Below, piece after piece: positions 1 to 64,000 of a stretch of 64,000 bases of DNA. The position numbers and the translations under genes are program-made. The stretch comes from an uncultured Winogradskyella sp. (lineage in GTDB: Bacteria; Bacteroidota; Bacteroidia; Flavobacteriales; Flavobacteriaceae): positions 1 through 64,000 of the forward strand of contig NZ_CALGNH010000013.1 in NCBI RefSeq assembly GCF_937958655.1, given 5' to 3'. The notes under the pieces were generated by a model. The model was given only the letters and a program-made list of their open reading frames with translations. It was not told the origin of the DNA and did not search any database. How positions within the stretch are numbered: position 1 is the first letter of the stretch; each line of letters opens with the position of its first letter.

Positions 1-2122
1 GATAACTCACCGTAAATTCTGTAGCTAATTGTGCTCCTAAAATACCAGCAGTCTGAGTGCTTAAATCAAACTCCGCTATACCATCATTGCTCTCATCATC
101 GCAAAGGGATATCGCACCTACAGGGTTGATCTCGGGTTGTGTGGACGCAGATATCTCAAAGAATACTGTATCAAAACAAACTTGTGTTGCTTCTGCCATT
201 CTAGCCCAAATAACTTGAGGATTAGCGACATTTGTATAATTTGTTGGCAAAACACCAACATTATTATTAGCATCATCTTCTGTAAGATGATACGTTATTG
301 TATAATCCGCAGGATCTAAAGCTCCTAAAATGTTAGTATCATTTTCTGTTAAATCAAATTCAGTGAAGCCAGTAACGCTACACCCTATTAAATCCACAGC
401 AGGCTCTGCTGTAGGGTTATCTCTAAACTCAATAACTATAGGATCAGTGGTACCTTCACAAACTCCGTCGATGTCTATTTCTGCAAAATAAACTCCAGGC
501 TCGGTTACGGTTAAGGTAGAAGATACTTCACCCGGAATTACCTCATCATCCTTATACCAGATATGGATTGCTGTTTCAAGAGCTGTATCTAATTCAATTT
601 CCGTATCGTCACACAAGGCTGTACCTGCCGCTATGGTAAAGTCTTCCCCTAAACTTCCACCAATATTAAAACTACCTGCTTTTATAAAAACTCCAGTATC
701 AAATACATTATCTCTATCATCAGCCACAACAAGTTTTATAGTGTATAATTCTCCAGACACAACAGTTGATGTTGCTGTAAACTCTGTCGTTCTACCATCA
801 AAACCGATTGGAGGTTGGTTGAATGGTGTATACTCACCAAAAAACTGTGGATTAGCCGCTCCACAAGCAGCTCCATTATCAGGGTGGATATTAGTAACTA
901 AAATTGGTGTATTAGTACCTGGTATTACAGCCAAATTTGTGGTAACACCATTTGAATCGGTTAATAAAAAAGCAAAAGCATCAGAAAATGTACACTCAAA
1001 GGTACCCATATCATACTCTTCAGAAGCCATTAAAAACTCAAAACTGAAGGTTTCTGCTTGAGGCACAAAATCAAACTGAATAAACGTAGCATTACGAGAA
1101 TCTACGCCAAGTTCTGCATCTAAGTCTGCATCACCAGGCCAAATATTAGTGCCCTCGCTTAGCGTACCCGTATTGGGACCCTCTGCCTGACTTGCGTCAC
1201 CAGACATTAATAGTAAACCATCTTCAAAGGGGAAACTGACACCATTACTAAAAAAATATCCTATACCATTGGGTTCTGTAGTTGAAAAATCAACACCTGT
1301 TGAAGACGTTATGTTTGATACAGAAGCACATGGACTATTAACCAAGACATCTTGCACCAATTGCTCTACAGTAAAGGAATCTTGATCAACAACCAAGTTA
1401 TCACCTAAAACAAAAACGATAATACTAACTGTATCAGAACATCCTTGCGGATTAGCATCACTAGCTGTAAGATTGACTGTATACGTCCCTGGGTTTAAAA
1501 ATGTATTAGACACGTTTGATCCATTAGCCGTATTACCATCTCCAAAATCCCAGGTATATGTTGCATTTGTATTATCATCTGAAAACACAGCACTTCCTGT
1601 AAAATCTACCGTATCACCTGGCACTATGCCAATTACTCCTGTTCCGTTAGGTTCTGGATCCGTACTATCAATAGAAGCTGTAATGGTCTGGCAAGGTGCA
1701 GCACAAAGAATATTAGCTTCCCAGCCACTGCCACTCCCTGCATCGGAAGATATAAACTCAACGGTAAGACAACCCGAAATATTTGCTGCGGATGCACTTA
1801 CGGTAAATGGCCCTACAGGCCCTTCAAATGCCCCTAACAATGGCGCTGTGGTATCATCACCGTCATAAATATTCATAGTATCGGCATTTGGCCCTTGTTG
1901 CGTAATAAATGTGGTAAAATCTAAAATTATAAATTCACCAGTATTTTGTGAACATATCGTTGTTACAAAATTTTCGTTAAGTCCGTAATTTCCAAATTCA
2001 CCACCAGAATCAAAGAACTTATCGGGTGCACATCGATTAAACGATCCATTCGCCATTGATATGTCTTGTGCCACACCAACTAAGGAAAACAATATTATTA
2101 CTATAGAAATAATCTTTTTCAT
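1..2122 (-). CDS. Partial secreted surface protein with CUB-like, PKD and choice-of-anchor L regions and tandem repeats (C-terminus beyond window)
   Basis: Reverse-strand frame open from ATG at 2122 (MKKIISIVIILFSLVGVAQ signal peptide) to the window edge. PKD motif TYTWDFGDGNTANGSNVSNTFLNPGTYTVNLTASD; anchor-L-like VDQDSFTVEQLVQDVLVNSPCASVSNITSSTGVDFS. Absent from the ORF track, probably because it is truncated. Confidence 0.85.
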   Translation of the reverse strand, partial: MKKIISIVIILFSLVGVAQDISMANGSFNRCAPDKFFDSGGEFGNYGLNENFVTTICSQNTGEFIILDFTTFITQQGPNADTMNIYDGDDTTAPLLGAFEGPVGPFTVSASAANISGCLTVEFISSDAGSGSGWEANILCAAPCQTITASIDSTDPEPNGTGVIGIVPGDTVDFTGSAVFSDDNTNATYTWDFGDGNTANGSNVSNTFLNPGTYTVNLTASDANPQGCSDTVSIIVFVLGDNLVVDQDSFTVEQLVQDVLVNSPCASVSNITSSTGVDFSTTEPNGIGYFFSNGVSFPFEDGLLLMSGDASQAEGPNTGTLSEGTNIWPGDADLDAELGVDSRNATFIQFDFVPQAETFSFEFLMASEEYDMGTFECTFSDAFAFLLTDSNGVTTNLAVIPGTNTPILVTNIHPDNGAACGAANPQFFGEYTPFNQPPIGFDGRTTEFTATSTVVSGELYTIKLVVADDRDNVFDTGVFIKAGSFNIGGSLGEDFTIAAGTALCDDTEIELDTALETAIHIWYKDDEVIPGEVSSTLTVTEPGVYFAEIDIDGVCEGTTDPIVIEFRDNPTAEPAVDLIGCSVTGFTEFDLTENDTNILGALDPADYTITYHLTEDDANNNVGVLPTNYTNVANPQVIWARMAEATQVCFDTVFFEISASTQPEINPVGAISLCDDESNDGIAEFDLSTQTAGILGAQLATEFTVSY

Positions 2123-2359
2123 TACTTAAAGGAATAAAACCATATTGTGTTTCTATGACCAATCAGACTGCAATTACTTTCAACAACTTTAACTCATTAA
2201 GTATTGGTCTAAAACACCATTTTTTATCAAAAAATCTTTTTTTGAAAAGTATTGAAAATTTAATTAAAAACGATCATTTTAGTTAAGAATTTAGTCACAA
2301 AACACATTCTTTAGGTTAACGTTTAATAATGATATTTCTTATTTTTGTAAAAAAAATAA

Positions 2360-3256
2360 ATGACAAAGATTTCAATAGTTCCAACTTCAAATGATAGTAT
2401 CTTAAAATTTGAAGCAGATCGGTTTTTAACCAATCATAATAGTTTTGAATTTAACAATATAGATGAAGCCAAAAACTCACCATTAGCCAAAGAATTATTT
2501 TATTTACCATTTGTAAAAAAAATCTATATCGCATCTAATTTCATAGCTATTGAACGTTTTAACATTGTAGACTGGAATGATGTTAAAGACGAGGTAGCAG
2601 AACAAATTTCAAAATACCTATCTAGTGGTCAGACTGTGGTTAATGAAGATGCTAGCAAACCTAAATCAGCTGTTACTGTATATGCAGAGAGCACCCCAAA
2701 CCCAAATGTTTTAAAATTTGTTTGTAATAAATTATTAGTTCCAAATCAGTTTGAATTTACATCAATTGAAACTGCTAAACATTCACCATTTGCAACATCT
2801 TTATTCCAATTTCCTTTTATCAAAAATGTTTATTTAGAAAAAAACTTTATTTCAATTACAAAATTTGATATCGTGGAATGGGAAGAAATAACACTTCAAC
2901 TAAGAGAATTCATTAAATCTTATGTTGAAGATGATAAAGTTATTCTAAATGATGATGCACCTGCCCAGCTTAACAAAACTGAAAAGGCCAAAGAAAAGCA
3001 GTTTGATGCGCTAGACGATATTTCTAAAAATATAGTTAATATATTAGAAGAATATGTAAAACCTGCCGTAGCAAGTGATGGTGGTAATATTGAATTTATA
3101 TCTTACAATAATGAAACATCTAAAGTAGAAGTGTTGCTTCAAGGAGCTTGCAGTGGTTGCCCTTCTTCAACTTTTACTCTGAAAAATGGAATAGAAAATA
3201 TGTTGCGAGAGATGTTAAACAATACTACAATTTTTGTACATGCCGTTAATGAATAG
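2360..3256 (+). CDS. NifU/Nfu-family Fe-S scaffold protein with two tandem Nfu N-terminal domains
   Basis: C-terminal NifU domain with CSGCPSS; two homologous N-terminal repeats (ESTPNPNVLKF and TSNDSILKF type). Confidence 0.9.
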   Translation: MTKISIVPTSNDSILKFEADRFLTNHNSFEFNNIDEAKNSPLAKELFYLPFVKKIYIASNFIAIERFNIVDWNDVKDEVAEQISKYLSSGQTVVNEDASKPKSAVTVYAESTPNPNVLKFVCNKLLVPNQFEFTSIETAKHSPFATSLFQFPFIKNVYLEKNFISITKFDIVEWEEITLQLREFIKSYVEDDKVILNDDAPAQLNKTEKAKEKQFDALDDISKNIVNILEEYVKPAVASDGGNIEFISYNNETSKVEVLLQGACSGCPSSTFTLKNGIENMLREMLNNTTIFVHAVNE

Positions 3257-3391
3257 TTAATTCGTTAAATTATTTAAAAAAATACCATTGATATACATAT
3301 TTTTGAGAAACTAATTTTTCAATTTCTAATCTTATATACACCAACGGCACAATTTTTGAATAATGTTGTTAAAATTAAAAATAAAAAAACC

Positions 3392-4063
3392 ATGAAGAAC
3401 ATTGCACTTTATTTCATTGTATCACTTTTTATTGGAAACTGTTATGCTCAAAGCGTTAATATAGATATGGCCACTGAACGCGGCTTAATGTCTAAAGCTG
3501 CCAGTAAAAAAATCAATGCCATTGGCTCGCCGTATATAAATGAAAGTTTTAATCCTGTAAGAATTAAACAGTTTAATGACCAAATATATACTGGACGATA
3601 TAACGCCTACAATGACGAAATGGAAATAAGACTTTCGGATGGAAAAATTGTAGCATTAGACGTTAACGCAGATTATTCTTTGATATTTACACAAACCAAC
3701 AAAACTTATGTAACGACTAACTTCCCCAATAAAAATGGAACCTCTAGACGCGGATTTTTGGTTTTAGTAGATGATTCTGAGCGCCATAATCTCTACAAAA
3801 AAGAATTTATAAAATATTACGACAAAGTCCTGGCTGCATCTACATACCAGCAGGATAAACCTGCAAGTTTTAAAAGAGAGAGTGATACTTTTTATCTTGA
3901 ATTGAATGGTGAAACAAAACTAGTACCTCAAAAGAAGAAAGATTTGATTAAGGTCTTTCCAGAGCATGGATCTAATATTAAATCTTTTATTAAAAAAAAT
4001 AAACTCAACCCTAAAAACGAAGAAGATTTAATTAAAATTGTAGACTATTTAAGTACACTATAA
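3392..4063 (+). CDS. Secreted protein of unknown function
   Basis: Signal peptide MKNIALYFIVSLFIGNCYAQ; the ORF-track start at 3356 is a TTG, ATG at 3392 is more plausible. No recognised domain. Confidence 0.75.
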   Translation: MKNIALYFIVSLFIGNCYAQSVNIDMATERGLMSKAASKKINAIGSPYINESFNPVRIKQFNDQIYTGRYNAYNDEMEIRLSDGKIVALDVNADYSLIFTQTNKTYVTTNFPNKNGTSRRGFLVLVDDSERHNLYKKEFIKYYDKVLAASTYQQDKPASFKRESDTFYLELNGETKLVPQKKKDLIKVFPEHGSNIKSFIKKNKLNPKNEEDLIKIVDYLSTL

Positions 4064-4181
4064 ACTAATAAGCTTACAGTCTTAAATTGATATTTTTACC
4101 TATGTTTAGGTAAAGTTTATTTAATTTTAAGTGACCATTATAAAAAATTGGTTTCCAATAGTTATAAATAAACAAAATATC

Positions 4182-4382
4182 ATGGCAGTATTAAAAGTAA
4201 TTGAAGTATTATCTAACTCTGATAAGAGTTGGGAAGACGCAACAACAAAGGCAGTTAAAGAAGCTTCTAAAACAGTTAAAAACCTACGTTCTGTGTATGT
4301 ACAAGACCAAAGTGCAATTGTTAAAGATGGTCAGGTTACGGAATTTAGAGTGAATCTTAAATTAACTTTTGAAGTAAAATAA
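4182..4382 (+). CDS. Dodecin family protein
   Basis: MAVLKVIEVLSNSDKSWEDATTKAVKEASKTVKNLRSVYVQDQ...VNLKLTFEV is a classic dodecin; ATG at 4182 rather than the GTG at 4131. Confidence 0.92.
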   Translation: MAVLKVIEVLSNSDKSWEDATTKAVKEASKTVKNLRSVYVQDQSAIVKDGQVTEFRVNLKLTFEVK

Positions 4383-4387
4383 ACAAA

Positions 4388-4416
4388 AAGCTCGGATAAT
4401 TTTCCGAGCTTTTTTT
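4388..4416 (+). terminator. Intrinsic terminator after dodecin gene
   Basis: AAGCTCGGA-taattt-TCCGAGCTT followed by a T run. Confidence 0.9.
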
Positions 4417-4441
4417 ATAACCTTAAAAAAATTAAGCAAAC

Positions 4442-5254
4442 ATGGATACACAAAAATGGATTGATAAGGGATATGACCTTATCGTAGAGTTCGGCCCTAA
4501 ACTTATTGCAGCAATACTTATATGGATTATTGGTGGCTGGATATTAAAAATAATAATTAAGGGTATTAGAAAAGCGATGACTAAGGCCAATTATGAGGAA
4601 AGCTTAAAAAAGTTTTTACTTAATTTGATTAGTTGGATACTTAAGATTGTATTAATCTTAGTTGTTCTTGGTACAGTAGGCATAGAAACAACATCTTTTG
4701 CTGCTATATTAGCTGCGGCAGTTTTAGCTGTTGGACTTGCACTTCAAGGCTCTCTTGGTAATTTTGCAGGCGGTGTTTTAATAATGATATTTAAACCATT
4801 TAAAATTGGTGACTTAATTGAAGCTCAAGGTGAAATTGGTGTTGTAAAGGAAATTGAAATTTTTACAACTAAATTGACTGGATTATCTAATAGAGAATTA
4901 ATTATTCCTAATGGAGCATTATCTAACGGAAATATTATAAACTTTACTACAGAAGGCACACGTAGAGTAGATTTAGTGTTTGGAGTAGGATATGATTCTG
5001 ACATTAAGAAAACAAAAGAAGTCTTTAATAAAGTTTTGGAATCTCATCCTCTGGTATTGAGTCAACCAGCACCAACCATAGCAGTCTCAGAGCTTGCAGA
5101 TAGTTCTATTAATTTTGTTGTTAGACCATGGTGTAATACTAACGATTACTGGGATGTTTATTTTGGTATAACTGAAGATGTAAAAGAAGCTCTAGACGCA
5201 GCTGGTATAGAAATCCCATACCCACATGCTGTTGAAATACAAAAAGAAGGTTAA
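4442..5254 (+). CDS. MscS-family mechanosensitive ion channel
   Basis: TM segments then AAAVLAVGLALQGSLGNFAGGVLIMIFKPFKIGDLIEAQG, diagnostic of MscS. Confidence 0.93.
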   Translation: MDTQKWIDKGYDLIVEFGPKLIAAILIWIIGGWILKIIIKGIRKAMTKANYEESLKKFLLNLISWILKIVLILVVLGTVGIETTSFAAILAAAVLAVGLALQGSLGNFAGGVLIMIFKPFKIGDLIEAQGEIGVVKEIEIFTTKLTGLSNRELIIPNGALSNGNIINFTTEGTRRVDLVFGVGYDSDIKKTKEVFNKVLESHPLVLSQPAPTIAVSELADSSINFVVRPWCNTNDYWDVYFGITEDVKEALDAAGIEIPYPHAVEIQKEG

Positions 5255-5922
5255 TTTTTCTTTTTTATAGCTACAAAGTCCTTCAAATAATAAGGTTCAA
5301 AATAAGCGACATCTTCAGTGTCGCTTTTTTGATACTTTAATTCTGATAATATTACCATTTCATTAGCAGATGGTAATTTATTATCAATAAAAATAGCATT
5401 AGAGTTTGCAATTAGTGTTTTCGTTTTTTCAACACCATTACCTATAAAATAAACCTTGTGATCACCAAGCAAAGCGCTATAACTATCTTCAGATAAAACT
5501 TCTGCTTTTATTTCTCTTTGTTGCTGATACTTTGAATTATAAATAGCGGAATAGACTTCCATACGTCTAGCATCTAACATAGGTACAATAAAACCATCAT
5601 TAACGTTAACTTGATGCGCTAAACTCTCTAAGGTATTAATCGCAATTAAGGGTTTATCTAGGGCATAACATAATCCCTTAGCTGTAGAAACTCCTATCCG
5701 TAATCCAGTGTAAGACCCTGGGCCTTTACTTACTGCTACAGCATGAATATCCTTTGGCCTTACTTTTGCTTGCTTAAAAACTTCATCTATAAACACGTGT
5801 AACTTTTCAGCATGAGAATAACCAGAATTATTATCTTCTTTTAAAACCAAAGTCTCTCCATCATTAGATAAAGAGACGGAACAGTTAGTCGTTGCTGTTT
5901 CAATATTTAGAATTAACGCCAT
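5251..5922 (-). CDS. tsaB: tRNA threonylcarbamoyladenosine biosynthesis protein TsaB
   Basis: MALILNIETATTNCSVSLSNDGE, AVSKGPGSYTGLRIGVSTAKGLCYAL. Confidence 0.93.
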   Translation of the reverse strand: MALILNIETATTNCSVSLSNDGETLVLKEDNNSGYSHAEKLHVFIDEVFKQAKVRPKDIHAVAVSKGPGSYTGLRIGVSTAKGLCYALDKPLIAINTLESLAHQVNVNDGFIVPMLDARRMEVYSAIYNSKYQQQREIKAEVLSEDSYSALLGDHKVYFIGNGVEKTKTLIANSNAIFIDNKLPSANEMVILSELKYQKSDTEDVAYFEPYYLKDFVAIKKKN

Positions 5923-5938
5923 GGCTTAAAAGATAAAA

Positions 5939-7243
5939 CTACTCATCCTTTTCTTCTGAAGTATTTTTCTTTTTATTCTTTACTTCAATTAAATCACCAG
6001 GTTTCAATGTTTTAGATACTATATTATAAGGTCCAGTAATAATCTCATCATCTTTAGATAAGCCTGAAACAATTTCAATATTGGTATCATCTTGTATTCC
6101 TGTCTCAATAATTTTTAATTTAGCCTTTCCGTTATTATTTACAAATACACATTCAAACTTCTCTTCTTTTTCAACGTTATCAGCGTCATTAACCTCTGTC
6201 TTTTTACCAAATGATTTTTTTACTGAACTTGTATCTGTTTTTATTACAATTGAGCTTATAGGGACTGAAATTGCATCTTTTCTTGTTTTTGTTATAATGT
6301 CTACGGTAGCCGTCATACCTGGTCTAAAAGGCGAATAACTTTCTGGTTTCCCTTCTGTAAGATCTCTATAGGACTCTTCTAAAATTCTAACCTTCACCTT
6401 AAAATTTGTAACCTGGTCTGCGGCTAAGTTACCAGCTGCTGAGTTTGCTATTTCTGTAACCACTCCCTTAAACTCTTTTTTTAAGTAGGCGTCTACTTCA
6501 ACAATTGTAGAATCACCAATACTAACTTTTACAATATCATTTTCATTAACATCAACTTCAACCTCCATATTGTTGAGATTTGCAACACGTAAAATTTCTG
6601 TACCAGCCATTTGTTGTGTACCCACAACACGTTCACCTAATTCTACATTAAGCCTGGAGATGGTTCCGCTCATTGGTGCATAAATGGTGGTTCTGTTTAG
6701 ATTATCCTTAGCTTCATTTACAGTTGCTGCGGCACTTTGAACATTGTAGTACGCTGAACTTTTACTGGCTTGTGCTGTTTCATAATTTGCAATAGCTCTG
6801 TCCCAATCTGCTTTTGATATAACGCCTTTATCAAATAAGCTCTTACTTCTTTGGTAATCTGCTTTTGCTTGTTTTAAATTAGCTTCTGCTTGTTGTAAAC
6901 CTGCTTTTACGTTTTGATAAGATGCTTGAGATCTACTTACCGCAGATTGAATTAAATCTGGGTTTACTTTTACTAATAAATCACCTTTATTTACCTCTTG
7001 TCCTTCTTTAAACGGAAGTTCTAAAATTTCACCTGAGACTTCAGAAGAAATTTTTACTTCAACCTCTGGTTGAATTTTTCCCGTTGCAGAAACCGTTTCA
7101 ACAATATCCTTTAAAGTCACCTCCTTAACTGTAACTTTTTTAAAGTTACCTTTTTTACCGAACCATCCTAGTTTAGATCCTACTATCATCATAATAAGGG
7201 CAAGGACAACGATTCCGATTATTATTTTTACTGTTTTGCTCAT
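5939..7243 (-). CDS. Efflux periplasmic adaptor subunit (HlyD/MacA type)
   Basis: N-terminal TM, lipoyl-like barrel, coiled coil (QAEANLKQAKADYQRSKSLFDKGVISKADWDRA), beta-barrel. Confidence 0.9.
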   Translation of the reverse strand: MSKTVKIIIGIVVLALIMMIVGSKLGWFGKKGNFKKVTVKEVTLKDIVETVSATGKIQPEVEVKISSEVSGEILELPFKEGQEVNKGDLLVKVNPDLIQSAVSRSQASYQNVKAGLQQAEANLKQAKADYQRSKSLFDKGVISKADWDRAIANYETAQASKSSAYYNVQSAAATVNEAKDNLNRTTIYAPMSGTISRLNVELGERVVGTQQMAGTEILRVANLNNMEVEVDVNENDIVKVSIGDSTIVEVDAYLKKEFKGVVTEIANSAAGNLAADQVTNFKVKVRILEESYRDLTEGKPESYSPFRPGMTATVDIITKTRKDAISVPISSIVIKTDTSSVKKSFGKKTEVNDADNVEKEEKFECVFVNNNGKAKLKIIETGIQDDTNIEIVSGLSKDDEIITGPYNIVSKTLKPGDLIEVKNKKKNTSEEKDE

Positions 7244-7249
7244 AAGGTA

Positions 7250-8590
7250 TTAGTTTAAGTCAGTTATTGGTAGACCAAAATAAAACTCTAAAATTTTAAG
7301 TCTAAATATATAGTCATATTTTGTTCTTACGACATCAGACTGTGCATTTTCGTACGCGGCTCTAGACTGATTAAAATCGAAAGCATTTGAAAGACCAACA
7401 TCATAACGTTCTTTAGCATACTCAAATGCTAATCTACGAGCTTCTTCGGTTTGCAATGCAGCTTCGTATGTTTTCTTAGAATTCTTTGCATCGTTATAAG
7501 CTTGGTATACTGTTGATTCTAAATCTAATTCTGATTGTTCTAATTGATATTTTAAACGTTCTACACGTACCTTATTGCGTTTTACGTTATTTCTAACATT
7601 GAGATTATTGAAAATTGGTACATTTAATTGCACACCGATAGACGTACCATCGAAAAGGTACAATTGATCTATAAAAGAGATTTCTTCGCCTGTAAAAGGA
7701 TTAACTTGAGAACTTGCCCAACGTGTATTATACCCTACAAATCCTCGTAGTGTAGGAAAATAATTAGCTCGTGCCAATTCTAAATCTTTCTGAGCCAATT
7801 CAACACTTGTTCTAGCAATTTTTACATCATTTATTTCTTCTTTCGCTTTTTTAGCAATCTCCGAGGCCTCTTTATCTAAAATGGTTGCTGCAACCAAACC
7901 ATAATCTTCATCACTTATATCAAAATTTTCATAATCTTTTAGTTGAAGCGTCTGCGCTAAACCAAATTTTGAAATAAATAGATTGTTCTCAGCCTGTATA
8001 ATCTGCTGTGATTGTGTAGCGTCTGTAGCTTGTATTTCTAATAAATCTCCACGAGGTAATACGCCTGCATCTACTAGCTCTTGAGTGTTTTTAATATTCT
8101 CTTTTGTAACTGCATTTTGGCCTTGAAGCACTCTTAACTGTTCTCTATTGGCTAAAATCTGCAAAAAGGAATTGGCTACAATTAAAGAAATATCATCCTT
8201 CATTTTATCTAATTGATATTGTGAAGCAATCTGGTTTATTTTAGCTCTTTGTAGGGTTTTCCAATTGGCAAAACCTGAAAAAAGATTAACACCTGAACTT
8301 ACACCTCCATTTGCCGACCTAAAGGTGCTATTTTCAAACTGGTTTGTAGCTGGGTTAATATTAGCACCTGTATTTATATTAAAGGACGCATTAGAATTTA
8401 AATTAGGCAGAAAATTAGCTATGGCCTGATTTTTATCAATATTGGCAAGATCAACATCTAACTCTGACTGCTGAATTGATATGTTATTCTCTAAAGCATA
8501 ATTGACACATTCTAATAGTGTCCATTTTTTATTTTGTGCCTGAGAAAATACTCCAAAAAGAAATATAAGTGCAATGATTGATTTTTTCAT
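7250..8590 (-). CDS. TolC family outer membrane efflux protein
   Basis: Signal peptide MKKSIIALIFLFGVFSQAQ at 8590 and TolC repeats (LELARANYFPTLRGFVGYNTRW, YDVGLSNAFDFNQSRAAYENAQSDVVRTKYDYIFRLKILEFY). The track start at 8683 overlaps the upstream gene. Confidence 0.92.
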   Translation of the reverse strand: MKKSIIALIFLFGVFSQAQNKKWTLLECVNYALENNISIQQSELDVDLANIDKNQAIANFLPNLNSNASFNINTGANINPATNQFENSTFRSANGGVSSGVNLFSGFANWKTLQRAKINQIASQYQLDKMKDDISLIVANSFLQILANREQLRVLQGQNAVTKENIKNTQELVDAGVLPRGDLLEIQATDATQSQQIIQAENNLFISKFGLAQTLQLKDYENFDISDEDYGLVAATILDKEASEIAKKAKEEINDVKIARTSVELAQKDLELARANYFPTLRGFVGYNTRWASSQVNPFTGEEISFIDQLYLFDGTSIGVQLNVPIFNNLNVRNNVKRNKVRVERLKYQLEQSELDLESTVYQAYNDAKNSKKTYEAALQTEEARRLAFEYAKERYDVGLSNAFDFNQSRAAYENAQSDVVRTKYDYIFRLKILEFYFGLPITDLN

Positions 8591-8640
8591 GATGCTTATT
8601 TGTCTATTAAAACTATAATGTGTTACACTAACGATTAAAA

Positions 8641-9801
8641 TTATTGTTGTGCATATTTTGGAATACCCTGTACTTGGTTCCAAACTTTTATTTTGTCTTC
8701 TTTAGATATACCGCTTTTTACCTCAACAAAAATGCCGTCGCTTATACCTAAATCTACGTCTTTCCTTTCAAACTTTTGATCGCCAACTTCAATCTCTACA
8801 TAAGGTTCTTTTGTTTCCTTATCGTACTGAACTAAAGCCTCTTTAATAGCTAATACCTTTTCGGCTTTGTCTAAAATAATAGAAGCGTTTGCACTAAGAC
8901 CAGCTCTAATAAATATGGAGTCTATTTGTTTTAAGGTGCCTTTTATTTCAAACTGAATGGCTCCGTTTTCTGCAACTCCTTTTGGGGCAATGTAATCTAA
9001 AACCGCATCAAATTTTTCGTTTTCAATAGCGCCTACTGTGATTTCTAATGGCAAACCTTCTTTTATCTTACCAACTTCACTTTCGTCTACCTTACCTTCA
9101 AAAATCATTTTTTTCACATTTGCCAAAGATGCTATTGAGGTACCCTCATTAAAATTATTAGCTTCAATGACTTGGTTTCCTGCTTTTACTGGCACATCTA
9201 AAACCATCCCAGAAACCGTTGCTCTTACTTGGGTTTGTGCAATATTACCGAGGCCAGAGGTTGTTCCTGTTTTAATAATATCATAGTTTTGACGGGCCTG
9301 ATTAACACTAATTCTTGCCTGTTCTACCTGTTGCTTAGCTTGTAGATAGGTATTATTAACTTGGTCGAATTCATTGGCTGCAATCACTCCCTTATCAAAC
9401 AATTCCTTCTGACGATCGTAAATTGCCTTTTGAGTTTTGAAATTAATTTCAGCAGTTTGTAAAGCTGTTCTATTAGATGCGATATTATTTTTAGCATTGG
9501 TTAAATTAGAGACGTTTGGTATTACTTTAATCTGTGCAATTAAATCGCCTTGCTTTACATACTCACCAGCTTCAACATAAACTTCTTCCACTACGCCAGA
9601 GATATTTGGCTTTATTAAAACTTCTTCTTTTGGAACGATACTACCCGTCGCAACGGTTTTTACGACTATGGTTTGCTCTGTTGCAGACTCTGATGCATAG
9701 GTTATTGGATCTTCTTGGTTTTTTTGCCACAAGTAAAATAATGCTGCACCAAATGCTACAACAATAATGATGAGTAAGATTATGGTTTTTGTTCGTTTCA
9801 T
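8641..9801 (-). CDS. Efflux periplasmic adaptor subunit (HlyD/MacA type), second copy
   Basis: ATGSIVPKEEVLIKPNISGVVEEVYVEAGEYVKQGDLIAQIK; coiled coil FDKGVIAANEFDQVNNTYLQAKQQVEQARI. Confidence 0.9.
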   Translation of the reverse strand: MKRTKTIILLIIIVVAFGAALFYLWQKNQEDPITYASESATEQTIVVKTVATGSIVPKEEVLIKPNISGVVEEVYVEAGEYVKQGDLIAQIKVIPNVSNLTNAKNNIASNRTALQTAEINFKTQKAIYDRQKELFDKGVIAANEFDQVNNTYLQAKQQVEQARISVNQARQNYDIIKTGTTSGLGNIAQTQVRATVSGMVLDVPVKAGNQVIEANNFNEGTSIASLANVKKMIFEGKVDESEVGKIKEGLPLEITVGAIENEKFDAVLDYIAPKGVAENGAIQFEIKGTLKQIDSIFIRAGLSANASIILDKAEKVLAIKEALVQYDKETKEPYVEIEVGDQKFERKDVDLGISDGIFVEVKSGISKEDKIKVWNQVQGIPKYAQQ

Positions 9802-9820
9802 TGATTATTGATTAATTATT

Positions 9821-11080
9821 TTATTCTGTTCTTAATGCGTCAACAGGTTTCATTTTTGTAGCTCTATTGGCTGGTATTAATCCTGCTAATAAACCCGAAA
9901 CCACTAATATTATTAAAGCTGTAAAAACTACTTGCATGCTAACACTAGGATTAGCAAAATTTTCTACAGGACCTACATTATCTAAAATTGTATTCATTAT
10001 CCAAATAACTAGTGCGGCAAATGATACTCCGAGCATACCAGACAGTATGGTTAGCACTAAACTTTCTTGCAGTATTTGACCTTTTATCATCCATGGAGTC
10101 GCTCCCAACGCACGTCTTACTCCGATCTCTTTTGTACGTTCCTTAACTACAATGAGCATAATATTATTAATACCAATAATACCAGACATAAGGACCAAAG
10201 CTCCTACAAAATAACCGACTATAGATAGTATTGAAAAAAGACCATTAATACGACCAAACTGTTCTGATAAATCAAAATGACCAATAGCCCGTTCGTCTTC
10301 TGGATGGATTTTGTGTCTAAACTTCATTAAATCGAAAACCTGTTTTTTAATACTGGTAATAGACACACCGTCTACAGCAGTTATGGCCATCCACCCAACG
10401 CTCTCACCTCTATTAAAGGCTTGCCCAAAGGTTGTAAAAGGAGTATAGATTGTACTTGCATCTTGCTCGTCGTCACCTTGACTGTTAGTCATTTTAAAAG
10501 TACCTACAACTAAAAAGTTAACTCCATTAATTTTTACATAAGTTCCTAAAACATCCTCGTTCTTATCATAAAGACTTTTTACTACACCTGTTCCAATAAC
10601 ACAAATTTTTCGTTTGTTGTTTATATCTGAATAACTTAAAAACCGCCCTTGAAGAATATCCATAGGTTGCTGATTAATATATTCTGGATAATCACCATAA
10701 ATCTCAAATGCACCAGTTTTTGTCCCTCTAACAACATTATTATTACCTCTAAAGCCGCCTAATTGATTTCTCGGAGATACGTACTTAAGATTTGGAATCT
10801 CAGATTTAATGGCGGCAACATCTCCTATTTTATAATTAAAATATCTGCCTTTTGGAAGACCTTTATAAGGCTTAGAAGTGCCTTGAGTCCACATAAACAT
10901 AGAATTTGTGGCAAAATCACCAAAATCTGCGGTAACACCATTTCTTAAACCATTAGTTAAAGCCAGTAGTAAAACTAAAATAGTTATACCCCAAAAAACA
11001 CCAAATGCGGTTAATGCTGTTCTAAATTTGTTAGCATTTAAGGCTTCTAATATTTCGTCCCAACGATCTCTGTTAAACAT
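9821..11080 (-). CDS. ABC transporter permease (MacB/FtsX type)
   Basis: MacB_PCD periplasmic region plus VVKERTKEIGVRRALGATPWMIKGQILQESLVLTILSG and C-terminal PANRATKMKPVDALRTE. Confidence 0.93.
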   Translation of the reverse strand: MFNRDRWDEILEALNANKFRTALTAFGVFWGITILVLLLALTNGLRNGVTADFGDFATNSMFMWTQGTSKPYKGLPKGRYFNYKIGDVAAIKSEIPNLKYVSPRNQLGGFRGNNNVVRGTKTGAFEIYGDYPEYINQQPMDILQGRFLSYSDINNKRKICVIGTGVVKSLYDKNEDVLGTYVKINGVNFLVVGTFKMTNSQGDDEQDASTIYTPFTTFGQAFNRGESVGWMAITAVDGVSITSIKKQVFDLMKFRHKIHPEDERAIGHFDLSEQFGRINGLFSILSIVGYFVGALVLMSGIIGINNIMLIVVKERTKEIGVRRALGATPWMIKGQILQESLVLTILSGMLGVSFAALVIWIMNTILDNVGPVENFANPSVSMQVVFTALIILVVSGLLAGLIPANRATKMKPVDALRTE

Positions 11081-11081
11081 A

Positions 11082-12326
11082 TTACTCGTCTCTTAAGGCT
11101 ACAATTGGTTTTATCTTTGCTGCGCGATAGGCTGGTATAAAACCAGCTACTGCACCAGCGATAACAAGAAGAAAAACCGTGGTTAGTGCTATGTTAAAAT
11201 CTACCTGAGGGTATTTTATAAAATCACTATCTATTTGAGGGCCGACAACTTCTAAAAGTCCCAATCCAAATATTAATCCAAATAAACCTGAGAACATAGT
11301 AACAAATACAGCCTCTTGTAAAATCATACTTACAATAGACATGGGAAGTGCTCCTAATGCTTTACGAATACCTATTTCCTTTGTACGTTCTTTTACAATA
11401 ATTAGCATAATATTTCCAACTCCTACAATACCTGCTATAATTGTACCTATACCAACAAACCAAAATACTCCCTGAATAGTAGCTATTAAAGAGAATATTT
11501 TTTTGGCTTCTTCTAAAGTATTATTAACTCTTACTGCACTTTGATCCTCTGGAGATATAGTATGAATTTCTTTAATTTGAGATTCTATTCCTTCGGCAAT
11601 AGCATAAGATTGGGCTACAGCTTCGTCAAAATTATCCGCCATTTTTACGGTAAATGCCATGTTCCTAATATTATCTCCTGCATTAAATATTTGTTGCGCT
11701 GTTGAAACCGGAATATAAACTTGACTTTCTTCTCTGTCACCACCTGGGTCAAAGAATACACCAACTACCTTAAAGTTGATTCCGAAAATTTGAATGTTCT
11801 TATCTATAGCATCCTCATCTTTAAATAAGTCTTTCTTCATTTTATTACCAATAACAGCCACTTTTTTATGATTTGCTAAATCAGATTCGTTTATAAAACG
11901 ACCAGTACCTATATCTGCGTTCTCTATAAATTGATTATCTGGCAATGTCCCTCTAATACGGTAGTTACCTGTTTCGTTTTTATAGTTAACTGAACCGCCC
12001 CAAATCATATAATCTCTAGTTCTGTACTCTAATTGGTGATCATATTTTTGCTCTACAGCTTCAAAACTTGAATTTTTCAATTGAATCCTCCGACCCGGAT
12101 TAAGGCCTTTGTAACCTTTTGAAGTCACACCTGTCCATACCGAAATTCTGTTAGTGGCATCTTGCTCAAACTCCGATCTTACACCATTTTCTATACCTTT
12201 ACTAAAACCAAGTAGGATGACAAGAATAAATATGCCAGAGGCTACGGAAAGCCCTGTAAGAAACGTACGTAATTTATTTTTACGTAAGGTCTCAAATATT
12301 TCTTGCCAACGCTCAATATCAAACAT
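11082..12326 (-). CDS. ABC transporter permease (MacB/FtsX type), second copy
   Basis: IIVKERTKEIGIRKALGALPMSIVSMILQEAVFVTMFSG, C-terminal PAYRAAKIKPIVALRDE. Confidence 0.93.
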   Translation of the reverse strand: MFDIERWQEIFETLRKNKLRTFLTGLSVASGIFILVILLGFSKGIENGVRSEFEQDATNRISVWTGVTSKGYKGLNPGRRIQLKNSSFEAVEQKYDHQLEYRTRDYMIWGGSVNYKNETGNYRIRGTLPDNQFIENADIGTGRFINESDLANHKKVAVIGNKMKKDLFKDEDAIDKNIQIFGINFKVVGVFFDPGGDREESQVYIPVSTAQQIFNAGDNIRNMAFTVKMADNFDEAVAQSYAIAEGIESQIKEIHTISPEDQSAVRVNNTLEEAKKIFSLIATIQGVFWFVGIGTIIAGIVGVGNIMLIIVKERTKEIGIRKALGALPMSIVSMILQEAVFVTMFSGLFGLIFGLGLLEVVGPQIDSDFIKYPQVDFNIALTTVFLLVIAGAVAGFIPAYRAAKIKPIVALRDE

Positions 12327-13020
12327 GTGCTGAGGCTCTAACTTGTTCTACTTTACTATCGTCTATAATAACACCATCTTTAAGATTAACAATACGTTTT
12401 GTCATCTGTGCAATATCGGGCTCGTGCGTAACTACTAATATCGTTTTACCTTCATCATTTATGCCTTGTATTAAATCCATAACTTCATAAGAGGTTTTTG
12501 TATCTAAAGCACCTGTTGGCTCATCTGCGAGTAGTACTTTTGGGTCACTGGCTAAAGCTCTGGCTATTGCTACACGTTGTTTTTGCCCACCTGAGAGTTC
12601 GCTTGGTAAATGATGAGACCAATCTGCTAAACCCACTTTTTCTAGATAATGCATAGCTTTTTCTGTACGTTCATTTCTTTTTATACCCTTGTAGTATAGT
12701 GGCATAGACACATTATCTAGCGCACTTTTGTAATTGATAAGGTTAAAAGATTGAAAGATGAAACCTAAGAATTCGTTTCTGTACTTTGCGGCTATTTTTT
12801 CATTTAGACCTCTTATTGGCACACTGTCTAAAACATATTGACCTTCATCAGCCTCATCAAGCATTCCTAAAATATTGAGTAAGGTAGATTTTCCTGAGCC
12901 TGAAGATCCCATAATTGAAACTAGTTCTCCTTCTTCAACATTAAAATTAATACCTTTTAGAACGTGAAGCGAATTGCTTCCCATTTGATAAGATTTGTGT
13001 AAATCTTTAATTTGTATCAT
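12319..13020 (-). CDS. ABC transporter ATP-binding protein (MacB/LolD type)
   Basis: Walker A GSSGSGKSTLLN, signature LSGGQKQRVAIARALASDP, Walker B VLLADEPTGALD. ATG at 13020 (MIQIKDLHKSYQMG). Confidence 0.95.
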   Translation of the reverse strand: MIQIKDLHKSYQMGSNSLHVLKGINFNVEEGELVSIMGSSGSGKSTLLNILGMLDEADEGQYVLDSVPIRGLNEKIAAKYRNEFLGFIFQSFNLINYKSALDNVSMPLYYKGIKRNERTEKAMHYLEKVGLADWSHHLPSELSGGQKQRVAIARALASDPKVLLADEPTGALDTKTSYEVMDLIQGINDEGKTILVVTHEPDIAQMTKRIVNLKDGVIIDDSKVEQVRASAHV

Positions 13021-13144
13021 GTGATGATGGTTGATTGATGCAATAATACACAAAACATTACCTGACTTGTGCTAAGTAATTGTTAAGAATTACTTACAAC
13101 GACTATGTTAGTAAGACTATTGAGAATAAAAAATGTTACAGTTT

Positions 13145-13378
13145 TTAATCCAATTTTTTAGCGGTACTAGATTTACTGTAGGTTCTGTATACAAAATACC
13201 CTATAGTTGCTACTAAGACGTATGGCATTACCATAAGAAACATTATACCATCGTTAATACCTTCTGCTGCGGATTGGTCTTCTCCACTTTCTAAAACTGC
13301 TCTGCACATAGCGCATTGGGCATTGGTCTTTATAAAAAAGAGCATTGCGCATACAGTAAGAATAATTTTACGATACAT
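13145..13378 (-). CDS. Small membrane protein with signal peptide and CxxC (QCAMCRA), unknown function
   Basis: MYRKIILTVCAMLFFIKTNAQCAMCRAVLESGEDQSAAEGINDGIMFLMVMPYVLVATIGYFVYRTYSKSSTAKKLD from ATG at 13378; sits in the COX assembly cluster. Confidence 0.75.
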   Translation of the reverse strand: MYRKIILTVCAMLFFIKTNAQCAMCRAVLESGEDQSAAEGINDGIMFLMVMPYVLVATIGYFVYRTYSKSSTAKKLD

Positions 13379-13380
13379 AA

Positions 13381-13926
13381 CTAAGCATAGTAAGGTGAAA
13401 TCATAAGGTAAACGACAACTCCTGTTACGGCTACGTATAGCCAAAGTGGAAATGTAATCTTTGCAATTTTTTTGTGTCGTTCTATATTATTAGTTATTGC
13501 TCTTACATAGGTTATAAGCACAAATGGTATAATCACTATTGATAGTAAAATATGAGTGATTAGCACAAAATAATATATGTATTTAATTACTCCTACTCCT
13601 CCAAATTTTGTGGAATCACTCGTCATGTGGTACGCTACATACATTACTAAAAAAGATACCGAAAGTGCAATGGCAAACTTCATTAGCTTTTCGTGTAATT
13701 TTCTATTCCCCTTTTTTATCATTACTACAGCAATAACTAATACAATTGCTGTAAGCCCATTTACTGATGCATAGATTGGCGGTAAAAAACGTAACGGTTC
13801 AACATCAAAGCCTAGGCGTTTTAAGTTAATTCCAAACAACAAAGCTACTGCAATAGGGATTACTACAGATAAAATAACAATCCATTTATTGTATTTTTTT
13901 TCTTTTTCTAAATTAACCTCATTCAT
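13381..13926 (-). CDS. DUF420 family membrane protein
   Basis: Multi-TM protein with conserved His (YHMTSDSTKFGG, YFVLITHILLSIVIIPFVLITYVRA, HKKIAKITFPLWLYVAVTGVVVYLM). Confidence 0.8.
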   Translation of the reverse strand: MNEVNLEKEKKYNKWIVILSVVIPIAVALLFGINLKRLGFDVEPLRFLPPIYASVNGLTAIVLVIAVVMIKKGNRKLHEKLMKFAIALSVSFLVMYVAYHMTSDSTKFGGVGVIKYIYYFVLITHILLSIVIIPFVLITYVRAITNNIERHKKIAKITFPLWLYVAVTGVVVYLMISPYYA

Positions 13927-13928
13927 GT

Positions 13929-14675
13929 TTACTCATTCAATAATTTAGCAATGTCTTCTTTTAAGATTGATATTTGTTCTTTTTCGCCATCATCTTCTTG
14001 CTCTTCCTCACTTACCACACCTCTATAGTATATCATTGGATTGCCAAAGGCATCTTTTCGGCTTCTTATAAAACCCTCTTTATCTATTAGTGCAAAATTA
14101 CCCGAATGTTCAAATCCACCCTCAACTTCTGCATTTTTACCTGCATAAATGGTAAACCCATTATTAGCTAAATCGTATATAGTCTTCTCTTTACCTGTCA
14201 TAAAATGCCAGTTGGGATTGGAAACTTTATATTTCTCTGCATACGCCTTAAGCACCTCTGGTGTATCCATCTCTGGGTTGATGGTAAATGATGCCACACC
14301 AAAATCATTAAAATCTTTAAACTCATCTTGAATATCAACTAGGTTTCTACTCATTCTTGGACAAATTGTTGGGCAGGTTGTAAAGAAAAACTCCACTATA
14401 TAAACTTTACCTAAATAATCTGCATTGGTAATTGTTTTTCCGTCTTGATTAACAAAACTAAACGCTGGTACTTTTTTAGGCTGGTTGTTAATCTCTAAAT
14501 AAGCTAAATCACTTTTATTGGTCCTAGTTGAGGTCGATAATTCTTGGCTTCGACTTTCATCTCTTGTAATATCATCTTTACTTACGCGATCTATAATTTT
14601 TGGAATAAATATTATCCCAAATACTAAGAGTATAAATGCGATACCGCCGTAAGAATAATTTGTTGTTTTACTCAT
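13929..14675 (-). CDS. SCO1/SenC family copper chaperone
   Basis: FFFTTCPTICPRMSRNLVDIQDEF with CxxxC, distal His in GFEHSGNFALIDKEGFIRSR. Confidence 0.93.
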   Translation of the reverse strand: MSKTTNYSYGGIAFILLVFGIIFIPKIIDRVSKDDITRDESRSQELSTSTRTNKSDLAYLEINNQPKKVPAFSFVNQDGKTITNADYLGKVYIVEFFFTTCPTICPRMSRNLVDIQDEFKDFNDFGVASFTINPEMDTPEVLKAYAEKYKVSNPNWHFMTGKEKTIYDLANNGFTIYAGKNAEVEGGFEHSGNFALIDKEGFIRSRKDAFGNPMIYYRGVVSEEEQEDDGEKEQISILKEDIAKLLNE

Positions 14676-15375
14676 TGTTTATTAAATCTTTTTCGCGTCT
14701 CTTGTTGGATTCATCAAAATCGCCTTTGCGCTTGTCTCTATATTCTTTAAATAAAACACGCATATCTTCTGCTGCCATTTTATTTTTTAACTCAGATACT
14801 TGTGTGCAATCATAGTCAAAAAGACCATAGATAGGCACCTTAGTTTCCTTTTCTTTTTCGGTTCTATCATCAATTCTACCTCTTTGATTTAGGTCTCTAT
14901 CTACAATATAAACTGAATTAGTTCCTAAGTTTGAAGTGAGTTGAACTTCTGATCGCAGGGCATTAAAAATGCTTCTTATTTCCCTTTCATCTGTGTATAG
15001 TAGGTGCCAAAACCTAAGATCTTCGTAAGACTTTATTTCTTTAAGCAATGCCTCGGCTTCCAATTTGGCTTCGGGTGGCAACAATACTACAACCTGAAAG
15101 GATTTAAAACCTTTATTTATATCGTAAACAAGCTCTTTTAAATTTAATGCTGCTGTTGCATGATCATTTGGTTTTTTACCCCAAAAAGAGAGTACCGTTA
15201 AATGGTCTTTAAGCTGAATATTATTTTTATTGTTGGCTAACTCCGTAATATTCTCTTTTACGATATCTAGTGGATTATAGTTATCCTTAGAAAGTAGCAT
15301 CACTATAATAAAAGCTACGGGAAGAAAGAATAATATACTTAGAATTAAATAGCGACTTTGCTTACTTACTTGCAT
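14668..15375 (-). CDS. Membrane-anchored thioredoxin/SCO-like protein lacking the CxxxC motif, unknown function
   Basis: N-terminal TM; LTVLSFWGKKPNDHATAALNLKELVYDIN and VYIVDRDLNQRGRIDDR resemble SCO/thioredoxin fold elements; only one Cys in the protein. Confidence 0.6.
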   Translation of the reverse strand: MQVSKQSRYLILSILFFLPVAFIIVMLLSKDNYNPLDIVKENITELANNKNNIQLKDHLTVLSFWGKKPNDHATAALNLKELVYDINKGFKSFQVVVLLPPEAKLEAEALLKEIKSYEDLRFWHLLYTDEREIRSIFNALRSEVQLTSNLGTNSVYIVDRDLNQRGRIDDRTEKEKETKVPIYGLFDYDCTQVSELKNKMAAEDMRVLFKEYRDKRKGDFDESNKRREKDLINNE

Positions 15376-15386
15376 ATTACAAAAAT

Positions 15387-15416
15387 AAAAAAGGTGGTTT
15401 TAAAAAACCACCTTTT
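15387..15416 (-). terminator. Intrinsic terminator after COX subunit IV-like gene
   Basis: AAAAGGTGGTTT / AAACCACCTTTT hairpin followed by a T-rich stretch on the minus strand. Confidence 0.8.
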
Positions 15417-15443
15417 ACTATTATTTAACTCAATATTTTGAGT

Positions 15444-15890
15444 TTAAAAATCACGTTTTATTAATGCGTCCTCTGTAAAATAAACCTCATATACATAACC
15501 CCCTTCTTGTAATAAGATAAATATTAAGTAGCAAATTAAAAAGACTGATGTCCAAACTACCATGCGTCTAAGGGCTTTGGTCTCATCTCTCATGTGCATA
15601 AAGTCCCATGTGATGTAATACGCTTTTACAATAGTTAAAAGGATGAAGATTAAATTTAAAGGCTTCATGTAAACAAATGGTGACAAAATAATATTACCAA
15701 TTGTTGCAAAAAATCCACCTTCGAGAGGATCTATCCAAGTGTGCATTAACACATCTGGTTTGTAAATACCTAATACAACTTCTATTGCTGTAACAAAAGT
15801 TAAGAAGGCTAATACTCCCCATATTTTTTGTGTATTAGACTTAAATTTCCAAAGTCCTCTAAATATTTCTAATTTATGCTCGTGTGCCAT
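15444..15890 (-). CDS. Cytochrome c oxidase subunit IV family protein
   Basis: Small multi-TM protein (LNLIFILLTIVKAYYITWDFMHMRDETKALRRMVVW) next to COX III genes. Confidence 0.85.
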   Translation of the reverse strand: MAHEHKLEIFRGLWKFKSNTQKIWGVLAFLTFVTAIEVVLGIYKPDVLMHTWIDPLEGGFFATIGNIILSPFVYMKPLNLIFILLTIVKAYYITWDFMHMRDETKALRRMVVWTSVFLICYLIFILLQEGGYVYEVYFTEDALIKRDF

Positions 15891-15909
15891 AACTTATTCT
15901 TAAATGCTG

Positions 15910-16911
15910 TTATACTAAATAGAAGAATGTAAATACAAATACCCAAACTAAATCGACAAAGTGCCAGTAAAGTCCAACTTTTTCAACCATTTCATAGCTT
16001 CCTCTTCGCTCATAAGTTCCTAGAATAACGTTGAAAAAGATAATGATATTGATAACGACTCCTGAAAATACGTGGAATCCATGGAAACCAGTAATAAAAA
16101 AGAAAAAGTCTGCAAACAACGCAGTACCATATTCATTAACCTTAAGATTAGCACCTTTAACTACTAGCTGTCCATTATTTTTAACCCACTTAAGAGATTC
16201 CTCTCTAGAAAGTACTGTTTTGTGACCTTCATCATTTATTTCTTGAGTTCTTACTAAGATATTACTATTAGCAGCTAAACCTTCGTAAATTTCATTAACA
16301 CTATAAGGTGGTAAAGGATCTTCGGTAACAAACCATAAGCCGTTCTTTCTTTGGTGTTGCGTGCGTTCGGTTGAGTGATGTACTGCAAAGTCATCTATTG
16401 AAATGCGTTTAAATTTATCTTCGCCATCTACCGTTACATATTCTCCAAATTGCAAAATATTTCCACCTTTTGTTTGTACTGCACCATAATCTCCTTGGAT
16501 AAATGTTGCCCATTCCCATGCTTGTGATCCAACAAAAATAGCTCCACCAATAATGGTTAAAAACATGTACAATGTTACTTTGACCTTGTTCATGTGGTGA
16601 CCTGCATCTACAGCTAGCACCATAGTTACAGAAGACATAATAAGTACAAATGTCATAAAGGCTACATAGATCATAGGTAATTCTTGACCATGCAAAAAAG
16701 GTACGTGTGTAAACACCTCATCTGCTATAGGCCATTCCTTAATAAATTTAAATCTCGAAAAGCCATAAGCCGCTAAGAAACCAGAAAATGTTAGTGCATC
16801 AGAAACGATGAAAAACCACATCATCATTTTTCCATAACTTGCTACTAGAGGCTTATTTCCGCCTCCCCAGGTTTTTCCTTCTGTGCCAGTACTTGCTACT
16901 GTAGAATCCAT
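15910..16911 (-). CDS. Cytochrome c oxidase subunit III with long soluble insertion
   Basis: FFFFITGFHGFHVFSGVVINIIIFFNVILG...VGLYWHFVDLVWVFVFTFFYLV; about 100 aa hydrophilic insertion between TM helices. Confidence 0.92.
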   Translation of the reverse strand: MDSTVASTGTEGKTWGGGNKPLVASYGKMMMWFFIVSDALTFSGFLAAYGFSRFKFIKEWPIADEVFTHVPFLHGQELPMIYVAFMTFVLIMSSVTMVLAVDAGHHMNKVKVTLYMFLTIIGGAIFVGSQAWEWATFIQGDYGAVQTKGGNILQFGEYVTVDGEDKFKRISIDDFAVHHSTERTQHQRKNGLWFVTEDPLPPYSVNEIYEGLAANSNILVRTQEINDEGHKTVLSREESLKWVKNNGQLVVKGANLKVNEYGTALFADFFFFITGFHGFHVFSGVVINIIIFFNVILGTYERRGSYEMVEKVGLYWHFVDLVWVFVFTFFYLV

Positions 16912-16947
16912 AGAAATTATTTAATTTTTAAGATTGGACAAAAATAA

Positions 16948-17547
16948 TCAAATTATATCGCTAAAAAAATATAAAAACAAAAAGAGCGCAAGCCAAAGTA
17001 GGTCTATGAAATGCCAAAAATTGGCAGCCAGTTCTAAACCCAACATATTATTGACATTATACTTTTGTTTAAAATGATTATAAATAACAACAATTAAGCA
17101 TATTAACCCAGCAATAACGTGTCCTATGTGCACAACAGCTATTAAATAAATATAAGACATGGTAATATTACTCGTAGGGCCTGTAAAATTATAACCTGCT
17201 TCTATAATTTGACGAAACCCTACAAATTGACTAAATACAAACACAATTCCTAAAATAAAAGTAACGACTAACCAAATCATGGTCATTTTACTATTTTTTT
17301 GCTTTAAAGCTTTTTTTGCCAGTATAAATGTTAAACTACTCAACAAAATAACGCCTACGCTTATTAAAAATGCGTTTGGTAATTCATAATTACTCAACCA
17401 ATCTTTATCTTGTCTCTGTTTTGCGCTAACTATAAAGGCACTAATGATGGCAGAAAAAGACATAATTAAAGAACCAATACCAAACCATAACATCATTTTT
17501 TTTGACCTTGAATTCTTTTCCTGCGCTGTTCCTTGTGTTAAATCCAT
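16948..17547 (-). CDS. Cytochrome c oxidase subunit III (second, short form)
   Basis: SYIYLIAVVHIGHVIAGLICLIVVIYNHFKQKYN...LELAANFWHFIDLLWLALFLFLYFF. Confidence 0.92.
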   Translation of the reverse strand: MDLTQGTAQEKNSRSKKMMLWFGIGSLIMSFSAIISAFIVSAKQRQDKDWLSNYELPNAFLISVGVILLSSLTFILAKKALKQKNSKMTMIWLVVTFILGIVFVFSQFVGFRQIIEAGYNFTGPTSNITMSYIYLIAVVHIGHVIAGLICLIVVIYNHFKQKYNVNNMLGLELAANFWHFIDLLWLALFLFLYFFSDII

Positions 17548-18441
17548 TTATCTTAAAAATTTATCTGCAACATAAATAATTTGCAACATAGTGATATAAA
17601 ATACGCTCGATAACATTAATTCTTTTGCGGCCTTAGCAGTGCGTTGTTGAAATAATCTAAAGGCATAAACAACCATCATTACTCCAAGTAAAAAAACGAC
17701 AGATGCTCCAAGTATAGACAGCTCTAATTTACCTGTAAAACCAAAAACAGGGATTATAGAAGCAATTACCGTCCACACGCTATAAATTACAATTTGCACG
17801 GCCGTACCTTTGTCGCGTTTACCTGTAGGCAGCATAAAGAACCCTCCTTTTTCATAATCTTCATACAAAAACCAACCGATAGCCCAAAAATGTGGAAATT
17901 GCCAAAAAAACTGAATGGCGAATAATGTTCCTGGTTCTATTCCGAATGAATTTTGAGCGGCAACCCAACCTAACATAAAAGGAATAGCACCTGGCAATGC
18001 TCCTACAAAGACAGCCAAAGGGGTTTTGGTCTTAAGTGGTGTATAAATACTAGTGTAAAGAAATATTGAAATAGCTCCCCACATTGCAGTCTTAGGATTA
18101 ATGATATATAAGCTTATTAAACCTAAAAGCGTAAAAGAAGCCGCAATAATAAAAGCCATATTAACAGACATACGACCAGCTGGTATTGGCCTGTTCTTAG
18201 TTCTATCCATTAAAGCATCAAGATCTCTTTCTATGATTTGATTATAAGCATTAGATGCACCAACCATAAAATAACCACCAAAAGCCAACAATACTAGCGT
18301 TTTAACGTCTAAGGTATCGGCACCAAGAAGATAACCTGCAAGGGCGGAAAACACAACACTTATAGACAATCCCATTTTTGTGATTTCTTTAAAATCAGTT
18401 AGGATAGATGCTTGTGATATCGAAGTTTTATTACGACTCAA
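17548..18441 (-). CDS. ctaB: Protoheme IX farnesyltransferase (heme O synthase)
   Basis: ASNAYNQIIERDLDALMDRTKNRPIPAGRM motif. The track start (TTG at 18477) overlaps a promoter -7 box; TTG at 18441 (MSRNKTSISQ) is a more likely start. Confidence 0.93.
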   Translation of the reverse strand: MSRNKTSISQASILTDFKEITKMGLSISVVFSALAGYLLGADTLDVKTLVLLAFGGYFMVGASNAYNQIIERDLDALMDRTKNRPIPAGRMSVNMAFIIAASFTLLGLISLYIINPKTAMWGAISIFLYTSIYTPLKTKTPLAVFVGALPGAIPFMLGWVAAQNSFGIEPGTLFAIQFFWQFPHFWAIGWFLYEDYEKGGFFMLPTGKRDKGTAVQIVIYSVWTVIASIIPVFGFTGKLELSILGASVVFLLGVMMVVYAFRLFQQRTAKAAKELMLSSVFYITMLQIIYVADKFLR

Positions 18442-18474
18442 ATCGTGTAGTTCTACTATAATTATTAGCGTGTG

Positions 18475-18505
18475 CAAAGATACTCTGAAAATTAGTTATT
18501 ACCAA
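18475..18505 (-). promoter_or_regulatory. Candidate promoter of ctaB
   Basis: Minus strand TTGG-N19-TATCTTTG, matching the Bacteroidota TTG / TAnnTTTG pattern. Confidence 0.6.
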
Positions 18506-18512
18506 CGCAGAA

Positions 18513-18543
18513 TCTGTTTTAATTATTGGTTAAAATAAGTTTG
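18513..18543 (+). promoter_or_regulatory. Candidate promoter of MBL-fold gene
   Basis: TCTG-N19-TAAGTTTG about 45 nt upstream of the ATG at 18589. Confidence 0.5.
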
Positions 18544-18588
18544 TAAGATTGTTTAATTTTATGAGACTTAACACTAAAATCTCTCATC

Positions 18589-19473
18589 ATGAAAATCTAT
18601 ACGACCTTAGTTGTCTCCCTATTCAGTTTCTCGCTCTTTTCGCAAGGCCGATTTGATAATGTTGTTATAAAAACGACACAACTCTCAGACCATACCTATA
18701 TGCTAGAAGGTGCAGGAGGTAACATTGGTATATCTGTTGGTAACGACGGTGTTTTTATAATAGATGACCAGTTTGCACCTTTATCTGATAAAATTCTAAA
18801 TGCCATAAAAGTAGTAAGTGATAAACCACTAAAATACTTAGTTAACACACATTATCATGGTGATCACTCTGGTGGTAATGTAAAGATGGCCAAAGCAGGA
18901 GCAACAATTATAGCACACAACAATGTAAAAAAACGTTTGGAGGAAAAGCAAAGAGATGGAAGTTACAAACCAAAAGAAGCTTTACCTGTAATTACATTTA
19001 ATGATAAATTAAATATTTTCATTAATAACGAAAGTATTGCTGTATTCCACGTTAAAAATGCCCATACCGATGGCGATGCTATTTTATACTTTACAGAAAG
19101 TAATGTATTACATACGGGAGATACTTATTTTAACGGACGTTATCCGTATATTGATTTAAACTCTGGTGGATCTGTTAACGGTTATATTGAAGCCGTTAAG
19201 AGAGGGCTAATGGTTATTAATGAAGACACTAAGATTATTCCAGGTCATGGTAAAGTCTCAAACAAAAAAGCGTATAAAGACTTTTTAACCATGCTCGAAA
19301 CTATACGCAGTAATGTACAAAAAGCAATTGATAATGGTAAAACCGAAGATGACGTAAAAGCTGATTCTACCATAACCAAAACGTATGATGATTTAGATTA
19401 CGGTACGGGCTTTATAAACAGCGAGCGTATCCGCTTAACATTTTACAAGAGTTTAGTAAAAGATAAATCTTAA
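18589..19473 (+). CDS. Secreted MBL-fold metallo-hydrolase
   Basis: Signal peptide; NTHYHGDHSGGN (HxHxDH), AHTDGDAILYF, IIPGHGKVS. Confidence 0.9.
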   Translation: MKIYTTLVVSLFSFSLFSQGRFDNVVIKTTQLSDHTYMLEGAGGNIGISVGNDGVFIIDDQFAPLSDKILNAIKVVSDKPLKYLVNTHYHGDHSGGNVKMAKAGATIIAHNNVKKRLEEKQRDGSYKPKEALPVITFNDKLNIFINNESIAVFHVKNAHTDGDAILYFTESNVLHTGDTYFNGRYPYIDLNSGGSVNGYIEAVKRGLMVINEDTKIIPGHGKVSNKKAYKDFLTMLETIRSNVQKAIDNGKTEDDVKADSTITKTYDDLDYGTGFINSERIRLTFYKSLVKDKS

Positions 19474-21572
19474 AAATCGTTGTACCAATTAAATAAATCG
19501 GTTCTCACACCAACACTAAACCATAAGGTATTGGAACTTGTAGTTGTTGGCGTTATTTGTTGCGGATCAAAATCTCTATAAATAATATTTGTGAAAAGTC
19601 TGAGATTTGTAGCCGGATTTACTACATAACCAGCCTGTAGCTCTGTCATAAAACTATTGGTTGCATTACCCTGGCCAATAGTAATCCCAGTATTTGCTAC
19701 TCGGTTATCTTCATCTCCATATATGTCACCACCATAATTAAAATTATCTTCTGGTGTATTAAAATCAAAACCTCTTTTACCCATTACTACTTTAGCATCT
19801 GCAAACCACCGCTTATAATTATATCGTCCTATAAGTACCAATTCTCTAAAATTAGAACCCCACAAATGCGCCATTGGCTGGTTAAAATGTGCGTAATTTA
19901 ATATTATAGAATTATGGGAATACGTATATGGTCTCACTTGGTTGTACTCTGCTTGTAACAACAAGTTATTTACATTAAATGCATTATAATATTTTGCACC
20001 TAGTTGAAAACCTAATTTATTTTTCCAGCTTTTTTGCCCTCCAGTAATATCACTTAGGGAAAACTCATCAACAATAAACTGACCATATAAATTAACTTTA
20101 TTATTCCATTTATATTTAGCACTCAACCCTAATATAGCATTACCAGCATCTTGCCCAGTTTGAAATTCAATGGCTCTAAAGAATATTATAGGATTTAAAT
20201 AATTAACATCAAAACCTCTACCGTTAGTATCTGCCCACATTACAGACTCAAACAAACCTATGTTTAATCGTTTAGACACATTCCAACTTAAGTAATGGTT
20301 AGCCATGTATTTTGTAAAAAATGCGCCATCTTCCACAACAGCATCTCTAACATCTTTTAACCACATCCAAGTGCTTGTATATTTTATTTTCCAGAAACTG
20401 GTATTAAGTTTAAGAAAAGGATAGGGACTAGCTACATCACTTTGAAAAAGTGAGCGATAACCATCACCAATAAAATTTTTGCCATGACCAAACTGAATAT
20501 TTAAAAAATCTGCTGGTGTATATGAAATATAGGCTTCAGCGACAGGATAGTCATACGAATTTTCCTTAAATCGTTTGGCTATACCTCTACCCGGAATTAT
20601 CGCAGGATCTGGACCAAAAGCCTTTAAACTCTCCGCATATCTGTTAAAGTAATCTGCGAAACGTCCCTGACTTTCATATATAGATGAAGATAAATTAAAA
20701 CGTTTCCCTAAACCAGCTTGTATAAAAACGCCTCTAGTATTATTCCAAGTGCCATCTTCTGCTTCTGAGTCGGAACCTACTTGTAAATCTAAAATAGGAT
20801 CAACCGTAAACCAGTAATCTTTACCTTGTACCTGTACTAAATGCTCATTATAAAGCTTTCTGCCTACCCACGATTCTGCTGCTTTAGTTAACTTATCTTT
20901 TTCATTTTTAATATCGTAATATTTAGCAACATCAGTGTAAATAAATGGTTTTGCTGCTGTGTGACTATTTGTACCTACAGCATTCATTTCATCATCAAAA
21001 CGTGCGTAATAAGAATGTGTAAAAGGTATGTTAAGCTCACTAGAATACTCTAATTTTTCATAAGGTTTAATTTCTGCATTAACCTTATCGTATTCATTAG
21101 ACAATGTTGCGTTAATACTATCTTTTGGAGCAATCTCAAAATTGGTTTTTAAACTTGTTTCCTGCTCTGGTTGAACCAATGGTATTTTTAAACTAAGACT
21201 ATATTGAACAAAGGTAGGTTTACCATTGTATGCTGCTGGCTTAATTTGAGGTAGCAAACCAAAAACACGTTTAGTTTCGTACTTAAGCTTATCATAAATT
21301 GCATCTATATATATGATATTAAATCTACCTTCTTTTGTTACTTCAAATAAAATTTGAATTTCGCCTCTGTAATTTTCATCTTTTACTATTTGAGGCACTT
21401 TAAAGTTCTTATAAACAAAACTATTGAGTGTAAAATTAAAACACGATTTTAAATTGTCTATAGGTATTGTGTTACATTCATTAAAAACTGGTGGTTTCTC
21501 ATAAGTAGATAAGGTCTGATTATAACCAAAAAGGCAAATTAATAACATTGAAGTAAACCAAAAATGCTTCAT
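19470..21572 (-). CDS. remB: RemB-like gliding motility outer membrane protein (Wzi-like barrel) with N-terminal TonB-CTD-like region
   Basis: Signal peptide; aromatic-rich beta-barrel, PADFLNIQFGHGKNFIGDGYRSLFQSDVASPYPFLKL; N-terminal segment aligns by eye with the TonB C-terminal domain. Confidence 0.75.
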   Translation of the reverse strand: MKHFWFTSMLLICLFGYNQTLSTYEKPPVFNECNTIPIDNLKSCFNFTLNSFVYKNFKVPQIVKDENYRGEIQILFEVTKEGRFNIIYIDAIYDKLKYETKRVFGLLPQIKPAAYNGKPTFVQYSLSLKIPLVQPEQETSLKTNFEIAPKDSINATLSNEYDKVNAEIKPYEKLEYSSELNIPFTHSYYARFDDEMNAVGTNSHTAAKPFIYTDVAKYYDIKNEKDKLTKAAESWVGRKLYNEHLVQVQGKDYWFTVDPILDLQVGSDSEAEDGTWNNTRGVFIQAGLGKRFNLSSSIYESQGRFADYFNRYAESLKAFGPDPAIIPGRGIAKRFKENSYDYPVAEAYISYTPADFLNIQFGHGKNFIGDGYRSLFQSDVASPYPFLKLNTSFWKIKYTSTWMWLKDVRDAVVEDGAFFTKYMANHYLSWNVSKRLNIGLFESVMWADTNGRGFDVNYLNPIIFFRAIEFQTGQDAGNAILGLSAKYKWNNKVNLYGQFIVDEFSLSDITGGQKSWKNKLGFQLGAKYYNAFNVNNLLLQAEYNQVRPYTYSHNSIILNYAHFNQPMAHLWGSNFRELVLIGRYNYKRWFADAKVVMGKRGFDFNTPEDNFNYGGDIYGDEDNRVANTGITIGQGNATNSFMTELQAGYVVNPATNLRLFTNIIYRDFDPQQITPTTTSSNTLWFSVGVRTDLFNWYNDF

Positions 21573-21625
21573 TAAGTAGATTATTTTTATTGTTCGAAAG
21601 ATACTTATTTTTTGAGTAAGCCTAA

Positions 21626-21658
21626 AGAAAAAGCCGTTACCAAAACATGATAACGGCT
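21626..21658 (-). terminator. Intrinsic terminator after tonB-1
   Basis: AGCCGTTA / TAACGGCT stem followed on the minus strand by TTTTTCTTT. Confidence 0.8.
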
Positions 21659-21678
21659 AGTGTAAAAATTTATTGAAT

Positions 21679-22470
21679 TTAGTCTCTAACTTTAAATTTA
21701 ATAGGTAATGTATAAATAACACCTACAGGCTTATCTCGCTGAACACCTGGTTGCATTTCTGGAAGCTTATTTATAACACGTATAGCTTCTTTCTCTAACG
21801 CTGGGTGTGGTGCCCTGGTCTTTATATCAGTAACATTACCAGACTTATCTATAGTAAATTGCGTTTGTATAGTAAGTACACCTTTAAGGCCGTTTTCATT
21901 AGCAATCTCTGCATTAAACTTTCTACGTACCAATTTACTAATTTTATTTGACATGCACTCCTTGCGCTTACTATTAGTGTTGTATTTTTCACAACCAGGA
22001 TACACAGGTACTTTTTCAATTTTAATGAAAGAAACAACGACATCTTCTTCTGGTTTATCTACCCTAATATCCTCAGGTTTTGATATTGGTGAATCACTTA
22101 CCTTTGGTTCTTCTGGAGTTTTTACTATAGTTTCAATAATTGGTGTATCATCTTTAACAGGTGTATATACATCCGTTAAATCTTTACTTAGTGCAGGCTC
22201 TGGTTCTATTGGCTTAATAACTTCAACAACAAACGGCTCTACGTAATCTATCTTAATAAGGTCTGATTGGGCAATTTCTTTATCTACAGTAATTATTTTA
22301 TCTTGAAATTGCATTTCAAAGAGTGCATAGGTACCAAGCAAACAAAGAATCAACCCTATCTGAAAATATAAGGTCGAGTTTTTTTGTAAGTTTGCATCAT
22401 GCTTTTGTGGTTTCTTTACTTCAGTAGTGTTCTGACCAACACTATTGAAATTCTTTTTAGAATTTTTCAT
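21679..22470 (-). CDS. Energy transducer TonB
   Basis: Single N-terminal TM, acidic/proline linker, C-terminal GVLTIQTQFTIDKSGNVTDIKTRAPHPALEKEAIRVINKLPEMQPG. Confidence 0.92.
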   Translation of the reverse strand: MKNSKKNFNSVGQNTTEVKKPQKHDANLQKNSTLYFQIGLILCLLGTYALFEMQFQDKIITVDKEIAQSDLIKIDYVEPFVVEVIKPIEPEPALSKDLTDVYTPVKDDTPIIETIVKTPEEPKVSDSPISKPEDIRVDKPEEDVVVSFIKIEKVPVYPGCEKYNTNSKRKECMSNKISKLVRRKFNAEIANENGLKGVLTIQTQFTIDKSGNVTDIKTRAPHPALEKEAIRVINKLPEMQPGVQRDKPVGVIYTLPIKFKVRD

Positions 22471-22529
22471 AATATATTTAATTTAAAATGTTAATATTAT
22501 GGTAAAGTCGCAATAAGCATACCAAAAAG

Positions 22530-22566
22530 AAAATCCCGTCCAATTAATTTTGAACGGGATTTTTAT
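22530..22566 (-). terminator. Intrinsic terminator after tonB-2
   Basis: AAAATCCCGT / ACGGGATTTT hairpin with a T-rich tail. Confidence 0.8.
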
Positions 22567-22589
22567 TATGATATGTAAAATTTATTATA

Positions 22590-23318
22590 CTAGTCTTGCA
22601 CTTGAAACACAATTGGTATAGAAAATGGCATTACTACAGCTTTTCCTCTTTGTCTACCTGGTTTCATTTTTGGTAATTGACTTATAACACGCTTAGCTTC
22701 TTTTTCTAGCCCAGGATGTGGACCACGAGCAACTATACTCGATATATTACCTGTTTTGTCTACCTTAAATTGTACAAAGATTCGCTTTCTACCAGCTGGC
22801 AACCCAAGATCTCCTGCTAAATCTGTATTAAATTTTCTATTAATAAATTTATTTACTTTTTCATTCATGCATTTTTTCTTCGCAGCATTTCCCTTTTTCT
22901 TTTCGCAACCAGGGAACACAGCAACATTTTCAATAACACTGAAAGGCACTTCTAAATCTTCTTCTACCTCTTCTACTTCTACTTCTTCTACTTCAACTAT
23001 CTCTGTATCCATTTCAGTCTCAGTAGACTCAATCACAGTCTCCTCAATCTCCTCTTCATCTTCAACAACTTCAATAATTTCTGGCGCTGGTGGTGGCGGT
23101 GGTGGCGGTGGCGGTGGAGTAAAAATCTGCTCAGTAATTGGCACTTCTTCCTCTAACTCATCGTCTAGATTTAATGAATCTATAGCGATATCACTCTTAT
23201 CATAGGTCTTATAATTAATCGTCATGTAAGTAACACCTAACATTAAGGCAAGACCAACAGCAAAAAATAACGAGCTGTTTCTACTTACATCTGATTTTGG
23301 ATTCTTTTTAGGTTCCAT
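22590..23318 (-). CDS. Energy transducer TonB with poly-proline linker
   Basis: FTPPPPPPPPPPAPE linker and TonB CTD (RIFVQFKVDKTGNISSIVARGPHPGLEKEAKRVISQLPKMKPG). Confidence 0.93.
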   Translation of the reverse strand: MEPKKNPKSDVSRNSSLFFAVGLALMLGVTYMTINYKTYDKSDIAIDSLNLDDELEEEVPITEQIFTPPPPPPPPPPAPEIIEVVEDEEEIEETVIESTETEMDTEIVEVEEVEVEEVEEDLEVPFSVIENVAVFPGCEKKKGNAAKKKCMNEKVNKFINRKFNTDLAGDLGLPAGRKRIFVQFKVDKTGNISSIVARGPHPGLEKEAKRVISQLPKMKPGRQRGKAVVMPFSIPIVFQVQD

Positions 23319-23381
23319 AATTCTTTGTTTAAACGTGTTGCTAATTTAATTAAATAATCATTAAAAAAACAAGACTTCGGT

Positions 23382-23744
23382 TTATTTTAACTTTATAATG
23401 GTGTTTTTTACCGCAACTAGTGTACCAAAACAAACACCTAGGCAGTTTGCTAGCATATCAAAAACATCAAATGTTCTGTTAGTATTTAATTGATGCTGTA
23501 CCATTTCTAATAACACACCAAATAAAAAAACACCTAAAAATACATACTTAAGACGATGTTGTTTGTGAAAAAATTTAAAATAGGTAATCCACAAAAAGGC
23601 TAATCCTACGTAGGCAATAAAATGATAAATCTTATCATCAAACGAAGATCCTAAACTAGGAACGCTACTTATGTTTACTAAACTATAAACTAATAGCAAA
23701 ACAGTATATGCTATAGTTACTAGTAAACCTAGTTTTTTAACCAC
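23382..23744 (-). CDS. VanZ family protein
   Basis: [20 protein letters not shown]...[35 protein letters not shown] start overlapping the gcvH stop by 8 nt. Confidence 0.88.
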
Positions 23745-24117
23745 TTATTAGGGTTTTGTAATCCTCAGCAGAAAGTAAACTATCGATTTGAGAAGCATCA
23801 GAAATATTTACCTTTATCATCCACCCATCACCATAAGGATCTGTGTTTACTTTTTCTGGTTCATCTTCTAAGCTTTCATTGAACTCAACGATCTCACCAG
23901 ATAACGGAAGAAACAAGTCTGAAACCGTTTTTACAGCCTCAACAGTACCAAAGACTTCTTCTGCATCTAAAGTTTCGTCTAACGTTTCTACTTCTACGTA
24001 TACAATATCACCTAATTCTCCTTGAGCGAAATCTGTAATACCAATAGTGGCAATATCGCCATCTATTTTTATCCATTCGTGATCTTTAGTATACTTTAAT
24101 TCTGACGGTATATTCAT
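23737..24117 (-). CDS. gcvH: Glycine cleavage system protein H
   Basis: [42 protein letters not shown]...[25 protein letters not shown]. Confidence 0.97.
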
Positions 24118-24142
24118 CTTATGCATATAAACTTTAATTAAA

Positions 24143-24174
24143 CAAAAGTAAATTTTTAATTGATGGTATTCAAA
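24143..24174 (-). promoter_or_regulatory. Candidate gcvH promoter
   Basis: Minus strand TTTG-N20-TACTTTTG. Confidence 0.6.
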
Positions 24175-24187
24175 AATTATTATGAAT

Positions 24188-27100
24188 TTAATTTCCGAAA
24201 TTATACCTTAACGTTATCCCAGATCTTAAAGAAGTTTGAGGAAAAGAGGTAGATATTGCAAAATCTGAAAACGTGTAATCAAAGTAGAAAATAGCGGTTA
24301 AGTTTTTACTAAATGCATAATCTGCAGTATACTTTAGGCCCCAAATAGTCTGACCAGCCGTTATTTGATTATTTTCTAAGTCTAAATACCTTATAATGGT
24401 TTTATTATCTCTTACGGAGATATCTGCTCGCATATTTAAATCGCTCTTAATCACCTGTTTTGCGCCTGCAAGTGCAGAACGTATTCTTAAATCCTTTATA
24501 CGGTACCCTAATCCCAGTGTGTACTCTTGCCCTTGTATTTCGGTCATTAAATTATTATCAAAACTGAGTGATAATAATCTATCTTTTTGGATTTCGGCTA
24601 GTACTTTAATTGAATTCTTCATCTCAAATTCTAATCGAATTAGAGGGCTAAACTGTTCTTCTAAATTAATATTGCTAAAGATTGTTCTCGCTTTAATATT
24701 TTCAGCTTGGTCTAAAGCATCCGCATTTTCTGGTGAGTTAAACGCAGCATCTAGATTATAGTCTTCAAAATCTAAATTAGTTCTAAACTGATTTATAGTA
24801 TATCGAGATCTGTATCCGTGTTGTATAGAAAAACGTCTAAAGGTTTTCTTAAACCACGGAATTTTCATTAAACCGGTATACTTTAACGTCCAGTTTGGTA
24901 TTGGAATATCTCTAAATGCACTTGTAGTGATCTTGTCTGGATTTGTACCTTGATATGCCGATAAAAAAGCGGGTATTAATACACGCTGGCTATTTTTACC
25001 AAAACCTTCTGGAAAGCCTTCTGCATCTGTACCAAACGGTGTGTTACCGTAGAATTCTCTGGCCAACCTATTGGCTATAATTAAACGATTTGCTCTAAAA
25101 TCATCAAACGTAGCAGATTGTGTGTCGTCACTTTTACTAAATGCTGTTTTTACTAAGGCTGTTGATATATTAAAATTACCAAATGAATTTGTTACAAGGT
25201 CATCATACTCATCGCTAAGGCCATCATTGTTAGTGTCTAATCCTCTAAAATTTTCTGTAAGATTTTCAGCATAAGTCCTATTACCAATTAAATCGATTTT
25301 TAAATCTCTCATTGGTTCAATATTTACAGAATAGTCTAATGCTTTGTTAGTAATTTCAGTGTATTGTTGGTTAAACTGACCAAACGTTGTAAGCCAACCA
25401 TTTCTGGCCACCACATCTCTTATATCACGCTGACTACCAAACGTATAACCTAAAGTTGGTCGAAGTGTCCCTACAAAACCAGGAGTTGGTAAGTATCCTG
25501 GTAAAAACGTTCCATTATTTTCTGTATACCCAAATTGTATACGCTTAACCATGGTAATAATATCCACCAACGTATTATAAGCTTTTTTACCCGAACTCAG
25601 TTTATTTGGTTTTTTAGCGTTATCTGCAACTGTTTTAGAATCTCTATTTGTCCCTCGCTTTGCCGGAGTTGCTCCTCTAGATCGTCCTCTGCCACGCTGA
25701 TTTCCTTTTCTAACTAAGCCAATAGACTTATAAAAGGTTTCCATATTAAGCGTTGAGTTAATATTATGGGTGTTAGAATTCTGAATAGAATGTCCTAAAT
25801 TAAAAGAATTAAAGGTACCTGGATTATTAGGATCCTCGAGCTGCAAACCTTCATTTAAATCAGACCCTTTTTGCCATTGAAACGAGCCATTGTAAGCATA
25901 AGTCGTTCTTAAAAAACTTAATGCTGGTATTTTATATAAGGGCAGTTCATAGTTAACCTGAATCTGTTGGGTTTGAAAATTTGGATCTCCTAAATCAAAG
26001 AAACCATCCCAGACGTCTAATGATGGGTCTTGCCTACCATTAATACGATTATCAATAAAATAGTTTCTAACAATGTTAGAATTTGCTGCAGTAAAATTAA
26101 GACTTAAGGCATCCGTAAGGTTATAATTTATGGCATATTGAAAATCGAAGGTGTAATTTCTTCTAAACAGTTCTTCTATACCAATATTATTACCACCAAG
26201 TTCTACTTCTCTAAATCGTTGTTTACTAAACTGTCTGTTTATATCTGTATTTACAGAAAAATTTGTTGGTACTGGGTTAAAATTGAAGTCTTTTAAAATT
26301 TTCCAATACTTGCCAGTAAATAGGGAATCATTCTTTTTAAATGGTTCTATCTTAAGAGGTTCAAACGCATAATTATAATTAACCCCTGCTCTTATATTTT
26401 GGTCTAAAGAATTTTCAATTTCAAAATCGCGGTGTTCTACTTTATTGTAGGAATAGTTGAAGGTTAAATTTTCTACATCATAAAAGTTCTTTTTAGCCTC
26501 ACCTGTTTTTTGCTTGCGTACTCCAATAAAATTGATGCTTTTTCGCTTGGTATAATCTTCGGACTGGTTTCTAATCCGTTCTTCATCTTCGGCAGTATCT
26601 GCGGCATCTAAGCGCGACTCTAGGGTTAGATCATTGTAAAACTGATCGAACTTTGGTGTTACTAATTCTTCACTTTGTGCGTAATTAAAAGGAATTTGCA
26701 AACCCCATTTTTTGGGTAATAATTGTCCTAATTGTACATTAGTAACAACGTCGTATTGTTGCACATCCTCTAAGCTGCGCTCGTTTGGCCCTTGGTCTAT
26801 ACCTCCAAAACCTATAGTACTTCGTCTGCCAGTTGCACTTATATCTGCAAAATCTGCGATGTTTGAATCCATACTCACTACGGCTGCCCAACCTCCTTCA
26901 TTTTCTAAACCAGACATACGTAACTCATTAAACCAAACCTCACCACAAGCGTTACCACCAATACCAGAATTTTTAACACCTACCATGAGGACTCTAATAT
27001 TACCAAAATTAGGATTTCCCTTAATAGCAACACGTTGCTGCCCAATTGGTAAAGGTGCAAACTCTAATACCGGAGTTGTATTTAACTCTCCATTAATAAC

Positions 27101-30100
27101 ATCGTAAAATGTTGGATCTTCCTCGGCAAGTGTTTGGTTAGATATGCCTTCGGATTTAATGCGTTGAAGCACCTCTAATGACATGTTTATTTCATTGACT
27201 TCTGGCCATATACGCTGATCTAACGGAAGACTAGAATCTACAAAATCTGAGGGTTGCAATGGCACTTCTATTTGATAAAAGTTTTGTGTAAAGTCATTAC
27301 CCATTCTAATAAAAGCCACTAACTCTCCTGGCTCAAGTGTTTCTCCTTCTTGTGCTTCTGCATGTAAGAACATACGCAAGTTTTTATACTGACGCATATC
27401 TACATTAATATTTTTAAATACACCTCTAGAATCTTGGCGTTCTAAATCACAGGCTTGCAATACTAAAGACTGCTCATTTTGTCTTATAATATTATTATTG
27501 TTATTTAGTTCTTCTCGTCTAACTCCAGGCGGAATAACATAGCGATCTCCATTTTCTTGTTCTCCGATTATAGCTACATTAAATTCTGCATCGGCACTAT
27601 TGTTTGCAGGGTTATTATCTAAATCTAAAGTATAGCGTCTCCAGTCGCTACGCACTAAATCTAAAGTAGCGAAACGTAAAAACGTTTCTTCAGTAAATTC
27701 TTTTAAAAATAGACGTGCAAAACGCACAGATCTTATATCACTAATACCACCTATACGCCTTGTTTCTTCATTTATTGGCAACCGATATTGATACCATGTA
27801 ACATCCCTTTGGTCGCCATTAGGTAAGGTGACTGTGCGCTGCTTTATATCGTTAATCTGGGGGTTATTAATATTAAGGTTATTTGGATTCATTTCCACCT
27901 CATACTCAAAATAACTATCAATAGTATTCATGGTGTTGTCTCTATTGATATCTTCTACATCTGGTTGGGTTGTTGCACCTCTATTGGTATCGGTGAACAC
28001 ATCTGGCGTATTCCCTTGCTGCCCATTATAACGCTTATAACGCTCAAAAATATTACCTTCCGTATTTAAATAATAATTATAGTTGTCGTTGGATGGATCT
28101 TCTCCAAATTGGGCTCCAAAGGCAGCAATTTCTTCGGCATCGTCATAACCGTCATAACCAACATCTTGGTTCGCTCTTTCATCTCCTGTAGTAGCAAATG
28201 TGTATATTAAAGATTGGTTTTGTGGCACAACACCACCAAAAACGGTTGGATTTAGAAATGAAACATCACCATCTTCTGGCAAACCATTTTCGTATTGTTT
28301 ATTGCCATCCTTAAGGACATCTTCAGAAATATTACCAAGGTTAATGAGTAATTTTCCACCTTGATTATTTGGGTTATCTAAAAATGGATCTTGTACCCAA
28401 AACTCAATATATTCAACGTTAGCTTGCTCAAAATCTGTAGATGCAATCTGTCTGGTTATACCTGCCCAGCTTTCAGTAGGGTCTAAAGGCATATTATTAG
28501 CAGCCATAGGATCAAAGTTGTAAGGCCCACGTTCGGTTGGGTAATACGCTAAATCTAAAGTATTTATAACTGAGGTTTGCCCTTGTACTATATCAATTTC
28601 TGGAAAAATTTCATCAATAAATACACGTCTGGTATATAAGTTAGATATATCATCTTCCGTAATCCCGTCTGGTCTTTGATTACTAAAAAAGATGGGATCA
28701 ATTGTATACCAATTTAAAAAGGCTCTGTTAAAACCATTTTCTATACCTGCGGCAGACTCTGGGTCATCTACACCATCACCATCTAAGTCTGTTGGTCTAC
28801 TAGATAAAAACCAAGACAATGGACTCAATAAATCTATAGAACCTTGTGTTCCTTCAAAATCATCAATATATGCTGTTGCTTCTCCATTAAAATCGGTACC
28901 ATTAGGTGCACCTGGAAGTAAATACGCAAACTCACCTCTTAACGATAAATTAGAAGGCACATCCGTATCTATATTTGGCAGTTTATTTGCTAAACGCGTT
29001 AGAAACGGTACCTCAGTAGAATAATTACCATTAAATCCAAAAATGGTATTGTTAATTGGTTCTGAGTTAAAGTTTGCTTTTTGAGTAATTGGTCGTTCAT
29101 TAAGATTTAATAACGTTGCTCCCAGTACGAAATTTTCGTTAAACTGGTGCTCTATATTTAAACCTGTAAATCGTCTGGTTTGCTGTCCGAATACAGCATT
29201 GTTTTCTACAGAAACATCTATTGGTGTGTTAGATGCTTTTAAGGCTTCGTCTAATATTTCTACTCGGCCTAGCTGATAATTAACGGTATAATCTACACCT
29301 TCTACCAAAACACGACCACCTGCGGTAACTCTCACAGAGCCTCTTGGTACATTAAATGCTCCTATAGGAATACCTCCATCACCACCACTGCTCTTAAAAC
29401 GTCCTTTAATTTGAAACTTGTTTTTCTTTGCCTCGTCTAAGGCGGCTATTTTGGTTGATTTATATAATAAATCGTATACATATTTTTCTTGGTTCTCATT
29501 GGGATAGGTATCTTGCTCGTAATCTACTTCGTTATTACTTGGATTGTTATCATCATCTAATACATCAAACAAATAACGTCCAAATGGTTCAGTTTTAGTA
29601 AAAATTATCTTTCCATTTTGTGTAAGTACCGTCAATCCAGGCACATAGTCGAAGAAGCCATCACCACCTTCTTGTGGGTCATTATTAAAATTAAGTCGGT
29701 CTAAATGAAATAAGCGTATTAAAGGGGTTTCATTAATAGCCGAGTCATCACTATCAAAAGGTGTATTGTTATCAAACGTTGGAAATTGAGTTCCTTCTAC
29801 AGGTAGAATATAATTTACTGGTGAGGCCTCTGTATAAAATATATTTAATCTAAAATCTTCCTGACTTAGTTGAAATGCACCAGTATCGTAGATATTCTTC
29901 ATCATTAAGTCCCAAATTGGCTGATCTACAGCGGTTACTGCACTCTTTAGCATTTTTAAGACTAAACTTTGGTTATTTACAACTTGGTTACCATTTTCAA
30001 CATCATTATTAACTTGAGTTGCATCTACTCCATCATTGGCAAATTCACCAACCTGAAAAACTTCTCCTCCTCTTGTATATTGAAATGCAACCGCTAATAC

Positions 30101-31483
30101 TTCATCATTAAGAAGCCTTTGGTTAAGCGATATATACCCTAACTCGGAGTGTAATACGTAGTCTTGGCCTTCAATAAGTTTACGAGCTGCTTCCAATTTT
30201 CCAAAATCAAACCCCTCATTTACTGGTACTTGCACACCAGCTTCTACATTGGTAATATTTCTAACAGCATCTGTTAATAAAGAACCTGAACCGCCTATAT
30301 TTGTTGGATCAAATTCGTTATTACCATTATCTGGCAAGGCTCCTGAAGCTACATTAACAAAGCCAGCAGGTTGCGGATCTAATCCGATATTGACGGGTTC
30401 TGACTCTCCAAGATCTTGAAAAGCCACAACATTTCTTACATTTTCCGTTTGATTGTTTCTGTTAGTAACCCAGACTTCTACTCTGGTAATTTGTAAACCT
30501 TGATTATCTATAAATGGATATTGTAAAAGTGCTTTATCGTAAGTATCTCTAAAATAATGCGCTAAGAAATAATGCCTGTTTTCGTCGTAATCCCTTGCAA
30601 AAAACTCAAACTCTTCTAACGTTCCTCCTCCTTGTGCTGTAACAGACCGTGACTGTGATTGCTGCTCAGAAAATACAGCTGTTACTCGTGTTTTACCAAA
30701 TTGTAATTCAGTCTTTACACCAAATAAACTCTGCGCACCGTTAATTAAAGAACTGTTTAATGGCATATTAACATTACCAACCTCGATCTTTCTTACGATA
30801 TCATCTTCCGTTGGCGTATATTCTAACTTTACGAGTTGCTGAAAATCGAACGTAGCCTCAGTGTCATAATTTGCGGTAACTTGTAATCTTGTACCAACTT
30901 TACCTAGTAAACTTAAACCTATTCGCTGATCGAAATCAAACGTAAAATTGGTTCTGTTTCTTGGCGAAAATGAAGGGTTATCTTGCCTAGAAAATAGCAC
31001 GCCTAAATCTACCTCGGCATATCCACTCGGAATAACACTAATGGTATTACCACCAAAAATGGTTTCGAACAAATCTGAATTTACATAGAATTCTGGTAAT
31101 AGATTCTTTTGAGCTTCTTCTGAGCCTTCTTTTTGTCCGGCAGCAGCATCTGCCATTTGCTTGTAATAGTCTTTTAATTTTTCTTGTAAAACTAATTTCT
31201 GAAATTCGTCAGGTGTTAGTATTAAGGGATAATTGATATTAAAATTTCCTATTTTTTCTGTGTAGACATAGCGATCTAAAATAGGGTCATACGTATATTT
31301 TGAAACAATACTATTTGGGTTTGGCATTTTTAATTTACCAAATGCAAATATGGTCTTAGTAGAGTCTTGTATTTGTTCGGTTTCTTGAGCATTAGAGCTT
31401 AAGGACACTAGCAAAATCAACACCAAAAGGCATAAGCAACTAAAAGACTTAATTTGATTATAGTTAGTTTTATTCAATATCAT
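24188..31483 (-). CDS. sprA: Cell surface protein SprA (T9SS outer-membrane translocon / gliding motility)
   Basis: 2431 aa; [57 protein letters not shown]-terminus and SprA-like features throughout; located next to gcvH and ruvA. Confidence 0.95.
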
Positions 31484-32064
31484 TATAACTTTTTGAGAGC
31501 TTCTTTAATAATTTGCTCAACCTGTGCTTCTGGTTCAAATTTAACTATAGCATCCACAACTTTTTCGGACTGTTTTTTATTAAACCCTAAAACTTCTAAT
31601 GCAGATAACGCCTCATCTTTGTTAGTATTGTTTGGTATTAAAGAAAGTTCATCTATTCCATAAACTTTTAACACTTTATCTTTTAGATCTAAGATAACAC
31701 GTTGTGCTGTTTTAGCTCCAATACCTTTAACACTTTGGATTAATGCTACGTTTTCTGAAGCAATGCCATCTTTTATTTGTTCTGGCGTTAAGGATGATAG
31801 CATTGTGCGTGCCGTATTGGCACCTATACCACTAACAGAAATTAGTAATTTGAAAATTTCGCGTTCTACTTTAGACGAAAAACCAAATAAACTATGAGCA
31901 TCTTCTCTTACTTGTAAATACGTGTACAATCTAAGGTTTTCTCTATCTGGGATTTGAGAAAAGGTATGTAAGGATATATTTATAAAATAGCCCACACCAT
32001 TGCAATCTATAACAACATCTGTAGGATTTTTTTCAACAAGTTTCCCCTCTATGTGAGTAATCAT
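31483..32064 (-). CDS. ruvA: Holliday junction branch migration protein RuvA
   Basis: MITHIEGKLVEKNPTDVVIDCNGVGYFINIS, LISVSGIGANTARTMLSS, IQSVKGIGAKTAQRVILDLKDK. Confidence 0.96.
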   Translation of the reverse strand: MITHIEGKLVEKNPTDVVIDCNGVGYFINISLHTFSQIPDRENLRLYTYLQVREDAHSLFGFSSKVEREIFKLLISVSGIGANTARTMLSSLTPEQIKDGIASENVALIQSVKGIGAKTAQRVILDLKDKVLKVYGIDELSLIPNNTNKDEALSALEVLGFNKKQSEKVVDAIVKFEPEAQVEQIIKEALKKL

Positions 32065-32136
32065 GAATAGTGATAGTTAGAAGTCCAAATGTAATAAAAT
32101 TATTTACATTTAGTTATGGACTTTATAACTAAGGAT

Positions 32137-34422
32137 TTACTTTTTTTGTTGACGCTTTTTGCGTTCTTGCGCATCCACTACCGCAACAGTTACCATGTTT
32201 ACAATTTCATCTACACTTGCCCCTAATTGTAATATATGAACAGGCTTATTTAAACCTATCATTATTGGACCTATTGATTCTGCTTTATTGAGCTCCTTTA
32301 AAAGCTTATACGTAATATTAGCTGACCCCAAACTTGGAAAGATAAGCGTATTTACTTGTTTACCTGCGAGTTTAGAAAACGGGAAAATATCTTGAAGCAT
32401 TTTAGAATTTAGTGCAAAATCTATTTGTAATTCACCATCAACTGTCATATCTGGATAGGTATTATGCAAATAGGATACGGCTTCTTTCACTTTCTTTGCT
32501 TCTGGATTATCTGATGATCCAAAATTAGAATACGAGAGCATTGCAATAACAGGTTGAATCCCTAACATTTTAACGACCTTAGATGTCATATAGGCAATTT
32601 TAGCCAAATCATCTGCACTAGGATTTATGTTTATTGCTGTATCGCTTAAAAACATAGGTCCTCTTTGAGTCATCATAATATTTGTGGTTGCAATTCTGGT
32701 AACACCTTTGGCCTTTCCTATGAGTTCTAACATTGGCTTAACCACTTTAGGATAACTTGTGGTATAACCAGAAATTAAGGCATCTGCATCTCCTTCATTT
32801 ACCATCATAGCCGCAAAATAATCGCGCTCTCTCATAATTTTTCTGGCAAAATACTGAGTAACCCCTTTCCGCTTTTTACTTTTCCAATAGGCATCTGCAT
32901 ATTTATTTTTTCGCTCTAACTCTTCATCAGATTTGGGATCGATAATTTCAACCTTGGCATCAAACTCAATCTCTTTTTTTAATACCTCTATGGTATCTTT
33001 TCTTCCTAGAAGAATGGGTATTGCTATGCCCTCATCATATGTAATTTGTGCTGCCTTTAATACATCTAACTGATCTGCTTCAGCAAATACCACACGCTTA
33101 GGGCTTATTTTTGCTTTATTAGAAAGTAGCCGCACTAGCTTATTATCTGAGCCTAATCGTTCTAATAATTGATTTTTATAACGTTCCCAATCCTCTATAG
33201 GTTCTCTTGCTACACCACTTTCCATGGCCGCTTTTGCCACTGCAGGAGGTACTTCAGCAATAAGCCTAGGATCAAAAGGTTTTGGAATTATATAATCTCT
33301 ACCAAACGTTAGCTTGGTTTCTGAATAGGCAATATTTACTTGTTCAGGCACTGGTTCTTTGGCTAAATTAGACAAGGCCTTAACGGCAGCCATTTTCATG
33401 GCTTCGTTAATTTTAGTGGCTCTTACATCTAAAGCTCCTCTAAAAATAAAAGGAAATCCAAGTACGTTATTTACCTGATTAGGATAATCACTACGACCTG
33501 TAGCCATAATAATATCGTCTCTAGTATCTATGGCAAGTTTATAGTCTATTTCTGGGTTTGGGTTAGCCATAGCAAATACAATAGGATTTGCTGCCATTAA
33601 CTTTAGCATCTCTGGTGTTACAATGTCTGCCATAGATAATCCTATAAATACATCTGCATTAGCCATAGCTTCATCTAAGGTATCTATTTTTCTATCTGTA
33701 GCAAATTCTGCTTTCTGCGATGTTAAATTACCTCTATCCTTACGTATTACGCCTTTACTATCTAGCATTACTATATTTTCGCTTTTAGCGCCAAATGCCT
33801 GATACAAACGTGTGCATGAAATTGCTGCCGCACCGGCACCACTAACCACAATTTTTACGTCTTCAATATTTTTATCTGCCAGTTCTAAAGCATTGATAAG
33901 CGCTGCTGCCGAAATAATTGCCGTTCCATGCTGATCATCGTGCATCACAGGGATATCCAACTCTTCTTTTAAGCGCTGTTCAATTTCAAACGCTTCTGGT
34001 GCTTTAATGTCTTCAAGATTGATACCACCGAAAGTTGGAGCAATATTCTTTACAGTCTCTATAAATTCATCAACATTTTCTGTATTTACTTCAATATCAA
34101 AAACGTCTATATCTGCAAAGATTTTAAATAACAAACCTTTACCTTCCATCACTGGCTTAGAAGCTTCTGGTCCTATATTACCTAATCCTAAAACTGCTGT
34201 ACCGTTAGAAATTACAGCAACTAAATTTCCTTTAGCTGTGTATTTATAAACGTTATTCACATCCTTTTCTATTTCTAAACAAGGCTCAGCCACACCGGGT
34301 GAATAGGCTAAAGATAGATCGCGTTGAGATGCGTACTTTTTTGAAGGTACAACTTTTATCTTTCCTGGTGTGGGCTTAGCGTGGTATACTAAGGCTTCTA
34401 TGCGTTTGCTCTGTTTACTCAT
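32137..34422 (-). CDS. maeB: NADP-dependent malic enzyme with C-terminal phosphotransacetylase-like domain
   Basis: SLAYSPGVAEPCLEI, MHDDQHGTAIISAAALINAL, and PTA-like C-terminal half. Confidence 0.94.
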   Translation of the reverse strand: MSKQSKRIEALVYHAKPTPGKIKVVPSKKYASQRDLSLAYSPGVAEPCLEIEKDVNNVYKYTAKGNLVAVISNGTAVLGLGNIGPEASKPVMEGKGLLFKIFADIDVFDIEVNTENVDEFIETVKNIAPTFGGINLEDIKAPEAFEIEQRLKEELDIPVMHDDQHGTAIISAAALINALELADKNIEDVKIVVSGAGAAAISCTRLYQAFGAKSENIVMLDSKGVIRKDRGNLTSQKAEFATDRKIDTLDEAMANADVFIGLSMADIVTPEMLKLMAANPIVFAMANPNPEIDYKLAIDTRDDIIMATGRSDYPNQVNNVLGFPFIFRGALDVRATKINEAMKMAAVKALSNLAKEPVPEQVNIAYSETKLTFGRDYIIPKPFDPRLIAEVPPAVAKAAMESGVAREPIEDWERYKNQLLERLGSDNKLVRLLSNKAKISPKRVVFAEADQLDVLKAAQITYDEGIAIPILLGRKDTIEVLKKEIEFDAKVEIIDPKSDEELERKNKYADAYWKSKKRKGVTQYFARKIMRERDYFAAMMVNEGDADALISGYTTSYPKVVKPMLELIGKAKGVTRIATTNIMMTQRGPMFLSDTAININPSADDLAKIAYMTSKVVKMLGIQPVIAMLSYSNFGSSDNPEAKKVKEAVSYLHNTYPDMTVDGELQIDFALNSKMLQDIFPFSKLAGKQVNTLIFPSLGSANITYKLLKELNKAESIGPIMIGLNKPVHILQLGASVDEIVNMVTVAVVDAQERKKRQQKK

Positions 34423-34490
34423 ATCTCAGTAGAATTGAACCGCAAAGATACACATTGATTATGGTTATGAAAATTAAGATTGTTTTAGTT

Positions 34491-35456
34491 CTAAGAATTT
34501 AAAAACTCAATATTCCGCTTTAACCCAGAAAACTTAGTCCGCTTAACAGCTGACTTTTTAAACACTTTTCTAAAGGTGTCTTCTGTAATCTCCTCCCAAT
34601 CTTTTTTGGTCATGGATAACAAATCAGGGTGTGGATTAAAGAGTGGTTCATTATGTGATTTTGAAAACCTATTCCAAGGGCAAACGTCTTGGCAAATGTC
34701 ACAACCGAACATCCAATCATCAAATTTACCTTTAAATTCTGTTGGAATATTGTTTTTAAGTTCTATCGTAAAATACGAAATACACTTACTGCCGTCAACC
34801 ACATAAGGCTCTACTATAGCTTCGGTTGGGCATGCATCTATACAAGCGGTACATGTGCCACAGTGATCCGTTACGGGTGTATCGTAGGCTAATTCTAAAT
34901 CGATAATCAATTCGGCTATAAAGTAAAACGAGCCAACTTGTTGCGTTAATAAATTAGAATGCTTCCCTACCCAACCTAATCCTGATTTTGCTGCCCAAGC
35001 TTTATCCAATACTGGAGCAGAATCTACAAATGCACGACCGTGGACTTCACCTATTTCCTCTTGTATGAATTGGAGTAATTGTTTCAGTTTGTCTTTTATT
35101 ACAAAATGGTAGTCTGTTCCGTAGGCATATTTAGACAGCTTATAGCTATTTGCCGTTTGCTCTTGGCTTGGATAGTAATTTAGCAACAAGGACACCACAC
35201 TTTTTGAGTCTTCTACTAGCAAGGTTGGGTCTAAGCGTTTATCAAAGTGGTTTTCCATGTAGCGCATTTCCCCGTGCATATTTTGGTTAAGCCACTTTTC
35301 TAATCTTGGTGCTTCTTCTTCTAAAAATTCAGCTTTACTGATGCCGCAAGACAAAAAACCGAGACGTTTGGCTTCGGTTTTGATGAGTGAAGCCCTTTCT
35401 CTAGCTCTTTCCCCAAGGGAAAGAGAACTCAGACTGGTTGCATTTCGCTTACTCAT
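34491..35456 (-). CDS. queG: Epoxyqueuosine reductase QueG
   Basis: [34 protein letters not shown]...[18 protein letters not shown]. Confidence 0.94.
35405..35425. repeat. Perfect short hairpin inside the queG 5' coding end
   Basis: CTCTTTCCC-CAA-GGGAAAGAG; a related TTCCC-TTT-GGGAA lies at 35480-35492. Confidence 0.7.
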
Positions 35457-35506
35457 AATTTAAAGATTATAGAATTTCTTTCCCTTTGGGAAGCTAAGGA
35501 TGAGCT

Positions 35507-36529
35507 TTAAAAAAGTCCTCCCTGTATTGGACCTTTTATTTTACCCAAATGCTTATAAGCTTGTTCTGTGACTTCTCGTCCACGCGGTGTTCGCATTATA
35601 AAACCTTGCTGAATTAAAAAAGGTTCATAAACTTCTTCTATGGTTTCGGCACTTTCACTAACCGCTGTTGCTAAAGTGGTAATACCAACCGGTCCTCCCT
35701 TAAATTTATCGATTATTGTGGTTAATATTTTATTATCCATTTCATCTAATCCATGGGCATCTACATTTAAGGCTTCTAGCGCAAATTTGGCAATTTCAAT
35801 ATCTATTTTACCATTACCTTTAATTTGAGCAAAATCTCTCACTCGCCTTAACAAAGCATTTGCTATTCTTGGCGTGCCTCTACTGCGTCCTGCAATTTCA
35901 ATAGCGGCTTCCATAGATATAGGCATGTTTAATATTGATGCGCTACGTTGTACTATGGTCGTTAATAAATCTGTTTTATAATATTGTAACCGACTACTAA
36001 TACCAAAACGAGCACGCATTGGCGCTGTTAGTAGACCAGACCGAGTTGTAGCGCCAACTAAAGTAAAAGGGTTAAGATTTATTTGAACCGTTCTAGCATT
36101 TGGACCAGATTCAATCATAATATCAATCTTATAGTCCTCCATTGCAGAATATAGGTATTCCTCTACTATAGGACTTAACCGATGGATTTCATCAATAAAT
36201 AGTACGTCTCTATCGTCTAAGTTTGTTAATAAACCTGCTAAATCACCTGGCTTATCTAACACTGGCCCAGAAGTCACTTTTATACCTACGCTAAGTTCGT
36301 TAGCTAGAATATGTGCTAATGTGGTTTTACCTAATCCTGGCGGGCCATGAAAGAGTGTGTGATCTAATGCCTCATCTCTAAGATTTGCAGCTTGAACAAA
36401 AACTAATAAATTTTCTAATACTTGATCTTGTCCAGTGAAGTCGTTAAAAGTTAACGGACGTAACTTTTTTTCTACATCTAGCTCTTCTGGGCTAAAGTTA
36501 TCGTTGGATGGATTTAGATTTTCGTTCAT
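35507..36529 (-). CDS. ruvB: Holliday junction branch migration DNA helicase RuvB
   Basis: [65 protein letters not shown]. Confidence 0.97.
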
Positions 36530-36671
36530 CTTTAGTTCCTGAGAAAGTAGGAATCTTTATAAATTATATATTAAAAATTCTAAAGCAACGCTTAGACAAG
36601 CTTAGCGTAACAGTTAAGAATGACAGCCATAACAACTAGTTAAATAAAATCTGCCTAAACAAATATAAAGA

Positions 36672-36711
36672 AAAAGACCTTTGGAAACTATCAGCTATCC
36701 AAAGGTCTTTT
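36672..36711 (-). terminator. Terminator at the end of the Act/cox operon
   Basis: 14-bp stem AAAAGACCTTTGGA / TCCAAAGGTCTTTT with flanking T runs. Confidence 0.85.
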
Positions 36712-36746
36712 CTATTCTTTTGTAAGATCTCTTTTTTTAAAAAGAT

Positions 36747-38543
36747 TTAATGGTGGAGTTCTTGTTCACCTTCTTTCATTGGAACATTTTGAGGTACAAA
36801 ATCTTCGTCATGCCCTGGTTTACTATAATCGTATGGCCAACGGTAAACATGAGGAATAGCTCCTGGCCAATTACCATGGATATGCTCTACTGGTGTTGTC
36901 CACTCTAAAGTATTAGATCTCCAAGGATTTTGCTCAGCTTTCTTGCCTTTAAAGATACTGTAAATAAAATTATACAAGAATACTAACTGTACTGCACCTG
37001 CTAATAATGCAAATATTGTGATCACAGATTGTGTATCTATAGTATCATCAAAAAGTGGAAAATTAGAATTTGTATAGTATCGCCTTGGTAGACCTGCCAT
37101 ACCTATAAAGTGCATTGGAAAGAAGACACCATAAGCACAAACTGCTGTTACCCAAAAATGAATATAGCCTAAGTTTTTATTCATCATACGACCAAACATT
37201 TTTGGAAACCAGTGATAAATACCTGCAAACACACCATACAATGCTGATATTCCCATTACTAAATGGAAGTGTGCCACAACAAAATACGTATCGTGTACAT
37301 TAATATCTAAGGCACTATCGCCAAGAATTATACCTGTTAATCCACCCGTAATAAAGGTAGAAACTAATCCTATGGAAAAGAGCATCGCAGGATTCATTTG
37401 TAGATTACCTTTCCACAACGTGGTTATATAATTAAACGCTTTAACCGCTGAAGGAATAGCAATTAACAATGTTGTAAATGTAAATACTGATCCTAAGAAT
37501 GGGTTCATTCCTGAAATAAACATGTGATGACCCCAAACTATAGTTGATAAAAATGCAATGGCTAAAATTGAAAGCACCATAGCACGGTATCCAAAAATAG
37601 GTTTACGAGAATTTGTAGCTATAACCTCTGAGGTGATACCTAAGGCTGGTAATAATACGATATAAACTTCTGGGTGACCTAAGAACCAAAACAAGTGTTC
37701 AAATAATACTGGTGATCCACCTTGATAGTGTAAAACTTCTCCCTGAATAAAAATGTCTGATAAAAAGAATGAAGTTCCAAAACTTCTATCCATAATAAGT
37801 AATAATGCCGCTGATAATAGCACTGGGAATGATATTACACCAATAACAGCTGTTACAAAAAAGGCCCATATTGTTAATGGCATTCTTGTCATAGACATAC
37901 CTTTTGTACGTAGATTAATTACGGTAACAACATAGTTTAATGATCCTAGTAAGGATGAGGCAATAAATATAGCCATTGATACCAACCATAAGGTCATACC
38001 CGATCCCGATCCTGGTTGAGCCATAGGCAAAGCAGATAATGGAGGGTAGATTGTCCATCCTGCTGCTGCTGGTCCAAACTCAACAAAAAACGAAGAAATC
38101 ATTACAACACAAGACAAAAAGAATAACCAATAAGACACCATATTTAAAAAACCAGATGCCATATCTCGTGCTCCAATTTGTAATGGAATAAGAAGGTTAC
38201 TAAACGTACCACTTAACCCTGCTGTTAGCACAAAAAACACCATTAAAGTACCATGGATTGTTACTAAGGCCAAATAGATATCGGCATCCATCACACCGTC
38301 TGGTGCCCACTTACCTAACAAGGCTTCAAATACAATATTAGCTTGCTCTGGCCAAGCAATTTGCATACGAATCATTAAAGACATAAGTATACCAATAATA
38401 CCCATAACTAAAACACCAGTTATTAAGTACTGCTTAGCAATCATTTTATGATCTTGACTAAATATGTATTTAGTTACAAAAGTTTCTTTATGATGATGTA
38501 CGTCGTGATCGTCGTGACCGTGTGTATCTACTGTTGCTGACAT
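36747..38543 (-). CDS. ctaD: Cytochrome c oxidase subunit I
   Basis: HLFWFLGHPEVYIVLLPALGI, WGHHMFISGMNP, HDTYFVVAHFHLVMG. Confidence 0.97.
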   Translation of the reverse strand: MSATVDTHGHDDHDVHHHKETFVTKYIFSQDHKMIAKQYLITGVLVMGIIGILMSLMIRMQIAWPEQANIVFEALLGKWAPDGVMDADIYLALVTIHGTLMVFFVLTAGLSGTFSNLLIPLQIGARDMASGFLNMVSYWLFFLSCVVMISSFFVEFGPAAAGWTIYPPLSALPMAQPGSGSGMTLWLVSMAIFIASSLLGSLNYVVTVINLRTKGMSMTRMPLTIWAFFVTAVIGVISFPVLLSAALLLIMDRSFGTSFFLSDIFIQGEVLHYQGGSPVLFEHLFWFLGHPEVYIVLLPALGITSEVIATNSRKPIFGYRAMVLSILAIAFLSTIVWGHHMFISGMNPFLGSVFTFTTLLIAIPSAVKAFNYITTLWKGNLQMNPAMLFSIGLVSTFITGGLTGIILGDSALDINVHDTYFVVAHFHLVMGISALYGVFAGIYHWFPKMFGRMMNKNLGYIHFWVTAVCAYGVFFPMHFIGMAGLPRRYYTNSNFPLFDDTIDTQSVITIFALLAGAVQLVFLYNFIYSIFKGKKAEQNPWRSNTLEWTTPVEHIHGNWPGAIPHVYRWPYDYSKPGHDEDFVPQNVPMKEGEQELHH

Positions 38544-38574
38544 AATCGCTTATCTATTTCTTAAAATGATTTTT

Positions 38575-39636
38575 TTATTTGTTTAAAGAATTAGCAAATG
38601 TTTTTTGCTCTGCCATCCAGGCATTAAATTCTTCCTCAGTTTCTACGATGATCTTCATTTGCATATTGTAGTGTGATCTACCACAAATTTTATTACATAA
38701 TAAAAGATAATCGAACTGGTAAGTTAAATCTTGCCCAGCTTCTTCAATTTCCGCTTGTCTTCCTACCCTGTGCTCATTAATATTTTGAACTTTATCTATT
38801 ATGTCTGGGTTCTGACGCATTTCTTCTGTGGTGACCGTGGGAGTAAACCCAAATTGAGTAACCATACCAGGTACACAATTCATTTGTGCCCTAAAATGAG
38901 GCATATATGCAGAGTGCAATACATCTTGAGAACGCATTTTAAATAGAACTGGTCTGTTTACAGGTAAGTGTAATTCTGTTACTATAACATCATCTTGTGC
39001 ATTAGGGTCATCTTCTGCAACACCTAAAATATTAGCTCTATCTAAATCTATTAGTCTTACGTTGGCTTTACCTAGCACGTTGTCCTCACCACCATATCTA
39101 GCTTTCCAATTAAATTGTTGTGCATATAGTTCTACCACTAGAGGATCTTCTTGATCGTCTAAGTCCATTATATCATTCCAAGTAAAAAGCCCATATATGA
39201 TAAGACCCGCTAAAACTATAACCGGAATACCTGTCCATATGGCTTCTAAAGTGTTATTATCAGAGAAATATAAAGCTTTTTTACCCTTTTCGCCTCTATA
39301 TTTAAAAGCGTAGTAGTGTAATAAAAACTGAGTCACTGTTTGCACAAAGAATATAACAACCATGGATATGATCATTAAATTATCTATACCTGGACCATGC
39401 TCTGACGCAGCATTAGAAGTCAACGGTAAGTCTCCTAAATAATAAAAACAAACAATTGTAATTACATAGATGAAGATTAAGAATCCCATCATTAAATAAC
39501 CATTTATGTTATTATCCTTATCTGTTGCCACTGGTGAACTTTCTGAACCAGCTTGAGCTAAATCAAAAATCTTTACAAGTTGCCAAATCGCAACCGCTAC
39601 AAAGAGTACAATTATAATCGTTAATAAAGCAGTCAT
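38575..39636 (-). CDS. ctaC: Cytochrome c oxidase subunit II
   Basis: AQQFNWKARYGGEDN, VLHSAYMPHFRAQMNCVPGM, LLCNKICGRSHYNMQM Cu-A region. Confidence 0.95.
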   Translation of the reverse strand: MTALLTIIIVLFVAVAIWQLVKIFDLAQAGSESSPVATDKDNNINGYLMMGFLIFIYVITIVCFYYLGDLPLTSNAASEHGPGIDNLMIISMVVIFFVQTVTQFLLHYYAFKYRGEKGKKALYFSDNNTLEAIWTGIPVIVLAGLIIYGLFTWNDIMDLDDQEDPLVVELYAQQFNWKARYGGEDNVLGKANVRLIDLDRANILGVAEDDPNAQDDVIVTELHLPVNRPVLFKMRSQDVLHSAYMPHFRAQMNCVPGMVTQFGFTPTVTTEEMRQNPDIIDKVQNINEHRVGRQAEIEEAGQDLTYQFDYLLLCNKICGRSHYNMQMKIIVETEEEFNAWMAEQKTFANSLNK

Positions 39637-39661
39637 TATCGTTTCTGTTCTTTTTTAATAA

Positions 39662-41017
39662 TTAATAATGGAAATGTTCACTTTCCTTCATAAATGGATT
39701 TCGCTTTGCAAGTAATGGTGCCTTACCAAGCGCTGTAAACACTACTAGTAAGAAAATGCCGCCGAATAGTAATATTGAACCTATTTCTGGTAAACCTATA
39801 AACCATCTTTCTACAACTGTTGCAGGCATAATCATATTAAATACATCTAAATAATGTCCACATAGTATTACTATCCCTGCCATTACAACAAACCAATTGA
39901 TTCTTTTATAATCACTATTCATTAATAGAAGTAGAGGAAATATAAAATTCATTGCTAACATACCAAAAAATGGCAGTTTATAATGCTCTATTCTTGTCAC
40001 AAAATAAGTTACCTCCTCTGGAATATTAGAATACCAAATCAGCATAAATTGAGAGAACCATAGATAGGTCCAAAATACACTAATACCAAACATAAATTTT
40101 GCTAAATCATGAATATGACTATCGTTTACAAACTCCAATAAACCTTTAGACTTTAAATAGATTGTTACCATTGCAATAACAGTAATACCACTTACGAACA
40201 TACTCGCAAATACATACCATCCAAATAATGTGCTAAACCAATGAGGATCTACACTCATTATCCAATCCCAAGACATCATAGACTCTGTATAAATATAGAA
40301 TACTAAGAACGCTGCTGAAATTCTAAAGTTCTTTTTAAAGTATCTGTTATCCTCTGCATTATCTTGAGCTATAGAAAATTTTCTTGAAAACTGACGGTAT
40401 AAAACCCAACCTCCTAAGAAAATTATACCTCTAATGAAGAAACCTGTTTTATTTAACCATCCAGATTTTCCTGCCACTAACTTGTCATAATTTTCATGGC
40501 CAACCTCGGTTACGCCATCTTTTAACCATACAAATAAGTGGCTATCTGCTGCAAAAGCAATTGCTAATACTATTAAACCACCTGGTAAAACATAAGATGT
40601 AATACCTTCCATTACTCTAAAAAGCACTGGAGACCAACCTGCTTGTGCCGCATATTGTATCGCATAGAATGCTAACACCCCTAAAGCAATCATAAAGAAA
40701 AAGAATGCTCCTACATATAGTGCCGCATACGGTCTATTATGAATTTGATGAAGTGCATGTTCCTCATGATGTGTTAAACCACTTTTAGCACTTTCACCAT
40801 GATGGTCTTCCTCATGCGTTAATTCACCATGATTGTTGTCATGGCTATTTGTAGCATGCGCATCTCCATGTCCATGATGTTCTGCAGCTAAGACTTCAGA
40901 AATATTATCTTCATTAACACTAAAAGAATCCATGAAGCCTAGCCCAACACCTAGCAGTCCAAGAACCACCATAATTATCGCGCCTATTCTTAATCGATTT
41001 GAAATTTTATATTCCAT
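39662..41017 (-). CDS. actF: Alternative complex III subunit ActF (quinol:cytochrome c oxidoreductase membrane subunit)
   Basis: NrfD-like multi-TM protein in Act gene order; His-rich N-terminal loop. Confidence 0.88.
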   Translation of the reverse strand: MEYKISNRLRIGAIIMVVLGLLGVGLGFMDSFSVNEDNISEVLAAEHHGHGDAHATNSHDNNHGELTHEEDHHGESAKSGLTHHEEHALHQIHNRPYAALYVGAFFFFMIALGVLAFYAIQYAAQAGWSPVLFRVMEGITSYVLPGGLIVLAIAFAADSHLFVWLKDGVTEVGHENYDKLVAGKSGWLNKTGFFIRGIIFLGGWVLYRQFSRKFSIAQDNAEDNRYFKKNFRISAAFLVFYIYTESMMSWDWIMSVDPHWFSTLFGWYVFASMFVSGITVIAMVTIYLKSKGLLEFVNDSHIHDLAKFMFGISVFWTYLWFSQFMLIWYSNIPEEVTYFVTRIEHYKLPFFGMLAMNFIFPLLLLMNSDYKRINWFVVMAGIVILCGHYLDVFNMIMPATVVERWFIGLPEIGSILLFGGIFLLVVFTALGKAPLLAKRNPFMKESEHFHY

Positions 41018-41039
41018 CTATATAATCTTTATCTAAATC

Positions 41040-41648
41040 TTATTTTTCTAAATCAGCTTTTAACTTTTCTACATAAGCTACAACTTGCCAACGCTCATGC
41101 TCATTCAATTGATTAGCATATGAGCCCATTGTATTTTTACCATAGTAAATAACATGGTAAATACTTCCTGTTGTAATAGCTCTACCAGCGTCATCATAAC
41201 TAGGAACACCTAATATTTTTTCGCGTTGTACGAGCTTTCCTTTTCCATCTCCTTTAGCTCCATGGCATATACCACAGTAAATACTATATAAAGGTCCACC
41301 AACTGAATAATCTACTCTAGGAGTATTTGGATCTACTTTTATAGAATCTACAATGTCTAATGGTATAGGGTCTGCCAATGGATTTGTTAAATTAGCTTTA
41401 GCATAATCATATCCAGCATTAGTATTTTCTATTTCGTAAGGCATAAAATCACCTCTAGGAATTGTGCCCTCAGCAGGTAATTGTGCTTCTATTCCGTTTG
41501 CAAAGGCATCCGATTCTTGATAAGCTTCATAACCAACAGACTCATACATATTAGGCATGTATTGGTAGTTTGGTCTCGAATTCTTTTGGCAAGACACAAA
41601 TCCTACCAAGATAACTAGTGCTAAGCTATATTTTAATGATGTCTTCAT
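41040..41648 (-). CDS. actE: Alternative complex III subunit ActE, monoheme cytochrome c lipoprotein
   Basis: Lipobox GFVSC; CGICHG heme motif; ATG at 41648. Confidence 0.9.
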   Translation of the reverse strand: MKTSLKYSLALVILVGFVSCQKNSRPNYQYMPNMYESVGYEAYQESDAFANGIEAQLPAEGTIPRGDFMPYEIENTNAGYDYAKANLTNPLADPIPLDIVDSIKVDPNTPRVDYSVGGPLYSIYCGICHGAKGDGKGKLVQREKILGVPSYDDAGRAITTGSIYHVIYYGKNTMGSYANQLNEHERWQVVAYVEKLKADLEK

Positions 41649-41649
41649 A

Positions 41650-42189
41650 TTAATGTGCATCTTCGTCTTTATCAACAATATTTATTTCAACAGCCCCTGT
41701 TTCTTGTAATAATGATGTTAATTCAGATTCATTATTATGAACTGCAATTTCCATTAAGAAATGATCATCTGTTGTTCTTGGATCTGGGTTCTCAGCCTTT
41801 TTAAAAGGCCACATTCTACTTCTTAGATAAAATGTTATTACCATTAAGTGAGCCGCAAAAAATACTGTAAGCTCAAACATAATAGGCACAAAGGCAGGCA
41901 TATTTTCTAAATAACTAAAGCTTGGTTTACCACCAATATCTTGTGGCCAATCTTCAATCATTATAAAATTCATCATTGTAATAGCAACGGTTAAGCCAAC
42001 GCATCCGTAAAGGAAGGCGGTAATTGCTAAACGTGTCGGTGCTAAACCCATAACCTTATCTAGTCCATGAACAGGAAAAGGAGTGTATATTTCTTCAATA
42101 TGATGTTTTTTTGCCTTTACCGCTTTAACGGCTGACATTAATACATCATCATCTGTATAAATAGCATGAATTACTTTTGAAGCTTCCAT
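41650..42189 (-). CDS. actD: Alternative complex III subunit ActD (DUF3341)
   Basis: VIHAIYTDDDVLMSAVKAVKAKKHHIEEIYTPFPVHGLDKVMGL. Confidence 0.92.
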   Translation of the reverse strand: MEASKVIHAIYTDDDVLMSAVKAVKAKKHHIEEIYTPFPVHGLDKVMGLAPTRLAITAFLYGCVGLTVAITMMNFIMIEDWPQDIGGKPSFSYLENMPAFVPIMFELTVFFAAHLMVITFYLRSRMWPFKKAENPDPRTTDDHFLMEIAVHNNESELTSLLQETGAVEINIVDKDEDAH

Positions 42190-42197
42190 AAACTATA

Positions 42198-43934
42198 TTA
42201 GTTGTTTAATAAATTTTTAGCTTGTGCTGCCCAATCATCGCGTTCAGCTCGTCCTGGGAAAGATCCCGTAATTGAGTCTAACAAGTCGTATTCTGTTTTG
42301 GTCATCTTACTTACTTGTAAGAATGTATAAATACCGATACTATTAAGTACTTCTTCCATTTTAGGGCCTACACCACTTATCTTCTTAAGGTCATCTGCTG
42401 TATCAGTTGTAGCATCAAAGGAACCAATAGATTCGAGTAAGCTGCTCACCTTTTCATCGCTAGCATCTGCTATCGTATTTTCTATTGCAACTGTAGTATT
42501 AGTATTGGTGTTAGATGTTCTAGCATCAGCACCTGTACCTACTAAACTATCACCTCTATCTCTAATTTTCTTATAACGCTCTCCAGAAGATTTTAAAATG
42601 GTCTTAACTTCTGCTTGCGCAATTACAGGGAATGTACGAGAATACAATAAGAATAACACAAAGAAGAAACCTATTGTACCTATAAATATTCCTATATCTA
42701 TAAATGTAGGTGAGAACATTGTCCAAGATGATGGTAAATAATCTCTATGTAATGAAGTTACAATAATTACAAAACGCTCAAACCACATACCTATATTTAC
42801 AACTATAGAGATAAAGAATGAAAACATAATACTTGTTCTAAGTTTTTTGAACCACATAAACTGTGGAGAGAATACGTTACAAGTCATCATTGCCCAATAT
42901 GCCCACCAGTAAGGTCCTGTTGCTCTATTTAAGAACGCATATTGCTCGTACTCTACACCAGAATACCATGCTATAAATAACTCGGTAATGTAAGCTACAC
43001 CTACTATAGAGCCCGTTATCATAATAACAATATTCATTAACTCAATATGCTGTACGGTTATGTAATCCTCGAGGTTACATACTTTTCTCATTATGATAAG
43101 AAGTGTATTTACCATTGCAAATCCTGAGAAAATCGCACCTGCAACAAAGTAAGGTGGGAAAATCGTGGTATGCCAACCTGGAATTACAGATGTTGCGAAG
43201 TCAAATGATACAATGGTATGCACAGAAAGTACAAGTGGTGTTGCTAAACCAGCAAGTACCAATGATACTTCTTCAAAACGTTGCCAGTCTTTTGCTCTAC
43301 CAGACCATCCAAAACTTAATAATGAATAAATCTTCTTTTGGAAAGGCTTAACGGCTCTATCTCTAATCATTGCAAAATCTGGTAATAAACCTGTCCACCA
43401 GAATACTAAAGACACTGATAAGTAGGTAGAAATTGCAAATACATCCCAAAGTAATGGCGAGTTAAAGTTAACCCATAAAGATCCAAATTGATTTGGAATT
43501 GGTAATACCCAATAGGCTAACCATGGACGACCCATGTGAATAATTGGGAATAAACCAGCCTGCACAACCGAGAAAATAGTCATTGCTTCTGCAGAACGGT
43601 TAATTGCCATTCTCCATTTTTGACGGAATAATAAAAGTACCGCAGAAATTAGTGTACCTGCGTGACCAATACCAACCCACCAAACGAAGTTAGTAATATC
43701 CCAAGCCCAGTTTACAGTCTTGTTGAGACCCCAAACTCCAATACCTGTTGATATTGTGTAAATGATACATCCTATTCCCCAAAGGAATGCAACTAAAGCT
43801 ATGCTGAAAACTATCCACCATGCCTTGTTTGCTTTGCCTTCAACCGGTCTTACTACATCTAAAGTAACATCGTGGTACGATTTTTCTCCGGTAACTAAAG
43901 GTCTTCTAATAGGTGCTTCGTAATGAGACGCCAT
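42198..43934 (-). CDS. actC: Alternative complex III subunit ActC (NrfD/PsrC) with C-terminal helix-hairpin-helix extension
   Basis: NrfD membrane core (WWVGIGHAGTLISAVLLLFRQKWRMAINRSAEAMT) then DDLKKISGVGPKMEEVLNSIGIYTFLQVSKM tail. Confidence 0.92.
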   Translation of the reverse strand: MASHYEAPIRRPLVTGEKSYHDVTLDVVRPVEGKANKAWWIVFSIALVAFLWGIGCIIYTISTGIGVWGLNKTVNWAWDITNFVWWVGIGHAGTLISAVLLLFRQKWRMAINRSAEAMTIFSVVQAGLFPIIHMGRPWLAYWVLPIPNQFGSLWVNFNSPLLWDVFAISTYLSVSLVFWWTGLLPDFAMIRDRAVKPFQKKIYSLLSFGWSGRAKDWQRFEEVSLVLAGLATPLVLSVHTIVSFDFATSVIPGWHTTIFPPYFVAGAIFSGFAMVNTLLIIMRKVCNLEDYITVQHIELMNIVIMITGSIVGVAYITELFIAWYSGVEYEQYAFLNRATGPYWWAYWAMMTCNVFSPQFMWFKKLRTSIMFSFFISIVVNIGMWFERFVIIVTSLHRDYLPSSWTMFSPTFIDIGIFIGTIGFFFVLFLLYSRTFPVIAQAEVKTILKSSGERYKKIRDRGDSLVGTGADARTSNTNTNTTVAIENTIADASDEKVSSLLESIGSFDATTDTADDLKKISGVGPKMEEVLNSIGIYTFLQVSKMTKTEYDLLDSITGSFPGRAERDDWAAQAKNLLNN

Positions 43935-43964
43935 AATTATATAATTGATTCTTTAATTTATTAT

Positions 43965-46900
43965 TTACGCTTCAGCTGTATTTCTCACTTTAGTTTGGTA
44001 CACCACATTTGGTTTTGTACCTACATGCTCTAATAAGTGATACGCTCTATTATCTTCTTTTAATTCAGCAATTTTACTATCCTTGTCATTGATATCACCA
44101 AAGACCATAGCTCCATTTCCACAGGCAGCTGAACACGCTGTTTGAAATTCCCCATCTTTAACCAGACGACCTTCTCGTTTAGCATCTAGGATTGTTTTTT
44201 GTGTTTTTTGAATACACATAGAACATTTTTCCATAACTCCACGCGATCTTACTGTAACATCTGGGTTAATAACCATTCGTCCTAAGTCATCATTCATAAA
44301 GTAATCAAACTCATCATTCTTGTTGTATAAGAACCAATTGAAACGACGCACTTTATAAGGACAGTTGTTAGCACAATATCTCGTACCTACACAACGGTTA
44401 TAGGCCATATGATTTTGACCTTGACGTCCGTGAGCAGTTGCTGCAACAGGACAAACGGTTTCACATGGTGCGTGATTACAGTGTTGACACATAACTGGTT
44501 GAAATGCTACTTGTGGATTGTCCGCAGGACTTTCCATTTGACCAAACCCACCTAAAGACCCATTGTCTCCAAATAAACCAGAGAATCCTTCTTTTTTGGA
44601 ATCATCTGCTTCAAAAGTGTCTTGATGCGAATAATACCTATCAATACGCAACCAGTGCATATCTCTACTACGTCTCATTTCAGTCTTACCAACTACTGGC
44701 ACATTGTTTTCTGTATGACATGCAATAACACATGCTCCACATCCTGTACAAGCATTTAAGTCAATCGAAAGATTAAAATGATGTCCTATAGAACGATCAA
44801 ACTCATCCCATAAATCCACATCTGGAGATGTCACAGGAGTTTCTACATGGTTTAAGGATACCTCAGGAACTTTATTCCAAACGTGTTTATCCTTAGTATT
44901 AAAAATTTCTAATGTTGTTTCTTTAATGATATCACCTCTACCCATTAAGGTATTATGCAACTGTACACATGCAAACTCATGCTCACCAGAAGCTTTTTCT
45001 ATAGTAACTTCTTGTACTGTATTAAAGTTTTGATATAAAGGATAAGCATTAACACCTGTCTTCATTTCATCCTTAAGCGCTTCTGATGTTCTACCATAAC
45101 CAAAAGCTAAACCTACAGTTCCTTTAGCTTGACCTGGCTGAATAATAACAGGCACATTTTCTAAAGTCGTACCATTTACGGTAACATTTACATAACTACC
45201 ATTTAAGCCACCATTAGCCACATTCCAGTTTTCTAAATCTAATGCTTCTGCATCAGCTCTAGACACTGTTAGATAGTTATCCCAAGTTGTTCTTGTAATT
45301 GGATCTGGAAACTCTTGTAACCAAGGATTATTCGCTTGTTGACCATCACCCATACCTGTTTTAGTGTAAAGTGTCAACTCCATGCCACTAGCATTTGCTG
45401 AACGCGCTAAGGCTCTTGCAGCATTACTACTAGGCGCCTGTACATCAGTACCATCATTTTCAGAAGCTTCGTTAGCACTTGGTGATTCTACCTCTTCAGA
45501 TGTTACATTTACATATACACCATCTTGTACCGCTTTATTAAATGATTTTCCATTTAAAATATCTGCTGTCCAAACTGATTTTAAATAATCTCTATATGAT
45601 GCACTATTTCCATTCCACACTAGTAATGCTTCCTGAAATTGTTTTGTGTTAAATAATGGGCGAATTGTTGGTTGCATTAATGAATAATGACCAGACTTTA
45701 ATTCTAAATCACCCCAAGATTCTAAATTATGAGAAGCCGCTGCAATATAATCGCAATTAGAAGCAGTTTCGTCTTTCTTTAATGAAAAGGCTACAGATAC
45801 ATCTACTTTATCTAAACCTTCTTTAAATTCAGAAGCATTAGGAAGCGTGTACATTGGATTAACACCATTCATTATAACGGCACCAACCTTACCAGCCTTC
45901 ATATCAGCCACTAATTTCTTTATTGCACTATTACTACCTTGTCTTGTTTTAATAGTTGTTGAAGCATCAAATGCTTTACTATTCAAATAAGTGTTTATTT
46001 CTAAAGCTACGGTTTGAGCATTTACATCTTGAATACCTGTAACTACTACCGCATTACTCCCTGCCTTTTTAATTTCACTTGCTGCAGATTGAACAGCTGC
46101 AGAAATATACTCTGGTAAATCACCAACTGAAACCGCACCACCAGTTATTTTACTACTTAATAATGCCAATACTTTCTTTTGCTGGCTAGGTGTTAATGGT
46201 ATACGTTTATCTGCGTTTGCACCAGATAATGACATATTAGATTCAAACTGAATATGACGGGACATTTTACCATTTTCTGGAATACGATTCTTAGCATAGC
46301 CAGACTCAAAACCACCACCTTGCCAGTCTCCTAAGAAATCAGCACCTACTGAAACAATAGTTTGGGCTTTTGAAAAATCATAATTTGCCATACCACGTTT
46401 ACCATACTTAGCTTGGTATGCATCTAAAGTAGCAGACTCTGAAACTGCATCATAAGATATATGCTTTACATTACCATATTTTGCAGAAAATTCTTCAATT
46501 AACTTGTGAGTTGAAGGACTTGGCATTGTTGCTGTTAAAAATACGATTTGTTTATCATCGCTTAACTTATTAAATGCCGATGTTGTTTCTGACATTAGAG
46601 TGTCCCAAGAAATTTGGACATCACCCTTCATTGGAGTTTTAACTCTTAAAATATCATATAATCCTAAAATTGAAGCATGAACTCTGGCATTTGCCATACC
46701 ATTAGTAGCAGCATCTGTATTATTTTCAATTTTAATTGGTCTCCCTTCTCTAGTTTTTACTAAAACACTAGCAAAATCAAATCCATTAGCTATTGTAGTC
46801 GCATAATAATTAGCTACTCCTGGAATAATTTCCGTTGGTTGCACTACATAAGGAATTGACTTAATTACAGGACCTTCACAAGCTGCTAAAGATGCCGCAG

Positions 46901-47090
46901 CAGTACTGAAACCTACGTATTTTAAGAAATCACGACGCGAGGTTGACGAAGACTCTAATGCTTCTTTATCACCTAAAAATTCATCTGTTGGAATTTCCTC
47001 CACAAACTCATTCTGTTGTAGCGTCTCAACAAGAGCGCTATTTTCGTTTAGCTCTTCAACACTTTTCCAGTATTTCTTGTTTGATGACAT
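43965..47090 (-). CDS. actB: Alternative complex III subunit ActB (molybdopterin-oxidoreductase-like plus Fe-S domain)
   Basis: TAT-like SRRDFLKYVGFSTAAASLAAC; CTGCGACVIACHTENN, CQHCNHAPCETVCPVAAT. Confidence 0.94.
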   Translation of the reverse strand: MSSNKKYWKSVEELNENSALVETLQQNEFVEEIPTDEFLGDKEALESSSTSRRDFLKYVGFSTAAASLAACEGPVIKSIPYVVQPTEIIPGVANYYATTIANGFDFASVLVKTREGRPIKIENNTDAATNGMANARVHASILGLYDILRVKTPMKGDVQISWDTLMSETTSAFNKLSDDKQIVFLTATMPSPSTHKLIEEFSAKYGNVKHISYDAVSESATLDAYQAKYGKRGMANYDFSKAQTIVSVGADFLGDWQGGGFESGYAKNRIPENGKMSRHIQFESNMSLSGANADKRIPLTPSQQKKVLALLSSKITGGAVSVGDLPEYISAAVQSAASEIKKAGSNAVVVTGIQDVNAQTVALEINTYLNSKAFDASTTIKTRQGSNSAIKKLVADMKAGKVGAVIMNGVNPMYTLPNASEFKEGLDKVDVSVAFSLKKDETASNCDYIAAASHNLESWGDLELKSGHYSLMQPTIRPLFNTKQFQEALLVWNGNSASYRDYLKSVWTADILNGKSFNKAVQDGVYVNVTSEEVESPSANEASENDGTDVQAPSSNAARALARSANASGMELTLYTKTGMGDGQQANNPWLQEFPDPITRTTWDNYLTVSRADAEALDLENWNVANGGLNGSYVNVTVNGTTLENVPVIIQPGQAKGTVGLAFGYGRTSEALKDEMKTGVNAYPLYQNFNTVQEVTIEKASGEHEFACVQLHNTLMGRGDIIKETTLEIFNTKDKHVWNKVPEVSLNHVETPVTSPDVDLWDEFDRSIGHHFNLSIDLNACTGCGACVIACHTENNVPVVGKTEMRRSRDMHWLRIDRYYSHQDTFEADDSKKEGFSGLFGDNGSLGGFGQMESPADNPQVAFQPVMCQHCNHAPCETVCPVAATAHGRQGQNHMAYNRCVGTRYCANNCPYKVRRFNWFLYNKNDEFDYFMNDDLGRMVINPDVTVRSRGVMEKCSMCIQKTQKTILDAKREGRLVKDGEFQTACSAACGNGAMVFGDINDKDSKIAELKEDNRAYHLLEHVGTKPNVVYQTKVRNTAEA

Positions 47091-47157
47091 ATTTTATAGT
47101 TATATAGTTGTTAGTTGATAATGATTAGTATTACTAAACTTCAACTGTATCTTTAAT

Positions 47158-48441
47158 TTAATAGTGGCACTTACCACATTCTAATCCTCCCATTTGCGCT
47201 GCCGTTAACTGATCTACACCATACTTTTTTGATAATTCTTCATGAATTTTAGTATAGTACTCGTTATCCTTAACTTTAACATTGGTTTCTCTGTGACAGT
47301 TAATACACCAGCCCATAGTTAACGGTGCATGTTGATACATAATTTCCATTTCCTCTACAGGACCATGACATGTTTGACACTCTACACCTGCCACTGAAAC
47401 GTGCTGCGAGTGATTGAAATATGCAAAGTCTGGAAGGTTATGAATACGAATCCACTTTACTGGTTTTGACTCACCAGTATATCCTGTTCCGTCCCAACCA
47501 ACAGCATCGTATAATTTTTGTATTTCAGCATCGTAATCCACACCATATTCTTTTCCTTCTGCTAAAGTTTCTGGTGCCACATTAGCAATAGCCTTATGGC
47601 AGTTCATACAAATATTTAATGATGGTATACCAGAATGTTTACTAACACGCGCAGAAGAATGACAATATTTACAATCTATAGCGTTATCACCAGCATGTAT
47701 TCTATGCGAATAATGTATTGGCTGCACTGGCTCATAACCTTGATCTACACCCACCTGCATTAAATAACCATACACAAAATAACCACTTGCTAGTAAAAGA
47801 AAAATTGCACTTACTAATACTAAAAATTGATTTTGTATAAAGGCTTTCCAAATTGGCGTACCTTTTTCCTTAACAACCTCTAAACCTTTAGCTTCGGCGA
47901 AACGATTTAATGTACGTCTTACTAAAATTAAGGCCAAGGCTAACAGCCCAAATAAAACAACTAGGGCTCCTAAGATTAAATTATTACCTACTCCAGGCTC
48001 TTTCGAAACAACTTCACCGCCTCCACCATTAACTACAACTGGCTCAGGCTTTGGCTGAGCAGTGTAAGCCAAAATATCAGAAATATCTTGGTCACTTAAT
48101 TGTGGAAAGGCTGTCATTGCCGTTTGATTCCACTCGTTATAAACTTTGTTGGCGTAAGTGTCACCAGACTTAATTAATCCTGCACTGTTTTTAATCCATG
48201 CATTAATCCATGCTCTATCTAAACCTTCTTCCTCTGCTAATCTGGCCTCAACATTCCTTAGCATTGGACCTGTCATATCCCTGTCTAACTTATGACAAGC
48301 AGCACAATTAGCATTAAATAATGATTTACCATTAGCGGCATCGCCTTCTTGAGCGATTAATGATGTCGAAAACGTGAATAATAAAATAAAACCTAAATAT
48401 AGAATCTTTGAGGTTAAATTACGGTAGATCACCTGTTTCAT
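47158..48441 (-). CDS. actA: Alternative complex III subunit ActA, multiheme cytochrome c
   Basis: Six CxxCH motifs: CAACH, CKYCH, CMNCH, CQTCH, CINCH, CGKCH. Start ambiguous between 48486 and 48441. Confidence 0.9.
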   Translation of the reverse strand: MKQVIYRNLTSKILYLGFILLFTFSTSLIAQEGDAANGKSLFNANCAACHKLDRDMTGPMLRNVEARLAEEEGLDRAWINAWIKNSAGLIKSGDTYANKVYNEWNQTAMTAFPQLSDQDISDILAYTAQPKPEPVVVNGGGGEVVSKEPGVGNNLILGALVVLFGLLALALILVRRTLNRFAEAKGLEVVKEKGTPIWKAFIQNQFLVLVSAIFLLLASGYFVYGYLMQVGVDQGYEPVQPIHYSHRIHAGDNAIDCKYCHSSARVSKHSGIPSLNICMNCHKAIANVAPETLAEGKEYGVDYDAEIQKLYDAVGWDGTGYTGESKPVKWIRIHNLPDFAYFNHSQHVSVAGVECQTCHGPVEEMEIMYQHAPLTMGWCINCHRETNVKVKDNEYYTKIHEELSKKYGVDQLTAAQMGGLECGKCHY

Positions 48442-48521
48442 ATTGTTAGTTGAATTAACTTCTAAACTTTGGTATGATTTTTTCATAAAAAAACTGAAAA
48501 AACATGTTTTTAAAACTCATG

Positions 48522-48552
48522 CAAAAGTAAGATATAAAGTCGATTTTAGAAA
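48522..48552 (-). promoter_or_regulatory. Candidate promoter of the Act/cox operon
   Basis: Minus strand TTTC-N19-TACTTTTG upstream of actA. Confidence 0.6.
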
Positions 48553-48662
48553 TGTTAGCGAACTGTTAATAATCAATTTATAATTATTCTAAATAAGATG
48601 TTCTTAGCATTTACGTTTAATACTATACCTTTGCATTTAAACCTTAAGTTATGACACTAAAA

Positions 48663-49034
48663 ATGAAACCATTTAATATCCTCTTAGTCTTAATATTATT
48701 TTGTTTTTCGGTAAATGCTCAACAAGGTGATGTTAACATAGATCAGCATAGCGATATTAACACATTACTAGACTATAAAAAGGATATAAAAACGACTAAA
48801 GTGTACCGTATCCAAGTGTACCAAAGTGTTGATCCGGATCGTGCAGAGCGCGAAAAATCTAATTTTCTTAATACCTATGGTCAATGGCCAGTTGAAATTG
48901 TATGGAACACACCAAATTATAAAGTTTGGGTTGGTAATTTTGCCACACGTTTAGAAGCCGATAGAGCATTAGCTAAAATTAAAAAGAAGTATATGAATGC
49001 CATTATTTTTCAACCTAAGCTCGACAAAAAATAA
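48663..49034 (+). CDS. SPOR domain-containing protein
   Basis: Signal peptide MKPFNILLVLILFCFSVNAQ; KVYRIQVYQSVDPDRAEREKSNFLNTYGQWPVEIVWNTPNYKVWVGNFATRLEADRALAKIKKKY. Confidence 0.88.
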   Translation: MKPFNILLVLILFCFSVNAQQGDVNIDQHSDINTLLDYKKDIKTTKVYRIQVYQSVDPDRAEREKSNFLNTYGQWPVEIVWNTPNYKVWVGNFATRLEADRALAKIKKKYMNAIIFQPKLDKK

Positions 49035-49060
49035 TACGATTTAAAGCATTTTTAAACAAA

Positions 49061-49087
49061 AAAAACCGACCATTTTGGTCGGTTTTT
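49061..49087. terminator. Bidirectional terminator between SPOR gene and infB
   Basis: AAAAACCGACCA-ttt-TGGTCGGTTTTT, 12-bp perfect stem, convergent genes. Confidence 0.93.
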
Positions 49088-49106
49088 TAGTTCTATAAAC
49101 ACCATT

Positions 49107-51851
49107 TTACTTAAGGGTCTTTTTAACTTCAACTTCTTGGAAGGCTTCAATAATATCACCTTCTTTTATATCATTATAGCCTTTAACTTGCAATCCACAA
49201 TCGTAACCTTTGGAAACCTCTTTAGCATCATCTTTAAAACGCTTTAGCGATGATAACTCACCAGTATGTACTACCACACCATCTCTAATTAAACGAATGC
49301 CAGAGTTTCTGTAAATTTTGCCATTTGTTACCATACAACCAGCTATGGTACCAATTTTAGAGATCTTAAAGGTTTCTCTAATTTCAGCAGTACCTGTAAC
49401 TTCCTCTTTAACTTCTGGAGATAACATGCCTTCCATAGCGTCTTTAAGATCGTTAATCGCTGCATATATGATGGAATATGTTCTGATATCAATTTCTTCT
49501 TTATCTGCTATGGATCTTGCATTCCCTACAGGCCTCACATTAAATCCAACGATAATCGCATCTGAAGCAGACGCTAATAACACATCACTTTCTGTAATGG
49601 CACCAACTCCTTTATGTATAATATTTACTTGTATTTCTTCAGTGGACAACTTTTGGAAAGAATCTGTTAATGCCTCTACTGAGCCATCCACATCACCTTT
49701 AAGTATAATATTTAATTCTTGGAAATCACCAAGCGCAATACGTCTACCAATTTCGTCTAAGGTTATATGACGTTGTGTTCTCACAGACTGCTCACGCTGC
49801 AATTGGGTACGTTTTGCTGCTATTTGTTTAGCTTCGCGTTCATCCTCAAATACGTTGAATTTATCACCTGCTTGGGGAGCACCATCTAAACCCAAAATAG
49901 AAACTGGTGTTGATGGCCCTGCTTCTTCTACGTCATTACCACGTTCATCATGCATAGCTTTAACCTTACCACTGTTTTTACCAGCTAATACATAATCACC
50001 TACACGTAATGTGCCTGACTGTACTAAAATTGTAGATACATATCCACGACCTTTATCTAAGTAGGCTTCTACTACAGTACCATTGGCTGGTTTTTCAGGA
50101 TTTGCTTGTAATTCTAACAATTCAGCTTCTAAAAGTACTTTTTCTAATAATTCCTTTACACCTGTTCCGAATTTAGCAGAAATATCATGAGACTGAATTT
50201 TACCACCCCAATCTTCAACTAATAAATTCATACTTGCTAAACCTTCTTTTACTTTCTCTGGGTTAGCGTCTGGCTTATCAATTTTATTAATTGCAAATAC
50301 AATTGGAACACCAGCTGCTTGTGCATGAGAAATGGCTTCTTTAGTTTGTGGCATAATAGCATCATCTGCTGCAACTACAATAATAGCAATATCGGTAACT
50401 TGAGCACCACGAGCACGCATTGCTGTAAAAGCCTCGTGACCAGGAGTATCTAAAAACGCTATTTTTTGACCTCCTTCTAATTGTACTCCATAAGCACCAA
50501 TATGTTGTGTTATACCACCAGACTCTCCAGCGATTACATTTTCTTCTCTAATGTAATCTAATAACGATGTTTTTCCATGATCTACGTGTCCCATAACGGT
50601 AACAATTGGTGCACGCGGTTTTAAATCTTTTGGATCGTCTTCTATAATCTCAATAGACTCTTCAATATCTGCTGTTACAAATTCTACAGAATACCCAAAT
50701 TCTTCGGCAACTATAGTTAAAGTTTCTGCGTCTAATCTTTGGTTCATGGTTACCATCATACCTAAAGACATACAAGCGGAAATTACTTGTGTTACACCAA
50801 CGTCCATCATGGTAGCAACCTCACTTACAGTTACAAATTCTGTAACTTTAAGTGTTTTGCTTTCTGCCGCTGCCAACTCTTGATCCATCTCAGTTTGCTG
50901 ACGGTGCTGATCTCTTTTTTCTCTACGGTATTTGGCTCCTTTACCTTTGTTAGATTTTCCTTGAAGCTTTTCTAACGTTTCTCTTACTTGCTTTTGTACT
51001 TCTTCTTCACTAGGCTCCTCTTTAACTACTTTAGGCCTCGTGTTTCCGCGTCCTTTAGCACCACGCCTATTATCAAAGTTTCTTCCACCTCCATCATTTC
51101 CGCCTTTACTTATACGACGTCTTTTACGCTTATTATTATCGTTTGAGGTTTCTTTTTTATCGTCCTTCTTCTTTTTAGGTTTATTAAATTGAGAAAGGTC
51201 AATTTTTTTACCTGTTGTTGTAGGACCTGTTAGCTTCTTATATTGTGTTTTTAAGGTTTCTTCAGCAGGTTCGCCTAAAGCATCTGCTTTTTCTAACTTC
51301 TCTTGTTTTGTTAGTGGTTTTTTCTCTTCTTTTTTTGATTGCTCGGCTTTTGGTGTTTCAACCTTATTTTCGGCTTCAACCTTTGGTAGAGACTTAGGCT
51401 TTTGGCCTTGATTTTCTGATTGTTTTTCCTCTGGCTGTAACGCTATGTTTTTCTCCTCCTTAACCGTCTCATTTTTCTCTTGCTCTACAGCCTTTGTTGG
51501 TTTTTTCTCTAAATCGATTTTACCAACCTGCTTAGGCCCACTGAGATCTGCTTTAGCTTTTACAACGGCTTCTTTTCTGGCTTCTTCTTTTTCCTTTTCT
51601 TCAATTTCGCGCTCGCGCTTTATTCTAAGTTCTTCTTTTTCTTTAAGCTTAGCTTCACTAACCTCTTGAGCTTTTTCACGTTTTGTTGCATCCGTCTGAA
51701 ATTCATCAGACAACGTATCGTAAACCTCTTGTGAAATTTTTGTATTAGGTTTTGCCTCAATTTCTATGCCTTTAGATTCTAAAAAATCTACTGCTCGATC
51801 TAATGAGATATTTAATTCCCTTAATACTTTATTTATTCTAATTTGAGCCAT
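49107..51851 (-). CDS. infB: Translation initiation factor IF-2
   Basis: [49 protein letters not shown]. Confidence 0.98.
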
Positions 51852-51917
51852 AAATTGCCGTAATATACTTAAATCTGTTTATATCAATCTAACTTTGTGG
51901 TTTCAATGTTAAGATTG

Positions 51918-53150
51918 TTAATCTTCGAATTCTTCTTTTAGAATTCTAATAACTTCTAAAATGGTCTCTTCTTCAAGATCTGTACGCTTTACTAAATCGT
52001 TCACATCTTGTTCTAAAACACTTTTTGCAGTATCTAAACCTGCTTTACTAAATTCTGAAATAATCCATTCATCAATTTCATCAGAGAACTCTTTTAACTC
52101 TACATCTTCTTCTGCTCCTTCTCTAAATACATCTATTTCGTACCCTGTTAATTGGCCTGCTAAACGAATGTTATGCCCACCTCTACCAATAGCTTTAGAA
52201 ACTTCTTCTGGTTTTAATAGCACTTCTGCGCGCATATTTTCTTCATCTAATTTTAGAGAGGTAACGCGCGCTGGACTTAAAGCTCTAGTTACAAATAACT
52301 GTAGGTTATTGGTGAAATTAATAACATCAATATTTTCGTTTCCTAGTTCTCTTACAATACCGTGTATACGAGATCCTTTCATACCCACACAGGCACCAAC
52401 TGGGTCTATTCTATCATCATAAGAATCTACAGCAACCTTAGCTTTTTCTCCAGGTATACGTACTACTTTTTTAACGGTTATTAGTCCATCGAATACTTCT
52501 GGTATTTCTTGTTCAAACAATTTCTCCAAAAATAATGGAGATGTTCTAGACATTATAATCGATGGTTTACTTCCTTTTAATTCTACACTCTCTATAACTC
52601 CTCTTACATTTTCTCCTTTTCTAAAGAAATCAGATGGAATTTGTCTGTCTTTTGGAAGTATAATTTCATTACCATCATCGTCTAATAAAATAATTGCTCT
52701 ATGACGGATATGATGCACCTCAGCGGTATAAATTTCTCCTTCTAATTCTTTAAATTGCTTATAGATATTAGTATTATCATGTTCGTGAATTTTAGAAATT
52801 AGGTTTTGTCTTAAGGCTAAAATTGAACGTCTGCCTAGGTCAACAAGCTTTACCTCTTCAGCCACATCCTCACCAACTTCAAAATCTGGTTCTATTTTTT
52901 GAGCTTCTGATAATTCAATTTCTTGATTTGGTTCTTCCACATCACCATCCGCAACAACAATACGGTTTCTCCAAATTTCTAAATCACCTTTATCTGGATT
53001 GATAATAATATCAAAATTATCATCATCGCCATATTTCTTCTTTAATGCATTACGCAACACATCTTCAAGTATCGCCATCAGCGTTACTCTATCGATTAAC
53101 TTATCGTCCTTAAATTCTGAAAATGATTCAATTAATGCTACATTTTCCAT
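51918..53150 (-). CDS. nusA: Transcription termination/antitermination protein NusA
   Basis: RIDPVGACVGMKGSRIHGIVRELGNENIDVINF, KAIGRGGHNIRLAGQLTGYEIDV. Confidence 0.97.
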   Translation of the reverse strand: MENVALIESFSEFKDDKLIDRVTLMAILEDVLRNALKKKYGDDDNFDIIINPDKGDLEIWRNRIVVADGDVEEPNQEIELSEAQKIEPDFEVGEDVAEEVKLVDLGRRSILALRQNLISKIHEHDNTNIYKQFKELEGEIYTAEVHHIRHRAIILLDDDGNEIILPKDRQIPSDFFRKGENVRGVIESVELKGSKPSIIMSRTSPLFLEKLFEQEIPEVFDGLITVKKVVRIPGEKAKVAVDSYDDRIDPVGACVGMKGSRIHGIVRELGNENIDVINFTNNLQLFVTRALSPARVTSLKLDEENMRAEVLLKPEEVSKAIGRGGHNIRLAGQLTGYEIDVFREGAEEDVELKEFSDEIDEWIISEFSKAGLDTAKSVLEQDVNDLVKRTDLEEETILEVIRILKEEFED

Positions 53151-53162
53151 AATACCTATGAA

Positions 53163-53624
53163 TTAAAATTTTATTTTAACTTTTGCTTCTTTAATATCAT
53201 TAAAGGCTATCGATGCCTCTTTATTTACCGTTACTTTACCTTTACCTACTGGTTTTGGTTCTCTCGTTTTCCACTGCAACGTAATACCGTTATCTTCAAT
53301 GCTTTTTAATGTACCTTCTATAGTGTTATTATTGGTTTTAACTTCTAAATTACGCCCAACATGTTTACTATACTGTCTTGGCAAAAGTAATGGAGATGCC
53401 GCACCTGATGATAAAACTTCTAAAGAAAAATCATACTCATCTCTATCTAAATTATGCTCTATAGCTCTACTGATAAAAATACAATCTTCTACCAAAACTC
53501 CACGGTCACCATCTATTACAATTTTAATAGCATTACTAGTTGACATAGTAAAGTCTATCAAAAATAAATCTTGACGCTCATTGAGTGCGTTTTGCAATAA
53601 ATCCTCTACCTTACTTTTAAACAT
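53163..53624 (-). CDS. rimP: Ribosome maturation factor RimP
   Basis: EDCIFISRAIEHNLDRDEYDFSLEVLSSGAASPLLLPRQYSKHVGRNLEV; upstream of nusA. Confidence 0.94.
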   Translation of the reverse strand: MFKSKVEDLLQNALNERQDLFLIDFTMSTSNAIKIVIDGDRGVLVEDCIFISRAIEHNLDRDEYDFSLEVLSSGAASPLLLPRQYSKHVGRNLEVKTNNNTIEGTLKSIEDNGITLQWKTREPKPVGKGKVTVNKEASIAFNDIKEAKVKIKF

Positions 53625-53631
53625 CTACGAT

Positions 53632-53658
53632 AAAAAAGAGAGGACTTTTTGTCCTCTC
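53632..53658 (-). terminator. Terminator-like hairpin in the rimP 5' UTR (candidate attenuator)
   Basis: Minus strand GAGAGGAC-AAAAA-GTCCTCTC-TTTTTT, T run ending 7 nt before the rimP ATG. Confidence 0.75.
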
Positions 53659-53685
53659 GCTTATTTATTTCTTTAAATAACGATG

Positions 53686-53716
53686 CAAATATACACTATT
53701 TAAAGGACTTATCAAA
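53686..53716 (-). promoter_or_regulatory. Consensus promoter of rimP-nusA-infB
   Basis: Minus strand TTTG-N19-TATATTTG, exact match to TTTG-N19-TAnnTTTG. Confidence 0.85.
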
Positions 53717-53836
53717 GTAACTTACCTTGTAATTGTTTTTATGAATCCGCAGAGCAAAAGCCATAATCCTAGTTAAAAGCTAAATAAACATTAAAAGTTG
53801 TAATAACTGGGAGCCACAAGCTCTACCTTAAATGAA

Positions 53837-53866
53837 AAATCCTCATTCTGTTTAGAATGAGGATTT
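53837..53866 (-). terminator. Terminator of tRNA-Gln
   Basis: AAATCCTCATTCT / AGAATGAGGATTT hairpin followed by T residues on the minus strand. Confidence 0.8.
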
Positions 53867-53875
53867 AAATTTTTG

Positions 53876-53948
53876 TTGGCCTACTAGGGCTCGAACCTAG
53901 ACTCTTCTGGACCAAAACCAGACGTGTTGCCAGTTACACCATAGGCCA
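53876..53948 (-). tRNA. tRNA-Gln (anticodon TTG)
   Basis: Minus strand TGGCCTATGGTGTAACTGGCAACACGTCTGGTTTTGGTCCAGAAGAGTCTAGGTTCGAGCCCTAGTAGGCCA: acceptor stem TGGCCTA/TAGGCCA, anticodon loop TTTTGGT, T arm GTTCGAGCC; CCA not encoded. Confidence 0.95.
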
Positions 53949-53966
53949 ATCTCTTAAATGAGGGTG

Positions 53967-53997
53967 CAAATTTAAAACAAAGTTTGTCTTAGGCAAA
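53967..53997 (-). promoter_or_regulatory. Consensus promoter of tRNA-Gln
   Basis: Minus strand TTTG-N19-TAAATTTG, exact consensus match. Confidence 0.85.
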
Positions 53998-54101
53998 AAA
54001 AATATGGAAAAATAATTCATTTTACTTAACGTTAACTTAAAAGTGTAGGCATTATTATAATAATTAGTAAATTCGTCCCACATCAATTAGAGTCCTTTTT
54101 C

Positions 54102-57100
54102 ATGACAAATTTTAACTTTAAAAAGTGGAATACAATCCTTGCATGGGTTGTATTTGCAATAGCTTTAGTTACCTATTCATTAACTATAGAGCCTACGGTT
54201 AGCTTTTGGGATGCTGGTGAGTATATTTTAACATCCGCAAAATTACAAGTTGGTCATCCACCTGGTGCTCCTTTGTTTCAAATGATAGGAGCCTTCTTTG
54301 CTATGTTTGCTTTAGAACCTTCTCAGATCGGTATGATAATGAATATGATGAGTGCTACAGCTAGTGCTTTTACTATTCTCTTCATGTTTTGGACCATTAG
54401 TATGCTTTTGGTTAAATTAGTAAAACACAATAAAAATTCTGGTACGGGTAAAGGCATGGCCATATTAGGCAGTGCTTTAGTTGGTAGTTTAGCGTTTACA
54501 TTTACAGATTCATTTTGGTTTAACGCTGTAGAAACTGAAGTTTATGCCATGGCAACGCTCATTATGGCTGTTATGTTTTATCTAGCCTTACGCTGGGAAC
54601 AAGATATGCATACTCCAAGAGGGAATCGTTGGCTGATTTTAATAGCATTTGTTATTGGCCTTTCGTTTGGTGTTCACTTTATGGGTTTATTAACTATACC
54701 TGCTATTGGGCTTATTTATTACTTTAAAAATTACAAAACTATAACGGTAAAGAATTTTATAATTGCCAATGTAGTATCGGCAGCTATTTTGTTATTTATA
54801 TTTAAGTTACTTCTACCTTCAACACTTAAGTTATTTGGCTACTTAGAAGTGTTTTTTGTAAATTCTGTTGGGTTACCTTTTAACTCTGGAACCATCATTA
54901 CTGGGTTAATCGTTATTGGTTTATTCTATTTTGGATTGCGCTATACAAGACAAAAAGGCTTAATACACATCAACACCTTAGTCCTTTGTTTAATGTTTAT
55001 ATTTATAGGGTTTTCTTCTTGGATGATGCTACCTATTAGAGCTAATGCTAATGTTATTATTAATGAAAACGACCCTTCTGATGCACGTGAGTTACTGGCA
55101 TATTACAACCTAGAGCAATACCCAGAGACACACTTGTTTTATGGTCCTCAGTTTACTGAAATTTATTCTGGAGCTGATAAAGACAATCCCTTTGTAAATG
55201 ACAAGAAGAATTACGAACGCGATGAAGAACTTGGTAAATATGTAATTATTAACGATTGGGAAGGTACAAAACAAAACTACAACCATGAGCACGCGTCGGT
55301 ATTACCAAGAATGTGGAGTAGCGAACATGCTGCTAATTATATGATGTTTACTGGCCTTATTAATTTTAAAGTAAACCCTAACCTACAAAGACGTGCTTAC
55401 AATGAGGCGCTTAATTACGGACTATCAGAAGAAGAAGCCAGTCAGTATGCTCTACAAGAAAAACTTAGAGTAGACCGCGTTGTAAATGATTTTAGAATGC
55501 GTATAAGAAATGGCGAGGTAGATTATGAAGATTATGACCGATTTTTAAGAACCTATGGGCAACAATATCTCGAAATAGAAAAACCTTCCTTTGGCGATAA
55601 TTTAGCATACATGTTTCAGTATCAGTTTGGGTACATGTACTGGCGTTATTTTATGTGGAATTTTACTGGAAGACAAAACGACATCCAAGGTAAATACGAT
55701 GATTTTAATGGTAATTGGATTTCTGGAATTAAATTAATAGACGAGTTACATCTTGGTGTTTCTCAAGAAAATCTACCGACTGATGTTTTAGAAAACAATG
55801 CGCGTAACACGTATTACTTTTTACCGTTATTACTAGGCCTAATTGGTTTTTTCTTTTTAATGTCTACCGATGCTAAACGCTTTTGGGTCTTACTAGTGTT
55901 CTTTTTATTAACAGGATTAGCAATTCAATTCTATACTAATATAAGACCATTTGAACCTCGCGAGCGGGACTACTCTGTTGTTGGTTCTTTTTATGTCTTT
56001 GCAATATGGATAGGATTTGGCGTTTATGCGCTATACGATTTATTAAAAACTAGTGTTAGCTCTAAATTTTTGGCACCAGCCATTACGGTACTTTGTATTA
56101 TCGTAGTTCCTGGTGTATTGGCAGCAAATAACTGGGATGACCATGATCGTTCCGGAAAATACACCGCCAATGCTATGGCTCGTAAATATTTAGAATCTTG
56201 TGCACCTAACGCCATATTATTTACCATTGGAGATAATGATTCCTTCCCACTTTGGTACTTACAAGAAATTGAAGGTGTGCGTACCGATGTACGTGTTGTT
56301 AACACCAGTTTATTTCAAACCGACTGGTACATCGATCAAATGAAAAGAAAGACTTACGAAAGTGACCCAATTCCTTCGCAACTAGAGCACAATCAATATA
56401 GAGGCAGTACAAGAGATGTTATAATATATAGAGAAATTAGTAAACAAATTGCTCAAGACACGCTAAATATTAAAGATTTTATGGACTTTGTATCTAGCGA
56501 GAAGCCAACAACAAAATTTAAATACGTCCTTGAAAAACAAGGTGAAGATCCAACGCAATATCCAAGTTATCTACTAAACACAAACTATTTCCCAACGCGT
56601 CATATTAGTGTCCCTGTAGACAAACAAACCGTTCTTAAAAATGGTATTGTAAAGGAGAAAGATGCAGATAAAATTGAAGATCAATTACATGCAACTATTG
56701 AGGGAAGTTACATTTACAAAAACCGTTTATTAATGCTAGACATTATTGCTAATAACAACTGGGAGCGCCCAATATATTTTACTGGTGGTGCATTTGGTGC
56801 TGATGATTATGTGTGGCTTAAAGATTATTTACAGTTAGACGGCATGTGTTACAAGTTGGTGCCAATAAAAACAGCTGTTGACAAAGCCAACCCTTATGAT
56901 ATGGGTAGAATTGATGCCGATTTAATGTATAATATGGTTAAAACATGGGATTGGGGCGGAAGCGGTAATGCTATTTACCACGATATTGAAACACGCAGAA
57001 ATGGTATTACCTACAGAGGAAATTTAGCACGTTTAATCGAAGCCCTTATTAATGAAGATAAATTAGACAAAGCCGAAGAAATTGCCGACTTAGCCATGGA

Positions 57101-57509
57101 AAAAATGCCTGTAGACACCTTTGGCTACTACTCACTTTTAGAACCCTATATTAGCGCCTATTACGAAATAGGAAATGTAGACAAAGGAAGAGCGCTTTAT
57201 AAAGATGTGTCTAAAAAATATCAAGAAAAAATCTTGTATTACAGCGGATTGGACAAAAGGAATAAAATGCGCTTAATTGAAGACATCTATTTAGACATAC
57301 AACGCTATAGAGCTTTGGTAGATGTCTTAATTTTATATAACGATAATCATTTTGCGCTCAAAGAAACCCAAACTTTTAATAGTTACTTAGAGGAACTTAA
57401 GGATTTATTAGGGCCTTCTGAAGAAGAAATCGCTGAACCTAGAGAAGATATAGATATTAAAACCATTTTAAGTGATAGCATTGAAGATAGTATAGCGCCA
57501 GAAGAGTAG
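54102..57509 (+). CDS. DUF2723 family membrane protein (putative protein O-glycosyltransferase type)
   Basis: EPTVSFWDAGEYILTSAKLQVGHPPGAPLFQMIGAFFAMF N-terminus, many TM helices, long soluble C-terminal region. Confidence 0.9.
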   Translation: MTNFNFKKWNTILAWVVFAIALVTYSLTIEPTVSFWDAGEYILTSAKLQVGHPPGAPLFQMIGAFFAMFALEPSQIGMIMNMMSATASAFTILFMFWTISMLLVKLVKHNKNSGTGKGMAILGSALVGSLAFTFTDSFWFNAVETEVYAMATLIMAVMFYLALRWEQDMHTPRGNRWLILIAFVIGLSFGVHFMGLLTIPAIGLIYYFKNYKTITVKNFIIANVVSAAILLFIFKLLLPSTLKLFGYLEVFFVNSVGLPFNSGTIITGLIVIGLFYFGLRYTRQKGLIHINTLVLCLMFIFIGFSSWMMLPIRANANVIINENDPSDARELLAYYNLEQYPETHLFYGPQFTEIYSGADKDNPFVNDKKNYERDEELGKYVIINDWEGTKQNYNHEHASVLPRMWSSEHAANYMMFTGLINFKVNPNLQRRAYNEALNYGLSEEEASQYALQEKLRVDRVVNDFRMRIRNGEVDYEDYDRFLRTYGQQYLEIEKPSFGDNLAYMFQYQFGYMYWRYFMWNFTGRQNDIQGKYDDFNGNWISGIKLIDELHLGVSQENLPTDVLENNARNTYYFLPLLLGLIGFFFLMSTDAKRFWVLLVFFLLTGLAIQFYTNIRPFEPRERDYSVVGSFYVFAIWIGFGVYALYDLLKTSVSSKFLAPAITVLCIIVVPGVLAANNWDDHDRSGKYTANAMARKYLESCAPNAILFTIGDNDSFPLWYLQEIEGVRTDVRVVNTSLFQTDWYIDQMKRKTYESDPIPSQLEHNQYRGSTRDVIIYREISKQIAQDTLNIKDFMDFVSSEKPTTKFKYVLEKQGEDPTQYPSYLLNTNYFPTRHISVPVDKQTVLKNGIVKEKDADKIEDQLHATIEGSYIYKNRLLMLDIIANNNWERPIYFTGGAFGADDYVWLKDYLQLDGMCYKLVPIKTAVDKANPYDMGRIDADLMYNMVKTWDWGGSGNAIYHDIETRRNGITYRGNLARLIEALINEDKLDKAEEIADLAMEKMPVDTFGYYSLLEPYISAYYEIGNVDKGRALYKDVSKKYQEKILYYSGLDKRNKMRLIEDIYLDIQRYRALVDVLILYNDNHFALKETQTFNSYLEELKDLLGPSEEEIAEPREDIDIKTILSDSIEDSIAPEE

Positions 57510-57512
57510 AAC

Positions 57513-58163
57513 ATGCAGATTATACCGGCCAAAACACCAAAATTTATAAAATCCTTATTTCCAAATTTGATCTGGAGTATTGAATCGACTCAAAAAGAGA
57601 TATACTTAACTTTTGATGATGGCCCAACTCCAGAAATTACAGATTGGGTGCTAAATACACTGGCTGAATATGATGCTAAAGCGACCTTCTTCTGCATTGG
57701 AAATAATATTGAAAAACATCCAGATATTTTTTTAAGAATCATAGCTGATGGTCATAGCATTGGAAACCATACATTTAGTCATCTTAAAGGATGGAAACAA
57801 AAGACCAAAACATACATTGAAGATGTTGAAAAAACAAACCAGCTGATCAATTCAAAAGTCGAAAATCATCCATCAGTAGGCCAAAATCTCTTTCGACCTC
57901 CGTATGGCAAGTTTAAAGTAAAACAGAGTAAAAAACTTCAGAAATTAGGTTATAAAATCATTCTTTGGGATGTTCTATCTTATGATTGGGATAAGACCGT
58001 TAGTGAAGACGCTTGTTTAAACAATGTTATAACTGCCACAAAAAAAGGAAGTATTATTGTGTTTCATGATAGTTTAAAAGCTTCAAAAAACTTAAGATAC
58101 GTACTACCTAAAGTCTTAGCTTATTTTAGTGAACAGGGTTTTAAATTTAGAACTTTAGATTAA
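57513..58163 (+). CDS. Polysaccharide deacetylase family protein
   Basis: KEIYLTFDDGPTPEITDWVLNTLAEYDAKATFFCIGNNIEKHPD, GHSIGNHTFSHL, RPPYGK. Confidence 0.94.
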   Translation: MQIIPAKTPKFIKSLFPNLIWSIESTQKEIYLTFDDGPTPEITDWVLNTLAEYDAKATFFCIGNNIEKHPDIFLRIIADGHSIGNHTFSHLKGWKQKTKTYIEDVEKTNQLINSKVENHPSVGQNLFRPPYGKFKVKQSKKLQKLGYKIILWDVLSYDWDKTVSEDACLNNVITATKKGSIIVFHDSLKASKNLRYVLPKVLAYFSEQGFKFRTLD

Positions 58164-58183
58164 AATATAAAAATACTACTTCG

Positions 58184-58480
58184 CTACATATAATTTTGCA
58201 GAATTTCTATTAAAGCGTTAACCTCCTGCTTACCGCTATAACGCCATTTCATTTCTCCGTTTTTGTAGATTATTAATGTTGGTAAGCCTTTAACGCGTAG
58301 CGCGTCTGCCAATTCTCTATTTTTATCAACATCAATTTTTATAACTTTGGCTTTGTCCCCTAATGCCGCAGCGACATCTCTTAGTGCAGAATGCATAGCT
58401 ATAGACTCATTATCCTTCTCTGCATAGAAGTCTAATAACACCGGAATATCAACATCTATTAAGTCCCCAAATTTTGACAT
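58184..58480 (-). CDS. Thioredoxin-fold protein lacking CxxC
   Basis: VPVLLDFYAEKDNESIAMHSALRDVAAALGDKAKVIKIDVDKNRELADALRVKGLPTLIIYKNGEMKWRYSGKQ: thioredoxin fold, no cysteine at the active-site position. Confidence 0.88.
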   Translation of the reverse strand: MSKFGDLIDVDIPVLLDFYAEKDNESIAMHSALRDVAAALGDKAKVIKIDVDKNRELADALRVKGLPTLIIYKNGEMKWRYSGKQEVNALIEILQNYM

Positions 58481-58589
58481 ACGCTGTATAGATTTTGGTA
58501 AAATATGTTAATTAAAACTAACTCAATTGCCATTTTATAAAGCTACTAGGTTAACTTTCAACATTATAAAAATAAGCATTTGTAAGCAA

Positions 58590-59816
58590 TTAAGCTTCTT
58601 TTGAGCCTTTTTTAAGTTCAATAACTGTTATTTCTGGCCATATCCCAACACGACCAGGATATCCTAAATACCCAAATCCTCTATTAACATTTATATACTG
58701 ACCCAAATTTTTATAAATACCTGCCCACTGCTTATATCGCCATTTAACAGGGCTCCATTTTATCCAACCAGGAATTTCAATACCAAATTGCATACCATGC
58801 GTATGACCGCTTAAAGTTAAATGGTAATGATAATTATCATTAACCACTTGGGCCTCCCAGTGGCTTGGGTCATGGCTCATTAATACTTTAAAGTCATTAG
58901 CTTCTATTTTTGAGGATGCCTTTTTTAAATCTCCCGCTTTTTTAAAGCCTCCTTTTCCCCAATTTTCTACACCAATAAGTGCTAGTTTAGCACCATCTTT
59001 TTCTAAATAGCGATGTTCATTTAATAATAAATCAAATCCTATTTCCTTTTGTATGCGTTTTAAATCCTCTAAATTTTTAGCTTTATCTGCTTCTGTTGGC
59101 CAATCTACATAGTCGCCATAATCATGATTTCCTAATACAGAAAACTTTCCGTCTTTAGCTTTTAACCGACCAAAAGTAGATTTCCAAGGTAGCATTTCAG
59201 ACGCTTTATTATTTACCATATCACCCGTAAATAATATAACATCAGATTGTTGCTCGTTAATTAAATCTATGGCATACTCAATTTTCTCTTTATTATCAAA
59301 ACTACCAGAATGAATATCACTTATTTGGGTAAGTCTATAACCATCGAACGCGTCTGGTAAATCTTCAAAATAAAGCGTATAATTTAAAACTCTAAATCTA
59401 TACTTACCACGATACATACCGTAAAGTAAGGATGCAAAAGGTATAGCAGCTAAACCAAGAGCAACCTGACTAATAAATTTTCGCCTCGAAGAAAAATAAG
59501 TAGTTTCATTTCTATAAACCAGTTTTCTGAATCCCCAATGTATCGCTCTAAAAATATCTTCACCAAAAAGAACTATGGTTATAATAAGATTAAAAGAAAG
59601 TAATGCCAACATAAAGCCAAACGCGTAACTTTTACTTGGCGTAAGTACACGGCCCTCAGATGATCCCATAAGTTGATATATGAGATTAACAATAACCAAC
59701 GCAACAATGCCAAAGTAAAGGTAATAAAGCCAAGTATGCTTTGTTATTGTACGTATGGCCATAAACCCATAAACGATAGATAAAATACAAATAATAAGAA
59801 AAATGACTAAGCGCAT
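58590..59816 (-). CDS. Membrane-anchored metallophosphoesterase
   Basis: TQISDIHSGSF, VLFTGDMVNNK, SVLGNHDYGDY, LTLSGHTHGMQFG. Confidence 0.92.
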   Translation of the reverse strand: MRLVIFLIICILSIVYGFMAIRTITKHTWLYYLYFGIVALVIVNLIYQLMGSSEGRVLTPSKSYAFGFMLALLSFNLIITIVLFGEDIFRAIHWGFRKLVYRNETTYFSSRRKFISQVALGLAAIPFASLLYGMYRGKYRFRVLNYTLYFEDLPDAFDGYRLTQISDIHSGSFDNKEKIEYAIDLINEQQSDVILFTGDMVNNKASEMLPWKSTFGRLKAKDGKFSVLGNHDYGDYVDWPTEADKAKNLEDLKRIQKEIGFDLLLNEHRYLEKDGAKLALIGVENWGKGGFKKAGDLKKASSKIEANDFKVLMSHDPSHWEAQVVNDNYHYHLTLSGHTHGMQFGIEIPGWIKWSPVKWRYKQWAGIYKNLGQYINVNRGFGYLGYPGRVGIWPEITVIELKKGSKEA

Positions 59817-60116
59817 AGACGTACTAATTTAATCCCAAAGTTACGGAATGAAACCATAAACTTTCTTACAATATTGTTAATGCCCTATCATTTATAGAAA
59901 TTCTATTTCTTAAGATTCATAACTATAATTAAAATTTAAAATAGCTCACTTATTTAAATAAGATAGCTTTATTAAATTATTGCAACTCTATTATACTTAC
60001 TAAATACAAGTTTGCTATGCATTGGTCATCTTATTGTGCAGAATAAAAATAATCTACAAAGGTCTTGTAATGCATTTTAGTATATTAGATGCATTAAAAT
60101 TAGTAATCTTTTTTTG

Positions 60117-63068
60117 ATGACTTCTAAACTATCCGCTGTTCTCATTAGCATTATCTTATGTTTTAGCTGCAATAAAACCTCTAAAACTAACAAAGCAAAA
60201 AAAGACCTACCACTTACTAGCTATGTCAATACCTTTATTGGAACAGGTGGCCATGGACATACCTATCCCGGTGCCACGCTACCCTATGGTATGATGCAGT
60301 TAAGCCCAGATACAAGATTAGACGGCTGGGACGGCTGCTCTGGCTATCATTATAGTGATAATTATATATATGGGTTTTCGCACACACACCTCAGCGGTAC
60401 AGGAATTAGTGATTATGGTGACGTACTTTTAATGCCTACAAATACACATAACTTTAATAATGGCTCAGATGGTAAAAAAGGCTACAGGGCACATTTTAAC
60501 CATGAAAACGAAACGTCAGAACCTGGTTATTATAAAGTACATTTAGACTCTATAAATATTGATGTAGAATTAACAGTGTCATTGCGAAGTGGACTTCATA
60601 AATATCAATTTCCATCAGCTGAAAATCAATTTGTGATTTTAGATTTGGTCCATCGCGATAAGGTTTTGGACGCTAAAATTGATAGAATCTCTGATACCGA
60701 AATTGTTGGTTATCGTCATTCTTCAGCTTGGGCAAAAGACCAAAGGCTATTCTTTGCCATAAAAACATCGCATCCGTTTGATGATATGTTGCAATCACCA
60801 CCTGAAAATGGTAAACCTGGAGGCAGACGCTCATCCTTAAAATTTAATAACCCAAACAACGAGCCTCTTATTATAAAAATCGGGATTTCTGCTGTAGATA
60901 TTGAAGGTGCACGCAAAAATTTAAATGCAGAAATTGGCAACAAAGATTTTGAAACTGTCAAGAACGAAGCACAATCCTATTGGGAAAAACAATTAGGAAA
61001 GATTACCATTGAAAGTACTACAACAACGCTCAGCACAGAAGATATAGACAAAAAAACCAATTTTTACACAGCACTATATCATACCATGTTAGCACCGCAA
61101 CGTTATCAAGATGTTGATGGGCGTTATAGAGGTATGGACTTAGAGATTCACTATTCAGATTTTGACTATTACTCGGTATTTTCGCTTTGGGACACTTACA
61201 GAGCTGCGCATCCATTATATACCATAATTGAACAAGAACGAACCAACCACTTCATCAATACCTTTTTAGCAAAATATGATGAAGGTGGCATTTTGCCTAT
61301 GTGGGATTTAGCAGGTAATTATACGGATTGTATGATTGGATATCATGCCGTATCAGTAATCGCTGATGCGTATTTAAAAGGCATAAGGGATTATGATGTA
61401 GAAAAAGCGTTTAAAGCGATGAAGCACTCGGCAACAAGAGATAAATTTGGGCTTAAAGCTTACAAAACCTATGGTTTTATTCCTGTGGATGAAGAAAGCG
61501 AATCCGTGTCTAAAACCTTAGAATATGCTTATGATGATTGGACGATTGCACAAATGGCAAAGCAAATGGGTAAATCCGAAGATTACAAAACCTATATTAA
61601 ACGTGCTCAGCACTACAAAAATGTTTTTGATCCAGAATCTAAATTTATGAGAGGCCGTTTTAGAAATACCTGGTTTGTGCCTTTTGACCCTTACGAAGTT
61701 AACTTTAACTACACCGAAGCTAATGCATGGCAATACAGTTTCTATGCCCCTCAGGATGTTTCAGGATTTATAGATTTACTCGGTGGAAAAGATAATCTCG
61801 AAATTCAACTCGATAAATTATTTAATGCCAATACCGAAACCTCTGGTCGTAACCAATCCGATATCACAGGACTGATCGGTCAGTATGCTCATGGTAACGA
61901 GCCTAGTCATCACATAGCATATCTCTATAACTTTGTAAATAAGCCACACAAAACACAAGAAAAAGTACATCAAATACTAACAGAATTATACAAAAATGAG
62001 CCAAATGGCATATCAGGCAATGAAGACTGTGGGCAAATGAGTGCATGGTATGTACTAAGTGCAATGGGATTTTACCCTGTAACACCTGGCAGTAATACCT
62101 ACATTATTGGAACACCACTTTTTGATAAAGTAACCATTAATCTTGAAAACAAAAATCAATTCAACATCTTGGCACATAATTTAAGCGACACCAATATCTA
62201 TATTGACAACGTTAAACTAAACGGAAAAGATTTAGACGTCACTTATCTAAAACATGAAGCTATTATGGCTGGTGGAACGCTTGAATTTTATATGACAGAC
62301 AAGCCAGCAATTTGGGGAAGCAAAACAGAACAAGAACCAAAAACAGAAATTAAACATCATAATATTTTACCATCACCCTATATAGAAAAAGGCGCTATTA
62401 CCTTTAGAGAAAAAACCGAAGTTGTATTAAACTCTGCAGAGCAAGACGCTAAAATCTATTATGCTTTAGATAATGAAGACTTTAAATTATACGAAAAGCC
62501 AATTACTTTGCGTGAAGATGCTAATTTGAACTTATATTCAGAAAAAGAAGAATTAAAAAGCCCTATACTTACAACACCATTCTTTAAAATAGACCCAAAC
62601 CTCAGTATAACCTTAGAAACAGACTATGCCAATCAATATTCTGCTGGTGGTAATGACGCACTAATAGATGGTATTAGAAGCACAAAAAACTATCGCACAG
62701 GCAGTTGGCAAGGCTATCATAATACAGATATGATTGCAACTGTAAACTTAGGATCAGTTAAAGAAATTTCAACAGTACAGGTGAACTTTTTACAAGACCA
62801 AGGCGCTTGGATTTTTTACCCAACCCAAGTGCAGTGTCTAGTCTCAAAAGACAATAAAACCTTTACAGCTTTACCATCTCAAAAGATAGACGCCTCAAAA
62901 CAAAATAGTAATCTTGAAATTAAAACGACCGAATTTAAAATCCTTGATGGATCATACAAATATGTAAAAATAATTGCTAAAAAAATGGGTAAATTACCCA
63001 AATGGCACTTGGGCTATCCTTATAATGGACGTAGCTGGATTTTTGCAGACGAAATCTCTATTAAGTAA
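60117..63068 (+). CDS. GH92 family glycosyl hydrolase (alpha-mannosidase type) lipoprotein with C-terminal chitobiase-C-like and F5/8-type-C-like domains
   Basis: VNTFIGTGGHGHTYPGATLPYGMMQLSPDTR, FSHTHLSGTGISDYGD, GNEDCGQMSAWYVLSAMGFYPV; lipobox CFSC; ATG at 60117 (track start 60114 is TTG). Confidence 0.95.
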   Translation: MTSKLSAVLISIILCFSCNKTSKTNKAKKDLPLTSYVNTFIGTGGHGHTYPGATLPYGMMQLSPDTRLDGWDGCSGYHYSDNYIYGFSHTHLSGTGISDYGDVLLMPTNTHNFNNGSDGKKGYRAHFNHENETSEPGYYKVHLDSINIDVELTVSLRSGLHKYQFPSAENQFVILDLVHRDKVLDAKIDRISDTEIVGYRHSSAWAKDQRLFFAIKTSHPFDDMLQSPPENGKPGGRRSSLKFNNPNNEPLIIKIGISAVDIEGARKNLNAEIGNKDFETVKNEAQSYWEKQLGKITIESTTTTLSTEDIDKKTNFYTALYHTMLAPQRYQDVDGRYRGMDLEIHYSDFDYYSVFSLWDTYRAAHPLYTIIEQERTNHFINTFLAKYDEGGILPMWDLAGNYTDCMIGYHAVSVIADAYLKGIRDYDVEKAFKAMKHSATRDKFGLKAYKTYGFIPVDEESESVSKTLEYAYDDWTIAQMAKQMGKSEDYKTYIKRAQHYKNVFDPESKFMRGRFRNTWFVPFDPYEVNFNYTEANAWQYSFYAPQDVSGFIDLLGGKDNLEIQLDKLFNANTETSGRNQSDITGLIGQYAHGNEPSHHIAYLYNFVNKPHKTQEKVHQILTELYKNEPNGISGNEDCGQMSAWYVLSAMGFYPVTPGSNTYIIGTPLFDKVTINLENKNQFNILAHNLSDTNIYIDNVKLNGKDLDVTYLKHEAIMAGGTLEFYMTDKPAIWGSKTEQEPKTEIKHHNILPSPYIEKGAITFREKTEVVLNSAEQDAKIYYALDNEDFKLYEKPITLREDANLNLYSEKEELKSPILTTPFFKIDPNLSITLETDYANQYSAGGNDALIDGIRSTKNYRTGSWQGYHNTDMIATVNLGSVKEISTVQVNFLQDQGAWIFYPTQVQCLVSKDNKTFTALPSQKIDASKQNSNLEIKTTEFKILDGSYKYVKIIAKKMGKLPKWHLGYPYNGRSWIFADEISIK

Positions 63069-63111
63069 AACAAACAATAATATAAATAACACAGACTAAC
63101 AACAAAAAATA

Positions 63112-64000
63112 ATGAATAATCAAAACAACAAATCAGCTTTAGCTACCTTAGTTACAGTTTTCTTTTTCTGGGGATTTATTGCAGCCTCTAATGGCGTATT
63201 TATTCCTTTTTGCAAAACCTATTTTAATATTGACCAATTTCAATCACAGTTAGTAGATTTTGCCTTCTATGGTGCTTATTATTTTGGAGCACTTATGTTA
63301 TTTATAATGTCTGGCTCATTAAAAAAGAACATTTTTAATAATTGGGGCTATAAGAATGGCATTATATATGGCTTACTGCTATCTGCAATTGGTGCTTTTG
63401 CTATGTATCCTGCAACTGCAGGTGCGGAGCAAGGACAAACTGGTGTGTTTTACTTAGTACTTATTGCATTGTTTATTGTTGGATTAGGATTTTCATTACA
63501 ACAAACGGGAGCCAATCCTTTTGCTATTGCTTTGGGTGATCCTAAAACAGGTTCGCATCGTTTAAATTTAGCAGGTGGAGTTAATTCTTTTGGCACCACT
63601 ATCGGACCCATTGTTGTTGGTTTAGTAATTTTTGGTTCCGCAACCCGAGGAACAGAAGAATTAGAAGCTATGATTGCTAATAATGAAATTACATTAGTTA
63701 CTGTACAAGGATTATATCTTGGTGTTGGTGTTTTGTTTTTAATTGCAGCAGCACTTTTTCATTTTTCAAACAAACTACCTGCATTAAAATCAAACACAGC
63801 TTTTGAACCTGCTAATAAAGCCCGAAATTTATTAATCTTATTGAGTTCCGTAATTATTGGTTGTTTTGGATATATATTTAGCACCTATTCTGGAGAAGTA
63901 ACAGCTTCAGAAGACTTAGAGCAAACACGTTTAATTCTATTATTTGTAGCACTTTTTGCAGTTGTTGCTACTGTATTTATTGCCTATTCTAATGCGTCTA
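63112..64000 (+). CDS. Sugar MFS transporter, FucP/GluP-like (C-terminus beyond window)
   Basis: MNNQNNKSALATLVTVFFFWGFIAASNGVFIPFCKTYFNIDQFQSQLVDFAFYGAYYFGAL...QQTGANPFAIALGDPKTGSHRLNLAGGVNSFGTTIGP, open to the window edge. Confidence 0.92.
   Translation, partial: MNNQNNKSALATLVTVFFFWGFIAASNGVFIPFCKTYFNIDQFQSQLVDFAFYGAYYFGALMLFIMSGSLKKNIFNNWGYKNGIIYGLLLSAIGAFAMYPATAGAEQGQTGVFYLVLIALFIVGLGFSLQQTGANPFAIALGDPKTGSHRLNLAGGVNSFGTTIGPIVVGLVIFGSATRGTEELEAMIANNEITLVTVQGLYLGVGVLFLIAAALFHFSNKLPALKSNTAFEPANKARNLLILLSSVIIGCFGYIFSTYSGEVTASEDLEQTRLILLFVALFAVVATVFIAYSNAS

Follow-up and report, generated by a model that had tools for sequence, protein, structure and literature searches.

A conserved terminator-like hairpin between promoter and rimP-nusA-infB in Flavobacteriaceae: a candidate NusA-linked attenuator

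Introduction

The rimP-leader attenuator of Naville and Gautheret (2010; PMC2965389) consists of a GGGc(...)gCCC stem followed by a T stretch, lies 4-130 nt from the gene and has no antiterminator; the same paper reports NusA feedback in E. coli, and its main text contains no mention of Bacteroidetes or Flavobacteria. For the rimP-nusA-infB operon of S. agalactiae, a short transcript has been mapped whose 3' end lies 31 nt from the transcription start site, at a predicted intrinsic terminator, and feedback by NusA has been proposed (PMC4448216). B. subtilis NusA, according to Mondal 2016 as cited in PMC12288461, autoregulates through NusA-stimulated termination in its leader. Within the Flavobacteriaceae, a transcribed, structured rimP 5' element of F. 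psychrophilum is conserved in other genera of the family and is without an Rfam match (PMC9723704); the main text of that paper lists the element only, with neither mechanism nor sequence.

Here we describe a hairpin in the rimP leader of an uncultured Winogradskyella sp. (assembly GCF_937958655.1), which lies in a window comprising the first 64,000 nucleotides of contig NZ_CALGNH010000013.1. The attenuator idea is already known in kind, from the work of Naville and Gautheret and from B. subtilis and S. agalactiae, while its detailed form in this phylum was previously undescribed; the present analysis contributes a sequence signature, evidence of covariation, the extent of the element through the phylum and its association with nusA. 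The last of these bears on a name, 'rimP-leader', that leaves the sensed product undecided.

Results

Anatomy of the leader

Pfam identifies RimP, NusA and IF2 in this order in the window, all on the minus strand (Table 1). A preliminary description of this DNA had listed a promoter, a hairpin, six T residues, ATCGTAG and the rimP ATG in succession, and this layout matches the minus-strand sequence: TTTG at 53716-53713 is followed by a 19-nt spacer and by TATATTTG at 53693-53686, and ATCGTAG fills the interval between the T run and the ATG (53624), with 13 nt from stem to ATG. Transcription would start just upstream of the AU-rich segment, near 53681, and the resulting 50-nt leader has a predicted fold of -15.7 kcal/mol (z = -5.2), with none of 200 shuffled sequences equally stable. 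The same description placed the hairpin inside the predicted rimP 5' UTR rather than at the end of an upstream gene, and this too holds, with a promoter between tRNA-Gln and hairpin and a terminator belonging to the tRNA-Gln itself.

Table 1. Features of the rimP-nusA-infB region in the window.
Feature	Coordinates	Strand	Basis or remark
infB (IF2), downstream gene of operon	49107..51851	-	Pfam IF-2
nusA, proposed sensor and regulated product	51918..53150	-	Pfam NusA_N + KH_5
rimP	53163..53624	-	Pfam RimP_N + DUF150_C
T run, six T	53632..53637	-	expected 3' end of terminated leader (about 45-50 nt)
Candidate attenuator hairpin GAGAGGAC-AAAAA-GTCCTCTC, 8 bp	53638..53658	-	predicted -12.7 kcal/mol; conserved pairing
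AU-rich leader segment with weak dyad TTATTT-AAAG-AAATAA	53665..53680	-	sequence
Promoter TTTG-N19-TATATTTG	53686..53716	-	Bacteroidota sigma-A type; read from sequence
tRNA-Gln with its own terminator	53837..53948	-	tRNA 53948-53875 by ARAGORN; terminator 53866-53837; neighbour, used as control

The AU-rich segment with a dyad of its own was likewise correctly read from the sequence, but as part of the element the dyad fares poorly: its predicted fold in the window is just -1.6 kcal/mol, and a 6-bp dyad at this place occurs in 41 of 60 members of the genus versus 20 of 81 other members of the family. The dyad is not among the conserved features, and was rejected as a functional part because it lacks conservation in the family.

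Conservation in the Flavobacteriaceae and beyond

The preliminary description had staked its reading in part on the conservation of hairpin and T run in relatives. We examined 141 rimP leaders, of which 60 are from Winogradskyella (the window and 59 further genomes) and the remainder from 81 other genera of Flavobacteriaceae, one per genus; an unbroken 8-bp hairpin (8/8 pairs) with a T run is present in all 141, and the hairpin extends to most of the class. Dinucleotide-shuffled leaders judged by similar criteria give a mean of 0.1 of 141, and the observation of the hairpin is confirmed as correct and far above chance. Stems are GAGGGGAC/GTCCCCTC in 79 leaders, GAGAGGAC/GTCCTCTC in 49, GAGGGGAC/GTCCTCTT in seven and GAGCGGAC/GTCCGCTC in three, with three singletons. 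The stem base and the TTTTTATA tail, found in 120 of the 141, are nearly invariant among relatives, and the flanks of the hairpin carry little sequence information. A conserved stretch upstream of the hairpin, CTGAAAGGATATAAAGTATTC, is seen in one group of genera only (L091, L099, L104, L110, L122-L123, L125-L126, L128).

The hairpin is coupled to the promoter. In 140 of 141 leaders the gap between the end of a TAnnTTTG box and the stem is 23-31 nt, the exception (L130) having a nearer second box, and a -33 TTTG or TTG is present in 87. The distance from stem to ATG is mostly 10-28 nt, and usually about 15 nt, but reaches 52-107 nt in four genomes (L103, L115, L116, L119). Since the first distance is nearly constant and the second variable, the position of the hairpin follows the promoter or transcription start and not the start codon.

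The element is also a single-copy one. Of 201 family genomes, 141 contain an exact match to GAGRGGAC-N3..10-GTCCYCTCTTTT, in each case a single one. Among the 81 family leaders that were read, 68 contain the match, so that in those genomes the single match is the rimP leader itself. One genome (G040) has N at the leader position, and in another relative a second, weak match to the leader model (E about 0.005) lies elsewhere in the genome (G159:C1:10432-10487, plus strand). Of 60 rimP leaders from Bacteroidota beyond the family, 51 contain a terminator hairpin of at least 7 bp (shuffle mean 0.1); GAGGGGAC/GTCCCCTC is common to many families of the class Bacteroidia, and the stems differ in the other classes of the phylum. 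An R2 covariance model search with strict filters returned few members outside the family, though direct reading of the leaders showed them, and negatives of that search do not equate to absence.

Genomes without rimP

Some relatives have nusA but no detectable rimP, and a search of G004, G151 and G189 with the Pfam RimP_N model returned no match at a cutoff as loose as E ≤ 10. Apparent loss of rimP with retention of nusA-infB is seen in a series of small-genome Flavobacteriales (L316, L317, L318, L322-L328). Several rimP-less genomes are incomplete, and the criterion used was readable DNA directly before nusA without rimP; G167 (L315), a contig end with an apparent rimP 3' end, was left out. 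A hairpin and T run occur within 170 nt upstream of nusA in 12 of the 15 rimP-less genomes with readable upstream DNA (shuffle mean 0.1). By eye, L318 and L333 have shorter or bulged versions, and L332, a 0.3-Mb genome, is the sole one of the 15 in which no hairpin was found before nusA. The order in G004, G151 and G189 is tRNA-Gln, promoter-like box, hairpin, nusA, and the published GGGc/gCCC motif is present within AAAGGGC/GCCCTTTA, the form to which several stems of the order-level family f47 are reduced. A tRNA-Gln lies upstream of nusA in L316-L318.

The element is thus associated with nusA rather than with rimP: because it stands directly before nusA in these genomes it belongs to nusA(-infB), and because it is kept where rimP is absent RimP is not a required sensor there. 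In nearly all of the rimP-less genomes examined, nusA is still followed by infB, which leaves IF2 as a candidate sensor in them. Retention of the element before nusA strengthens the link to NusA.

Proposed mechanism and its alternatives

We consider it probable that the element is a transcription attenuator with negative feedback by NusA, although for this phylum we infer both termination and the role of NusA as sensor. Polymerase leaving the promoter would make about 45-50 nt and then meet a short intrinsic terminator before rimP-nusA-infB, the hairpin beginning about 20 nt after the expected start of transcription; a fraction of polymerases would stop there and the remainder read into the operon. 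NusA stimulates intrinsic termination in other systems, and abundant NusA would here raise the terminated fraction, creating negative feedback on the NusA level. Such feedback would need neither an antiterminator nor a leader peptide. No antiterminator or competing structure was found, the leader up to the 5' arm folding at a mean of -1.2 kcal/mol; the B. subtilis nusA leader reportedly has no antiterminator. The NusA-linked interpretation of the preliminary description is supported. The lack of conservation that would have refuted it was looked for and not found: the element is retained across the family and in the greater part of the class, keeps its distance from the promoter and shows compensatory changes.

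The compensatory changes emerged from an alignment of leaders, a comparison that the preliminary description had proposed: in 55 aligned leaders 100% of cells are paired, three of the eight pairs have changed on both sides, and none of 500 shuffles does as well. In genus g129, probably Flavobacterium, the upper stems GGAC/GTCC, GAAGC/GCTTC, CACGC/GCGTG and GGGC/GCCC alternate with full pairing kept, while the base GAGG/CCTC and the TTTTTATA tail stay fixed. The upper-stem versions in this genus (L285-L314) are discrete and intermediates are nearly absent, a pattern unusual for stepwise drift. These comparisons indicate that pairing of the RNA is under selection, and point to selection on the hairpin sequence beyond pairing as well: between the window and 17 other family genomes with a tRNA-Gln just upstream, the tRNA-Gln terminator varies and the rimP hairpin hardly does.

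Two counterpoints concern the strength and the sequence of the hairpin. With mean energies of -14.3 kcal/mol for the rimP leader hairpins and -14.0 kcal/mol for ordinary tRNA-Gln terminators, the former are at least as stable, and energies do not mark NusA dependence; the near-invariance of the stem base, moreover, exceeds what plain NusA-stimulated termination needs. It is possible, and we offer this tentatively, that the widespread 'rimP-leader' is really a nusA leader whose stem base and UUUUUAUA tail in Bacteroidia are recognised sequence-specifically, through the RNA-binding domains of NusA or by polymerase-bound NusA, and which would then be a dedicated NusA gauge and not a generic terminator that NusA stimulates incidentally.

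Conservation of the stem sequence far beyond pairing, unlike that of the adjacent tRNA-Gln terminator, might instead suggest an attenuator in which a sequence-specific binder other than NusA (IF2, a ribosomal or assembly protein, or another RNA-binding protein) sets termination or antitermination at GAGG/CCUC and UUUUUAUA, and Naville and Gautheret made a parallel argument for their motif (PMC2965389). We regard this as rather unlikely, as free replacement of the upper stem in g129 and the reduced stem of f47 argue against a rigid protein site common to all lineages, and RimP is excluded as a required sensor where it is absent.

The position in the 5' UTR, near the start codon in most genomes, would also suit a post-transcriptional element that protects the 5' end of the mRNA or controls translation of rimP, with an incidental T run. 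The T run, however, is conserved to the same degree as the stem, the position is tied to the promoter even where the start codon is 52-107 nt away, and the element is kept where nusA replaces rimP downstream, all of which make this reading improbable. Lower still do we rate a DNA operator, an inverted repeat immediately downstream of the promoter that a dimeric repressor would bind: most genomes do have a perfect palindrome at a fixed promoter distance, but the T run is on one side only, and the G-T wobble variants GAGGGGAC/GTCCTCTT are symmetrical in RNA only. Together with spacers of 3-9 nt, these variants break the palindrome in DNA and leave the RNA helix intact, ruling out a rigid DNA palindrome. 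Finally, it is scarcely credible that the hairpin is the ordinary 3' terminator of tRNA-Gln or another upstream gene, for although the window and 18 other leaders have a same-strand tRNA-Gln upstream, that tRNA has a terminator of its own with a promoter in between, and only 19 of 201 Bacteroidota leaders have a tRNA in the 500 nt preceding rimP, yet the hairpin is in all family members examined.

All 19 of these tRNAs are tRNA-Gln (53875-53948, minus strand, in the window; L020, L023, L025, L071, L084, L118, L278 and others). A coding role for the hairpin, as the rimP N-terminus or a leader peptide, was rejected: loops range from 3 to 9, frames differ, and only 26 of 131 leaders have an in-frame start codon at the 5' arm or upstream of it, with no start upstream of 53624 in the rimP frame of the window (open frame of 153 aa).

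Discussion

These results carry an attenuator proposed elsewhere across most of the Bacteroidota, with a sharp sequence signature and covariation evidence, and lineages without rimP constitute a natural experiment that ties the element to nusA. Together with the genera in which stems are swapped, they also provide ready-made constructs for asking whether NusA is the sole sensor and whether the sequence is read. The element is a candidate Rfam entry, as Rfam is without a Bacteroidota version; searches of the window against Rfam at a permissive threshold yielded chance matches only, none near the gathering score. The structured rimP 5' element listed for F. psychrophilum (PMC9723704) is very probably the same element.

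The element shares with the rimP-leader of Naville and Gautheret its operon, a short hairpin with a G-rich 5' and a C-rich 3' arm, a T stretch, an unusually conserved stem and the lack of an antiterminator or larger conserved structure. The arms and T stretch are GAGAGGAC/GTCCTCTC and TTTTTT in the window and recur in 141/141 leaders, and the distance to the gene start, 13 nt in the window and 10-107 nt in relatives, falls within the published 4-130 nt. The GGGc(...)gCCC motif differs from both the window stem and the Bacteroidia consensus, GAGGGGAC(...)GTCCCCTC, and strict GGGC/GCCC stems are found only in some relatives (genus g129 and some rimP-less genomes). Likewise, the RF01770 covariance model (threshold 47 bits) has no match in the window even at E ≤ 10, with an E. 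coli positive control scoring 102 bits. The element appears to work like the rimP-leader but departs from the strict motif and from RF01770, and it is therefore classed as a Bacteroidota variant of the rimP-leader.

The gammaproteobacterial rimP leader of RF01770 resembles the element in its GGGC-GCCC terminator and T run before rimP and in an upstream tRNA, although E. coli has a different one (metY) at the place corresponding to tRNA-Gln in the window; it differs in its length of about 100 nt and in a second, upstream terminator and an antiterminator. In the B. subtilis nusA leader, intrinsic termination takes place in the operon's own 5' leader, as is proposed for the present element, and the effect of NusA is experimental there and inferred here; PMC2965389 puts the length of that leader at about 180 nt, versus a hairpin that starts about 20 nt after the expected transcription start in the present case. 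The S. agalactiae leader, finally, has a terminator very near the transcription start of the same operon, and differs in phylum, in promoter and in having ends that were mapped, whereas those of the Bacteroidota element are predicted from sequence.
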